From: a virus
Length of the DNA stretch: 38,735 nt
Virus record (IMG/VR): IMGVR_UViG_3300045996_003610
Coordinates: 1 to 38,735 of that record
Direction: 5' to 3' (one strand)
Under the pieces are notes generated by a model. The model ran no database searches. It saw only the letters and a program-made list of their open reading frames with translations, and was not told the origin of the DNA. Positions 1-38,735 of the stretch are shown here, piece by piece (the stretch's first letter is position 1; each line of letters starts with the position of its first letter). A program made the position numbers and the translations under genes.

Positions 1-58
1 CTCAGGTCCCCGACGCCCTCTTGGGTGGGGCAATCACCGACACGACAAGGAGGGCCTC

Positions 59-679
59 ATGGCGGACTATACCGGTACCCCCGGTGACGACTTTCACGCC
101 GGGACCGTCGCCGACGACACGATCAATGGGGAGGAGGGTAAGGATACGCTCGGCGGCGGACCGGGTAACGATAAAATTTTCGGCGGCCCCGGTGACGATG
201 TCCTGGACGGCGGCGAGGGCGTCGATCTCCTGGATGGCGGGGACGGCGACGACCTACTGAGTGGAGTTCGGCCTAGTGACGATGTCTTCGTTACCGGGGA
301 AGGGTCCGACCACATCTTCTGGCAGGTCGGCGACGGCAACAAGGAGATCGTCGATTTCGAGCCCGGCCTCGACATGATCGAGATCGCGTACACCGTGAAG
401 GTCCGGACGTTTGAGGACCTCGCTCCGTTCATCACGACCGAGGGGAACGACAGCCTGATCGACGTGGGGGCCGCCGACGGCAGGCCCCCAGGGACGCAGA
501 CCCTTTTTCTGTTCAACGTCCAGGACCTGCGGGCGAGGGATTTCTTGATCGACCCCGAAGCCCCGGACGCCGAAGCACCGGCGGTTTCTCCGGAGCCGCC
601 GGATCCTGGCTTCCCCATCGATCCCCCCGTCGATGTCGAGCAAGCCTCCGGGAGCCCGGACTGGCTGTTCAACCCGTAG
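59..679 (+). CDS. RTX calcium-binding repeat protein 1
   Basis: A 206-residue acidic protein. Residues about 5-75 carry glycine/aspartate nonapeptides of the RTX type (GGxGxDxLx, e.g. GGPGDDVLD, GGEGVDLLD, GGDGDDLLS), which in known families fold as a calcium-binding parallel beta-roll. A second module follows, with an IVDFEPGLDMIEI strand pattern (the D-x-I-x-D-F-x-x-G-x-D motif seen after serralysin-type repeats), then a DVGAADG...PGTQTLF segment and a proline-rich tail. The ATG is set by AGGAGG five bases upstream. No N-terminal signal peptide is visible; known RTX proteins use a C-terminal type I secretion signal, but no secretion genes are in the window. First of nine paralogues. The family is clear; its role in a phage is unknown. 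Confidence 0.85.
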   Translation: MADYTGTPGDDFHAGTVADDTINGEEGKDTLGGGPGNDKIFGGPGDDVLDGGEGVDLLDGGDGDDLLSGVRPSDDVFVTGEGSDHIFWQVGDGNKEIVDFEPGLDMIEIAYTVKVRTFEDLAPFITTEGNDSLIDVGAADGRPPGTQTLFLFNVQDLRARDFLIDPEAPDAEAPAVSPEPPDPGFPIDPPVDVEQASGSPDWLFNP

Positions 680-1045
680 CACGATAGGGATCCCGGACCC
701 GAGCCTCACCTCCCGTTCGACGACTTCGGGGTCGGTTGACCCGCTGGCACGAATTTCCCGCCACCAGCAGGAGACCCCCTCACGGTAAGGTTGACCCGAA
801 TTTGGCTCACCTGCAACCAAGTGTGACAATACCGCATCTATCAGAAATAGGATTAACATCAGCGATTAGCCGCTAGACACCTGAAATCCATGAAAGTAAT
901 CTCTGGTGATGTTGTGGTCGGATACTTCCGCCCGACCCCAGTTTCCCGGAGCATACAGAAACTACCGCCTCCGCTGGAGTGTGCGGACCCGGTGGGCTGC
1001 GATCCCGTGTGGTTTCTCACTGTGTAGCAGGACAGGAGACATGCC
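680..1045. other. intergenic region without a supported gene
   Basis: This 366-base stretch lies between the first two RTX genes. No reading frame with a ribosome-binding site and protein-like composition is seen on either strand. It ends in the GGAGAC ribosome-binding site of the next gene. It is less GC-rich in the middle (about 820-910). A TTGACC at about 801 has no convincing -10 partner. It could hold a promoter or a decayed RTX copy, but nothing decisive is visible. Confidence 0.4.
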
Positions 1046-1792
1046 ATGGATGAAGAGGACGATATCCTCGACGGCGATGAAACCGGCGGATCGGCTGATG
1101 ACGACGAACCGGACGATGACGACGGCCCACGCGACGGCGACGATGATCCTGTCCAGGATGGCCTGACCCCGACCGACGGCGACGACACCATCGCCGGAGG
1201 GCCGGAGCCCGACCGCATCAATGCCGGGGCGGGCGACGATGTGGTCAGTGGTGGTGCCGACCGCGACGAGTTGTCCGGCCAGGACGGGATGGACGCCCTG
1301 TACGGCGGACCGGACAAGGACGCCCTGAACGGCGGGGCGGACAACGACGACCTGTACGGCGGCGGGGACGATGACACTCTGTTCGGGGCAGCGGGCGATG
1401 ATGAGCTTTCCGGCGGGTCCCAGGACGACACGTCCTACGGTGGGCCGGGGGCCGATCAATTCATATTTGAGCCGGACGACGGCGATGACACCATCGGAGA
1501 CTTCGAAGTCGGCAAGGATACCCTCGTGTTTACGGGGTTTCCGCTCGACACAAAGATCTCGATTATCCCCTACTTTACGGGCGGTCCGGAGGGCTTCACG
1601 CAGACCGCCACAAATATCGAAGTGCCGAACGACTCGTTGAGCATCACGCTGACGGGCAGCCCAAAAGTGACCGCCAACGATGTCAAGGGCGTCGGGATCG
1701 CGGTTCCAACGCTCACCGGGGTCGGCGGGCTGCCACCGGATGACACCCTCGATGTCGTCGGAGTCCCACCGGGTGACACCGTCGAGGGGTAG
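1046..1792 (+). CDS. RTX calcium-binding repeat protein 2
   Basis: A 248-residue protein with the longest repeat block of the array. After a very acidic N-terminus (residues 1-45, mostly D, E and G) come roughly nine to ten consecutive nonapeptides over residues 50-140 (GGADRDELS, GGPDKDALN, GGADNDDLY, GGGDDDTLF and similar). The FIFEPDDGDDTIGDF-type capping strand and a GxDTLVFTGF segment follow. The C-terminus, about 90 residues, is rich in T, V, G and P. The start is chosen from GGAGAC upstream; the leader GGAGACATG(C/T)CATGG is nearly the same as that of the next gene, so both arose by duplication. Calcium binding is inferred from the repeats. No signal peptide. Confidence 0.85.
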   Translation: MDEEDDILDGDETGGSADDDEPDDDDGPRDGDDDPVQDGLTPTDGDDTIAGGPEPDRINAGAGDDVVSGGADRDELSGQDGMDALYGGPDKDALNGGADNDDLYGGGDDDTLFGAAGDDELSGGSQDDTSYGGPGADQFIFEPDDGDDTIGDFEVGKDTLVFTGFPLDTKISIIPYFTGGPEGFTQTATNIEVPNDSLSITLTGSPKVTANDVKGVGIAVPTLTGVGGLPPDDTLDVVGVPPGDTVEG

Positions 1793-1838
1793 GTCATCGC
1801 CGGACGGCGGCCTGGACAAGATCTAAAGGAGACATGTC

Positions 1839-2426
1839 ATGGATGAAGATGAAGTAATGCTCACCCCCGGCCCTACCGAGGCACCAAGCGGGATCTTCAC
1901 CGCGACCGGGACCCCGGACCGTGACGAACTGGTTGGCGGGCCGCACGGTGATACGTTCTCGGGAGCAGCCGGGAACGACTCGATCTACGGCTTCGGCGGG
2001 GGTGATGTAATCAACGGAGGCGACGGAGAAGACCTCATCGAAGGCGGTGACGGCGATGATGTAATCAACGGGGAGGCGGGTAACGATCATATCGAGAGCG
2101 GAAACGGTGACGACATTGTCGAGGGTGGGGGCGATCCTGATACCTTTGTGATTGAGCCGGGCGAGGGTAAGGACATCATTCTCGACTTTGAGGTCCACAA
2201 CGAAAACCAGGATACCATTATGCTTTTCGGCTTCCCCACTGGGCTGACGTATGACGATCATGTCGCCCCCGGCATCACATTCGATGATGGCAACGCCGTG
2301 ATCGACCTGTCAGCGTATTCCGGGACCGTCGATCTTCTCGGCCCCACCCCTCAAACGATCACGCTGGTCGGCGTCCCGTACGTGATCGATGATTTTTTCG
2401 ACATCAGGTCAGGCGTCCTCACTTGA
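1839..2426 (+). CDS. RTX calcium-binding repeat protein 3
   Basis: A 195-residue RTX paralogue. Six or so nonapeptides span residues 27-105 (GGPHGDTFS, GAAGNDSIY, GFGGGDVIN, GGDGEDLIE, GGDGDDVIN), followed by the capping pattern TFVIEPGEGKDIILDFE. The remaining 85 residues have the strand-rich pattern GF...GL.YDDHV, DLSAYSG and TITLVGVP. The start codon, the M-D-E-D beginning and the upstream GGAGACATGTC match the preceding gene closely, so the two share a duplicated 5' end. The gene sits 46 bases after its neighbour, consistent with co-transcription. No signal peptide or membrane segment. Confidence 0.83.
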   Translation: MDEDEVMLTPGPTEAPSGIFTATGTPDRDELVGGPHGDTFSGAAGNDSIYGFGGGDVINGGDGEDLIEGGDGDDVINGEAGNDHIESGNGDDIVEGGGDPDTFVIEPGEGKDIILDFEVHNENQDTIMLFGFPTGLTYDDHVAPGITFDDGNAVIDLSAYSGTVDLLGPTPQTITLVGVPYVIDDFFDIRSGVLT

Positions 2427-2465
2427 GGACGCGGCCCCGATCAAGCGGTACGTCACGAGGACACC

Positions 2466-3053
2466 ATGGCCCGGATCTACGGCAGCAATCATAACGACAA
2501 GCTGACCGGCACCGACGAGGACGACGTGCTCGCCGGCTACGGCGGCGACGATACGCTCACGGGCCGGGGAGACTACGATGTCTTTTATCCGGGCAGCGGC
2601 AACGACGAGGTGGTCCTGGGTCCCGAAGCGGATACCGTCGTGATCAACCCCGGCGGGGACCATGACACCATCCTCGACTTTCGATCCGGTACGCATGAAA
2701 TCGAGTTTATCGGCTTCACGAACCTCGATAGCCTGAGCGACCTGGAGCCGCACTTCAGCAGCGACCCGGAGACCGCCACTGTGAGTCTCGACGTATCGGC
2801 AGCCGACGGGCAAACCCCCGGTACCCAGACCCTGACGTTCCGGGGAGGCTTCGGGATCAACCCGCAGGAGGACATCGGGATATTCAAAGAGCCCCGCCTG
2901 GAGACTCCCCCACCAGAGCCGGACGGAAGTCTCGATATCGAAAACCTGGAGCGTCTGGGGCAGGAACCGACCGACTTCGGCCCGAGCGGCCCCATCGAAT
3001 CCGAGAACGTAGAGATCGCCGGGCTGGTACGGCCCCAATTCGATTTATCCTAG
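2466..3053 (+). CDS. RTX calcium-binding repeat protein 4
   Basis: A 195-residue paralogue with a shorter repeat block (residues 5-50: G-S-N-H-N-D-K-L-T, GTDEDDVLA, GYGGDDTLT, GRGDYDVFY). The conserved module follows: DTVVINPGGDHDTILDF, then FIGF, LEPHF, VSLDVSAADG.TPGTQTLTFR and a GI...DIGIF segment. This DVSAA-G-x-TPG-x-QTL module is shared by RTX proteins 1, 4, 5, 7, 8 and 9 and is as characteristic as the nonapeptides. The proline-rich tail from about residue 140 is unlike its neighbours. CACGAGGACACC precedes the ATG. Acidic, cytosolic by sequence, function unknown. Confidence 0.83.
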   Translation: MARIYGSNHNDKLTGTDEDDVLAGYGGDDTLTGRGDYDVFYPGSGNDEVVLGPEADTVVINPGGDHDTILDFRSGTHEIEFIGFTNLDSLSDLEPHFSSDPETATVSLDVSAADGQTPGTQTLTFRGGFGINPQEDIGIFKEPRLETPPPEPDGSLDIENLERLGQEPTDFGPSGPIESENVEIAGLVRPQFDLS

Positions 3054-3077
3054 GAGCCTACCCACTGGAGGACCATC

Positions 3078-3677
3078 ATGGCAACGTATATTCCCGGCAC
3101 AGACGACGACGACAACCTCGCCGGCACCCTGGGTGACGACATCATTGACGCCAAGGACGGGGCGGACGTTATCCAGGATCTTGAGGGCGACGATGTCGTC
3201 CAGCCGGGCGGCGGCGACGACCTTGTGGCACTCGGCCCTGGCCGCGATACGGTCGAGATCCGCCCCGACGAACGCAACGACATGATTCAAGGCTTCAAGT
3301 CCGGCGAGGATACCCTGAAGCTCAACGGCTTCGGCGACCTCAGCTACGCCGACCTGGAACTGCACTTCCGCAGCTATGACGACGCGGTACCCAAGGTCAG
3401 TCTCGACCTGGACGCCGCCGCGGGGACAACAAACCAGAACCTGCTGATCACCGGTGTCTCCGGGCTTGGCGAGGGTGACATCGTGTTCGCCAACGACCGC
3501 CTGGATGGTGGTAATCCCGACGATGAAGTGGCTGACATCGACCCCGCCGGCCCGTTCGATCCCAACCGGTTCGAGGTTGAGGAACCCGACCCCAGCCCGG
3601 ACATCGATCCGACCGCGACGGTGGATGATCTCGTGACCGTACCCGACCGGTCGTTCATGAGCGATTTGATGTTCTGA
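3078..3677 (+). CDS. RTX calcium-binding repeat protein 5
   Basis: A 199-residue paralogue, closely related to the ninth copy at 6249: both share an N-terminal IPGT...DDIIDA.. GAD.I.DLEG.DV.QPGGGDDL pattern, GPGRD.VEI and an identical GFGDLSYADLE segment. Repeats occupy residues 6-55; the capping module MIQGFKSGEDTLKLNGF is at about 75-92. The C-terminal third is proline- and acid-rich. A strong GGAGG lies upstream of the ATG. The similarity to copy nine, with four intact genes between them, points to duplication and dispersal inside the array rather than simple neighbour duplication. Confidence 0.83.
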   Translation: MATYIPGTDDDDNLAGTLGDDIIDAKDGADVIQDLEGDDVVQPGGGDDLVALGPGRDTVEIRPDERNDMIQGFKSGEDTLKLNGFGDLSYADLELHFRSYDDAVPKVSLDLDAAAGTTNQNLLITGVSGLGEGDIVFANDRLDGGNPDDEVADIDPAGPFDPNRFEVEEPDPSPDIDPTATVDDLVTVPDRSFMSDLMF

Positions 3678-3720
3678 TAGCTTCCGCCCGGTTGGTATCA
3701 ATGATTGTTATCCGGAGGCC

Positions 3721-3807
3721 ATGATGACGAGATTTGATGGATTTTCCGACACCAACAAAAGGCCCGACGAGCTTTGCGGAAGCCTTCTGGGGTTAGACAT
3801 TTTCTGA
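3721..3807 (+). pseudogene. truncated RTX-gene remnant or 27-28-residue peptide
   Basis: A short frame with its own GGAGG ribosome-binding site (3713-3717) and two ATG codons (3721 and 3724) ending at TGA 3805. The peptide begins M-T-R-F-D-G-F-S-D-T, which parallels the start of the next gene (M-A-T-F-E-G-I-S-D-S); similarity is then lost and the frame stops. The simplest reading is a broken duplicate 5' end of RTX protein 6. A genuine short peptide cannot be excluded because the ribosome-binding site is good. Confidence 0.45.
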
Positions 3808-3829
3808 GTAGTGATGACAGGAGACTCTG

Positions 3830-4324
3830 ATGGCAACTTTCGAGGGCATTTCCGACAGTGACGATGCCTTCCACCTCACACCCGAACCCGACACGGTGAC
3901 GATCAGCCGTGGCGGAAGTCACGATACTCTTTACGGGTTCGAAGCGGGGCAGGATACTCTGCTGCTGAGCACCTCCGACCCCGATGTGTTATTCGACGAC
4001 CTGGAGTGGAGCGAACCGGAACCCGGCACCCTGGTTGTCGATCTTTCGGCCCTGGGCGATGCCGAACCGGGCAGCGATACCGTGACGTTCCGGGACGGCA
4101 TCGGGGTAATCACCGACGCCGACCTGGAGTTCATCGACGACCCGCCCTTCCCGTTGGTTGCGGAGCCAATCCAGCCTTTCCGGGGGCCGGAACCACCCCT
4201 GTTTCCGGAACCATCCCCGTTTGAGGACCCGACCCGGTGGTGTGGCGACCTCTGCGTTCCGCCCCGCCCTGGCCCATTCTGGGACCCCGAGCCTATCAGA
4301 CCTCCGGACATCATCCTCGGTTAG
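3830..4324 (+). CDS. RTX-family protein 6, repeat-poor
   Basis: A 164-residue member of the array that has almost lost the nonapeptides: only S-D-S-D-D-A-F-H-L near the N-terminus recalls one. The conserved module is retained: DTVTISRGGSHDTLYGFEAGQDTLLLS, DLEW, VVDLSALGDAEPGSDTVTFR and a DADLEF segment. The tail is very proline-rich and includes two cysteines (W-C-G-D-L-C-V-P) not found in the other copies. GACAGGAGAC stands eight bases before the ATG. Classed with the array by its middle module; calcium binding is doubtful for this copy. Confidence 0.78.
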   Translation: MATFEGISDSDDAFHLTPEPDTVTISRGGSHDTLYGFEAGQDTLLLSTSDPDVLFDDLEWSEPEPGTLVVDLSALGDAEPGSDTVTFRDGIGVITDADLEFIDDPPFPLVAEPIQPFRGPEPPLFPEPSPFEDPTRWCGDLCVPPRPGPFWDPEPIRPPDIILG

Positions 4325-4384
4325 GTTTCGTCGAACTGCACCACCTCTGGGGATCTCGCAGAGGCCGCAACACAGGAGGCTACC

Positions 4385-4966
4385 ATGGCGATCTGGCCCG
4401 GAACCAACGGCAACGACATTCTGAGCGGCACCCAGGGAGATGATTACTTTACGCCGATCAAGGGCGACGACATCGTCAGTACCGGCCCTGGTCGCGACAG
4501 CGTCGAGATCGAACCCTACAGCGGCAACGATACCATTGTGGACTTCACGTCCGGCGAAGACACCCTGCTGATCAACTATTTCCCGACAATTGACAGCCCC
4601 GACGACGTGTACCCGTTTGTGGTCCACGACTCCGACAGGGGCATCACCACCATCGATGTGTCGGCCGCCGCGGCCGAAACCCCCGGCACGCTGGTCGTGA
4701 CCTTCCGCGAAAGCACCATGGTGCGGGCCGAGGACATTGGGGTCAACACCGGGGAGTTCTACGATCCCGACTATGTCCCGTACCCGCCGGACTGGCAACC
4801 GATCAACGCCGACGATTTCGGTCAAGCAGTCGGTACGACGACAACCTTGGACCAAGAGGTCTATATTCCACCAATTATCGATACCGGGGTTCACCCCCTG
4901 CCGGTCGAAATCACGCCCCACCTGATCGATGAAGGCACCCGCCTCAACCCGGTGCCGCCTGAGTAG
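4385..4966 (+). CDS. RTX-family protein 7
   Basis: A 193-residue paralogue with a short repeat block (residues 5-35) and then GPGRDSVEIEPYSGNDTI, DFTSGEDTLLINYFPTIDSPDDV, DVSAAAAETPGTLVVTFRE and the motif VNTGEFYDPDYVP. The same motifs in the same order occur in the next gene, so 7 and 8 are a recent tandem pair. CAGGAGGCTACC precedes the ATG. The C-terminal 55 residues are not repetitive and carry no signal peptide or membrane helix. Function unknown. Confidence 0.82.
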   Translation: MAIWPGTNGNDILSGTQGDDYFTPIKGDDIVSTGPGRDSVEIEPYSGNDTIVDFTSGEDTLLINYFPTIDSPDDVYPFVVHDSDRGITTIDVSAAAAETPGTLVVTFRESTMVRAEDIGVNTGEFYDPDYVPYPPDWQPINADDFGQAVGTTTTLDQEVYIPPIIDTGVHPLPVEITPHLIDEGTRLNPVPPE

Positions 4967-4996
4967 CGTCGGGTATTGAAACTGGAGGAACGCACC

Positions 4997-6046
4997 ATGG
5001 CTCGGATATCCGGTACTGACGGCAACGACACACTTCCCGACACCGAGGGCGACGACTACATCATGCCGGGCCGAGGCGATGATGCCATCACGCTCGGTCC
5101 CGGACGAGACAGCGTTGAGATCGAACCCTATGGCGGCAACGATGTGATCTTCGGGTTTACGTCGGGCGAAGACACTCTGTTGGTCAACTATTTCCCGACC
5201 ATCGACAGTCCGGATGACGTGACGCCATATATTATCAACCGCGAGGCGGACGCATCCATCGACCTGACGGCGGCAGCCGGAGGGAAGCCGGGGCCGCCAA
5301 CCATGATTTTTCGGGAGACCACGGGGATATTTCCTGGTGATCTGGGGGTCAACACGGGCGAGTTTTACGATCCCGACTACGTCCCGATCCCGCCACCCCC
5401 CGAACCGGTTAGGCCGGACCCGTTCGACGACTTCGTCCTCGGGACCGATGGAAACGACTTGGTCGGCTCTAATAATGCCATCGGTGTTGTCGTCGGTGAT
5501 GTCGCGGGTCGTGAATTCGAAGGTACTGGGGATCCGTCAACGGACGGCGACGACACCATCTACACGAAGGGCGGCCTGGATGCCATCTGGACACACAACG
5601 GCGATGACATCATATTGATAACGCCCGATTCGGGGTCCGTTTTCATCAAGGACTTCGACCCCAGTCGAGATGCTGTCGTGTTCAATGACTTCCCTTCGTT
5701 CGACAGTTTCGACGACCTGAAGTCGCCGTTTCTCGAAGTCGGCTCGTTCAGCAATCCAAACTATCCCGTCTCGATCTATCCGGGCGGCGGCTTCGGTCAC
5801 GACGGTGTCTTTGTCAACGTAGAATTCGCCTCCTATATGAGCGAAGACGAACTCACGCCCAACAATATCATGTTCAACCGACCGGTTCTGGACGTGGTCA
5901 CTCCAATTGATCCAGGGGGCAAATTACCGCCACGCCCCAGCGTCACCCTCACGGACGACATCAATCCGTCTGCCGTGCCGACCGATACCGAAATCACCGG
6001 CAGCTACTTCGACATCGCGGGGGTGGCTGATTTCGGTGACTTCTGA
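4997..6046 (+). CDS. RTX-family protein 8, two-module
   Basis: A 349-residue protein, the largest of the array. Residues 1-140 duplicate RTX protein 7 (GPGRDSVEIEPY, TSGEDTLLVNYFPTIDSPDDV, VNTGEFYDPDYVP). Residues about 150-290 hold a second, degenerate RTX module (DDFVLGTDGNDLVGS, TDGDDTIYTKGGLDAIWTHN, FIKDFDPSRDAVVF), followed by a unique tail. It therefore looks like a fusion of two array units. An in-frame ATG exists at 4976, but the TGGAGG at 4983-4988 only makes sense for the ATG at 4997, whose protein start (M-A-R-I) also matches its paralogues. Confidence 0.8.
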   Translation: MARISGTDGNDTLPDTEGDDYIMPGRGDDAITLGPGRDSVEIEPYGGNDVIFGFTSGEDTLLVNYFPTIDSPDDVTPYIINREADASIDLTAAAGGKPGPPTMIFRETTGIFPGDLGVNTGEFYDPDYVPIPPPPEPVRPDPFDDFVLGTDGNDLVGSNNAIGVVVGDVAGREFEGTGDPSTDGDDTIYTKGGLDAIWTHNGDDIILITPDSGSVFIKDFDPSRDAVVFNDFPSFDSFDDLKSPFLEVGSFSNPNYPVSIYPGGGFGHDGVFVNVEFASYMSEDELTPNNIMFNRPVLDVVTPIDPGGKLPPRPSVTLTDDINPSAVPTDTEITGSYFDIAGVADFGDF

Positions 6047-6248
6047 GAACGGGAGGCCCCTTACTACATCGTCGAGACCGACATCGTCGGAGATACACGC
6101 TGTGTGACCCATTTCACTGACAGGAGACTAAGCTTGATGGCAGAGTGACTGGGCTAGACGAAATGGCCTGTCGGGGGGGTCCCGCTCCCAGGGGGTATCA
6201 ACGACACGTCAAAGCGGGTTCTCCTCTCCATCAGGAAAACAGATCATC
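6047..6248. other. intergenic region with a vestigial gene start
   Basis: A gap between RTX proteins 8 and 9. It holds CTGACAGGAGAC, the same ribosome-binding site used by other array members, followed by ATG-GCA-GAG-TGA at 6137-6148, a start that stops after three codons. This resembles an RTX gene start cut off by deletion or mutation. Nothing else recognisable. Confidence 0.45.
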
Positions 6249-6887
6249 ATGGCAGCGATTCCAGGAACCGGGGGCGACGACGACCTCACGGGGACCCAGG
6301 GGGACGACATCATCGACGCCCAGGCCGGGGCGGACCGTATCCGGGACCTTGAGGGCAACGATGTCATCCAGCCCGGTGGTGGCGATGACCTGATTTATCT
6401 CGGCCCCGGTCGCGATGTTGTCGAGATCCACCCCAACGGCCGCGATGACCACATCCACGGCTTCAAGGCCGGCGAGGACACCCTCAAGTTCAACGGCTTC
6501 GGCGACCTCAGCTACGCGGACCTGGAACCTCACTTCCAAAGCAATCCGGGCGTCAGTGTCGGCCTGGACGTGTCGGCCGCCGCGGGCGGAACGCCGGGAG
6601 ACCAGACCCTGCTGTTCCTCGATACCTTCGGGCTCGGTGAGGCCGAGATCGTGTTCGCCAACGACCCCCTGATTGGCGACAATCCCCCGACCGAGACGGA
6701 TCTGGTCATTACTCCCATCGTGCCTCCTGACGACCGGCTCGATACCTCCGTGTTCATCCCCATCATCGGGTACCGCGATCCGAGCAGTTATGGATTCGCC
6801 GAGGAACCGCCTCCCGCCCCTCCTCCCCCTCTGCCCGCTGACTGCAACCTGTGCAACGATGTGGTTTTGGTCCCCGCCTGGGACTGA
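6249..6887 (+). CDS. RTX calcium-binding repeat protein 9
   Basis: A 212-residue paralogue. Repeats occupy residues 5-55 (GTGGDDDLT, GTQGDDIID, LEGNDVIQP, GGGDDLIYL), then GPGRDVVEIHP, GFKAGEDTLKFNGFGDLSYADLE, GLDVSAAAGGTPGDQTLLF and EIVFANDPL. It is the close sister of copy 5. The tail is strongly proline-rich (a P/A stretch near residue 190) and has a C-N-L-C pair. The ATG lies after the AT-rich stretch AAAACAGATCATC with only a weak ribosome-binding site, in contrast to most array members. Last gene of the array, 50 bases before a lipoprotein gene on the same strand. Confidence 0.83.
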   Translation: MAAIPGTGGDDDLTGTQGDDIIDAQAGADRIRDLEGNDVIQPGGGDDLIYLGPGRDVVEIHPNGRDDHIHGFKAGEDTLKFNGFGDLSYADLEPHFQSNPGVSVGLDVSAAAGGTPGDQTLLFLDTFGLGEAEIVFANDPLIGDNPPTETDLVITPIVPPDDRLDTSVFIPIIGYRDPSSYGFAEEPPPAPPPPLPADCNLCNDVVLVPAWD

Positions 6888-6937
6888 ACGGAACCTCGTG
6901 GTGTTGAAGGAAAGCCGTTACCGACCGAGGAACCTCA

Positions 6938-7318
6938 ATGCCACGACTCCCCTGCCTTGCCATCCTGCTGGTGACCACCGCCTGTCAGGCGGTCGCCCCG
7001 GCCCTCCAGCCGGCCACCCCCGCCCCCGCTCCCGATCCCGCGGTCACCTGGAGCGGCATCAGCGATAACTCGGCCCAGTGCCCGGCGATTTCCTTCGAAC
7101 TGGTCCAGAAGGAGCGGATGCTGGAGGGCTGGGCCTCGGGAGCGGGCGGCGAACGGCTGCTGAGCGAAGTCAGGGGCGTGGTCGAGGGAACCGACATTCG
7201 GCTGGCGGTGGACCGGACCGTCTGGACCGGCCGCCACGGCGGCTACGGCATCACGCTGCACGAGCCGTCCGGCTGCCAGCGGACGGTGGTCCTGGCCCGT
7301 GAAGTAACGGGTGGATGA
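6938..7318 (+). CDS. small lipoprotein A
   Basis: A 126-residue protein with a short hydrophobic signal sequence (residues 2-15) ending in T-T-A-C16, a fair lipobox, so probably a lipid-anchored envelope protein. The mature part has W-x-G near residue 35, a CPAI/CPAL cysteine, a GW strand, a LAV...WTG motif and a C-terminal EPSGCQR. All of these recur in lipoprotein B at 7838, so the two are paralogues with two conserved cysteines that could form a disulphide. GAGG is seven bases upstream of the ATG. Some phage lipoproteins block superinfecting phages at the envelope (T5 Llp is an example), but nothing here proves that role. Confidence 0.72.
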   Translation: MPRLPCLAILLVTTACQAVAPALQPATPAPAPDPAVTWSGISDNSAQCPAISFELVQKERMLEGWASGAGGERLLSEVRGVVEGTDIRLAVDRTVWTGRHGGYGITLHEPSGCQRTVVLAREVTGG

Positions 7319-7837
7319 ACAAAATTATGACCCCGCGATCCCTAGGTTTCCGCGTCGAAGGGGTCGCGAGGCCAGTCAAAGGGGCATGGTGGCGGTTCTT
7401 CTTGTTCGGCACTGAAACCGACCGACCAGCGTCCCGCCCCCAGGGAAGAGGGTGAGACAACTCAAGACTGCATCAGGGCGGCTGTGTCGTCAATTCCCCC
7501 TCCGTACGGCACCCTTTGGCTCACCCGGTGCCGGATCACGGGATCGATCCGGCGTTCATACCCCCGCAGGAGGGGGTGGTCATTAGCCCGCTCCAAGGGT
7601 CTGTAGCCATCGTATCCCCGGCGGGGATTGCGTGTGTGTCCGGAAAGGACCTGATCATGGGTCTCTTCCTGTCATACCCCCTGCGGGGGTGCGGTTCCCG
7701 GTATCGGTCAACCTCTCACCGAAGCTATCATACCCCCGGTCCAGGGGTGAGCGATCATCGGGCCGGCGGGTCGGGAACTCAACCGTGTCGATGGGCTTTG
7801 CCATCTCGAATTACGATTTAATCAGGAAGTGAGCACC
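7319..7837. repeat. non-coding leader with a series of C-run/G-run hairpins
   Basis: A 519-base region between two lipoprotein genes with no supported reading frame. It contains four short inverted repeats of one type: ACCCCC 7560-7565 with GGGGGT 7572-7577, ATCCCC 7614-7619 with GGGGAT 7623-7628, ACCCCC 7676-7681 with GGGGGT 7685-7690, and ACCCC 7732-7736 with GGGGT 7744-7748. Three of the four are preceded by CAT. They are spaced 54, 62 and 56 bases apart. A looser GACCCC/GGGGTC pair is at 7329-7365. The sequences between them are unrelated. The units could be protein-binding sites or RNA hairpins in the leader of lipoprotein B. Confidence 0.5.
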
Positions 7838-8224
7838 ATGCCGTCCAACCGCGTCCCACATCTCGCCGCCCTGCTGGCCCTGCTCCTGGCCGGGTGCCAG
7901 GGCGTCGGTGGCCCGGCCGGCGGGATCTCGCCGGTCCGGAGCGACACGCGGGTCATCGGCTCCTGGAACGGCCGGAGCACCCAGGGAGACGGCTGTCCCG
8001 CCCTGCTGTTCGCCCTGATGATGCACGAGGACGGCCGGGTGGCGGGCTGGGTCCAGGAGGCCACCAACCGGGATCGGCTTCAGGAAATCTCCGGGATCGT
8101 TGATCAGGACAAGGCCATCCTGGCGGTCGGCAGTTCGCTTTGGACCGGGGTCAAGGCCGACGACCAGATCGCCCTGGTGGAGCCTGCCGGGTGCCGGCGG
8201 CGGATCGTGATGTCGCGGTCCTGA
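7838..8224 (+). CDS. small lipoprotein B
   Basis: A 128-residue protein with a textbook lipoprotein signal: hydrophobic residues 9-18 followed by L-L-A-G-C20. The mature domain aligns with lipoprotein A by eye: W-N-G-R-S, G-C-P-A-L-L-F-A-L, G-W, R-L-x-E-I-x-G-I-V, L-A-V...W-T-G, then E-P-A-G-C-R-R-R-I-V. The conserved cysteine pair suggests a small disulphide-bonded beta domain facing the periplasm. The ATG at 7838 is preferred over the GTG at 7829 because AGGAAG lies eight bases before the ATG but touches the GTG. The upstream 0.5-kb leader is unusually long for this genome. Confidence 0.72.
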   Translation: MPSNRVPHLAALLALLLAGCQGVGGPAGGISPVRSDTRVIGSWNGRSTQGDGCPALLFALMMHEDGRVAGWVQEATNRDRLQEISGIVDQDKAILAVGSSLWTGVKADDQIALVEPAGCRRRIVMSRS

Positions 8225-8236
8225 CCGGAGTTCTCC

Positions 8237-8345
8237 AAAAAAGAAGGCCCGCGGTAATCCAGCGGGCCTCTAGTTTGACAAGGAGGAAACACACACCAAA
8301 GTGCTGAGACGGAAGATAGTTCCAAACAGTTAATAAGAGATGAAC
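8237..8345 (-). ncRNA. putative small RNA, unit 3 of tandem array
   Basis: Read on the minus strand, this unit ends in an intrinsic terminator: stem GGCCCGC/GCGGGCC (8246-8268) followed by TTCTTTTTT. Thirteen bases before the stem is GTTTCCTCC (complement of 8282-8290), able to pair with a GGAGGAAAC ribosome-binding site. Upstream are a small GGAA-CTATC-TTCC hairpin and an ATTAAC block that align with unit 1. The T-run follows the stem only on the minus strand, which sets the direction. The 5' end is not defined by the sequence; the bounds are approximate. Confidence 0.5.
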
Positions 8346-8362
8346 AAGTTCGGTATTCGGGC

Positions 8363-8475
8363 AAAAAAGAAGGCCCGCGGTGATCCGGCGGGCCTTGCAG
8401 TTCAGGGAGGAAACGCGAGAGGCATCCGACCGGATCGCGTCGAAGCCGGACTGTAGACCCCCCGCGTTAACAAAA
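8363..8475 (-). ncRNA. putative small RNA, unit 2 of tandem array
   Basis: This unit has the same layout as its neighbours: terminator stem 8372-8394 (extended by AA/TT) followed on the minus strand by TTCTTTTTT, GTTTCCTCC as the complement of 8406-8414, and GTTAAC (8466-8471) about 50 bases further upstream. The middle part is more diverged than units 1 and 3, while the terminator and the CCTCC block are nearly unchanged, which suggests selection on those two parts. No open frame with a start codon follows the plus-strand GGAGGAAAC, so it is not simply a ribosome-binding site. Confidence 0.5.
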
Positions 8476-8549
8476 CAATAACACCCGCGTACTTTTCTGT
8501 GTTCCATAACGGTCCCGCGAAAAAACGTCCCGGCGGCACCCCGGCGGAC

Positions 8550-8664
8550 AAAAAAAAGGCCCGCGGTAATCCGGCGGGCCTTTCAAGTCTAGGGAGGAAA
8601 CGCCCAATGAAGTGCGTAACGGCAAGCTATCCGAAGATAGTTACCAGACCGTTAACGCACTGCA
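8550..8664 (-). ncRNA. putative small RNA, unit 1 of tandem array
   Basis: This is the best-formed unit. On the minus strand it starts with a long imperfect stem (8611-8622 with 8649-8661) enclosing a seven-pair stem (8625-8631 with 8636-8642) closed by a C-UUCG-G tetraloop, the highly stable form that exists only on this strand. Then comes CGTTTCCTCCC (complement of 8592-8602), then a terminator stem with AAA/TTT extensions (8555-8583) and a run of T. It lies about 40 bases after the stop of the minus-strand gene at 8705, so it could be made from its own promoter or cut from that gene's 3' end. Confidence 0.55.
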
Positions 8665-8704
8665 ACGAAAATCGTGCCGCACTGCACAAAACTTTTTTCG
8701 GGGC

Positions 8705-9262
8705 TCACGCGGTCATCGCGGTCAGGACGCCCTGGAGATGCTGGATTCTCTCCTCGACGGCCTGCCGCATCGCCTCTTTGTCCTCCTCGGCCACCGTTTC
8801 GAGGAACGACAGCACGTGGGGCATCGGGGCGGAGAACACGATATCGATCTGGCGGTTGACCACCTCGCCGTGCCACTCGCCGTGATACACCACGATACAG
8901 CCGGTGCGGTCCAGGATCCCGCCGATCAGGCTGTAGGTCAGGCCGCCGGTGTCGTGGGCCGCCGGCAGGTAGCGGAACAGGCCGACCGGGGCGGAGCGAA
9001 GCACCTCGGCGACGTAAGCCAGGGCCGGCAGGTGGTAGTTCTCGCCCTCGGCCGCCGCGATGCCGCAGGCCGCCAGGGTTTGGTCGGTGATCGGCGGGAT
9101 CCGCAGGCCGTTGACGGTGGTCGCGGGATGGATGTCCTCGCCCGGCCACGCCAGGGCGACCCTGGCGGTGCCCCAGCGGCCCGTCGCCTCGTACTCGTCC
9201 TCGACCCCGTCCACCGGATGGAAGGTCACATCCCGGATTGTGATGGTGCTCTGCTCTGTCAT
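8705..9262 (-). CDS. hypothetical protein, 185 residues
   Basis: A soluble acidic protein I do not recognise. It has mixed alpha/beta character: an N-terminal strand-rich part (TITIRDVTFHPVDG, TARVALAWPG), a central segment with G-E-N-Y-H-L-P-A-L-A-Y, a G-C-I-V-V-Y-H-G-E-W-H-G-E motif at about residue 122 that could be a ligand site, and a C-terminal helical part ending in a coiled-coil-like stretch rich in E and Q. No signal peptide or membrane helix. The start is ATG with AGAGG about ten bases upstream. Its stop is followed by the small-RNA array, whose first terminator could also end this transcript. Confidence 0.6.
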   Translation of the reverse strand: MTEQSTITIRDVTFHPVDGVEDEYEATGRWGTARVALAWPGEDIHPATTVNGLRIPPITDQTLAACGIAAAEGENYHLPALAYVAEVLRSAPVGLFRYLPAAHDTGGLTYSLIGGILDRTGCIVVYHGEWHGEVVNRQIDIVFSAPMPHVLSFLETVAEEDKEAMRQAVEERIQHLQGVLTAMTA

Positions 9263-9321
9263 TGCCGTACCGCCTCTGGAAATGCCGGGACGGTAACGGG
9301 ATCGCCGGGTGGTGTCAAAAT

Positions 9322-9708
9322 TCAGGAATTGACGACCCGCGGCAGATATTGCCGATAGGCCCCGTCCAGGTGCTTGGTCTCGACCCGGCCCAGCAGGGCC
9401 TTCATGACGATCCGGTGGTCGGCCGACAGATCCTTGACCAGGGCCGCGATCTTGTCGTCCCGGCCGGCGTCCTCGGGATCGGGGTCGTCGGTGGGTTTGG
9501 CGGCGGGCTTGGGGGTGGGCTCGACCTTGCGGGCCGGTTCCTTCTTGAGAGCCGGCTTCGCCTTGGGAGCCGGAGCGGCCGGGGCGAGCACGAAGTCGGC
9601 GAAGCGGGCGGCAGTGGCCAGGATTTCCGCGTCAACGGTGTCGGGGCCGAACAGGCTCACGGCCATCGACAGGCACTCCAGGCGGAGTTCCTCGGGGGAT
9701 TTTGACAT
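9322..9708 (-). CDS. hypothetical protein with A/P/K-rich linker
   Basis: A 128-residue protein in three parts: a helical N-terminus (residues 1-40, with E-E-L-R-L-E-C-L), a low-complexity alanine/proline/lysine linker (about 42-75), and a helical C-terminus (85-128). The layout resembles small phage virion or scaffold-type proteins, but no family is recognised. The ribosome-binding site is weak. A CTAAATA late-promoter-like box at 9745-9751 on this strand lies 36 bases upstream, with a strong hairpin (9724-9745) between box and start, suggesting late expression. Confidence 0.58.
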   Translation of the reverse strand: MSKSPEELRLECLSMAVSLFGPDTVDAEILATAARFADFVLAPAAPAPKAKPALKKEPARKVEPTPKPAAKPTDDPDPEDAGRDDKIAALVKDLSADHRIVMKALLGRVETKHLDGAYRQYLPRVVNS

Positions 9709-9723
9709 CGAACACCAAAAAGA

Positions 9724-9745
9724 AAGGGGTGAATTAACACCCCTT
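9724..9745 (-). promoter_or_regulatory. 5'-leader hairpin of the 9708 gene
   Basis: An eight-pair perfect inverted repeat AAGGGGTG/CACCCCTT with a six-base AT loop. On the minus strand it is followed by TTCTTTTTGG, like an intrinsic terminator, yet it sits between a late-promoter-like box and the start codon of the gene it would precede. It could be a stabilising 5' hairpin, an attenuator, or a terminator for leftward read-through from the plus-strand gene region. Confidence 0.5.
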
Positions 9746-9751
9746 ATTTAG
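9745..9751 (-). promoter_or_regulatory. late-promoter-like box CTAAATA
   Basis: CTAAATA on the minus strand, 36 bases upstream of the start at 9708. A second copy is at 9786-9792, also on the minus strand. Resembles the T4 late promoter TATAAATA; inferred from its repeated placement before genes in this window. Confidence 0.45.
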
Positions 9752-9862
9752 GTTTCCGCGTTCGCACCTGAAGAAAGGATACAAGTATTTAGAAGAGGTT
9801 TGCATTCTGAAACTCCATACACACCGCAGTTTTCTCACGCTTGCAGGAGGGAGTTATTCCGG

Positions 9863-9869
9863 TTAAATA
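9863..9869 (+). promoter_or_regulatory. late-promoter-like box TTAAATA
   Basis: TTAAATA on the plus strand, 23 bases upstream of the ATG at 9893. Same type as the other NTAAATA boxes of the window. Confidence 0.45.
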
Positions 9870-9892
9870 CAGATTTACGCGAGGGAACTGCT

Positions 9893-11176
9893 ATGAACGT
9901 TTGGGAAATCCTGACCGAGGCCCGTAATGTGGTCAATGTCGAGGAGATAGAGGGCGAAATCCAGAACTTCGTTGACCGGACGGATCCGCTGTTCATGCGA
10001 ACCGACGAACCCTGGAAGGCGGTCCGCGACTGGTTCAAGAAAGCCCTGCGGCGGTATCTGCTGGTCGATCATCCGGAGGTGCTGGGAAACCCGACAATCG
10101 AACACCGTGGCGGCTTCACGCGGGTCAAGTTCAGCAGCCCGAACAACTTTATCTACCGCGACACGACGCAGCTTCCGCCGTGGTTCATGGCCAAGCACGA
10201 GGCCGGCGAGGATCTGGTGTTCATCGACCCCTTTGAACTGTCATTTTCTCGTGACCGCCTGGGTAACCGGATCACCCCGGTGTGGGACTGGTTCCGCCAT
10301 CTGGCACAGAACAACGATCCGGTATTGACCCCCCATCGGCTGTCCCGCATGACCCTTCAGCAGGCCGAGCAGGCGGCTCAGCGATGGCATGCCGAACTGG
10401 CCAAGCAGGCGGAGAAGACCCTGGCCCAGTCGGCCCAGGAGGGTGAAAAACCCGTCCTTGAACTGTCCAACGGCTACCGCTGGGTCCAGCTTACCACACC
10501 CCAGGCCCTGAACTACGAAGGGAAGGCCATGGGGCACTGCGTCGGGTCCTATGCCGACGATGTCGCGGCCGGAACCGAAATCTACAGCCTGCGGGATCCC
10601 GAGAACCGGCCGCATGTCACGATTGAGGCGGAGCGGGGCACCCTGGACCAGATCAAGGGTAAGCAGAACGAACCGCCGGTCGAGAAGTACTGGCCGATGG
10701 TCGATGCCTTCATCACCGCCTACGGCAACAAGCACAAGATCGGTCTCGGCTTTGGCGTGACTGACGATCTCCAGGGCTGCGGCCTCGTGGTACATGAGAG
10801 TCGTCGGCGGAGGGGTGAGGTCGCGATCATCCGACCGAGCATGCCCCTGAAGGGGTCCATCGTGACCTATCGGGAAATTGATTACCAATTCGACGAGAAT
10901 GGCAGCGGCGATTACACCGAGGAGGAAATCGATAACGTCGAGATGACGTTCGATGATCTGGAAAATGATCGCATCGGCAAGTATTGCGACGGGTATGAAA
11001 TTCAGATCGCCCTGGCCCTGGTGGTTCAGGGTTGGTGGCGGCGATCCGTCAGCCCTAGTGACGCAGAGTACGAGTACGAGAACCTCGAAGTCAGCGTCTT
11101 CCGTCAAGGAGGGGCCATCCCGTACAAGATCCTGTACGGCGAGGCACCGGATGAGGCGGAACTGGAACCAAGATGA
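9893..11176 (+). CDS. PcfJ-like domain protein with capsid-targeting-like N-terminus
   Basis: A 427-residue protein. Residues about 190-275 match the PcfJ-like domain by eye: L-S-N-G-Y-R-W-V, E-G-K-A-M-G-H-C-V-G-S-Y (209-220), G-x-E-I-Y-S-L-R, then T-I-E and I-K-G-K-Q-N-E-P-P. The domain is known from plasmid and phage proteins, but its biochemical activity is not established; the invariant H-C pair looks like a metal or catalytic site. The N-terminus M-N-V-W-E-I-L-T-E-A resembles T4 capsid-targeting sequences, cut after L-x-E. The C-terminal 150 residues are acidic and unrecognised. The ATG at 9893 follows GAGGG; the longer in-frame start at 9800 overlaps the promoter box and is rejected. 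Confidence 0.68.
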   Translation: MNVWEILTEARNVVNVEEIEGEIQNFVDRTDPLFMRTDEPWKAVRDWFKKALRRYLLVDHPEVLGNPTIEHRGGFTRVKFSSPNNFIYRDTTQLPPWFMAKHEAGEDLVFIDPFELSFSRDRLGNRITPVWDWFRHLAQNNDPVLTPHRLSRMTLQQAEQAAQRWHAELAKQAEKTLAQSAQEGEKPVLELSNGYRWVQLTTPQALNYEGKAMGHCVGSYADDVAAGTEIYSLRDPENRPHVTIEAERGTLDQIKGKQNEPPVEKYWPMVDAFITAYGNKHKIGLGFGVTDDLQGCGLVVHESRRRRGEVAIIRPSMPLKGSIVTYREIDYQFDENGSGDYTEEEIDNVEMTFDDLENDRIGKYCDGYEIQIALALVVQGWWRRSVSPSDAEYEYENLEVSVFRQGGAIPYKILYGEAPDEAELEPR

Positions 11177-11212
11177 AGGAAAGCCGGGGGAAACCTGCCC
11201 CCGGCCCGCCCG

Positions 11213-11479
11213 TCACGTGAAGGCCGGGATCGAGAACCACAGGGCGACCGGGCACAGCCGCTCGTCCTCATCGACCGTCATGTAGGTGATCGGGCCGTGC
11301 CACTCGCCGGGCGGCCGGCGGGGCTTCCAGGCGGTGAAGTCAAACCCGGTCAGGAAATCCTCGGCGGCCTCGTCCTCCGGCTCGAACGTGCCGTGCTGGG
11401 CCAACTCCTCCTCGGTCGCGTGGACGATGGCCACGCTCTCGATCATGTCCAGAATTTCGTCGTCCTCAATCACATACAT
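11213..11479 (-). CDS. small acidic hypothetical protein
   Basis: An 88-residue, very acidic protein (runs of D and E in residues 5-45) ending in a tryptophan/proline-rich segment, P-P-G-E-W-H-G-P-I-T-Y. Highly acidic small phage proteins sometimes act as DNA mimics or inhibitors of host enzymes, but there is no specific sign of that here. The start is well supported by GGAGAG seven bases before the ATG. It converges on the PcfJ-like gene (37 bases between stops) and is followed upstream by a 460-base non-coding region. Confidence 0.58.
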   Translation of the reverse strand: MYVIEDDEILDMIESVAIVHATEEELAQHGTFEPEDEAAEDFLTGFDFTAWKPRRPPGEWHGPITYMTVDEDERLCPVALWFSIPAFT

Positions 11480-11919
11480 GGAAATCTCTCCGTTGCTATC
11501 CCGGAGACGCTAACCAAGCGGGCAAACCCGCGTCATTATTTTCCCGCGGGGAAAATACCACTGGGGCCGGCAAGGGCCTGAAGTCCATGACGGTTTCGCC
11601 GGTGATCGGGAACCGCGGGGGAGGGGGAGCGTCCGCGGATCGGGCGAGTTCCCGAAACCCGGATGTGCGAAGGCCCCGAGCGGTCGGGGTGGTTACACGC
11701 ACTCGGGGCCTTGCGGAAGGAGACGACCGGCACGCCGCGGGTGTCTCGTCACCTGACTGTTCCAGATGCAAGATAAGATTTAGGGGCTTTCTAAACTGCT
11801 GTCAATGGCCCTGGGATACCAAATAGTACCGCTGCGGTTTCTACTGTGACCGATTAGCCGCACCGTCCGGTAGCGGAACGGCACCGGACAGGAACGTGAA
11901 TTTTGCCCCGCGGAGCGGT
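11480..11919. other. non-coding region with three inverted repeats
   Basis: This lies between divergently transcribed genes. No convincing frame is seen. Three perfect inverted repeats are present: TATTTTCCC/GGGAAAATA (11537-11557, three-base loop), AAGGCCCCGAG/CTCGGGGCCTT (11670-11712, 21-base loop) and GTCCGGT/ACCGGAC (11865-11889). The second resembles a terminator stem without a T-run. The region could hold promoters, operators or a small RNA. I looked for a tRNA here and found no T-arm or cloverleaf. Confidence 0.45.
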
Positions 11920-11939
11920 GGTCCTCCACAGTGAGGACC
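11920..11939 (+). promoter_or_regulatory. Shine-Dalgarno-sequestering hairpin of the GNAT gene
   Basis: GGTCCTC (11920-11926) and GAGGACC (11933-11939) pair perfectly around a six-base loop. The 3' arm contains GAGG, the ribosome-binding site for the ATG at 11943, three bases further on. If it forms in the mRNA, it would hide the site. Confidence 0.5.
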
Positions 11940-11942
11940 ATC

Positions 11943-12389
11943 ATGATCACAGAATTCAGACACCTGCAAGAGCAGGACCTCCCGACCTATTCCGATCACC
12001 TCAAGCGGCTCACCCCCGAAGACCGGCACAAACGGTTCGGCTGTCCGCTGCACGACGAGGGGATCGACCGCATCGTCGCGGGGCTGCGGTCCGACGACGA
12101 GGTCCACGGCCTGTTCCGCGACGGCCGGCTGGTGGCCGCCGTCCTGGTCGCCTACACGGGGTCCGCCGAGGCCGAGGTCGCCCTCAGCGTCGAGCCGGAC
12201 TACCGCCGGGCCGGTCTCGGCCACCGGCTGTTCGACCACGGCTTGGCCGCGGCCCGGTCCCGCGGCATCCGGCGGATCGTGACGTACTGTCTGGCGACCA
12301 ACGCGGCCGTGATGCGGATCGTCAGGGCGGCCGGCATGATCGTCGCGGTCGAGTCCGGCGAGGGCCGGGCCTGGGTCGAGATCGCCTGA
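11943..12389 (+). CDS. GNAT-family N-acetyltransferase
   Basis: A 148-residue protein with the GNAT fold pattern: an N-terminal strand (F-R-H-L), a helix with D-R-H-K-R-F, central strands (V-A-A-V-L-V-A-Y, A-E-V-A-L-S-V), then the acetyl-CoA-binding signature R-R-A-G-L-G (residues 88-93) followed by a helix, and I-V-T-Y-C-L-A-T-N-A-A-V as the usual beta-5/alpha-4 region. Family members acetylate amines of antibiotics, proteins or metabolites; the substrate cannot be told. The similarity to stand-alone acetyltransferase modules of protein-modifying enzymes suggests a host-targeting role, but this is speculative. ATG 11943 is chosen because the GTG at 11931 lies inside the hairpin that holds the ribosome-binding site. 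Confidence 0.8.
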   Translation: MITEFRHLQEQDLPTYSDHLKRLTPEDRHKRFGCPLHDEGIDRIVAGLRSDDEVHGLFRDGRLVAAVLVAYTGSAEAEVALSVEPDYRRAGLGHRLFDHGLAAARSRGIRRIVTYCLATNAAVMRIVRAAGMIVAVESGEGRAWVEIA

Positions 12390-12397
12390 CCCCGCCG

Positions 12398-12404
12398 CTA
12401 AATA
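12398..12404 (+). promoter_or_regulatory. late-promoter-like box CTAAATA
   Basis: CTAAATA on the plus strand, directly after the GNAT gene and 48 bases before the start at 12453. It would drive the presumed virion cassette with the PAAR protein. Confidence 0.5.
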
Positions 12405-12452
12405 CCGGCGTGCCCCGCACGGCACAGCGGATTTAGTGGAGGTATGACACCG

Positions 12453-13142
12453 ATGTCAGCGATCATCTTTCCCGATGCCCCGAATGCCATGGCGTTGTTC
12501 ACTCAGGTCCAGGGCGGGTCGTTCAACACCGGTATACTGGACACCCTGGCGGGCGGCCTGGGCAAGCTCGGCTCGATCCTGAGCGGCCTGGAATCGCTGG
12601 CCCAGCTTCCCGACGCCACGTCGGTCGTAACCGATGCCATCGGGGCCGTCACGGACTTCGGCACGTGTCTCTGCGACGCCACGGAACACGCGGCCCAGCA
12701 GTTCCGGGACCTCCCGGCCAACCTGCACCTCATGACGGTGTCCAAGGATATCCGCGAGGCCACCGGGGGCTTGTCCAGTGCCGCCGCGGGCTACTGCTCC
12801 GACATCAACGACTTCTTCTCCTCGATCATGGGCGGGCTGGACTCCATCCTGGACGCCATCCTCGGGATCGGCGGCCTGCTGGACGACCTGATGCAGGCGG
12901 TCTCCGGCGGCCTCGCCGCCCTCGGCCGGATCATCGGCCGGGTCATCAGTGGGTTCACCGACGCGATTGCCGCCATAACCGCCATGATCGACCGTGAACT
13001 GGCAACCCTGGCCGCCGCCCTCAAGGACCTGCTGGACTTCTCCTTCATGAATTCGTTCCTCAGCCTGTTCGGCCACCCGTGCGTCAAAACCGTCATGGGG
13101 GTGGTCGGCACCGCCGGGCTCCTTGGATCGCTGGGCTCCTAG
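12453..13142 (+). CDS. glycine/alanine-rich probable virion protein
   Basis: A 229-residue protein not assigned to a named family. It is rich in G, A, L and I with long amphipathic or hydrophobic helical stretches (about residues 30-55, 120-160 and 165-200), which could be mistaken for membrane helices but are broken by D, S and R. It lies directly upstream of the PAAR gene (3 bases apart) and behind a late-promoter-like box, so a baseplate or tail-tip role is a reasonable guess. An ATG at 12444 is too close to GGAGG; the ATG at 12453 has ten bases spacing and is preferred. The FPDAPNA motif at the N-terminus may help in finding homologues. Confidence 0.62.
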   Translation: MSAIIFPDAPNAMALFTQVQGGSFNTGILDTLAGGLGKLGSILSGLESLAQLPDATSVVTDAIGAVTDFGTCLCDATEHAAQQFRDLPANLHLMTVSKDIREATGGLSSAAAGYCSDINDFFSSIMGGLDSILDAILGIGGLLDDLMQAVSGGLAALGRIIGRVISGFTDAIAAITAMIDRELATLAAALKDLLDFSFMNSFLSLFGHPCVKTVMGVVGTAGLLGSLGS

Positions 13143-13145
13143 GGG

Positions 13146-14195
13146 ATGTCCGCTGTCACGCGACGGGGCGATCTCTCGACCCCCCACGGCTGTTTCCCGT
13201 CCCGGCCCAGCGTCGAGGGGAGCGACAACGTCTTCGTCAATGGCCTGCCGATCCACCGGGTGACCGATCTGTGGGCACCCCACACCTGCAAGACGACGCA
13301 TCTCGGGATCCTGGTCGGCGGGTCGTCGGTGGTCTACGCCAACGGTCTCCAGGTCGGGCGGGTCGGCGACCCCATCGGGCCACGCGGCGAGTGCTTCAGC
13401 TTCGTCGTCCAGGGGAGCGACAACGTCTTCGCCGGCACCGTCGCCCCGGCGGCCCCGCCGATTGTGATCGTCGTCCCCGATGCCGACGGCAACCCGCAGG
13501 TGATCACCTACACCGAGCGGGACCACGGCTCGACCGACGACGAACCGGACGAGGACGACGGTCTGGCGATCTACCCGCCGGTGATCGGCCGGGAGCCGAC
13601 CGCGGAGGAGAAGGCCCGCTCGAAGGAGAACGGAGCCGACCCCGACGCCCCGCCGCCGGAGCCCAAGGAAGAGAAGCCGACCGAGGAGAAACCCGCGGCC
13701 CCGGTCAGCACCGCGTGCGGCGACATTCCCGCCGATCCGCCGGACAGTTTCCGGCTGTCGCCGAACTTCACCCTGGGGGATCTGTCGTCGAAGGCGGTGG
13801 TGTCCCGAGCCGCCGTGCGGGCACAGAACGGCCTGAGCAAACCCGAGATGGTCTGCAACCTCAAGGCCCTGGCGGAGAACGTCCTGGAGCCGCTGGTCGC
13901 CAAGTACGGCCGCCGGAGCCTGATCGTCACCTCGGGCTTCCGGCCCGGCTCGAACGGCAGCCAGCACACCAAGGGGCAGGCGGCCGACATCCAGTTCGCC
14001 GGCATCTCCGACGCCGAGTACTGGGAGCGTGCCCAGTGGATCCAGAAGAACCTGCGGTACGACCAGTTCATCCTCGAATACCTCGGCAACCGCCCCTGGT
14101 TCCACCTGTCCTGGAGCAAGTCCGGGACGCGGGGCCAAACCCTGACAGCCCCCCGGAACGGCATCTACAAGGCGGGCTTGCTCCGGATCCGATAG
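13146..14195 (+). CDS. PAAR spike protein fused to an M15-type peptidase
   Basis: A 349-residue fusion. Residues 1-95 are a PAAR domain: paired G-S-D-N-V-F-V-N-G and V-V-Y-A-N-G-L-Q-V-x-R-V-G-D strands, with H14, C16, H46 and C48 as likely metal ligands. PAAR domains cap the tail or type VI spike tip. An acid/proline linker follows (about 110-195). Residues 200-349 match peptidase family M15 (D-Ala-D-Ala-type, zinc): S-G-F-R-P-G at 263-268, H274-x6-D281 (Q-H-T-K-G-Q-A-A-D) and W-F-H320-L-S-W as the third ligand. The likely job is to pierce the outer membrane and cut peptidoglycan cross-bridges during injection, the task done by the gp5 lysozyme in T4. Very close to the upstream gene, so co-expressed. 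Confidence 0.85.
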   Translation: MSAVTRRGDLSTPHGCFPSRPSVEGSDNVFVNGLPIHRVTDLWAPHTCKTTHLGILVGGSSVVYANGLQVGRVGDPIGPRGECFSFVVQGSDNVFAGTVAPAAPPIVIVVPDADGNPQVITYTERDHGSTDDEPDEDDGLAIYPPVIGREPTAEEKARSKENGADPDAPPPEPKEEKPTEEKPAAPVSTACGDIPADPPDSFRLSPNFTLGDLSSKAVVSRAAVRAQNGLSKPEMVCNLKALAENVLEPLVAKYGRRSLIVTSGFRPGSNGSQHTKGQAADIQFAGISDAEYWERAQWIQKNLRYDQFILEYLGNRPWFHLSWSKSGTRGQTLTAPRNGIYKAGLLRIR

Positions 14196-14204
14196 GAATA
14201 CTCG

Positions 14205-14297
14205 GTGACCGGAGCCGCCCAACTGACCTGGGACGGTTCGCTCAATGAGGAGGAATTCGCTCTCTTTAGGAAGTACGGACGGCTTCCAGTAGGATAA
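14205..14297 (+). CDS. possible 30-residue peptide
   Basis: A short frame starting with GTG nine bases after the PAAR stop, with AGGA overlapping that stop as ribosome-binding site. The peptide (W-D-G-S-L-N-E-E-E-F-A-L-F-R-K-Y-G-R near its middle) has an amphipathic-helix composition typical of real proteins. It could be a translated small protein or the end of a decayed gene. The rest of the gap to 14368 shows nothing clear. Confidence 0.35.
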   Translation: MTGAAQLTWDGSLNEEEFALFRKYGRLPVG

Positions 14298-14368
14298 TTC
14301 CCTTTAAGTCGCGTGACAAAAACCCATCTGGAGGCTCGCAGTGTCAACCACACGTTGGAGCGAAACCA

Positions 14369-14593
14369 ATGGCCGTCAATGAATGCCTGCACGCGATGCT
14401 GGACAAGGCGTGGGAGAACAAGTCCCTGGATGAGATCATGAAGGCACCGCCGTCCGCCCTGGCAGGGGTCTCGGACAAGCAGGCCGAGGTCCTGAAGGAT
14501 GTCTTCAGGATCACGACCATCGAGCAGTTGGCCAATTCCCGCACCTTCGCCGCGGCCCAGACGCTGCAAAATCTGGCCCGCCTCAGCGGCTGA
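14369..14593 (+). CDS. small helix-hairpin-helix-like protein
   Basis: A 74-residue, all-helical protein. The segment P-P-S-A-L-A-G-V-S-D-K-Q-A-E-V-L-K-D-V-F, followed by I-T-T-I-E-Q-L-A-N, resembles a helix-hairpin-helix-like (SAM/HhH) module in which G-V-S-x-x-x-A is the hairpin turn; similar stretches occur in DUF4332-type and other small domains. Binding to DNA or protein is possible but not shown. The ATG is preceded by TTGGAGCGAAACC. It ends seven bases before the stop of a convergent gene. Confidence 0.55.
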   Translation: MAVNECLHAMLDKAWENKSLDEIMKAPPSALAGVSDKQAEVLKDVFRITTIEQLANSRTFAAAQTLQNLARLSG

Positions 14594-14600
14594 TCCCGAC

Positions 14601-14789
14601 TCAGGACGACGGGGCAGCGTTGCCCCGTCGGTACTCCTGCTCGGCGGTCAGCGGCTGCGGATTGCGGTTGAGCAGCCGCTCGACCTCGTGGATGATCGAC
14701 GGTTCCGCCACGAGGCGGTCCGCCAGGGCCTGGAGGACATCGTAATGGTCGGCATCCACCATGATGCTCGTGAAGCGGCCTCGGGTCAT
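14601..14789 (-). CDS. small hypothetical protein, 62 residues
   Basis: The start is set at 14789 by TTGGAG six bases upstream; a longer in-frame start at 14861 lacks this and overlaps the preceding gene end. The protein has an N-terminal strand (R-F-T-S-I-M-V-D-A-D) and a helix with L-Q-A-L-A-D-R-L, then E-V-E-R-L-L-N-R-N-P-Q. No family recognised. It is the last gene of the leftward nucleotide-metabolism run and converges on the helix-hairpin-helix-like gene. Confidence 0.52.
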   Translation of the reverse strand: MTRGRFTSIMVDADHYDVLQALADRLVAEPSIIHEVERLLNRNPQPLTAEQEYRRGNAAPSS

Positions 14790-14857
14790 CGAATTCTCCA
14801 AGTCTGAAAGGTAGCGGACCTTACCAGTGCCGTTTGGAGAATACCAGAGGCCCTGGG

Positions 14858-15214
14858 TCACCCCAGCGGACCGCGGAGCCCCGACAGGCCGGCCAGTCCG
14901 GCACCGGGCTGCGGCACCGCGATCTTGCTGGTGGCCTGGATGTACTGCCCGGCGGCATCCGAGCGGGCCTTGGCGTAGGCCACGATCTTGGAATACTCGA
15001 TCTTCAGCTTGGTCCCCTCGGCCGGGCCGACCATGAAGGGGGCCATGCCGATCACCCCCTGGCCGTTCTGGGCCTGCATCATGACCAGGGTCATCGGCAG
15101 GGTCAGAACGAAGTGATCGGCGTTGATCTCCAGGATCCGGGCGATGACTTCCTCGCCGGTGATCAGCTTGGCGGCGATGACCTCCTGGACGGAGATCGCT
15201 TTCTCGATCAGCAT
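14858..15214 (-). CDS. Sm-like (LSm-fold) phage protein
   Basis: A 118-residue protein. Residues 12-90 have the strand order and spacing of an Sm-like barrel: A-K-L-I-T-G-E-E-V-I-A-R-I-L-E (an Sm1-type strand pair around a G-E-E turn), D-H-F-V-L-T-L-P-M-T-L-V, then a loop and K-L-K-I-E-Y-S-K-I-V-A-Y-A-K as the later strands. Comparable small proteins are known from T4-like cyanophages. If the fold is right, it may bind RNA, as Hfq does, which would be of interest given the small-RNA array. The C-terminal 30 residues are G/A/P-rich. It starts 11 bases after nrdB, in the same run. Confidence 0.5.
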   Translation of the reverse strand: MLIEKAISVQEVIAAKLITGEEVIARILEINADHFVLTLPMTLVMMQAQNGQGVIGMAPFMVGPAEGTKLKIEYSKIVAYAKARSDAAGQYIQATSKIAVPQPGAGLAGLSGLRGPLG

Positions 15215-15225
15215 GGGCTTGCTCC

Positions 15226-16272
15226 TCAGAAATCGGTATCGTCGAGGCGGACTTCGCCCGCGATGCCGATCTGGTAGTTGGTCGGCCGCCGCTCGAAGAA
15301 GTTGGTCAGCGGGTCGAGATCCTGGAAATCCATGAACGGGAAGTTGTTCTTGCCGCCGAAGCGGAACTTGATCCCGAGCCGGCCGAGCCGCTGGTCGGCA
15401 CAGAACTTCAGGTACGACTCCATGTCGGCGGGCGACAACCCGGCGACCCCGAGCGACAGGGTCTCATTGGCGAACTGCATCTCGGCCGATATCGCCTCGG
15501 TCAGCATCGCGACGATCTCGCCCTCCATCCGGGCGTCCCAGAGGTGCGGGTACTGCTCCTTGACGACATCGACGAGGTCGAAGGCGACCTCCATGTGCAT
15601 GCTCTCGTCGCGGAACACCCAGTTGGTGATGTCGCCGAGGCCGTTCAGGACGCCTTTGGCCCTGAGGTAGTAAACGTAGGCGAAGGCCCCGTAGAAGAAC
15701 AACCCCTCGACCGCCGCCGCGAAGGTGATGAGGTTGAGCAGGAAGGTCCGCTTCTTCTCGTCATCGTCGAGGGTGTCGATTTCGTCCATCGCGTCCATCC
15801 ACTTGAAGCAGAAGTCCGCCTTGGTCTTGATCGAGGGAATGTTGTTGATCGCGGCAAACGCCTCGAACCGGTCCTGCATGTCCGGCAGGTAGTTGTCGAG
15901 CAGCGTCAGGTAAGCCTGGATGTGGAGGCTTTCCTCGAAGATCTGCCGGCCCATGTACATCCGGTACTCGGGCGAATTGACGTGCTTGTACAGGGTCAGG
16001 CAGGCGTTGTTGGCGACGACCGTATCGCCCGTCGCGAAGAAGGCGATGATGCGGCGGACGACGTGAAGCTCGGCCGGACTCAGCTTGTCCCGCAGATCGG
16101 CAACATCGGTCGAGAAGCTGACTTCCTGGACGGTCCAGGTGTTCTTCTGGGCGTTGATGAAGTGATCGTAGAACTGCGGGTAGAGCATCGGCCGCAGCGT
16201 CAGGGCGAAGCCTGGGTTCAGGATGCCCGTCTCGCCGGTGTTGTCCACGGTGTAGCTGTCGGTCGTTGCCAT
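15226..16272 (-). CDS. nrdB: ribonucleotide reductase class Ia, beta subunit
   Basis: A 348-residue R2 subunit; it makes the tyrosyl radical used by NrdA to reduce ribonucleoside diphosphates. The di-iron ligands can be placed: D83, E114 with H117 (E-S-L-H), E189 (V-E-G-L-F-F-Y) and E223 with H226 (E-S-M-H). The radical tyrosine is Y121, four residues after H117, as in E. coli NrdB (H118/Y122). Length is typical. The C-terminus ends in acidic residues and F, as expected for the tail that docks on NrdA. It follows nrdA and a mazG-like gene in one leftward run. Confidence 0.95.
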   Translation of the reverse strand: MATTDSYTVDNTGETGILNPGFALTLRPMLYPQFYDHFINAQKNTWTVQEVSFSTDVADLRDKLSPAELHVVRRIIAFFATGDTVVANNACLTLYKHVNSPEYRMYMGRQIFEESLHIQAYLTLLDNYLPDMQDRFEAFAAINNIPSIKTKADFCFKWMDAMDEIDTLDDDEKKRTFLLNLITFAAAVEGLFFYGAFAYVYYLRAKGVLNGLGDITNWVFRDESMHMEVAFDLVDVVKEQYPHLWDARMEGEIVAMLTEAISAEMQFANETLSLGVAGLSPADMESYLKFCADQRLGRLGIKFRFGGKNNFPFMDFQDLDPLTNFFERRPTNYQIGIAGEVRLDDTDF

Positions 16273-16351
16273 TGTATCGGCCCCCTTGGAATGCGTTAGG
16301 GGGCTGATACACGAGCTTTAGTTAACCACCGGTAAAGCAGCCGGTATTTTC

Positions 16352-16774
16352 TCACTCGGCGGCGGGCGTGTTGCCGTTCGCCGCCGCCAGCTTGACCCGC
16401 TCGATGATGCCGGCAATGTCCGGCGGGGAGTAGTTTTTCCCCTTCAAAACCTTGCCGTCCTCGCGGTAGATCGGCAGGCCGGTGTCGGGATCCAGCTTCG
16501 ACATGTTCGAGCGGTGGACCTCGTTGAACACTTCGTCCAGCGGAATCCCGTAGGCGACCGCGGTCCCGAGGGCGATGTACAGGATGTCCGCCAGGGCGTC
16601 GGCGATCTCGACGATGTCGTCGTTGGCCTCGCCCTCCAGGTACTCGTTGAATTCCTCGCGGAGCAGCTTGACCCGCAGGTCACGGGTCTCGATGTCCGGC
16701 AGGGCCGGGGTCAGGCTGCGGGCACAGTTGTAGACGGTGTGGAATTCCCACAGCTTGGCAAATGCGTCTCTCAT
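16352..16774 (-). CDS. MazG-type nucleotide pyrophosphohydrolase
   Basis: A 140-residue all-helical protein of the MazG/phosphoribosyl-ATP pyrophosphohydrolase group. The metal-binding pattern is visible: E40-E41-x-x-E44 and D59-x-x-x-D63 (D-A-L-A-D), followed by Y-I-A-L-G-T-A-V-A-Y-G-I-P. These enzymes hydrolyse (d)NTPs or related nucleotides to monophosphates; phage versions have been proposed to tune nucleotide pools or (p)ppGpp. The ATG at 16774 is preferred over an upstream TTG because AAGGA precedes it. Its place between nrdA and nrdB supports a role in nucleotide metabolism. Confidence 0.85.
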   Translation of the reverse strand: MRDAFAKLWEFHTVYNCARSLTPALPDIETRDLRVKLLREEFNEYLEGEANDDIVEIADALADILYIALGTAVAYGIPLDEVFNEVHRSNMSKLDPDTGLPIYREDGKVLKGKNYSPPDIAGIIERVKLAAANGNTPAAE

Positions 16775-16824
16775 CGGAAAAATATCCTTCGAAATCAATA
16801 GGAGTGCTGGTAAATCCGGAGCTT

Positions 16825-16847
16825 GGAGGAGCCCCTCGGGCTCCTCC
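16825..16847 (-). terminator. intercistronic hairpin after nrdA
   Basis: A perfect ten-pair inverted repeat GGAGGAGCCC/GGGCTCCTCC with a three-base loop, 13 bases after the nrdA stop and before the mazG-like gene. There is no T-run, so it may be an RNA-processing or stabilising hairpin rather than a full terminator. Confidence 0.55.
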
Positions 16848-16859
16848 GTAGGGACATAG

Positions 16860-19262
16860 TCAGGTGCAGCTTTCGCAGATGTCCGGGTTTTCCGGGGCCG
16901 ACGCGGCCGGTGCCGCGGCGGTGACCGTCTTGGCGATGCTGGTGGCGGACCGCGACCGCAGGTAGTAGGTGGTCCGGATGCCCTGCTCCCAGGCGTACTT
17001 GTACATCGACGACAGCTTCTCGATGGTCGGGGTCTCGACGAAAAGGTTGAGCGAGGCCGACTGGTCGATGAACCAGCCCCGCTCGACCATGTGGTCGATC
17101 AGGGCCTTCTGCTTGATCTCCCACGAGGTCTTGTAGAGAGCCCGCACGTCGGCCGGCAGTTCGGCGATGCCCTGGACCGAGCCGTTGGCCATCTTCAGGC
17201 GGTCGATCATGCCCTGGTTCCACAGGCCGCGGCTCTTCAGGTCGTTGATCAGGTGGCGGTTGATCGCGACGAACTCGCCCGTCAGGGTTTCCCGCTTGAA
17301 CATGTTCGAGATCTGCGGCTCGATGGCCTCGTTGCAGCCGGCAATCGCCGAGATCGTGACCGTCGGGGCGATGGCGATCAGCAGCGAGTTCCGCAGGCCG
17401 TGGACCTTGATCTGTTCCCGAAGGGCATCCCAGCGGGCCGGATCGGTCACCTTGTCGGCCTTGCCCGCCAGATCGAACTGGAGGCGGCCGTGGGCGGCGT
17501 GGGTGTGCTCGAAGTCCTGGTGGGGGCCGTGGACCTTGGACAGTTCCAGGCTGGCCTGGAGGGCGTTGTAGTAGACCTCCTCGGAGATCCGGCGGGACAG
17601 GTCGATGGCCTCGCGGCTCTCGTAGGGCAGGCCAAGCTGGAACAGCATGTCCTGATACCCCATCAGGCCCAGGCCGACAGGACGCCAGCGGGCGTTCGAC
17701 GCCTTGGCCTCGACCGTCGGGTAGAAGTTGCGGTCGATCACGCGGTCCAGGTACTTGACCGCGGTCCGCACCGTCAGGGCCAGCTTCGCCCAATCGACCT
17801 TGCCGTCGCGGACGTGCTGCGACAGATTGACGGAACCGAGATTGCACACCGCGGTCTCGCCGCCCTCGATGTACTCGGTCTGGCCGGTCGGCAGATCGAC
17901 CGACAGGACGTTGATGTTGGCGGTCGAACCCCTCAACGCGTCAATGTTGCCGACTTTCTTGGTGCCCGCGTGAGTGGGCTCCAAAATCTCCGTGCACAAA
18001 TTTGACGAGTGCACCACCGAGCCGTTGACCGCGGTGTTGCACCGCAGGTTCGACGAATCCTTCCAGCACATCCAGCCGTTGCCGGTCTCCGCGAGGGTCT
18101 TCATCATCCGGTGGTAGATCACGCGGGCCGGGATCTGGCGGACGACCTTGCCGGCCGCCTCAAGCTCCAGGTAGCGGGCTTCGTACGCTTCGCCGAACAG
18201 GTCGGTCAGTTCCGGGGCGACCGCCGGGTCGATCAGGCTCCAGGTCTGGTCGGCCACCACCCGCTTCATGAACAGGTCGGGGATCCAGTTGGCGAGGTTC
18301 AGGTTGTAGGCCCGCTTCTCGAAGTCTCCGGTGTTGTCGCGGAGTTCCAGGAACTCCATGATGTCCGGATGGTGGGTCTCCAGGTAGATCGCCGCCGCCC
18401 CCTTCCGTTTGCCGCCCTGGTTGACCGCGGCGACGTTGGCCGACAGGGCGTGGGCGAACGGCCCCATGCCATTCGACTTGCCGTTGGTGCCCTTGATCAG
18501 CGAACCGCTGCCGCGGACCCGCGACAGGCTGAGGCCGATGCCGCCGGCCCACTTGGACAGCGAGGCGATGTCGGTCTTCCGCTTCTGGATGTCGGCCAGT
18601 TCGTCCAGCGGGCTGTCGAGCAGATAGCACGACGACATCTGGGCGTGGCGGGTCCCCGAGTTGAACAGCGTCGGGGTCGAGGTCAGGTAGGACAGGCCGG
18701 ACAGCAGGTCATAGAGTTCGACCGCCTCGCGGACCGTCTCGGCCAGCCCGCAGGCGACCCGGAGCAGCCAGTACTGCGGCGTCTCGGTGATCTGGCGGGT
18801 GATCGGGTGACGCAGCAGGTAGCGGTCGTAGACGATCCGCAGCCCGTAGTACTCGAACAGGTTGGTCCGGTCCTTCCGGATCGCCGCGTTGAGCTTCCGC
18901 TTGTTGGCCAGCACGAAGGCGTGGACCTCGTCCGAGATCAGCCCCTGGGCGTGGTTGGTCTCGATGCTGTCGCTGAAGCTGTTGATGTCCTGGCGGTCAA
19001 CCTCCTTGGCGAGGTAGGAGGCCAGCAGGCGGGCGGCGGCCTTGCTGTAGATCGGGTCCTGGGTGATCAGGCCGACGGCGGTCCGGATGCTCAGTTCGTC
19101 CAGTTCCTTGGACGTGACGCCGTCGTACAGGCCACCGACGGTCTTGTAGGCGATGTCGCCGTAATCGATGCCCTCCAGGCCGTCGCAGCTTCGGGCGACC
19201 GACTTGGTGATCTTCTCGATGTTGACGGTTTCGAGGGTGCCGTTACGTTTCCGGACCTTCAT
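16860..19262 (-). CDS. nrdA: ribonucleotide reductase class Ia, alpha subunit
   Basis: An 800-residue catalytic subunit. Residues 1-90 form an ATP-cone (V-R-K-R-N-G pattern), so dATP control is likely. Catalytic residues are in place: C212 (M-S-S-C-Y) and C473 (A-V-C-N-L-G-S) as the redox pair, N421/C423/E425 (N-L-C-T-E) as the active-site triad, a Y-Y pair in T-Y-Y-L-R-S for radical transfer, and a C-terminal C-E-S-C-T as the disulphide shuttle. The loop between C423 and C473 is about 50 residues, against 23 in E. coli. The start is chosen at the second of two adjacent ATGs, six bases after GAAGGG. Runs with mazG-like and nrdB. Confidence 0.95.
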   Translation of the reverse strand: MKVRKRNGTLETVNIEKITKSVARSCDGLEGIDYGDIAYKTVGGLYDGVTSKELDELSIRTAVGLITQDPIYSKAAARLLASYLAKEVDRQDINSFSDSIETNHAQGLISDEVHAFVLANKRKLNAAIRKDRTNLFEYYGLRIVYDRYLLRHPITRQITETPQYWLLRVACGLAETVREAVELYDLLSGLSYLTSTPTLFNSGTRHAQMSSCYLLDSPLDELADIQKRKTDIASLSKWAGGIGLSLSRVRGSGSLIKGTNGKSNGMGPFAHALSANVAAVNQGGKRKGAAAIYLETHHPDIMEFLELRDNTGDFEKRAYNLNLANWIPDLFMKRVVADQTWSLIDPAVAPELTDLFGEAYEARYLELEAAGKVVRQIPARVIYHRMMKTLAETGNGWMCWKDSSNLRCNTAVNGSVVHSSNLCTEILEPTHAGTKKVGNIDALRGSTANINVLSVDLPTGQTEYIEGGETAVCNLGSVNLSQHVRDGKVDWAKLALTVRTAVKYLDRVIDRNFYPTVEAKASNARWRPVGLGLMGYQDMLFQLGLPYESREAIDLSRRISEEVYYNALQASLELSKVHGPHQDFEHTHAAHGRLQFDLAGKADKVTDPARWDALREQIKVHGLRNSLLIAIAPTVTISAIAGCNEAIEPQISNMFKRETLTGEFVAINRHLINDLKSRGLWNQGMIDRLKMANGSVQGIAELPADVRALYKTSWEIKQKALIDHMVERGWFIDQSASLNLFVETPTIEKLSSMYKYAWEQGIRTTYYLRSRSATSIAKTVTAAAPAASAPENPDICESCT

Positions 19263-19290
19263 CATGAACCCTTCTCTCATAGTCCTGCGG

Positions 19291-19329
19291 CCCACCGGTG
19301 CTACCGGACGGTTGGTTCTCACCGGTGGG
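19291..19329 (-). promoter_or_regulatory. inverted repeat in the nrdA leader
   Basis: CCCACCGGTG (19291-19300) and CACCGGTGGG (19320-19329) pair perfectly over ten bases around a 19-base loop, 28 bases before the nrdA start. Placement suggests a leader hairpin or operator for nrdA. No T-run follows on the minus strand. Confidence 0.45.
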
Positions 19330-19388
19330 GATGATTTGTTCGCCGGGCAGTACCGCCGGCTTGTCTCACAGGAAGCTATGAGGTCAGG

Positions 19389-19853
19389 TCATTTCACGGC
19401 AATATATTTGCCGCCGCTGTAGGCATAACTTTCAATCGTCGCGGCACTCTGCTCAAGTGCTTGAATTTGGGCCACTTTTCCAATGTCAAAATTCAAAACG
19501 TTCTGGCCGTCAACAACCACGACCGTCAGGTAGCCCGCCGCGGTGTCGCGGACCACCCGAATGAGGATGCGGTCCTGCCACCGGTTCTCACCCACCAGCA
19601 GGAGGGTGTGGGCCATCAGGATCGCGAGGCCGGTCGGGCAGACCAGACCGTCGTTCAGGATCTCCCAGGGACCCGGCCACGTCTCGGGCCGGTCCCAGTC
19701 CACGCAGTAGGTCACCTGCGGGCAGCGGGACCAGAAGGCAGCCACCGCCCGAAGCTGCTCGGCGTCGCTCTGGTCCTCGGTCAGCGTGGCCCGAAAGTCC
19801 CTCCAGACCCGCATCCGGTTCTCCGGGCGGGCGGTCAGAATGTCGGTCGTCAT
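19389..19853 (-). CDS. hypothetical protein with W-P-G-P-W-E motif
   Basis: A 154-residue protein. The motif W-P-G-P-W-E-I-L-N-D-G, followed by C-P-T-G-L-A-I-L-M-A-H-T-L-L-L, recalls a group of uncharacterised proteins I associate with T4-like phages, but I cannot name the family. The C-terminal half is strand-rich (I-L-I-R-V-V-R-D, L-T-V-V-V-V-D-G-Q-N-V-L-N-F) and ends K-Y-I-A-V-K. No signal peptide. It follows the beta-helix gene by nine bases, so the two are probably made together; a structural or assembly role for the tail spike is possible. Confidence 0.6.
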   Translation of the reverse strand: MTTDILTARPENRMRVWRDFRATLTEDQSDAEQLRAVAAFWSRCPQVTYCVDWDRPETWPGPWEILNDGLVCPTGLAILMAHTLLLVGENRWQDRILIRVVRDTAAGYLTVVVVDGQNVLNFDIGKVAQIQALEQSAATIESYAYSGGKYIAVK

Positions 19854-19861
19854 GGCTCTCC

Positions 19862-21856
19862 TCAGGCTTTCCAGAGACGGCTGGAGATGCGGGCCGTAGC
19901 ATCGGCCCCGGTGTTGCTGTAGGTCATCCGCAGGCGGGCGGCGGTGCCGCTGCCGACGATCCGGAAATTGAACGCCACCGCGACCGCTCCGTAGGGCTCG
20001 TGGTAGTCGTCGTCGAACTGGATCGGACTGGCCGAGGCCGGGTCCACGGTCAGCTTGATCACGCCCATCCGGCGGTTGGCCCCCTGGCGGAGCGAGTACT
20101 CGACGAACATCGTGTCGTGAATCGTCGCGTCGAACTCGACCACCCCGGCGTCACTGCGGCCGTCCGGGATATCGCCGCTGGTGCCGGCCGGCAGCAGCAG
20201 GCCGAAGCTGTTGACCGGGAAGATGTGGACGCTGCCGGTGTAGAAGTCGGTGTTCTGGATCAGCGGGATGCCCGGTACGACCACGAGGTTGCGGTCGGTG
20301 TCGTTGTAGACGCGGGGCAGCCGCGGTCGGTCGTTGCGGCGGGGGTTGGTCACCGGGTCGTACCACGCGAAGCCGCCGCAGTTGACGGCGGTCAGGTCGT
20401 CGCGGAAGAACGAGTCGCCGATCACGTAGTTGCCGACCGCCCCGCCCGCGAAGCCGTCGTTGTAGAAGAAGATGCACTCGTACAGGGCGGTGGCACAGAG
20501 GCTGCCGGTCGCCACGTCGCAGTCAGCGGTCAGGCGGCGGCCGACGGTCTGGTGGTGGCAGCCGATGGTGCCGTTGCCGCCGGCCGAGGTGAACACGGCG
20601 AAGCCGTAGCGGGCGACGTTCGAGAAGTAGCAGTTGACCGCGGTGACGTTCTTCGGACCGTAAATGGTCGAGAGCGGGGCACCGGGGGCACGGTCGGCCG
20701 GGACACCCCAGCGGCTCTCGGACTCGCCCAGATTGATGGCGTCGTAGACGTTCTCGATGTGGCTGTTGCGGATCGCGACCTGGGTCACGTCGGCGACGGA
20801 CGAGACGCCGAACAGGCGGCCGGCCAGCCGGCAGCCGTCGATGTGGATCCGGTGGGGCGGCTTCTCCGTCGTGACCGCGGTCCGCGGCGGCCCCTCGATC
20901 TTGACCGCCGCCATCCGGAGGCGGCTGTCGCTGGCGGTCTTCATGCCGGCCTGATAGGGATCGTCGTCGCACCGGTAACCGCTCTGGCTGTCCAGTTCGC
21001 AGCCCTCCAGGGTGACGTTCTCGCAGTTCCGCAGCCGGACGATGTGGCCCTCGGCGTTGCGGTTGATGAAGGTGATGCCGCTGACCGTGATGTCCTCGAC
21101 GCGGCCCAGGTCGTCGTTGCGGCCGGTCACCGGGTTGCTGTCGAAATCGAACTCCATCGGCAGGGTTTCATCGGGTCCCGTGGTGGTACCGGTGAACTGG
21201 GCGGTGCCGACGACGAACGACTTCCGCGAGCCCGGCAGGTTGGTCCAGTTCGCCAGATCGTCCAGGATGATGACCGTCCGGCCGGCCCCGTCGCCGACCA
21301 GGACGGTCTTGTGCAGCAGCGGGATCGGCTGGTTGATGATGTAGACGCCGGCCGGGACGTACAGGGCCTTGGCGGTCAGGAAATTGGCGTTGGGGTTTTC
21401 GGGATCCGATGCTGCGAAGCGTTTGCTGCTGTCGCGGCCGAACAGATCGTAGACCGCCCGGCGGAAGTTCAGGGTTTCCTCGGCGATCAGGGCCGCGGTT
21501 TCCCCGCCGTCGCCGCGGACGCCGTAGGACTGGACGCTGACCCGGTCATCCAGGCGTTCCTGGAGCAGCCGCGGCACCTGCCAGCCGGCTGTCACGGTGG
21601 GCTCCAGCTTGCCGGTGCTGGGATTGAACCGGCGGTTGAGATAGCGGTACTTGAGGCGGTCGAGCAGCGGGCTGTGCTCGGTCATCACCTCGGTATTGCC
21701 GGGCCGCGGGGCTCCCTCGGAAACTTCGCCGTTGCCGATGAAGAGACGGCGTTGGTCCATGGCCCAGCCCAACTCGCCCGCGGCCAGATTGACCCCGGTG
21801 AGGTCCTCAAGGAGACCGCGTCTTTGCTGGATTCTGCTGATCGTGACTACTGCCAT
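19862..21856 (-). CDS. beta-helix (pectate-lyase-like) tail spike or fibre protein
   Basis: A 664-residue protein. Residues 1-60 (I-S-R-I-Q-Q-R-R-G, A-A-G-E-L-G-W, R-R-L-F-I-G-N-G) form a module typical of the N-termini of phage tail proteins such as the Mtd-type receptor-binding proteins. Residues about 100-560 have the repeated short-strand pattern of a right-handed beta-helix (I-I-N-Q-P-I-P-L, V-T-L-E-G-C-E-L, I-H-I-D-G-C-R-L, V-A-I-R-N-S-H-I-E-N-V, V-T-A-V-N-C-Y-F), as in pectate-lyase-superfamily spikes. The C-terminal 100 residues are strand-rich. The likely role is host-surface binding, perhaps polysaccharide cleavage; no catalytic residues can be assigned. A late-promoter-like box lies 37 bases upstream. 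Confidence 0.8.
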   Translation of the reverse strand: MAVVTISRIQQRRGLLEDLTGVNLAAGELGWAMDQRRLFIGNGEVSEGAPRPGNTEVMTEHSPLLDRLKYRYLNRRFNPSTGKLEPTVTAGWQVPRLLQERLDDRVSVQSYGVRGDGGETAALIAEETLNFRRAVYDLFGRDSSKRFAASDPENPNANFLTAKALYVPAGVYIINQPIPLLHKTVLVGDGAGRTVIILDDLANWTNLPGSRKSFVVGTAQFTGTTTGPDETLPMEFDFDSNPVTGRNDDLGRVEDITVSGITFINRNAEGHIVRLRNCENVTLEGCELDSQSGYRCDDDPYQAGMKTASDSRLRMAAVKIEGPPRTAVTTEKPPHRIHIDGCRLAGRLFGVSSVADVTQVAIRNSHIENVYDAINLGESESRWGVPADRAPGAPLSTIYGPKNVTAVNCYFSNVARYGFAVFTSAGGNGTIGCHHQTVGRRLTADCDVATGSLCATALYECIFFYNDGFAGGAVGNYVIGDSFFRDDLTAVNCGGFAWYDPVTNPRRNDRPRLPRVYNDTDRNLVVVPGIPLIQNTDFYTGSVHIFPVNSFGLLLPAGTSGDIPDGRSDAGVVEFDATIHDTMFVEYSLRQGANRRMGVIKLTVDPASASPIQFDDDYHEPYGAVAVAFNFRIVGSGTAARLRMTYSNTGADATARISSRLWKA

Positions 21857-21893
21857 AGTATTACCCTCTTTGTCGGCTTCCGGACCGTTGGGG

Positions 21894-21900
21894 TATTTAT
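21894..21900 (-). promoter_or_regulatory. late-promoter-like box ATAAATA
   Basis: CATAAATA on the minus strand, 37 bases before the beta-helix gene start at 21856, overlapping the last codons of the exonuclease gene. Consistent with late expression of a tail protein after an early gene. Confidence 0.5.
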
Positions 21901-22574
21901 GTGTTATTCACCTGAGTGTAGAAGTTCTCGACGCGGCGAGCCCAGTCGGCGGCGTGCTTGTCGAAGTCCTTGGTCGTGAAGGTGAATTCCTGGTACTTCA
22001 GGTCTCGCGAGACCATGAAGATCACGCCCTTGCGGATATTGGTGCCGTAGACTTCGTTGTGGGCCAGGGAATACGCCGTAAGCTGGTGAATATAGTTCAG
22101 GATCTGATCGAGCTTCTTGGGCTTTTTGGTCGTCTTGAAGTCCATGATCGCCTCGTCGCCGTCATGGATGCCGACGAGGTCGGTCGTGCCGGCGTACAGG
22201 CCCGGATAGTAGAGCGGCACCTCGACGCCCCAGACCTCGGTCACGTTCTTCAGGCCGTTCTCGATGATCACGTCGGCCATGTCGGCGGCTTTCTTGCGGA
22301 TCAGGTTGGATCCGCCCGGCCGCGGCTGTCCCAGTAGATAATTCTCCAGTCCGGCGTGCATCAGGGTGCCGAGATCGGTCGCTTCCTTGCTGACCTGGGC
22401 GGCCTTCTCCTCGCCGATCCACGCTTTCCAGGCTTCCAGGCCGGACTTGTCGGATGTCCGGTCGAGCACGGTGGTGACCGAGGGGTGGGTGCCGGTCGGC
22501 GTGTGATAGACCCGGTAGCCGCTGGGGTGGGTGTCCCGGATAATTTCCTGGTACTTGAAATGCTCAACAATCAT
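21897..22574 (-). CDS. PD-(D/E)XK exonuclease, RecB/MGME1-like
   Basis: A 225-residue nuclease. Family motifs in order: P-S-V-T-T-V-L (residues 31-37), G-T-L-M-H73-A-G-L-E, E118-V-P, G-T-T-D132-L-V-G, I-M-D145-F-K147-T-T-K-K and Q164-L-T-A-Y168. D132, D145 and K147 are the metal-binding and catalytic residues of the RecB/Cas4-like group; mitochondrial MGME1 is the best-known relative. It probably degrades single- or double-stranded ends during recombination, DNA processing or host DNA breakdown. The ATG is one base after a perfect 12-pair hairpin that buries its AGGG ribosome-binding site. Confidence 0.88.
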   Translation of the reverse strand: MIVEHFKYQEIIRDTHPSGYRVYHTPTGTHPSVTTVLDRTSDKSGLEAWKAWIGEEKAAQVSKEATDLGTLMHAGLENYLLGQPRPGGSNLIRKKAADMADVIIENGLKNVTEVWGVEVPLYYPGLYAGTTDLVGIHDGDEAIMDFKTTKKPKKLDQILNYIHQLTAYSLAHNEVYGTNIRKGVIFMVSRDLKYQEFTFTTKDFDKHAADWARRVENFYTQVNNT

Positions 22575-22575
22575 G

Positions 22576-22617
22576 ACCCTGGGCCGATCTATTTTTAAGG
22601 ATAAGTCGGCCCAGGGT
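22576..22617 (-). promoter_or_regulatory. Shine-Dalgarno-sequestering hairpin of the exonuclease gene
   Basis: ACCCTGGGCCGA (22576-22587) and TCGGCCCAGGGT (22606-22617) form a perfect 12-pair stem with an 18-base AT-rich loop. On the minus strand the downstream arm includes AGGG, the only ribosome-binding site for the ATG at 22574, one base further. It may also act as a weak terminator for the upstream gene, since the loop is too long and no T-run follows. Confidence 0.62.
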
Positions 22618-22638
22618 AGGGATCGGGCGGTCCAAAGG

Positions 22639-22944
22639 TCAAAATTCCGCAGCAGCCTCCAGCATCTCGCGGGCGACGATGTCGCGGGCGGTCGCGGTCA
22701 GCCAGTCGATGTTCTGCTTCAGGCTGGAGAGAACCGGGTTGCGTCGCTCGTACTTCAGGGCCTCCGCCAGGGCTTCAGGATCGGCCACGCGGTCGGTCGA
22801 GATCAGGTAGAACAGACCGTCGAGCGTTTGCAGGGCCTCGCCACCCAGGTGGCGGTTGATCTGCCGGGAAAAGTCCCGGTTGATCCCGAGTGCGGAAATC
22901 TGACGCTGGTAGGAGTAGAGTTCGAAGACTTTGCGAGCGAACAT
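22639..22944 (-). CDS. helical hypothetical protein, 101 residues
   Basis: The start at 22944 has GGGGAG seven bases upstream; the longer in-frame extension to 23121 is proline- and serine-rich shadow sequence and is rejected. The protein is helical and charged (V-F-E-L-Y-S-Y-Q-R-Q-I, L-Q-T-L-D-G-L-F-Y-L-I, E-A-L-A-E-A-L-K-Y-E-R-R-N) with no known motif. It lies between the late gene at 23137 and the exonuclease, and its stop precedes the exonuclease hairpin by 22 bases. Confidence 0.55.
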   Translation of the reverse strand: MFARKVFELYSYQRQISALGINRDFSRQINRHLGGEALQTLDGLFYLISTDRVADPEALAEALKYERRNPVLSSLKQNIDWLTATARDIVAREMLEAAAEF

Positions 22945-23136
22945 GACACGTCTCCCCGGAAATTGGGTGTGGGAAAACGGATCCCCGGTCGGGATCCGGA
23001 ACAGAGGCGGTCGGCCTCGGTACGCGTGGAGCGTCGTCGCGGAGGGCAAAGCCTCCCCCGGCGGCTGACACCCCGGAGACCTTCCGATGGGTGACCGCGG
23101 CGATGACGGTGATGGGGACATGGGACTAGGCCCGGA
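22945..23136. other. short intergenic gap
   Basis: A GC-rich gap between two leftward genes. No separate gene, strong hairpin or promoter box is seen; apparent frames here are shadows. Confidence 0.35.
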
Positions 23137-23658
23137 TCAGTCGGGGCGGCGGATGCCGGCGAGGTGCCGCATCCGCTCCAGGACGGCCTCGCCGACCGCC
23201 TGCTGGCCCTGGGGAGCACCCTGGGATCCCTGGGCACCCTGCGACCTGGGAGCCTGGGCCGCTTTCGGAGCGGTCGGGACCTGCGTGGTCTTGGATTTGT
23301 GCTGGTTCTGCTTGATCAGGGTCTGCTGCTGCTGTTGCAGTTTCCTGGCGTCCGCGGCGTTGCGGACCAGCATGACCTTGTCGAATTTGACGGTGGAGGG
23401 CTGCCCGGTTTCCGGGTCGCGGACGGTCGCGGTGTTGCCGGTCCGGTTGATGAAGGTTGCCGCCTTGCCTTTGAAGCGGGGGTCGTCGATGGCGACCTCG
23501 TCGTCCCGCTCCAGGGCTTCCTGCTCGGCCGCCTTCTCCGCGTCGTCGGGAACCCGGCCGGTGGCCTGCTGGACCAGATCCTCGGCGGTCTGAGGGGTTC
23601 CGGGAACAGTCGGGGCTTCGGCCAGAAGGGTGCGGATGTAGTCGTGCAGGGTTTTCAT
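23137..23658 (-). CDS. probable head-internal protein with capsid-targeting-like N-terminus
   Basis: A 173-residue protein. The N-terminus M-K-T-L-H-D-Y-I-R-T-L-L-A-E-A is strikingly like the T4 capsid-targeting sequence of internal proteins (M-K-T-Y-Q-E-F-I-A-E-A), with L-A-E as the prohead-protease-type cut site. The middle has a strand-rich segment (D-P-R-F-K-G-K-A-A-T-F-I-N-R-T-G-N-T-A-T-V-R-D) that resembles a small SH3-like barrel, then a Q/K-rich helix, a Q/G/A-rich linker and a C-terminal E-R-M-R-H-L-A-G-I motif shared with other proteins of this phage. GGAGACG precedes the ATG; a CTAAATA box lies 19 bases upstream. Function unknown. Confidence 0.65.
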   Translation of the reverse strand: MKTLHDYIRTLLAEAPTVPGTPQTAEDLVQQATGRVPDDAEKAAEQEALERDDEVAIDDPRFKGKAATFINRTGNTATVRDPETGQPSTVKFDKVMLVRNAADARKLQQQQQTLIKQNQHKSKTTQVPTAPKAAQAPRSQGAQGSQGAPQGQQAVGEAVLERMRHLAGIRRPD

Positions 23659-23677
23659 GGGGCGTCTCCTTGGCAAC

Positions 23678-23684
23678 TATTTAG
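23678..23684 (-). promoter_or_regulatory. late-promoter-like box CTAAATA
   Basis: CTAAATA on the minus strand, 19 bases upstream of the start at 23658 and after the stop of the preceding gene. Same type as the other boxes. Confidence 0.45.
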
Positions 23685-23712
23685 CCGCCAAGGTTTCGCT
23701 ACCGGAGGTGGT

Positions 23713-23976
23713 TCAGCGGTTCTTCTGGGAGGGCGTGATCCGCCGGTGCTTGCGGACCGGGGCATTGCCGCGGCCGAGCACGATCTGCTGCTTGTCGTGG
23801 TTGTAGACCGTCGCGATCCAGAAGTTGACCCGGCGGATGTAGGCATCGACATCCTCGTCGAGTTCCGGCTGCGGGAACACGAAGGGCGGGCAGGTGTCGC
23901 CCTGACCGGCGTAGGGATCGATCCCGAGATTGACGGGCCAGTCAGAGGGTAAAATGAAATTCGAGCAATCGGCCAT
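23713..23976 (-). CDS. hypothetical protein, 87 residues
   Basis: The start at 23976 follows GGGGAAA by seven bases. A proline/aspartate-rich N-terminal half (S-N-F-I-L-P-S-D-W-P-V, P-P-F-V-F-P-Q-P-E-L-D-E-D-V) is followed by a helix with Y-I-R-R-V-N-F-W-I-A-T-V-Y-N-H-D and a basic tail (V-R-K-H-R-R-I). No family recognised. Last gene of the run that begins at 27719. Confidence 0.55.
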   Translation of the reverse strand: MADCSNFILPSDWPVNLGIDPYAGQGDTCPPFVFPQPELDEDVDAYIRRVNFWIATVYNHDKQQIVLGRGNAPVRKHRRITPSQKNR

Positions 23977-24002
23977 CGCGGTTTCCCCAGGAAAAGGGCC
24001 GC

Positions 24003-24779
24003 CTACCACGTGATCGCCACCCGGTATTCAGGCCCGTTTGTCTTGTAGCAAATGTCCTGTATATTTACCGTGTAGCCGTGGGTCGTCATCTCCGCCCTGA
24101 ACTCGGCGTAGGCGGTGCTGTCGCGGGTCACCTGCATATCGACGAAGGCTTCGCGGTAGCCCTGACGCTTGGCCATCTCGATCATGTCGAGGGCCGCCCT
24201 GGCGTAAACCGAGCCGGTGATGTCGCTGTTGAGCGTCTGGCTGATCGCCGGGGTGGGGGTGGGCTCGCCGTGCATCGTCCTGGCCCAGTCGGCATAGCCG
24301 CCCGGTGGCAGGGCATTGGCCGGGGTCGTGCTGCCGGCGAACTGGTAGGCGACCGTCGAGGCGTCGATCCCGTGGGACGGCTGATGGCCGACCGTCAGGG
24401 TCTGGAGGGGCTGCTGGATCGGCGTGGTGTCGTCGAAGCCGGGACCGGGGCTGAACTCGCTGAGGAACTGCGGCCCGGTGGCTCCCTGGTAGGCCGGGCG
24501 GGCGTTCGGGGTGGCGTCGAGCCAGGGCCGCTCCAGGGTGCCCCTGGCGGTGTTGATCTGCCGCTGAAAGTCCCGCCGGAGGGCTTCCCGTTGGGCCTTC
24601 TGCTGCTGGTGCAGGACGGCCCGGATATCGACCTTGGGCTGGACCGGCTGGCCGGTCTCGATGTCGATGGGCACCACCGTCACGTCGGACAGCGGGTTGC
24701 CGGGATCCGAGAACACCGTCCTGAGGGCGACCCGGTCCTCGCCCTGGAGCACCGGACGCCGCGGATGGCGGAAGGTCAC
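24003..24779 (-). CDS. hypothetical protein, probable virion component
   Basis: A 258-residue protein. The start is taken as the GTG at 24779, which overlaps the previous stop by four bases (GTGA), the usual coupling in this run. An N-terminal strand region and a basic helix (Q-Q-K-A-Q-R-E-A-L-R-R-D-F-Q-R-Q-I) precede a long proline/glycine/threonine-rich middle with little predicted structure. The final 60 residues form a compact domain with A-L-D-M-I-E-M-A-K-R-Q-G-Y and G-Y-T-V, ending in I-T-W. That domain resembles the C-terminal half of the next upstream gene. Function unknown. Confidence 0.6.
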   Translation of the reverse strand: MTFRHPRRPVLQGEDRVALRTVFSDPGNPLSDVTVVPIDIETGQPVQPKVDIRAVLHQQQKAQREALRRDFQRQINTARGTLERPWLDATPNARPAYQGATGPQFLSEFSPGPGFDDTTPIQQPLQTLTVGHQPSHGIDASTVAYQFAGSTTPANALPPGGYADWARTMHGEPTPTPAISQTLNSDITGSVYARAALDMIEMAKRQGYREAFVDMQVTRDSTAYAEFRAEMTTHGYTVNIQDICYKTNGPEYRVAITW

Positions 24780-25114
24780 CACTGGATTTCCCACTGGATG
24801 GTGCGGCCGGTCGCCGGGTTGGTCCGGGTCACGATGCCGTAGCCCTGATCGGCGAAGTGCGAGCGGACACTGTCCAGGTGGAACTGCACCAGGGTGTCAT
24901 CGACTTCCTCGCGGGACACCCGCCAGTACAGCACGGTGTCGATCCCGATGCCGCCGCCGGTGAACGGGCTGTCGGTGATCTTGGCCTCCAGGACGCCGCC
25001 GTCCATGGCGTCCATCAGCTTGGTTTCGATGTGGCGGATCTCGGCGTGGATCGCCCGCATGCCCTTGGAGCCGAACTGACGGGCCTCGCGGGCGGTCGGA
25101 AACACACGGGTCAT
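24776..25114 (-). CDS. hypothetical protein, 112 residues
   Basis: An alpha/beta protein: helices in residues 5-40 (R-E-A-R-Q-F-G-S-K-G, I-R-H-I-E-T-K-L-M-D-A-M), a strand and G-G-G-I-G-I-D-T-V-L-Y-W-R-V, a helix with V-Q-F-H-L-D-S-V-R-S-H-F, then G-Y-G-I-V-T-R-T-N and a W-E-I-Q-W end. The C-terminal half shares its layout with the end of the 24003 gene, so the two may contain the same small domain. It is coupled to both neighbours (stop/start overlap downstream, one-base gap upstream). No family recognised. Confidence 0.6.
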   Translation of the reverse strand: MTRVFPTAREARQFGSKGMRAIHAEIRHIETKLMDAMDGGVLEAKITDSPFTGGGIGIDTVLYWRVSREEVDDTLVQFHLDSVRSHFADQGYGIVTRTNPATGRTIQWEIQW

Positions 25115-25115
25115 G

Positions 25116-25478
25116 CTACTTGCCCTTCATATCGGCCGAGGCGACCTTGCGGGCCTCGTCGGAAACCTTGGTCTCGGCGGCATCCACCGGCTCCTCGGCC
25201 GGTTCCTCACCCTCTTCGCCCTGGTCGTCGTCGTGGTCGAGGATGATCTTGTTGTTCTCGACATCGACCCGCTCGACCCAGGGGATCCGGCCGAGATAAT
25301 CGGCCAGGAACTCCTGGTCCACCGCGGGGAAGCCGGCATCCCGGACATCCCGCACCAGTTTCTTGAGATCGACTTCCGAGATCCGCTCGGCCCTGTAGGC
25401 CACCAGGAGGTCGAGGACGAAACTCTCCATTTCCTTGAGGTAGGAGCCGTTTTCTCTGAGTATTTCCGCGACCTTCAC
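25116..25478 (-). CDS. hypothetical acidic protein with capsid-targeting-like N-terminus
   Basis: A 120-residue protein. It starts M-K-V-A-E-I-L-R-E-N, a short helix with an L-x-E site as in T4 head-internal proteins. Residues 20-75 form a helical domain with L-V-A-Y-R-A-E-R-I-S-E-V-D-L-K-K-L and a strand pair (W-V-E-R-V-D-V-E-N-N-K-I-I-L). The last 40 residues are an acidic, probably disordered tail (D-D-D-Q-G-E-E-G-E-E-P). GGAGG lies six to ten bases upstream of the ATG. Sits 12 bases after the large 25491 gene. Confidence 0.58.
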   Translation of the reverse strand: MKVAEILRENGSYLKEMESFVLDLLVAYRAERISEVDLKKLVRDVRDAGFPAVDQEFLADYLGRIPWVERVDVENNKIILDHDDDQGEEGEEPAEEPVDAAETKVSDEARKVASADMKGK

Positions 25479-25490
25479 GGGTAGTCCTCC

Positions 25491-27719
25491 TTACTTTGCA
25501 GCCTTGAGATGTTCACCCAGGGCGAGTTCGAACTCGGGCCGGACACCGCGGTACCGCTCGTCCAACTGGCCCAGCAGGTCGATCCCGAAGGTGTCGAGAT
25601 CGGCGTGCTGGGACCGGTGCTCCTCGATCACCTCGGAGGCCCGGCCGAGGATGCCCTCGACGTGGCGGGCGGCATCACCCTGAACCCGCCGCAGACGCTC
25701 GGCGACGGTGGCGTAGGATGTGAAGGCCCCCTTGTGGTAGGCCGCCGCCATGCCGTCGGCGGCAATCGCCTCGTGGAGGGCGGAGATCACCGCGACATCC
25801 TGTTCGGCACCCTTGAGGCGGCCCAGCAGATCCTCGGCCCGGACCGACTTGCCGCGGGCCTCGTCGAGCAGCTTGCGGGTGAAGCTCTGGTAGGTTTCGA
25901 CGCGGGCAACCTCGGTAATGGTCCGACGCTCGATCAGGGAGGCGACCCAGGTCGCAACCCCGGCCGGGTTCCGCTCGGTGGTCTCGGCCAGCTTGGCGAC
26001 GATCTCGCCGTAGCGGGCCTCGGCGACCTTGCCGCGGGCCTCCGACAGGTAACCGGTCACGGCGTCGCGGAACTCGGTTTCGCTCAGGCCGACTTGTCTG
26101 ACGGCCTGGAGCAGCGGGGCCGGCATGGTCAGGCCGTTCAGGCTGGCGATCCGGCCCAGCCGGGTGGCGTTCTCCGCCAGATGGCTGTCCAGGGCCTGGG
26201 CGACGGCCTTGGCCGAGACCATCAGGTCACCGTTCCGGGTGGCCGCCTCGGCCAGCCGGCGGTGCTTGGCGATGGCCCGCTTGCGGGCTTCCCGGACCGG
26301 CAACCGGCGGGTCCGGACGTAGTATTCCAGATCGTCGATGGCGGCGTTGACCTCCGGCGGAAGATCCAGGTCGATCTTCCGCGGGGCCTTGGGGTCTACC
26401 GTCTCAGCGAACTTTTTTTTTACGGTGGTGCGGCTCTCCATCATACCGGACCGGCCGGCGGCCCGTTCGGTGAAGTACCGCTCGACCGCCTCGGCCTTGG
26501 TCACCCGGTCGTGGGTCATGATGTCGGCGATCCAGTTGGCCGCGGTGTGGTCGAACCCTTCCATGTGGAGGTCATCGACCAGGGTCAGGTGGGCGGTGCG
26601 GGACGAGGCGTCCATACCGCCGCGGGTCACGCCGTTCTCGCGGACCATCCGGCCCTTGGGACGGCGGCTTTCCTTCTTGGCCCGGCCGAGCGGCTCCTCT
26701 TCCGGACCGGCACCGGCGTCGGCTCCGCCGAACCCGTCATCGGGGTGGACCGGGAAATCGATCTGGCCGTTCGACATCACGTCGCCGCCCATGCCGCCGC
26801 CCATGCCGCCGGCCATGTCGCCCATCGGGGCGGCGGGGGCACCGCCCATGTCGCCACCGGCCGGACCGGCCGCGGGGGCCGCGGCGTCGCCGCCGAAACC
26901 GGCCATGTCGTTGCCGGGATTCTCACCCTGGAGACGCAGCACCTCGTTGTCGATGCCTTCCTTGGCCTGCTTGACCGCTTCGAGGGCGGCCTGGAGGACC
27001 TGCTGGACCGCCTTGTTGAAGCCGTCGGCCTTGCCGCCGTCGAACTCTTCCTTCATGCGGTCCACCAGCGGCATCAGGTCCTGGACCTGCATGCTGGCGA
27101 GGTTCTCGGCCATCTTCTGGAGGTCGTCGCCCAGGCCCTTGGCGGCCAGCAGGACTTCGGCCTGTTCCAGTTCGGCCTCCAGCAGGGTGGCGAAGCGGGT
27201 GCGGCTCTGCTTCTCGGTGACCTTGCCGGCCTTGCGGGCAGTCTCGACCTTTTCCCGCAGAGCGGCGACCTGCCGGGCCAGGGTGGCCTTGACGGTGTTC
27301 TTTGATTCCTTGGTGATACCCGACATTGTGTCCGCTCCTTCAGCCTCGGCAAGTTCTGCCTGATCCAGGGTGTCGATTTCTTCCTCGACCGCCCGGATCA
27401 GTTCGGCGTCGAGATCGTTGCAAGAGGGGGTATCCTGGCTCTCGGCCACCCGGCGACGGCGGGACCGCTTGGGGGCGATTTCCCGCAGGAACAGCCGCAT
27501 GGCCTCGATCAGGAGGACCGTTTTGGTGTATTCCGGATTGTCGTGGTAGGCATTGAACTGGCTTTCCCGGATGATGGCGTCGCGGCGAGCGGCGGTTTCC
27601 CGGAGGGCAAGCTCGACATCATCGATGGACGGACCCGTCAGGTCCAGGCGGACACCGTGCAGCTTCCGCAAGGTCTCCATAATGGCGTTGAGCCGTTTGG
27701 TCGCAGTATTAGGTGTCAT
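25491..27719 (-). CDS. large coiled-coil protein with glycine/methionine-rich linker
   Basis: A 742-residue protein, the second largest here, not assignable to a family. Residues 1-270 are mostly long charged helices, including a coiled-coil-like part (A-A-L-R-E-K-V-E-T-A-R-K-A). A low-complexity linker of G, M, A and D (about 275-330) follows, then a basic patch (G-R-A-K-K-E-S-R-R-P-K-G-R) and a second helical half (370-742). The shape recalls phage scaffold, core or injected proteins. A nine-base A tract on the coding strand at about residue 435 (V-K-K-K-F) is a possible slippage site. A late-promoter-like box is 37 bases upstream; four smaller genes follow closely. Confidence 0.62.
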   Translation of the reverse strand: MTPNTATKRLNAIMETLRKLHGVRLDLTGPSIDDVELALRETAARRDAIIRESQFNAYHDNPEYTKTVLLIEAMRLFLREIAPKRSRRRRVAESQDTPSCNDLDAELIRAVEEEIDTLDQAELAEAEGADTMSGITKESKNTVKATLARQVAALREKVETARKAGKVTEKQSRTRFATLLEAELEQAEVLLAAKGLGDDLQKMAENLASMQVQDLMPLVDRMKEEFDGGKADGFNKAVQQVLQAALEAVKQAKEGIDNEVLRLQGENPGNDMAGFGGDAAAPAAGPAGGDMGGAPAAPMGDMAGGMGGGMGGDVMSNGQIDFPVHPDDGFGGADAGAGPEEEPLGRAKKESRRPKGRMVRENGVTRGGMDASSRTAHLTLVDDLHMEGFDHTAANWIADIMTHDRVTKAEAVERYFTERAAGRSGMMESRTTVKKKFAETVDPKAPRKIDLDLPPEVNAAIDDLEYYVRTRRLPVREARKRAIAKHRRLAEAATRNGDLMVSAKAVAQALDSHLAENATRLGRIASLNGLTMPAPLLQAVRQVGLSETEFRDAVTGYLSEARGKVAEARYGEIVAKLAETTERNPAGVATWVASLIERRTITEVARVETYQSFTRKLLDEARGKSVRAEDLLGRLKGAEQDVAVISALHEAIAADGMAAAYHKGAFTSYATVAERLRRVQGDAARHVEGILGRASEVIEEHRSQHADLDTFGIDLLGQLDERYRGVRPEFELALGEHLKAAK

Positions 27720-27756
27720 CTTAGTCCCTGAGAGATCTGAGAATTCATCTTCAGCC

Positions 27757-27763
27757 TATTTAG
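27757..27763 (-). promoter_or_regulatory. late-promoter-like box CTAAATA
   Basis: CTAAATA on the minus strand, 37 bases before the start of the large gene at 27719 and after the stop of the gene at 27790. It opens a run of five genes. Confidence 0.5.
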
Positions 27764-27789
27764 CAAGCGGCTACAGGCTTTTGGCGAAG

Positions 27790-28050
27790 TCACGCCACGA
27801 AAATGATTTGAAGACCCAGCACGGTATTACTGTCGGCATCTACAATAAAACCATCGAGTTCTTTGCAGAGTGCCGGCTCGACGGCGAGGCAGCCGGTTCC
27901 CCAGGAGACCACGGCATCGTCCCCGGCCGGCATCTCAACCCGGAACCCGCAGCCGTCCCGGCGGGACGCCAGCCGGACCGCGAGATCGACGTGGTGGTCG
28001 GTCAGCAGGTAGTCGATGCGGCGGCGGGCATCGTGCGTGACGGTGATCAT
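27790..28050 (-). CDS. HesB/IscA-like protein lacking the C-terminal cysteines
   Basis: An 86-residue protein. The start M-I-T-V-T-H-D-A-R-R-R-I-D-Y-L-L is the standard beginning of A-type iron-sulphur carriers (IscA/HesB), followed by a strand and D-G-C34-G-F, where the first conserved cysteine belongs. The expected C-terminal C-G-C is absent; the chain ends L-Q-I-I-F-V-A. Two other cysteines (C54, C62) are at non-standard positions. It may therefore keep the fold but not carry clusters in the usual way. Related HesB-like genes are known in marine phages. ATGA overlap with the preceding gene shows translational coupling. Confidence 0.5.
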   Translation of the reverse strand: MITVTHDARRRIDYLLTDHHVDLAVRLASRRDGCGFRVEMPAGDDAVVSWGTGCLAVEPALCKELDGFIVDADSNTVLGLQIIFVA

Positions 28051-28820
28051 ACCGCCTCCGCCAGCCGGGCCAGCTTGGTCTTGACCGCCAGGGCATCCTC
28101 GCGGGCCTTGCGGTAGGTCTTCTCCAGGATCCTGGCGGCCCGCTGGTCGCCCTCGTCGAGCAGGCTGCGGACCCGCTTCTGGAAACCGACCGCTTCCCGC
28201 CGCTTGGCGGCGTAGGACTCGTCGAGGTCGAGGACCCGGCGGATGCTCTCGTGGTTCAGGTAGAGCCCGCGGTTCATCAGCTTGGCCAAGCTGACCGCGG
28301 TTTCCCGCAGGGACAGGCCGCGGATCAGGCTGTCGCCCGAGGGGTGGACCACGTCGAAGGTCTTGTTGTCGCGGGCCGAGACCCGCCACGCCGTCCTGGC
28401 CGCCGGGCGAGGGGGCCGGGCGGGCTCGGCCCGCTCCATCACCGGAACCGGGGCGGGAGCCTTGGGGGCTTCCGGGGCATCGGCGGCGTACATCTTCGAC
28501 AGGATCGACTTCATCGCCAGGGTGTCCTGGTCGGTCGCGTAGCCGCCCATCGCGGGGGGAGCGACGGTGGGGGCCTCGTAGCCGCCGTGACCGCCGTGGC
28601 CGGGCTGGTGGCCGTAAAGCTCCGGATAGTATCCCGGATCGCCGTGGTCCACGGTGGGCAGGGCCGACGGCTGCGGGATCGGCTGGGGCAGGGTCGGCTG
28701 GGGCAGTCCGGGGGCCGGCAGCGGGGACATGCCGATGTCGCCGTTCATGATGCGACGGAGCCGCTCCATCTCGGCCTTTTCCTGCGGACTGGGGACACCC
28801 GGTGCGGACATGCTATGCAT
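28047..28820 (-). CDS. hypothetical protein with proline-rich N-terminus and helical C-terminus
   Basis: A 257-residue protein. Residues 1-110 are rich in P, G, H and Y (P-Q-P-T-L-P-Q-P-I-P-Q-P, G-H-Q-P-G-H-G-G-H-G-G-Y), probably unstructured. A P/A linker leads to a basic helical domain (140-257): W-R-V-S-A-R-D-N-K-T-F-D-V, G-L-S-L-R-E-T-A-V-S-L-A-K-L-M-N-R-G and a long charged C-terminal helix. The ATG at 28820 is taken; a TTG at 28838 would overlap the upstream gene. Neighbours suggest a virion-related run. No family recognised. Confidence 0.55.
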   Translation of the reverse strand: MHSMSAPGVPSPQEKAEMERLRRIMNGDIGMSPLPAPGLPQPTLPQPIPQPSALPTVDHGDPGYYPELYGHQPGHGGHGGYEAPTVAPPAMGGYATDQDTLAMKSILSKMYAADAPEAPKAPAPVPVMERAEPARPPRPAARTAWRVSARDNKTFDVVHPSGDSLIRGLSLRETAVSLAKLMNRGLYLNHESIRRVLDLDESYAAKRREAVGFQKRVRSLLDEGDQRAARILEKTYRKAREDALAVKTKLARLAEAV

Positions 28821-28825
28821 TGCTG

Positions 28826-29116
28826 TTAATCTCGCCAAACATCTTCAAGATCATTGAACCGGAAGAATACGCGGTCCTCCTTAAATGATTTAGTCAAGAC
28901 GCCGCGAGACACCAATCTACGGGCAAGTTCTTGCTCTCTTTCGTCCAGAGCATCGCGAGCAAGAACCCCGCCTTCCTCGATCTTGTGAACGAGTTGTTCT
29001 TCCTCGTTATTGACCGAGATCGCGAGGCCGCCGCGGATCTGGCGGATTTTCATTTCCACCAGATCGTCGTAGAGGTCCGGAACCGGCAGGACAACGGGAG
29101 TGGGGTACCGGTTCAT
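28826..29116 (-). CDS. hypothetical protein, 96 residues
   Basis: A small mixed protein: P-T-P-V-V-L-P-V-P-D-L-Y at the N-terminus, then a strand/helix region (L-V-E-M-K-I-R-Q-I-R-G-G-L-A-I-S-V) and a charged helical C-terminal half (A-R-D-A-L-D-E-R-E-Q-E-L-A-R-R-L-V-S-R-G) ending in F-F-R-F-N-D-L-E-D-V-W. The codon mix is less GC-rich than that of its neighbours. It fits tightly between two genes (six and five bases apart). Function unknown. Confidence 0.56.
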   Translation of the reverse strand: MNRYPTPVVLPVPDLYDDLVEMKIRQIRGGLAISVNNEEEQLVHKIEEGGVLARDALDEREQELARRLVSRGVLTKSFKEDRVFFRFNDLEDVWRD

Positions 29117-29122
29117 GGCCGA

Positions 29123-29443
29123 TCAGCCCCGCTGACGGCGGTCGAGCGGCGACGGCTGGTTGTACTTGTCCGGCAGACCAGCCTCCGTGGCCTGGGTGAT
29201 CTCGATGTGGAAGCCGGGGGTGACGCCCTTCTTCTCCAGGTGCAGCTTGAGGAACTGGAGGTCGTCGGCCAGCGACGACATCAGCATCTCGATGTCGGCG
29301 TCGGGCAGCTTCTTGAGAGCGTCCCGGACCGTCTGCTGGATGAACTTGGCGTAGCGGACGTACTGGCCGTCGTCGGTCATCGGGGCCTCGGTGACGACGC
29401 CGGCCAGTTGCCGCAGGCGGGTGAGTTCGCAGGACATCGTCAT
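29123..29443 (-). CDS. hypothetical protein with L-R-x-L-A-G motif
   Basis: A 106-residue helical protein. Its N-terminus, L-T-R-L-R-Q-L-A-G-V-V-T-E-A, combines a short L-R-x-L-A-G helix, also found in two other proteins of this run, with a T-E-A site like a prohead-protease cut. The rest is helical (Y-A-K-F-I-Q-Q-T-V-R-D-A-L-K-K-L, M-L-M-S-S-L-A-D-D-L-Q-F-L-K-L-H-L-E-K-K), followed by a short strand and a basic tail. The ATG overlaps the stop of the previous gene (ATGA). Possibly head-associated; not proven. Confidence 0.57.
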   Translation of the reverse strand: MTMSCELTRLRQLAGVVTEAPMTDDGQYVRYAKFIQQTVRDALKKLPDADIEMLMSSLADDLQFLKLHLEKKGVTPGFHIEITQATEAGLPDKYNQPSPLDRRQRG

Positions 29444-30711
29444 TCCCCCGCGTTGATCTGGCGGCCGATCTCGGCCACGTCCTCGGCGAAGTCGCTGGCC
29501 CGCTCGCAGAACAGTTTGTACTCGGACAGCTTCATGTTCATGACCATCGTCAGAGCCCGGTCGAGGGCCTCGGTGGCCTGCCGGAACTCCTCGCTCATGC
29601 CGCCGACGGCAGCGGCGGCCGGAGCCTTGGACAGGGCCGGGAGCTTGGGAGCGGGCGGCTCGATCTCGGGCAGGGCGGCGGGCTCGGGCTCGAAATCGGG
29701 CTCGAAGCTGACCGACCCCTGGCCGTGGCCGGCCGGCAGATCGAACTCCGACCCGGCGTCGAAATCGGCGTCAAGGCTGCTGCCGGAGATACCGGCCAGT
29801 TCCCGCATCCGGTTCAGGCCGGGGATCCCCGTCATGCCCATAACGGTCTCAGTGACCGGCTTCTTCTGTCTCATCGTGTCCTTGCCTTTGCTTGACTTGC
29901 TTTCCAGAACGGCCGCGTAGCGGTCGGGTGTCGCCGCGGGGGTGCGGCCCGGCCGGACCTCGATCTCGAAGTCCGCGATGTCGTATTTAGACTGTTCCTT
30001 GAAGTGCTTGGTCGCCCGCCGGGTGGCCGTCTGGGCGTCGCTCTCGCGGACCGCGACGACTTGCTCGGGGTCGCGGCGGTGGCGGTCGGTGTAGACCACC
30101 TCGTACCAGCGGCTGGCCGGTTCGGCCTCGCGGAGATCCTCGGGATTGCCGATCCAGTCGGCGAACAGCCCGTTCTGGACCATCCGGCTGACCGGCGTGT
30201 GGGCGGCTTCCCGGAGGTAGTGGGCGATGCCGACCGCCAGCAGGGCCGTGCGGTTTTCCCGGAGATCGAGGTGGAAGGTGCCGTTGGGGTCGAACTGGTA
30301 CCGCACCGCGAGGGTGTCGAGGTGGTCGATGAAGCCCTCGCACAGGTCGCGGCGGATCGCCACGCTGTGGGTGAAGCCCTGGCGGCTCAGCCGGTCGCGG
30401 TCGGCGGTGCGGCTCTCGCGGATCGGGACGATTCGGGACTCGGTGGTGTCGGTGCGGCGGTTCTGGTTGGCCTTCTTGACCAGTTGGAGCAGCGTGCCGT
30501 CATCCTCGGCGTCGAGGGCGGCGACGAGGCTCAGGTAGTCGCCGCTGCCGAGGAACTTGATCACCCGCTCGGCGGCCCGCCGGAACGCGACGTAGCGGGG
30601 ATGGTTCTCAAGGGTCTTGGGATCGGTCGGGATCTTGGCCTGACCCATCAGAAAGGAGGTCAGGTTGTTGCCGACGGCGGCCGAGTCGTTCTGGGTGTCC
30701 TGATCGGGCAT
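29440..30711 (-). CDS. hypothetical protein, 423 residues
   Basis: Residues 1-200 are a helical, charged domain (A-F-R-R-A-A-E-R-V-I-K-F-L-G-S-G-D-Y, L-D-T-L-A-V-R-Y-Q-F-D-P-N-G-T-F-H-L-D). Residues 200-255 form an alpha/beta unit (W-Y-E-V-V-Y-T-D-R, A-T-K-H-F-K-E-Q-S-K-Y-D-I-A-D-F-E-I-E-V-R-P-G) that looks like a small ferredoxin-like domain. A linker with N-R-M-R-E-L-A-G-I-S-G, an acidic P/E/A stretch and a C-terminal helix complete it. No known family. Coupled to its downstream neighbour by ATGA. Its position suggests a virion or injected protein. Confidence 0.58.
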   Translation of the reverse strand: MPDQDTQNDSAAVGNNLTSFLMGQAKIPTDPKTLENHPRYVAFRRAAERVIKFLGSGDYLSLVAALDAEDDGTLLQLVKKANQNRRTDTTESRIVPIRESRTADRDRLSRQGFTHSVAIRRDLCEGFIDHLDTLAVRYQFDPNGTFHLDLRENRTALLAVGIAHYLREAAHTPVSRMVQNGLFADWIGNPEDLREAEPASRWYEVVYTDRHRRDPEQVVAVRESDAQTATRRATKHFKEQSKYDIADFEIEVRPGRTPAATPDRYAAVLESKSSKGKDTMRQKKPVTETVMGMTGIPGLNRMRELAGISGSSLDADFDAGSEFDLPAGHGQGSVSFEPDFEPEPAALPEIEPPAPKLPALSKAPAAAAVGGMSEEFRQATEALDRALTMVMNMKLSEYKLFCERASDFAEDVAEIGRQINAGE

Positions 30712-30714
30712 GGT

Positions 30715-31032
30715 TTAGGCACTTCCCTTGGCATGGTTGGTCCGTTGCACCCGCAGGCTCAGCGGATTGTCCGATCCCCCGGATCCGGTTCTGACTGGCT
30801 TGCGGGCGGCGGTCTCGCCGGCCACCCGGTCGGCCGTGACGGCCTTGACCCGCTTGGCGACGAAGCGTCGTTTCGGGGTGATGCCGCGGCGGTTCTCGCC
30901 ATCGACCTCGCCGGGCTCGCGGTGGTAGGAGCGGACGATCCGGGTGCCCCGGCGGGCAAAGGAAATGTGGACCGCCTCCCTCAGGGCAGCGGTGGCGGTC
31001 GGGTCGGTTTCGAACAGTTCGCGTAGAAACAT
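30715..31032 (-). CDS. basic hypothetical protein with capsid-targeting-like N-terminus
   Basis: A 105-residue protein, strongly basic after residue 20. It starts M-F-L-R-E-L-F-E-T-D, close in pattern to the start of T4 Alt (M-E-L-I-T-E-L-F-D-E-D), with L-F-E as a possible prohead-protease site. The rest is rich in R and K (K-R-R-F-V-A-K-R-V-K-A-V-T-A-D-R-V), so it may bind DNA inside the head. GGGGGA precedes the ATG at 31032; the upstream in-frame ATG lies beyond the promoter box. The TATAAATA box is 22 bases upstream. Four bases separate it from the next gene. Confidence 0.6.
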   Translation of the reverse strand: MFLRELFETDPTATAALREAVHISFARRGTRIVRSYHREPGEVDGENRRGITPKRRFVAKRVKAVTADRVAGETAARKPVRTGSGGSDNPLSLRVQRTNHAKGSA

Positions 31033-31054
31033 GGTTTTCCCCCGTAAGTGCGTG

Positions 31055-31062
31055 TATTTATA
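31055..31062 (-). promoter_or_regulatory. late promoter TATAAATA
   Basis: An exact T4 late-promoter consensus on the minus strand, 22 bases upstream of the start at 31032. It is embedded in an inverted repeat, CCCCGTA (31040-31046) / TACGGGG (31061-31067). It sits after a strong terminator, so it opens a new transcription unit. Confidence 0.65.
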
Positions 31063-31104
31063 CGGGGCAAACAATGATTTGAGTTTTCCTGGGATCCGGA
31101 AACA

Positions 31105-31131
31105 ACAACGGCCCCGCGAGGGGGCCGTTGT
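31105..31131 (-). terminator. strong intrinsic-type terminator hairpin
   Basis: A perfect 11-pair inverted repeat ACAACGGCCCC/GGGGCCGTTGT with a five-base loop, 26 bases after the stop of the 31157 gene. On the minus strand the stem is followed by TGTTTCC, a short T-rich tail. It separates a probable abundant virion gene from the next late unit. Confidence 0.7.
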
Positions 31132-31156
31132 CCAAGTATCCGCCGGAAACCGGAGA

Positions 31157-31675
31157 TTACTTCTTCAGCGAGGTCTCGACGGCCACGGCAACGTTGTTGC
31201 CGGTGGTGGTGCCCAGCGAGTACTCGAAGCCTTCCAGGCCGTCCAGAGCAACGCACAGGTCCTCGGCGTCCCACACCTGGGTGTGCTCGACCGCGAAACG
31301 GAAGGTGTAGACCGGGCCATCGACGGCGGCCGGCAGGTCGAGCACCGGAGCGGTCTCGGTGGTGACGGTCACGTCGCCGACGATGATCGGCTGGGCACGC
31401 AGGCTGATCGTCTGGATCAGGGTGTCGAACCGACGCTGTGACGCACGGGCCAGATTGTAGGCGGCGGCGTTGGCGTAGGTCACGCCCGCGATGGTGGCCG
31501 GGAAGCTCGGCTGGTCGATGTAGACATCGGTGCCGGCGGTGTGGGCCTTGTCGTCATTCAGGTCGTTGGCCAGACCGGTCGGACGGATATCCTGGTTGGT
31601 GCGGACCGTGAAGAAGTCCATCTTGCCGGTCAGGAACTCGCCGGGGAAAACATGGCCATGAACGCGTTCAGTCAT
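31157..31675 (-). CDS. probable abundant virion structural protein
   Basis: A 172-residue protein rich in T, V, A and D and strand-forming segments (M-D-F-F-T-V-R-T-N, Y-T-F-R-F-A-V-E-H, V-A-V-A-V-E-T-S-L-K-K), with one helix (A-S-Q-R-R-F-D-T-L-I-Q-T-I-S-L-R-A-Q-P). No signal or membrane segment. It forms its own unit: a late-promoter-like box upstream, GAGG before the ATG, and a strong terminator after the stop, as is common for capsid decoration, fibre or tail-tube genes made in high amounts. Its length is close to that of T4 tail tube gp19 (163), but I see no specific match, so only a structural role is proposed. Confidence 0.6.
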   Translation of the reverse strand: MTERVHGHVFPGEFLTGKMDFFTVRTNQDIRPTGLANDLNDDKAHTAGTDVYIDQPSFPATIAGVTYANAAAYNLARASQRRFDTLIQTISLRAQPIIVGDVTVTTETAPVLDLPAAVDGPVYTFRFAVEHTQVWDAEDLCVALDGLEGFEYSLGTTTGNNVAVAVETSLKK

Positions 31676-31736
31676 TTTAAAAGTCCTCTGATTTCTGGTG
31701 CGAACCGTGGAGCGTTCGGTGCAACTCTCACAATTC

Positions 31737-31743
31737 TATTTAT
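31737..31743 (-). promoter_or_regulatory. late-promoter-like box ATAAATA
   Basis: GATAAATA on the minus strand, 61 bases before the start at 31675, in an AT-rich stretch that stands out from the GC-rich surroundings. Confidence 0.55.
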
Positions 31744-31801
31744 CCTGGATAGATGATACTTCGGCCCATCGGCAATATTCTCGGGCGAATTTCTTTGATT
31801 T

Positions 31802-33208
31802 TCAGTGCGAGGCCCGGACTGCGACCGAAAACCCGCCGCCGAACAGCCGCCGGATGCCGTCATGACGGGCGACCCAGTTGACCACCGGCTCGTGGGTCTC
31901 GACCAGCAGGGTGGTGCCGTTGAGGATCACCCGGCCCTCGCGGATCTCGATCTCGGTGCCGTCGATGCCGTGCCGGGCGACCACGCTGGCGTGATCGGAG
32001 GCGGCGGCCGGCCAGACATGGAGATCCCGGTCGAGCAGGCCGTGGAGCCGGCCCTGGCTTTCGCCGAGCAGGCGGGCGAAGGTCTCGCGGTCGGGGTTGC
32101 GGCAGACCCAGTGGGGCTGGACCGCGATCATCTCGTTGGCCTTGGCCCGCCGGACCACCGGCTGCTTGGCCAGTTTGGTTTTCTTCTTTTTCTTGGGCGT
32201 GTAGTACGGGTACTCGCCCTCGAAATCCGACAGCGGGGCGAAACCGCCGGTGGCCCCGGCGACGCAGCCGGCCGAAGTGGTCTCGGTGAGGCTCCGCCGC
32301 AGGGAGGCGATCTCCTCCTCCAGGGCCTGGAGGGTGCCGGTCGCCCGGTGGACGGCGGCGTTGGTTTCCAGGCAGCGGCGGTGCTCGGCGGCTTTCCGCT
32401 TCAGCAGAGCCTGACGCTCGGCGATGCTGTAGCCCTCCCAGATGTCCTCGGCCTGGGCGGCGTGCTCGTCGGCCAGCTTCTGGTTCGCCGCGTGATTGTC
32501 CAGCATCTCGGCGTCGGCGTCGCCGTCGTCGCGAGCCATCTTGATCTCGAAGTACATCACCGGGTCATGGTAGTGCTCGGCGGTGAAGGCCCGGATGACA
32601 TCGACGCTCAGGATCTCCAGGTCGGCCGCCACTTCGTCGATCAGCATCTGGATCATGGCACTGTAGGGACCCAGGATCGCGTCCTTGCCCGACAGCTTGC
32701 TCTTCATCCGGCTCAGCAGCAGCGAGGCCGCCCGGTCGAGCTTCTGTTCGGTGCCGTTCTGCTCGCTCGGCTTGTCGTCATCGCCGGTCGGCACGCCGTA
32801 GGCGTCCATCACCGCGTCCTGGTACGACGGGGCTCCGGCTCCGGGTTCCAGCGGCTGGACCTTGGCAGCCGGCGACTTGGCCGGCGGGGTCGCTGCCGGC
32901 TCGGACTCCGGGGCGGCCTCGGGCTTCGGCTTCGGCTCGGGCTTCCGCTCGGGCTTCGCCTCCGGTTTTGACGCGGGCTGTGTCTCCGGGGCGGCGGCCG
33001 GACGGTCCGCCTTGGCGGCCCTGGCGGCGAACGGGTTGGGCCGGGACGCCTTGGGCTCGGCCGGCTTTTCCGGGGCGGTGTCCGTCGGCTCGTCCGGTTC
33101 GGGTTCCGGCTCGGCCGCTTTGACGGCGAACGGGTTGGGCTTCCGCACCGGCTTGGCCTGGGGTTCGTCCTCCTGCTCATGCAGGGGGCGGCGGGGTTTC
33201 TGGATCAT
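31802..33208 (-). CDS. hypothetical protein with duplicated N-P-F-A motif
   Basis: A 468-residue protein. The first 150 residues are a P/A/E/K-rich disordered region with two copies of K/R-P-N-P-F-A-x-x-A-A (near 24 and 57), which look like short binding motifs. A helical region (160-300) includes E-Q-K-L-D-R-A-A-S-L-L-L-S-R-M and a coiled coil; then a lysine run (K-K-K-K-K-T-K) and a C-terminal domain (375-468) with W-V-C-R-N-P-D-R-E and strand-rich I-E-I-R-E-G-R-V-I-L-N-G-T-T-L-L-V-E. No family recognised. ATG 33208 is preferred over 33214, which touches the GGAG. Confidence 0.57.
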   Translation of the reverse strand: MIQKPRRPLHEQEDEPQAKPVRKPNPFAVKAAEPEPEPDEPTDTAPEKPAEPKASRPNPFAARAAKADRPAAAPETQPASKPEAKPERKPEPKPKPEAAPESEPAATPPAKSPAAKVQPLEPGAGAPSYQDAVMDAYGVPTGDDDKPSEQNGTEQKLDRAASLLLSRMKSKLSGKDAILGPYSAMIQMLIDEVAADLEILSVDVIRAFTAEHYHDPVMYFEIKMARDDGDADAEMLDNHAANQKLADEHAAQAEDIWEGYSIAERQALLKRKAAEHRRCLETNAAVHRATGTLQALEEEIASLRRSLTETTSAGCVAGATGGFAPLSDFEGEYPYYTPKKKKKTKLAKQPVVRRAKANEMIAVQPHWVCRNPDRETFARLLGESQGRLHGLLDRDLHVWPAAASDHASVVARHGIDGTEIEIREGRVILNGTTLLVETHEPVVNWVARHDGIRRLFGGGFSVAVRASH

Positions 33209-33210
33209 GG

Positions 33211-33987
33211 TCATCTCCGTAGGGCTTTGGATGCCGCATGCCCGGCTGCCACACCGATCCCGAGGGCGGCCAGCTTGGCCAGGATGCCGGGCTTATCGCC
33301 TTTTGCGGGCGTGTCGCCTTTTTCGGTTTCCGGATTGCGGATGGTGCTGCCTTTGAGTTCGAGCTTGTCCCGCTTGGCGAGCTTTTCGAGATACGGCAGC
33401 AGTTCCGACTTGGGAGCCCGCCTGCGGAACGCCATCAGGAGGCGGGTCATGACCAGTTGCTGCTCGGTCCGGGTCGAGTCCTCGCCCCAGTGGATGATCA
33501 GCCGCCGCATCGCCCGGAAGCTGCCGTCGGCGATCCGCAGATCGTCCTGGAGGGCCAGCAGGAAGCGGCGGTCGGCGGCCGGATTGTTCTGGTTGCGGGC
33601 GATCCGGGCCAGCCAGCGGTAAAGTTCGACCTCATCCAGCGTCAGGCTCTCGACAAATGCCGCGTTGGACTTGTTCTTCTTCAGGTCGGCGATGTCGCCG
33701 GACAGGATCTGGTGAATGAGAACATGCAGGTCGGTCGCATTGAAGCGGAACCGGGTGAAGTTGCCGTGCTTGACCGTGCCCCGGACATAGGCCACCGCGA
33801 CGTGCATCATGTCGAAGTCGCTGCGGAGGATCTGGAGGGCCAGGATGTAGAGAAACAGCAGGTCGCTGACCTCCCTGGCCGTGTAGACCCGCAGGCGGTG
33901 CCGGCTCGGGAACAGCCGGCTCTCGCACAGATCCCGGATCAGGCTGTCGCCGCCGGGACCCGGCGTGTCTTCGGTGTTCTGGGTCAC
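33211..33987 (-). CDS. helical hypothetical protein, 258 residues
   Basis: Mostly helical, with Y-T-A-R-E-V-S-D-L-L-F-L-Y-I-L-A-L-Q-I near the N-terminus, a D-L-H-V-L-I-H-Q-I-L-S-G-D segment, R-W-L-A-R-I-A-R-N-Q-N and a basic region (R-R-R-A-P-K-S-E). The last 22 residues (I-L-A-K-L-A-A-L-G-I-G-V-A-A-G-H-A-A) are hydrophobic and glycine-rich and could insert into a membrane or pack in the virion. No family recognised. Stop/start overlap with the downstream gene shows coupling. Confidence 0.57.
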   Translation of the reverse strand: MTQNTEDTPGPGGDSLIRDLCESRLFPSRHRLRVYTAREVSDLLFLYILALQILRSDFDMMHVAVAYVRGTVKHGNFTRFRFNATDLHVLIHQILSGDIADLKKNKSNAAFVESLTLDEVELYRWLARIARNQNNPAADRRFLLALQDDLRIADGSFRAMRRLIIHWGEDSTRTEQQLVMTRLLMAFRRRAPKSELLPYLEKLAKRDKLELKGSTIRNPETEKGDTPAKGDKPGILAKLAALGIGVAAGHAASKALRR

Positions 33988-34002
33988 GGGCGGCCTCGGC
34001 GG

Positions 34003-34866
34003 TTAATCGGCGTTGTCGTTCAGGTGGCGGACGATTCGGCTGATCAGATCCGGTGACCAGCCCTCCTGGTTCAGGACCCGCTCCACGCCGGTGATCAGGG
34101 TCGGCGTCAGGGGATGCTGGCCGGTAGCGGTAGCGGTTCCGCCCCCGTTCCGCCGGGGCCGCGGCGGCGGGCCGGGAGGCGGGGTCGGGCCGGAGCCCGG
34201 CGGGGTACCGGGAGTGGGGCTAGGGGTCGGACCAGGGGTCGGGCCGGAGCCCGGCGGGGTACCGGGAGTGGGGCCTGGAGTCGGGCCTGGAGTCGGGCCT
34301 GGAGTCGGGCCTGGAGTCGGGCCTGGGCCGCCGAAGGGGGTGGGGCCGGGGGCCGGACCACCGTTGCCGAACGGCGTCGGGTTTCCGGCCGGGGAACCGC
34401 TGGACGGCGTCGGGTTCGACGGCGACGCCGAGGCTCCGCCGGGGGGCGGCACCGGATGACCGGCCTTCTTGAACGACTGGGCGTGGTACACCTCGTCCGC
34501 GACTTGTCGGACTTCCCAGTCGCCGACGCTGCGGACGGGGCGGGGGAAGACGTGGGCCACGATGGCGTCGATCTCCGCGGCCGAGAGCGTGCTGCCGCCG
34601 ATCTGGATGAAGTGCTTGAGATCGTCCGTGGTGCCGCGGCGGCGGAACTTGGCTTTATAGAACTTCCAGCCCTCGACGGCGTCCTTGCGTTGCTTGCGGC
34701 CCTCTTTCCAGCCGCGATAGGACGAGCGAATGCCCCCGAACAGTTCGTCGAGGCGTTCGGCCTCGACCTCGGCCGGGGTCTCAAGCAGCTTGCCCAGCCG
34801 CGAGGCTTCGACCTCGGCCGGAGTCTCAAGCAGAGTTAACATGCGTCTCATTTCTGTGCTGGACAT
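34003..34866 (-). CDS. P-T-P-G repeat protein with duplicated N-terminal segment
   Basis: A 287-residue protein. It begins with M-L-T-L-L-E-T-P-A-E-V-E-A and then repeats L-L-E-T-P-A-E-V-E-A, a 15-residue tandem copy. L-L-E-T resembles the cut sites of T4 head proteins. Residues 45-130 are a basic alpha/beta domain (W-K-E-G-R-K-Q-R-K-D-A-V-E-G-W). Residues 140-245 are a low-complexity P/G/T linker with P-T-P-G units. A short helical domain (S-P-D-L-I-S-R-I-V-R-H-L) ends the protein. GGGAG supports ATG 34866; ATG 34842 is an alternative that would start exactly at the targeting-like motif. The linker is prone to copy-number change. Confidence 0.6.
   Translation of the reverse strand: MSSTEMRRMLTLLETPAEVEASRLGKLLETPAEVEAERLDELFGGIRSSYRGWKEGRKQRKDAVEGWKFYKAKFRRRGTTDDLKHFIQIGGSTLSAAEIDAIVAHVFPRPVRSVGDWEVRQVADEVYHAQSFKKAGHPVPPPGGASASPSNPTPSSGSPAGNPTPFGNGGPAPGPTPFGGPGPTPGPTPGPTPGPTPGPTPGTPPGSGPTPGPTPSPTPGTPPGSGPTPPPGPPPRPRRNGGGTATATGQHPLTPTLITGVERVLNQEGWSPDLISRIVRHLNDNAD
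34181..34321. repeat. tandem repeats inside the P-T-P-G linker
   Basis: An exact 40-base direct repeat at 34181-34220 and 34235-34274, followed by four exact copies of the 12-base unit CCTGGAGTCGGG (34274-34321). All keep the reading frame of the linker and code for P-T-P-G-type units. Confidence 0.85.
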
Positions 34867-35114
34867 CGGGCTTGCTCCCTGAGTTGTCGGACGGTGTTCT
34901 CGAATTTCTTGGGGTTCTGCGTCTTGACCGCCAGGAAGAAGCGTCGCACGAGCTTCTCGGAGTCCTCGTCGTCGAAGTTCTCGGTGATCAGGTGCAGGAA
35001 ATTGATCGCCGAGGCGATGACATGGTTGGCCCGTGCCTCCAGGACCGCGTGACGGTCGCGGGCCGGTACGAAGCTGTCCAGTTCGTCAATGAGACTTCTT
35101 GTGCGTTTATCCAC
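34848..35114 (-). CDS. hypothetical protein, 88 residues
   Basis: A helical, charged protein: S-L-I-D-E-L-D-S-F-V, A-R-A-N-H-V-I-A-S-A-I-N-F-L-H-L-I-T-E-N-F and L-V-R-R-F-F-L-A-V-K-T-Q-N. The start is taken as GTG 35114, which overlaps the previous stop by eight bases and has GGAAG upstream; an in-frame start at 35171 would lie well inside the previous gene. The stop overlaps the start of the 34003 gene by 19 bases. No family recognised. Confidence 0.5.
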   Translation of the reverse strand: MDKRTRSLIDELDSFVPARDRHAVLEARANHVIASAINFLHLITENFDDEDSEKLVRRFFLAVKTQNPKKFENTVRQLREQARCPAQK

Positions 35115-35730
35115 GATGGGCTTCCACTGTGATGCCGTACTGACCGAGCAGGGTCCGCAACCGCTCCGCACAGTCAGGGGCGGCGGTGCCGCGATCCTGG
35201 CCTTCGGTGAGCGACTGGGGACCCGACCACTCGGTTACCAGCACTGCCAAATCTCCGATGAGGTCGTCGAAGGGCTGCCGCGTATCCCCCGGACGCGGCC
35301 GAGGCCGGCCGTCGAGATCGGCCAAAGCCTCTCCCAACATGCCGACCAGACCGGCGACATCGAGTTCCTGTCCGCGGAAGCCGTTTCGACCGAGGATGGC
35401 GGCGATCTGCTCGGGCGTGCAATATTCCAGCCGCTCGAACAAGGGACGCGACAAGGCGACGACCTGCTGGTCATCCCCCGCCCGCAGCGACTCGTACAAT
35501 GCATCGATCACCTGGACCGTCAGCACCGCCTCGACCCGGTTGCCGAGACCTTCGTGAAGGTCGTCGGCATCGGCCCGCTGGAGGTGCTGATACAGATGCT
35601 CCGTGATCGCCGTCACCCGCCGGGCAGCCGGCAGGGGCTGGACCAGCCGCGGGCCGGTTTCCCGCCGGGGTTCGACGACGGTCATATACTGACGCATCTC
35701 GTGAATTTCTTGTCGTGTCGGTTCAGTCAT
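35107..35730 (-). CDS. hypothetical protein, 207 residues
   Basis: A helical acidic protein: M-T-E-P-T-R-Q-E-I-H-E-M-R-Q-Y-M, a stretch with V-L-T-V-Q-V-I-D-A-L-Y-E-S-L-R-A-G, C-T-P-E-Q-I-A-A-I-L-G-R-N-G-F and E-R-L-R-T-L-L-G-Q-Y-G-I. The N-terminal methionine at 35730 lies 41 bases after a CTAAATA box; an in-frame start at 35844 would run through that box and into the divergent gene, so it is rejected. First gene of a leftward run of five. Function unknown. Confidence 0.55.
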   Translation of the reverse strand: MTEPTRQEIHEMRQYMTVVEPRRETGPRLVQPLPAARRVTAITEHLYQHLQRADADDLHEGLGNRVEAVLTVQVIDALYESLRAGDDQQVVALSRPLFERLEYCTPEQIAAILGRNGFRGQELDVAGLVGMLGEALADLDGRPRPRPGDTRQPFDDLIGDLAVLVTEWSGPQSLTEGQDRGTAAPDCAERLRTLLGQYGITVEAHRG

Positions 35731-35771
35731 TTTCAGGGCCAGATACAAATCGGCGATTGTCAGTCTCGCGG

Positions 35772-35778
35772 TATTTAG
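35772..35778 (-). promoter_or_regulatory. late-promoter-like box CTAAATA (leftward)
   Basis: CTAAATA on the minus strand, 41 bases upstream of the start at 35730. It forms a divergent pair with the plus-strand box at 35797-35803, 18 bases away. Confidence 0.5.
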
Positions 35779-35796
35779 TCTTTGACTTCGTCCGAA

Positions 35797-35803
35797 ATAA
35801 ATA
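35797..35803 (+). promoter_or_regulatory. late-promoter-like box ATAAATA (rightward)
   Basis: AATAAATA on the plus strand, 34 bases upstream of the ATG at 35838. With the box at 35772-35778 it makes a compact divergent late-promoter region. Confidence 0.5.
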
Positions 35804-35837
35804 ACCGCACGCCAATTCATGGGCCTGGAGAGATCAA

Positions 35838-36539
35838 ATGACAAAAAATCGCAAGACTGTTCGCGAATTCATTGAAGTATTGGGAGAACTCTACGGTGCC
35901 CCGGCGGCCGGGCCGCGGCCCGCAGCCCCCCGAACCGGAACCGCTGCTCCGGCCGAGACCCTGCCGGCCGACAGCATCCCGCCCGAGCATCACGACCGGA
36001 TCAACTACATCCGGCTGGCCCGCGTCTTCGCCGACACCACCCAGGAGGAGAGTCAGGTCGCCATCGGGATCCGGCGGTTCCTGATGGATCAGCACCTGAC
36101 CCTGGAGATGAAGGATCTTCTGCTCGGCCAGTTCCGCAAGCTGCTGATGGCGGCCCAGAACGACCGCTCGGTGATGATCCGCCTGGAGCAGATCCTCCAC
36201 CCGACCAAGCGGCGGGGCATGATGCCGCAGCAGACCAACGAATCGGCCGGGATCGCGATGGCCTCGCTTGGGTCGCGGCTGGCCCGGATCCTGATGCCGA
36301 AGAACGCCAACGCGGCGAAACTGGCCCTGGACGGCCTCAAATCCGGCGAGCGGCTGCCGCTGGCCCGGATCCAGACCCTGATGGGCCTGATGGGCTCCCT
36401 GATCGAGGTCATCGAGCAGCACCCGGATCTGCTCGACACCCTCCAGGCCAAGGTGCGGGCCACGACCCCGGCCGTGACGCCGGTGGCCGGCACCCCGCCC
36501 GCGGCCGGCACACCGGGCGGCACCCCCGACGCGGCCTGA
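35838..36539 (+). CDS. hypothetical protein, probable late virion gene
   Basis: A 233-residue protein. After a short helix (T-V-R-E-F-I-E-V-L-G-E-L-Y) comes an A/P-rich linker (20-45), then a long helical domain (50-200) with Y-I-R-L-A-R-V-F-A-D-T-T-Q-E-E, Q-F-R-K-L-L-M-A-A-Q-N-D-R, a basic T-K-R-R-G-M-M-P patch and L-M-G-L-M-G-S-L-I-E-V-I-E-Q-H, and an A/T/P tail. The first 15 residues resemble the targeting-like N-termini of nearby genes (V-L-G-E). It is the only rightward gene in the last 21 kb and forms its own unit with late box and terminator. No family recognised. Confidence 0.6.
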   Translation: MTKNRKTVREFIEVLGELYGAPAAGPRPAAPRTGTAAPAETLPADSIPPEHHDRINYIRLARVFADTTQEESQVAIGIRRFLMDQHLTLEMKDLLLGQFRKLLMAAQNDRSVMIRLEQILHPTKRRGMMPQQTNESAGIAMASLGSRLARILMPKNANAAKLALDGLKSGERLPLARIQTLMGLMGSLIEVIEQHPDLLDTLQAKVRATTPAVTPVAGTPPAAGTPGGTPDAA

Positions 36540-36558
36540 CAGCCATCCCGTCCGGAAC

Positions 36559-36588
36559 AGCCGCCCCGAGCCAGGGGCGGCTTTTTTT
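36559..36588 (+). terminator. intrinsic terminator
   Basis: AGCCGCCCC (36559-36567) pairs with GGGGCGGCT (36574-36582) around a six-base loop, followed by a run of T. It lies about 20 bases after the stop of the 35838 gene and before the convergent helicase stop at 36601. Confidence 0.85.
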
Positions 36589-36600
36589 CATGTCCGCTCC

Positions 36601-38010
36601 TCACTTACCGAGGTTACGCAGCGTTGCGTGCAGGCTGGCCGCTTCCGAGCGGGGCGGCGGGGCACCGGGCGGGCGGGCCGCGGCGGCGGTGCGGGTCACG
36701 ATGCTGGAGCGGATGTTTCGCATGTTGTTGATCTTGTCCAGCAGCGAGGCGTCATCGGGGCCGCCGTCATCGTCCGTCGGACCCTGGCCCGGTGCGAAGT
36801 CGGCAATGACCAGCGAGGCCGGGCTGAAGGAGAGGACGATTTTCTTGCCGACGCCGCCCGACGACCGGGTCTTGATCAACTGGAGGCGGACCTGCCCCTT
36901 GGCCTTGAGGTCGTCGGGGGCGTAGATCGTCATGACGTTGTCGGCGGTGTTGATTTTCGACAGGCCGCCCGCGATGTGGCTGTGGTCGTGGTTGCCCTCG
37001 GCCTGGACGGCCGAGCGGTTCAACTGCGACGCCGTCGCCAGCAGGGCGTTCCACTCAATCGCCAGACCCCGGAGTTCCTCGGACACGAATTTGTCCTTGG
37101 TGAACATGTCGGAGGGATCGATCTTCTCGTTGTTGGCCCCCATCAGGTCGAGGTAATCGACCACCAGGGCATCGACCTTGAGACCGGTGGCGATCTCGTG
37201 CTCCCGCAGGAAGGCCCGGATCTGATTGGCGGTGGTCCCGGCCCCCATCTGGACGACCGTGATGTCGCCAGCCGTCTCGCCGAGCTTGCGGATCCGCTGA
37301 TCGACCTCGTCGATGCAGCCCCACAGGTCCTTGGTCGAGAGACCCATGTTCATGCCGTCCAGCCGATTGGAAATCAGCAGTTCGGACAGTTCGAGCGAGA
37401 TGTAGACGACGTTGAGGCCGAGCAGCGACCAGTTGCGGGCGATGTTCTGGAGGAACAGGCTCTTGCCCGCCCCGGAACCGCCCGCGAAGATGTTCAGTTC
37501 GCCGCGGTTGAAACCGCCGTACAATTCCTTGTCCAGGGTGGCCCAGCCGGTCGTCATGACCTTGTTCCGCTCGCGGAGCGTGGTCGCCCGGCCCTTGGGA
37601 TCGGCGTAGTAGGACACCCCCAGGCCCCGCTGGAGGCCGACCTGCATGGCCTCCTTGACCAGGGCTTCGAGTTCACCGAAGCGGTTGTCGGCGATCAGGT
37701 CGGGACCGGAGAAAATCGCCGACTCCAGGGCCTTCCGCTTGCAGAACCGCTCGATCTGGTCGAGGAACCACGCGGCGTGCTTGTCGTTGGTCTCGGCCGG
37801 CGGCACCAGGACGACGTTGGTCTCGCACTCGATCTGTTTCGGCGTCGGCAGGCAGCGGTACTGGTCGGAGTAGTCCTGGATGAAGCGGACGGCCCCCTGG
37901 TAGTCGGGGTCGAAGTAAACATCCCGGACCATCGAGCGGCAGCGGGTGAAGGCCGTCTCGTCCGCGATCATGTATTCCAGCAGGGTCCGCTGCTTGTCCT
38001 GGTACGCCAT
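36601..38010 (-). CDS. replicative DNA helicase, DnaB/gp41-type
   Basis: A 469-residue hexameric helicase of the RecA-like F4 family, close in size to T4 gp41 (475). Walker A is G-G-S-G-A-G-K-S (177-184), followed by Y-I-S-L-E-L-S (203-209) with the conserved glutamate. Walker B is A-L-V-V-D-Y-L-D-L-M (281-290), followed by L-A-T-A-S-Q-L-N-R as motif H3. The N-terminal 130 residues are the helical primase-interaction and collar region. The C-terminal 50 residues are disordered and P/A-rich. It unwinds the fork 5' to 3' ahead of the phage polymerase. It follows the primase gene by 31 bases on the same strand, as a replisome pair. Confidence 0.93.
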   Translation of the reverse strand: MAYQDKQRTLLEYMIADETAFTRCRSMVRDVYFDPDYQGAVRFIQDYSDQYRCLPTPKQIECETNVVLVPPAETNDKHAAWFLDQIERFCKRKALESAIFSGPDLIADNRFGELEALVKEAMQVGLQRGLGVSYYADPKGRATTLRERNKVMTTGWATLDKELYGGFNRGELNIFAGGSGAGKSLFLQNIARNWSLLGLNVVYISLELSELLISNRLDGMNMGLSTKDLWGCIDEVDQRIRKLGETAGDITVVQMGAGTTANQIRAFLREHEIATGLKVDALVVDYLDLMGANNEKIDPSDMFTKDKFVSEELRGLAIEWNALLATASQLNRSAVQAEGNHDHSHIAGGLSKINTADNVMTIYAPDDLKAKGQVRLQLIKTRSSGGVGKKIVLSFSPASLVIADFAPGQGPTDDDGGPDDASLLDKINNMRNIRSSIVTRTAAAARPPGAPPPRSEAASLHATLRNLGK

Positions 38011-38041
38011 AATGCTTGGTGGTCCCGTTAAATCGGGGTCC

Positions 38042-38735
38042 TCACGCCGGCCGCAGCAGTCGCTCCTTCATCATTCTGAACTTGGTCGGATCGTCGCACG
38101 CCCGCTCCAGGATCGACCGGACGGTGTAGACCCGGCCGTACCGCTGGACCGCCTCGGCGGCGTCCTTCACGTCCTTGTCCCACAGGCGGTCGGCGGGTGA
38201 GCGGTAGGCCCACGGGAAGCTGACCATCCAGTCGTTCCGGGCGGCGTAATCGATCAGGCCGGAGCGGTCGGGGCTGCCGTCGGGCAGGACGATCACGGTC
38301 TTGCCGCTCTGCCGCAGCCACTGGGCCTGCTCAACCGTCACGGTTTTGCCCATGACGGCGACGCCGTCGATGGCAATCGCGTCCAGCGGACCCTCGACCA
38401 GAATGACGAATTTACGGTGCGGTTGGGTGAGAACCGAATTGTTGAACAGAAAATGCTTTGGTTTGAATCCGTTGTAGTATTTGGGCTTCCGCGGATCCGT
38501 CGTCCTATCAATCATGCGGGCGGTCCAGCCGACAATATTTCCGTCGTGCAGGAACGGGATGATGACCCGCCGGTGCATGTCCACGGTCTCACTGGGCGAC
38601 CAGTAGTAGGTCCACCGGCTCAGCAGGTCCTCGCCGCGGCCCAGCATGTAGGTCGCGGCGTCCACCGCCCCCTGGGGCGGGTTCGGCTCGGCCAGCCACT
38701 CGACCAGCGGCCGGGACCCCGGCGGCAGCGGAGCT
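38042..38735 (-). CDS. DNA primase, TOPRIM domain (5' part cut by window edge)
   Basis: The frame stays open to the right edge, so at least 230 residues are present and the N-terminus, with any zinc finger, lies outside. Visible are a catalytic-core segment (R-R-V-I-I-P-F-L-H-D-G-N-I-V-G-W-T-A-R-M-I-D) typical of DnaG-type primases, then K-Y-Y-N-G-F, and the TOPRIM motifs V-E-G-P-L-D-A (the glutamate is catalytic) and V-L-P-D-G-S-P-D-R-S-G (the D-x-D-like metal site). It makes RNA primers for lagging-strand synthesis and should act with the helicase encoded next to it. A GTG at 38665 lies inside the conserved region and is not the start. Confidence 0.88.
   Translation of the reverse strand, partial: APLPPGSRPLVEWLAEPNPPQGAVDAATYMLGRGEDLLSRWTYYWSPSETVDMHRRVIIPFLHDGNIVGWTARMIDRTTDPRKPKYYNGFKPKHFLFNNSVLTQPHRKFVILVEGPLDAIAIDGVAVMGKTVTVEQAQWLRQSGKTVIVLPDGSPDRSGLIDYAARNDWMVSFPWAYRSPADRLWDKDVKDAAEAVQRYGRVYTVRSILERACDDPTKFRMMKERLLRPA

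Follow-up and report, generated by a model that had tools for sequence, protein, structure and literature searches.

We analyzed the window, the whole 38,735-nucleotide stretch of the linear virus contig IMGVR_UViG_3300045996_003610 (38.7 kb, 64% GC), and identified three tandem small RNA (sRNA) genes of the alpha-r8 family on its minus strand. We consider it probable, at roughly 0.6, that these genes add alpha-r8 dosage to repress host mRNAs at their Shine-Dalgarno (SD) regions via the host's Hfq. In the direction of transcription the trio comprises unit A (~8550-8663), unit B (8363-8471) and the more diverged unit C (8237-8334), all with putative 5' ends. The sequence was analyzed using Infernal against Rfam 15, in which RF00519 has a gathering score of 41 bits. 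Unit A gave the best match of the trio (56.5 bits, E 3.6e-9, 8543-8622), unit B scored 43.2 bits (8357-8430), above the gathering score, and unit C scored 39.1 bits (8231-8311), just below it. By sequence, the trio is thus RF00519 (suhB, 'Makes More Granules Regulator RNA'; the MmgR/SisA type, alpha-r8). A sequence-only reading of this DNA had described three minus-strand units with an anti-SD motif; all of the features that it gave were present, and the RF00519 matches lay at each unit on the same strand.

The published alpha-r8 signature consists of a terminator and a single-stranded 5'-UUUCCUCCCU-3' (PMC12559287), a core common to the published members, MmgR and Caulobacter SisA-D (PMC12559287). 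This signature was exact in units A and B, where the family 10-mer UUUCCUCCCU occupies 8591-8600 and 8404-8413 of the minus strand, while the core of unit C (UUUCCUCCUU, 8280-8289, minus) matched 9 out of the 10 positions. Every unit contained GUUUCCUCC 5' of a near-identical terminator, and the spacing of 11-13 nt noted earlier was borne out at 12 nt in A, 11 nt in B and 13 nt in C. The string GTTTCCTCC was located at 8601-8593, 8414-8406 and 8290-8282 (all minus); these three were its total in the window, against 0.46 expected, and a count of three was reached in 1 of 100 shuffles. Directly 3' of each core was a Rho-independent terminator, predicted from sequence and fold at 8550-8583 (with a U8 tail), 8363-8396 and 8237-8270 on the minus strand. 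The stems, GGCCCGC(C/T)GGAT(T/C)ACCGCGGGCC, were located at 8580-8558, 8394-8372 and 8268-8246, and the T-runs, ending at 8550, 8363 and 8237, were found on the minus strand only, as had been claimed. The unit A terminator is followed by another hairpin that looks like a terminator (GTCCGCCGGGGTGCCGCCGGGAC, then GTTTTTTC), at 8519-8545 on the same strand.

The predicted folds left the core mostly unpaired and the terminator strong in all three units, with z-scores of -5.1 for A (110 nt, 8551-8660), -2.8 for B (104 nt, 8364-8467) and -2.3 for C (104 nt). The family has a weak hairpin 5' of the core; this 5' hairpin was longer and strong in A and B and poor in C. In unit A it is predicted to run on the minus strand from 8660 to 8612 (GUGCGUUAACGG...CCGUUACGCAC) with an inner CUAUC-UUCG-GAUAG, and in unit B it is predicted at 8413-8467 (minus). 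The UUCG hairpin that the earlier reading had seen on the minus strand alone was real (~8639-8626), the plus strand being able to form the identical stem, but with a CGAA loop.

A GTTAAC or ATTAAC block was confirmed upstream of the core in each unit (minus strand, 8656-8651 in A, 8471-8466 in B and 8334-8329 in C), at a distance of ~40-50 nt. One TTAAC block per unit is not attributable to chance, since the two strands of the window together hold only 15 copies of TTAAC. The block is a putative promoter or 5'-end element, and before these sRNAs it may be a phage promoter element. GTTAAC also precedes the gene for the small subunit of ribonucleotide reductase by ~50 nt (16326-16321, minus), and CtrA box variants (TTAA-N7-TTAA) can likewise be read at the block. 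Sigma-70 promoters were sought ahead of units A-C, and none was recognised. Unit A contains TTGCAGTGCG at 8665-8656, and in several bacterial alpha-r8 copies TTGCAGTGCG or a variant of it directly follows a -10-like box, which suggests that unit A starts near 8663. As to the origin of the trio, its terminators are near-identical whereas the terminator arms of the family differ widely (43 distinct 5' arms among 65 stems), which points to local duplication.

The earlier reading had likened the units to the 'cuckoo' RNAs (CcsR) of Rhodobacter, which are also tandem alphaproteobacterial sRNAs with C-rich anti-SD motifs. We rejected this identity: the cuckoo motif CCUCCUCCC was absent, the units reading GUUUCCUCC(C/U) in its place, and Rfam put all three in RF00519. 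A further defining feature of the CcsR/cuckoo RNAs is that they follow a small gene of the DUF1127/CcaF1 type. No such gene was found ahead of the trio; the 185-aa gene at 8705-9262 (minus), which ends ~40 nt before unit A, had no Pfam or PHROG match. AbcR (alpha-r15) and NfeR1 (alpha-r14) resemble the trio as alphaproteobacterial trans-acting anti-SD sRNAs, but they are reported with two or three anti-SD motifs, and no match to their Rfam families was listed at the trio region at E up to 1. The alpha-r8 RNAs, represented by MmgR of Sinorhizobium meliloti and SisA-D of Caulobacter, share with the trio the UUUCCUCCCU core and the Rho-independent terminator; their 5' hairpin is weak or variable, and multiple and tandem copies are also known in bacteria. 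The trio differs from them in being three copies on a phage record, in the longer 5' hairpins of A and B and in the one altered base of the unit C core, and it does not adjoin an N-formylglutamate amidohydrolase gene, as bacterial alpha-r8 usually does.

The units had also been taken for a family of the phage's own, and this did not hold, as alpha-r8 is a widespread alphaproteobacterial family carried by many phages. It was present in 81 of the 142 genomes of the class containing Stella, in 65 of these over the cut-off. One bacterial genome (G184) has its own chromosomal tandem alpha-r8 trio (C7:54432-55030), which means that the phage is not alone in having a tandem layout. Alpha-r8-like sequences were also seen on many alphaproteobacterial plasmids (Azospirillum, Methylobacterium, Bradyrhizobium), and the RNA may therefore be mobile beyond phages.

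The DnaB of the window was closest to those of Agrobacterium phage Atu_ph07 (490 kb, 49% identity) and Sinorhizobium phage Phosso (469 kb, 46%), and its virion protein matched Phosso weakly. Further genes in the window code for the two subunits of ribonucleotide reductase, a MazG-like protein, a tail-spike-like protein and a PAAR-domain endolysin. Because of these matches and this gene content, the window is probably a fragment of a large alphaproteobacterial phage. The covariance search that had been proposed for related phages and alphaproteobacterial genomes was successful in the genomes and in other phages; RF00519 was absent from Atu_ph07, from Phosso and from 50 IMG/VR DnaB relatives, many of them fragments and all at 49% identity or less, and among these relatives of the window phage the trio was not found. 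IMG/VR searches with the virion protein, the 8705-9262 protein and a PcfJ-like protein found no relatives, while the search with an RTX protein gave one weak relative. To the left of the trio, nine RTX (hemolysin-type calcium-binding repeat) genes lie in a row on the plus strand (59-6887), and a small lipoprotein-like gene without a PHROG match (7838-8224, plus; an open reading frame) follows unit C in convergent orientation. A tblastn search with one RTX gene against phage and plasmid collections gave no match.

Together with Hfq, SisA represses mRNAs at their ribosome-binding sites (PMC12559287), and its core pairs with the mRNA of the TonB receptor CCNA_03574 at the start region, as shown by the compensatory mutants C40G/G-6C (PMC12559287). 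Since their core and terminator are the same as those of SisA, units A-C most likely act likewise on host mRNAs. We infer that each unit would be transcribed into an RNA of ~100-115 nt in which a 5' hairpin is followed by the exposed core UUUCCUCC(C/U)U and then by a terminator with a U-tail. In infection these RNAs would bind the Hfq of the host and work with it in the manner of SisA, and the core would pair with the SD region of host target mRNAs and repress their translation. The trio would thereby supplement or override the host's own alpha-r8 dosage, presumably to the benefit of the phage. Likely outputs are nutrient uptake and possibly phage receptors, because the known alpha-r8 targets include TonB-dependent receptors.

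The RNAs could instead time or dampen the phage's own genes, for example the RTX cluster. By inspection, a GGAG-type SD precedes most RTX genes, and the sites of many phage genes on the minus strand are weaker; the RTX gene at 4997, which the earlier reading had singled out, has GGAGGAAC. However, the predicted pairing of this gene with unit A (-12.3 kcal/mol) fell within the background of random segments, and the target prediction on the 43 start regions, which covers the window's genes only and hence a fragment of the phage, gave a mean of -9.6 kcal/mol against -9.3 (sd 3.4) for random window segments, and the RTX starts did not stand out. We therefore regard such self-regulation as quite improbable, and the lack of enrichment at the window's start regions weakly favours host targets. 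Of the sequence-only reading as a whole, the minus-strand anti-SD sRNA genes, which are probably translation repressors, were upheld, while the family, the phage-private status and the RTX target were not. The reading had further suggested that host regulators are titrated, which is possible since the sponge RNA CrfA of Caulobacter targets exactly this motif (PMC12559287). CrfA pairs with the alpha-r8 core and removes SisA, and the inhibition is mutual and largely Hfq-dependent (PMC12559287), so that the phage RNAs might mainly soak up a CrfA-type sponge or Hfq and keep the host's alpha-r8 active. Three tandem copies would raise the dosage of such a decoy, and phage RNAs acting on host sRNAs are known, namely AsxR and AgvB of E. 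coli phages (PMC7873438). These anti-sRNAs are likewise phage-borne and rewire host sRNA networks, but they oppose host sRNAs whereas the trio copies a host sRNA family. CrfA itself was described in Caulobacter, and action on mRNAs fits the same RNAs equally well; on balance a role mainly as decoy seems unlikely.

Units that merely terminate the 8705-9262 transcript, with the core as a fossil of host sRNA genes, would be in keeping with the same-strand gene directly upstream, the facing convergent gene and the fact that the terminators are the best kept part. Yet a single terminator would be enough for this purpose, and the core, intact at every position in A and B, retains 9 of 10 in C, next to strong 5' hairpins in A and B, which makes this explanation very improbable. 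The trio might alternatively lie in bacterial DNA joined to the phage, as a host flank or through a chimeric assembly. The genes to its left (the RTX run and two small lipoprotein-like genes) had no phage match, tetranucleotide use in 1-8200 correlated with the rest of the window at r 0.79 as compared to 0.89-0.95 for controls, and a chromosomal trio does exist in G184. On the other hand, RTX repeats bias composition and the segment 8001-12000 deviated just as much (r 0.79). The record is classed as viral, the window has no tRNA and there was no integrase among the proteins searched, the nearest DnaB relatives are large phages, and complete phage genomes also carry alpha-r8. We give a bacterial origin of this segment only a small chance, and favour alpha-r8 genes of the phage that would repress host mRNAs.

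Alpha-r8 recurs in other phages, with RF00519 matches in five named phage records. Among the Bradyrhizobium phages, ppBeUSDA76-1 scored 62.8 bits, while ppBdUSDA122-1 (32.0 bits) and BDU-MI-1 (37.0 bits) remained below the cut-off. Two recorded Microcystis phages, PP395640.1 (62.8 bits) and OM681334.1 (47.0 bits), were over it; since the family is alphaproteobacterial, their host assignment may be wrong, for example if the culture contained an accompanying alphaproteobacterium. RF00519 was matched at E <= 0.001 in 48/48 IMG/VR contigs, 33 of them over the cut-off, these contigs having been picked by core pattern and terminator and thus selected by construction. When records were instead collected with the HNH protein of ppBeUSDA76-1 and no use of the core, 17/50 had RF00519 (12 over the cut-off). 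The terminator arms of the phage-contig copies covary: when arms were swapped between copies, 0.528 of positions paired as compared to 0.948 for a copy's own arms. Terminators were detected at 78/119 pattern sites with the stricter pattern and at 13/119 with the first, looser one, and at 23/936 GGCC-anchored background sites. A search of the open-licence PMC literature for the family together with phage or prophage found no report of phage-borne alpha-r8. The sRNA family is already known; what appears to be new is alpha-r8 in phages at large, the amplified trio and the order NusG-like gene, alpha-r8, terminase.

This last arrangement was observed as a recurrent module in temperate alphaproteobacterial phages, in which a NusG-like antiterminator gene is followed by alpha-r8 and then HNH/terminase, and it is a possible late-operon leader. 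In ppBeUSDA76-1, which has an integrase gene, alpha-r8 (16066-16146) lies between an 'ABC-transporter' gene and HNH-terminase. The product of the former (WAX24340.1, 4963-5640 of locus L242), annotated as an ABC transporter substrate-binding protein, matches NusG PF02357 and phrog_6386 and is probably misannotated. Four NusG-like proteins were tested; PF02357 was above the cut-off in two and just below it in two, and all four matched phrog_6386, 'transcription antiterminator'. At 27 of the 31 NusG-like gene loci a same-strand TTTCCTCCC was located <=1.5 kb downstream, mostly at ~120-320 nt, while none was listed on the opposite strand. In the HNH-seeded set, the core was present at 13/17 loci with a NusG-like gene vs 3/34 without one (Fisher p 2e-6, a value that overstates independence because the loci share descent). 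The commonest annotated downstream neighbour of alpha-r8 was the terminase large subunit; other phage copies lie elsewhere, for example directly behind the major head protein gene at two loci (L144 and L173).

StxS is an Hfq-bound sRNA that is made from the terminated PR'-tR' transcript and blocks the stx1B ribosome-binding site (PMC7873438). The temperate-phage alpha-r8 resembles StxS and the lambda late leader in being a short RNA with a terminator, placed after an antiterminator gene and ahead of the late operon, but the sequences are unrelated and a NusG-like protein takes the place of Q. By this analogy, the NusG-like antiterminator would read through the alpha-r8 terminator and so activate the HNH/terminase genes and those for structural proteins, while the terminated alpha-r8 RNA would reprogram host translation in the meantime, as StxS does. 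The window trio does not lie between an antiterminator gene and late genes. A tentative extension, which we hold to be possible rather than probable, is that alpha-r8 is standard in alphaproteobacterial phages and serves as a late-operon leader in the temperate ones, the window trio being an amplified, free-standing version. From this arrangement comes a testable, concrete model of how rhizobial phages control their late genes; lysogens of such phages have been sequenced, e.g., Bradyrhizobium elkanii USDA 76. Alpha-r8 RNAs are known to regulate carbon storage and the uptake of nutrients in bacteria. Should many alphaproteobacterial phages have copies of their own, part of the host alpha-r8 regulon would be exposed to viral control, and some bacterial alpha-r8 paralogues may then be phage-derived.

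We noted that 8 of the 15 alpha-r8 copies adjoining NusG-like genes contain GCGGTAGCG, a sequence that resembles the RfaH ops element of E. coli and lies ~38 nt upstream of the core. We do not claim an ops-like role for it, given that it is located within the 5' hairpin and occurs in one bacterial-assembly copy (L397) as well; GCGGTAGCG may be only a trace of ancestry.
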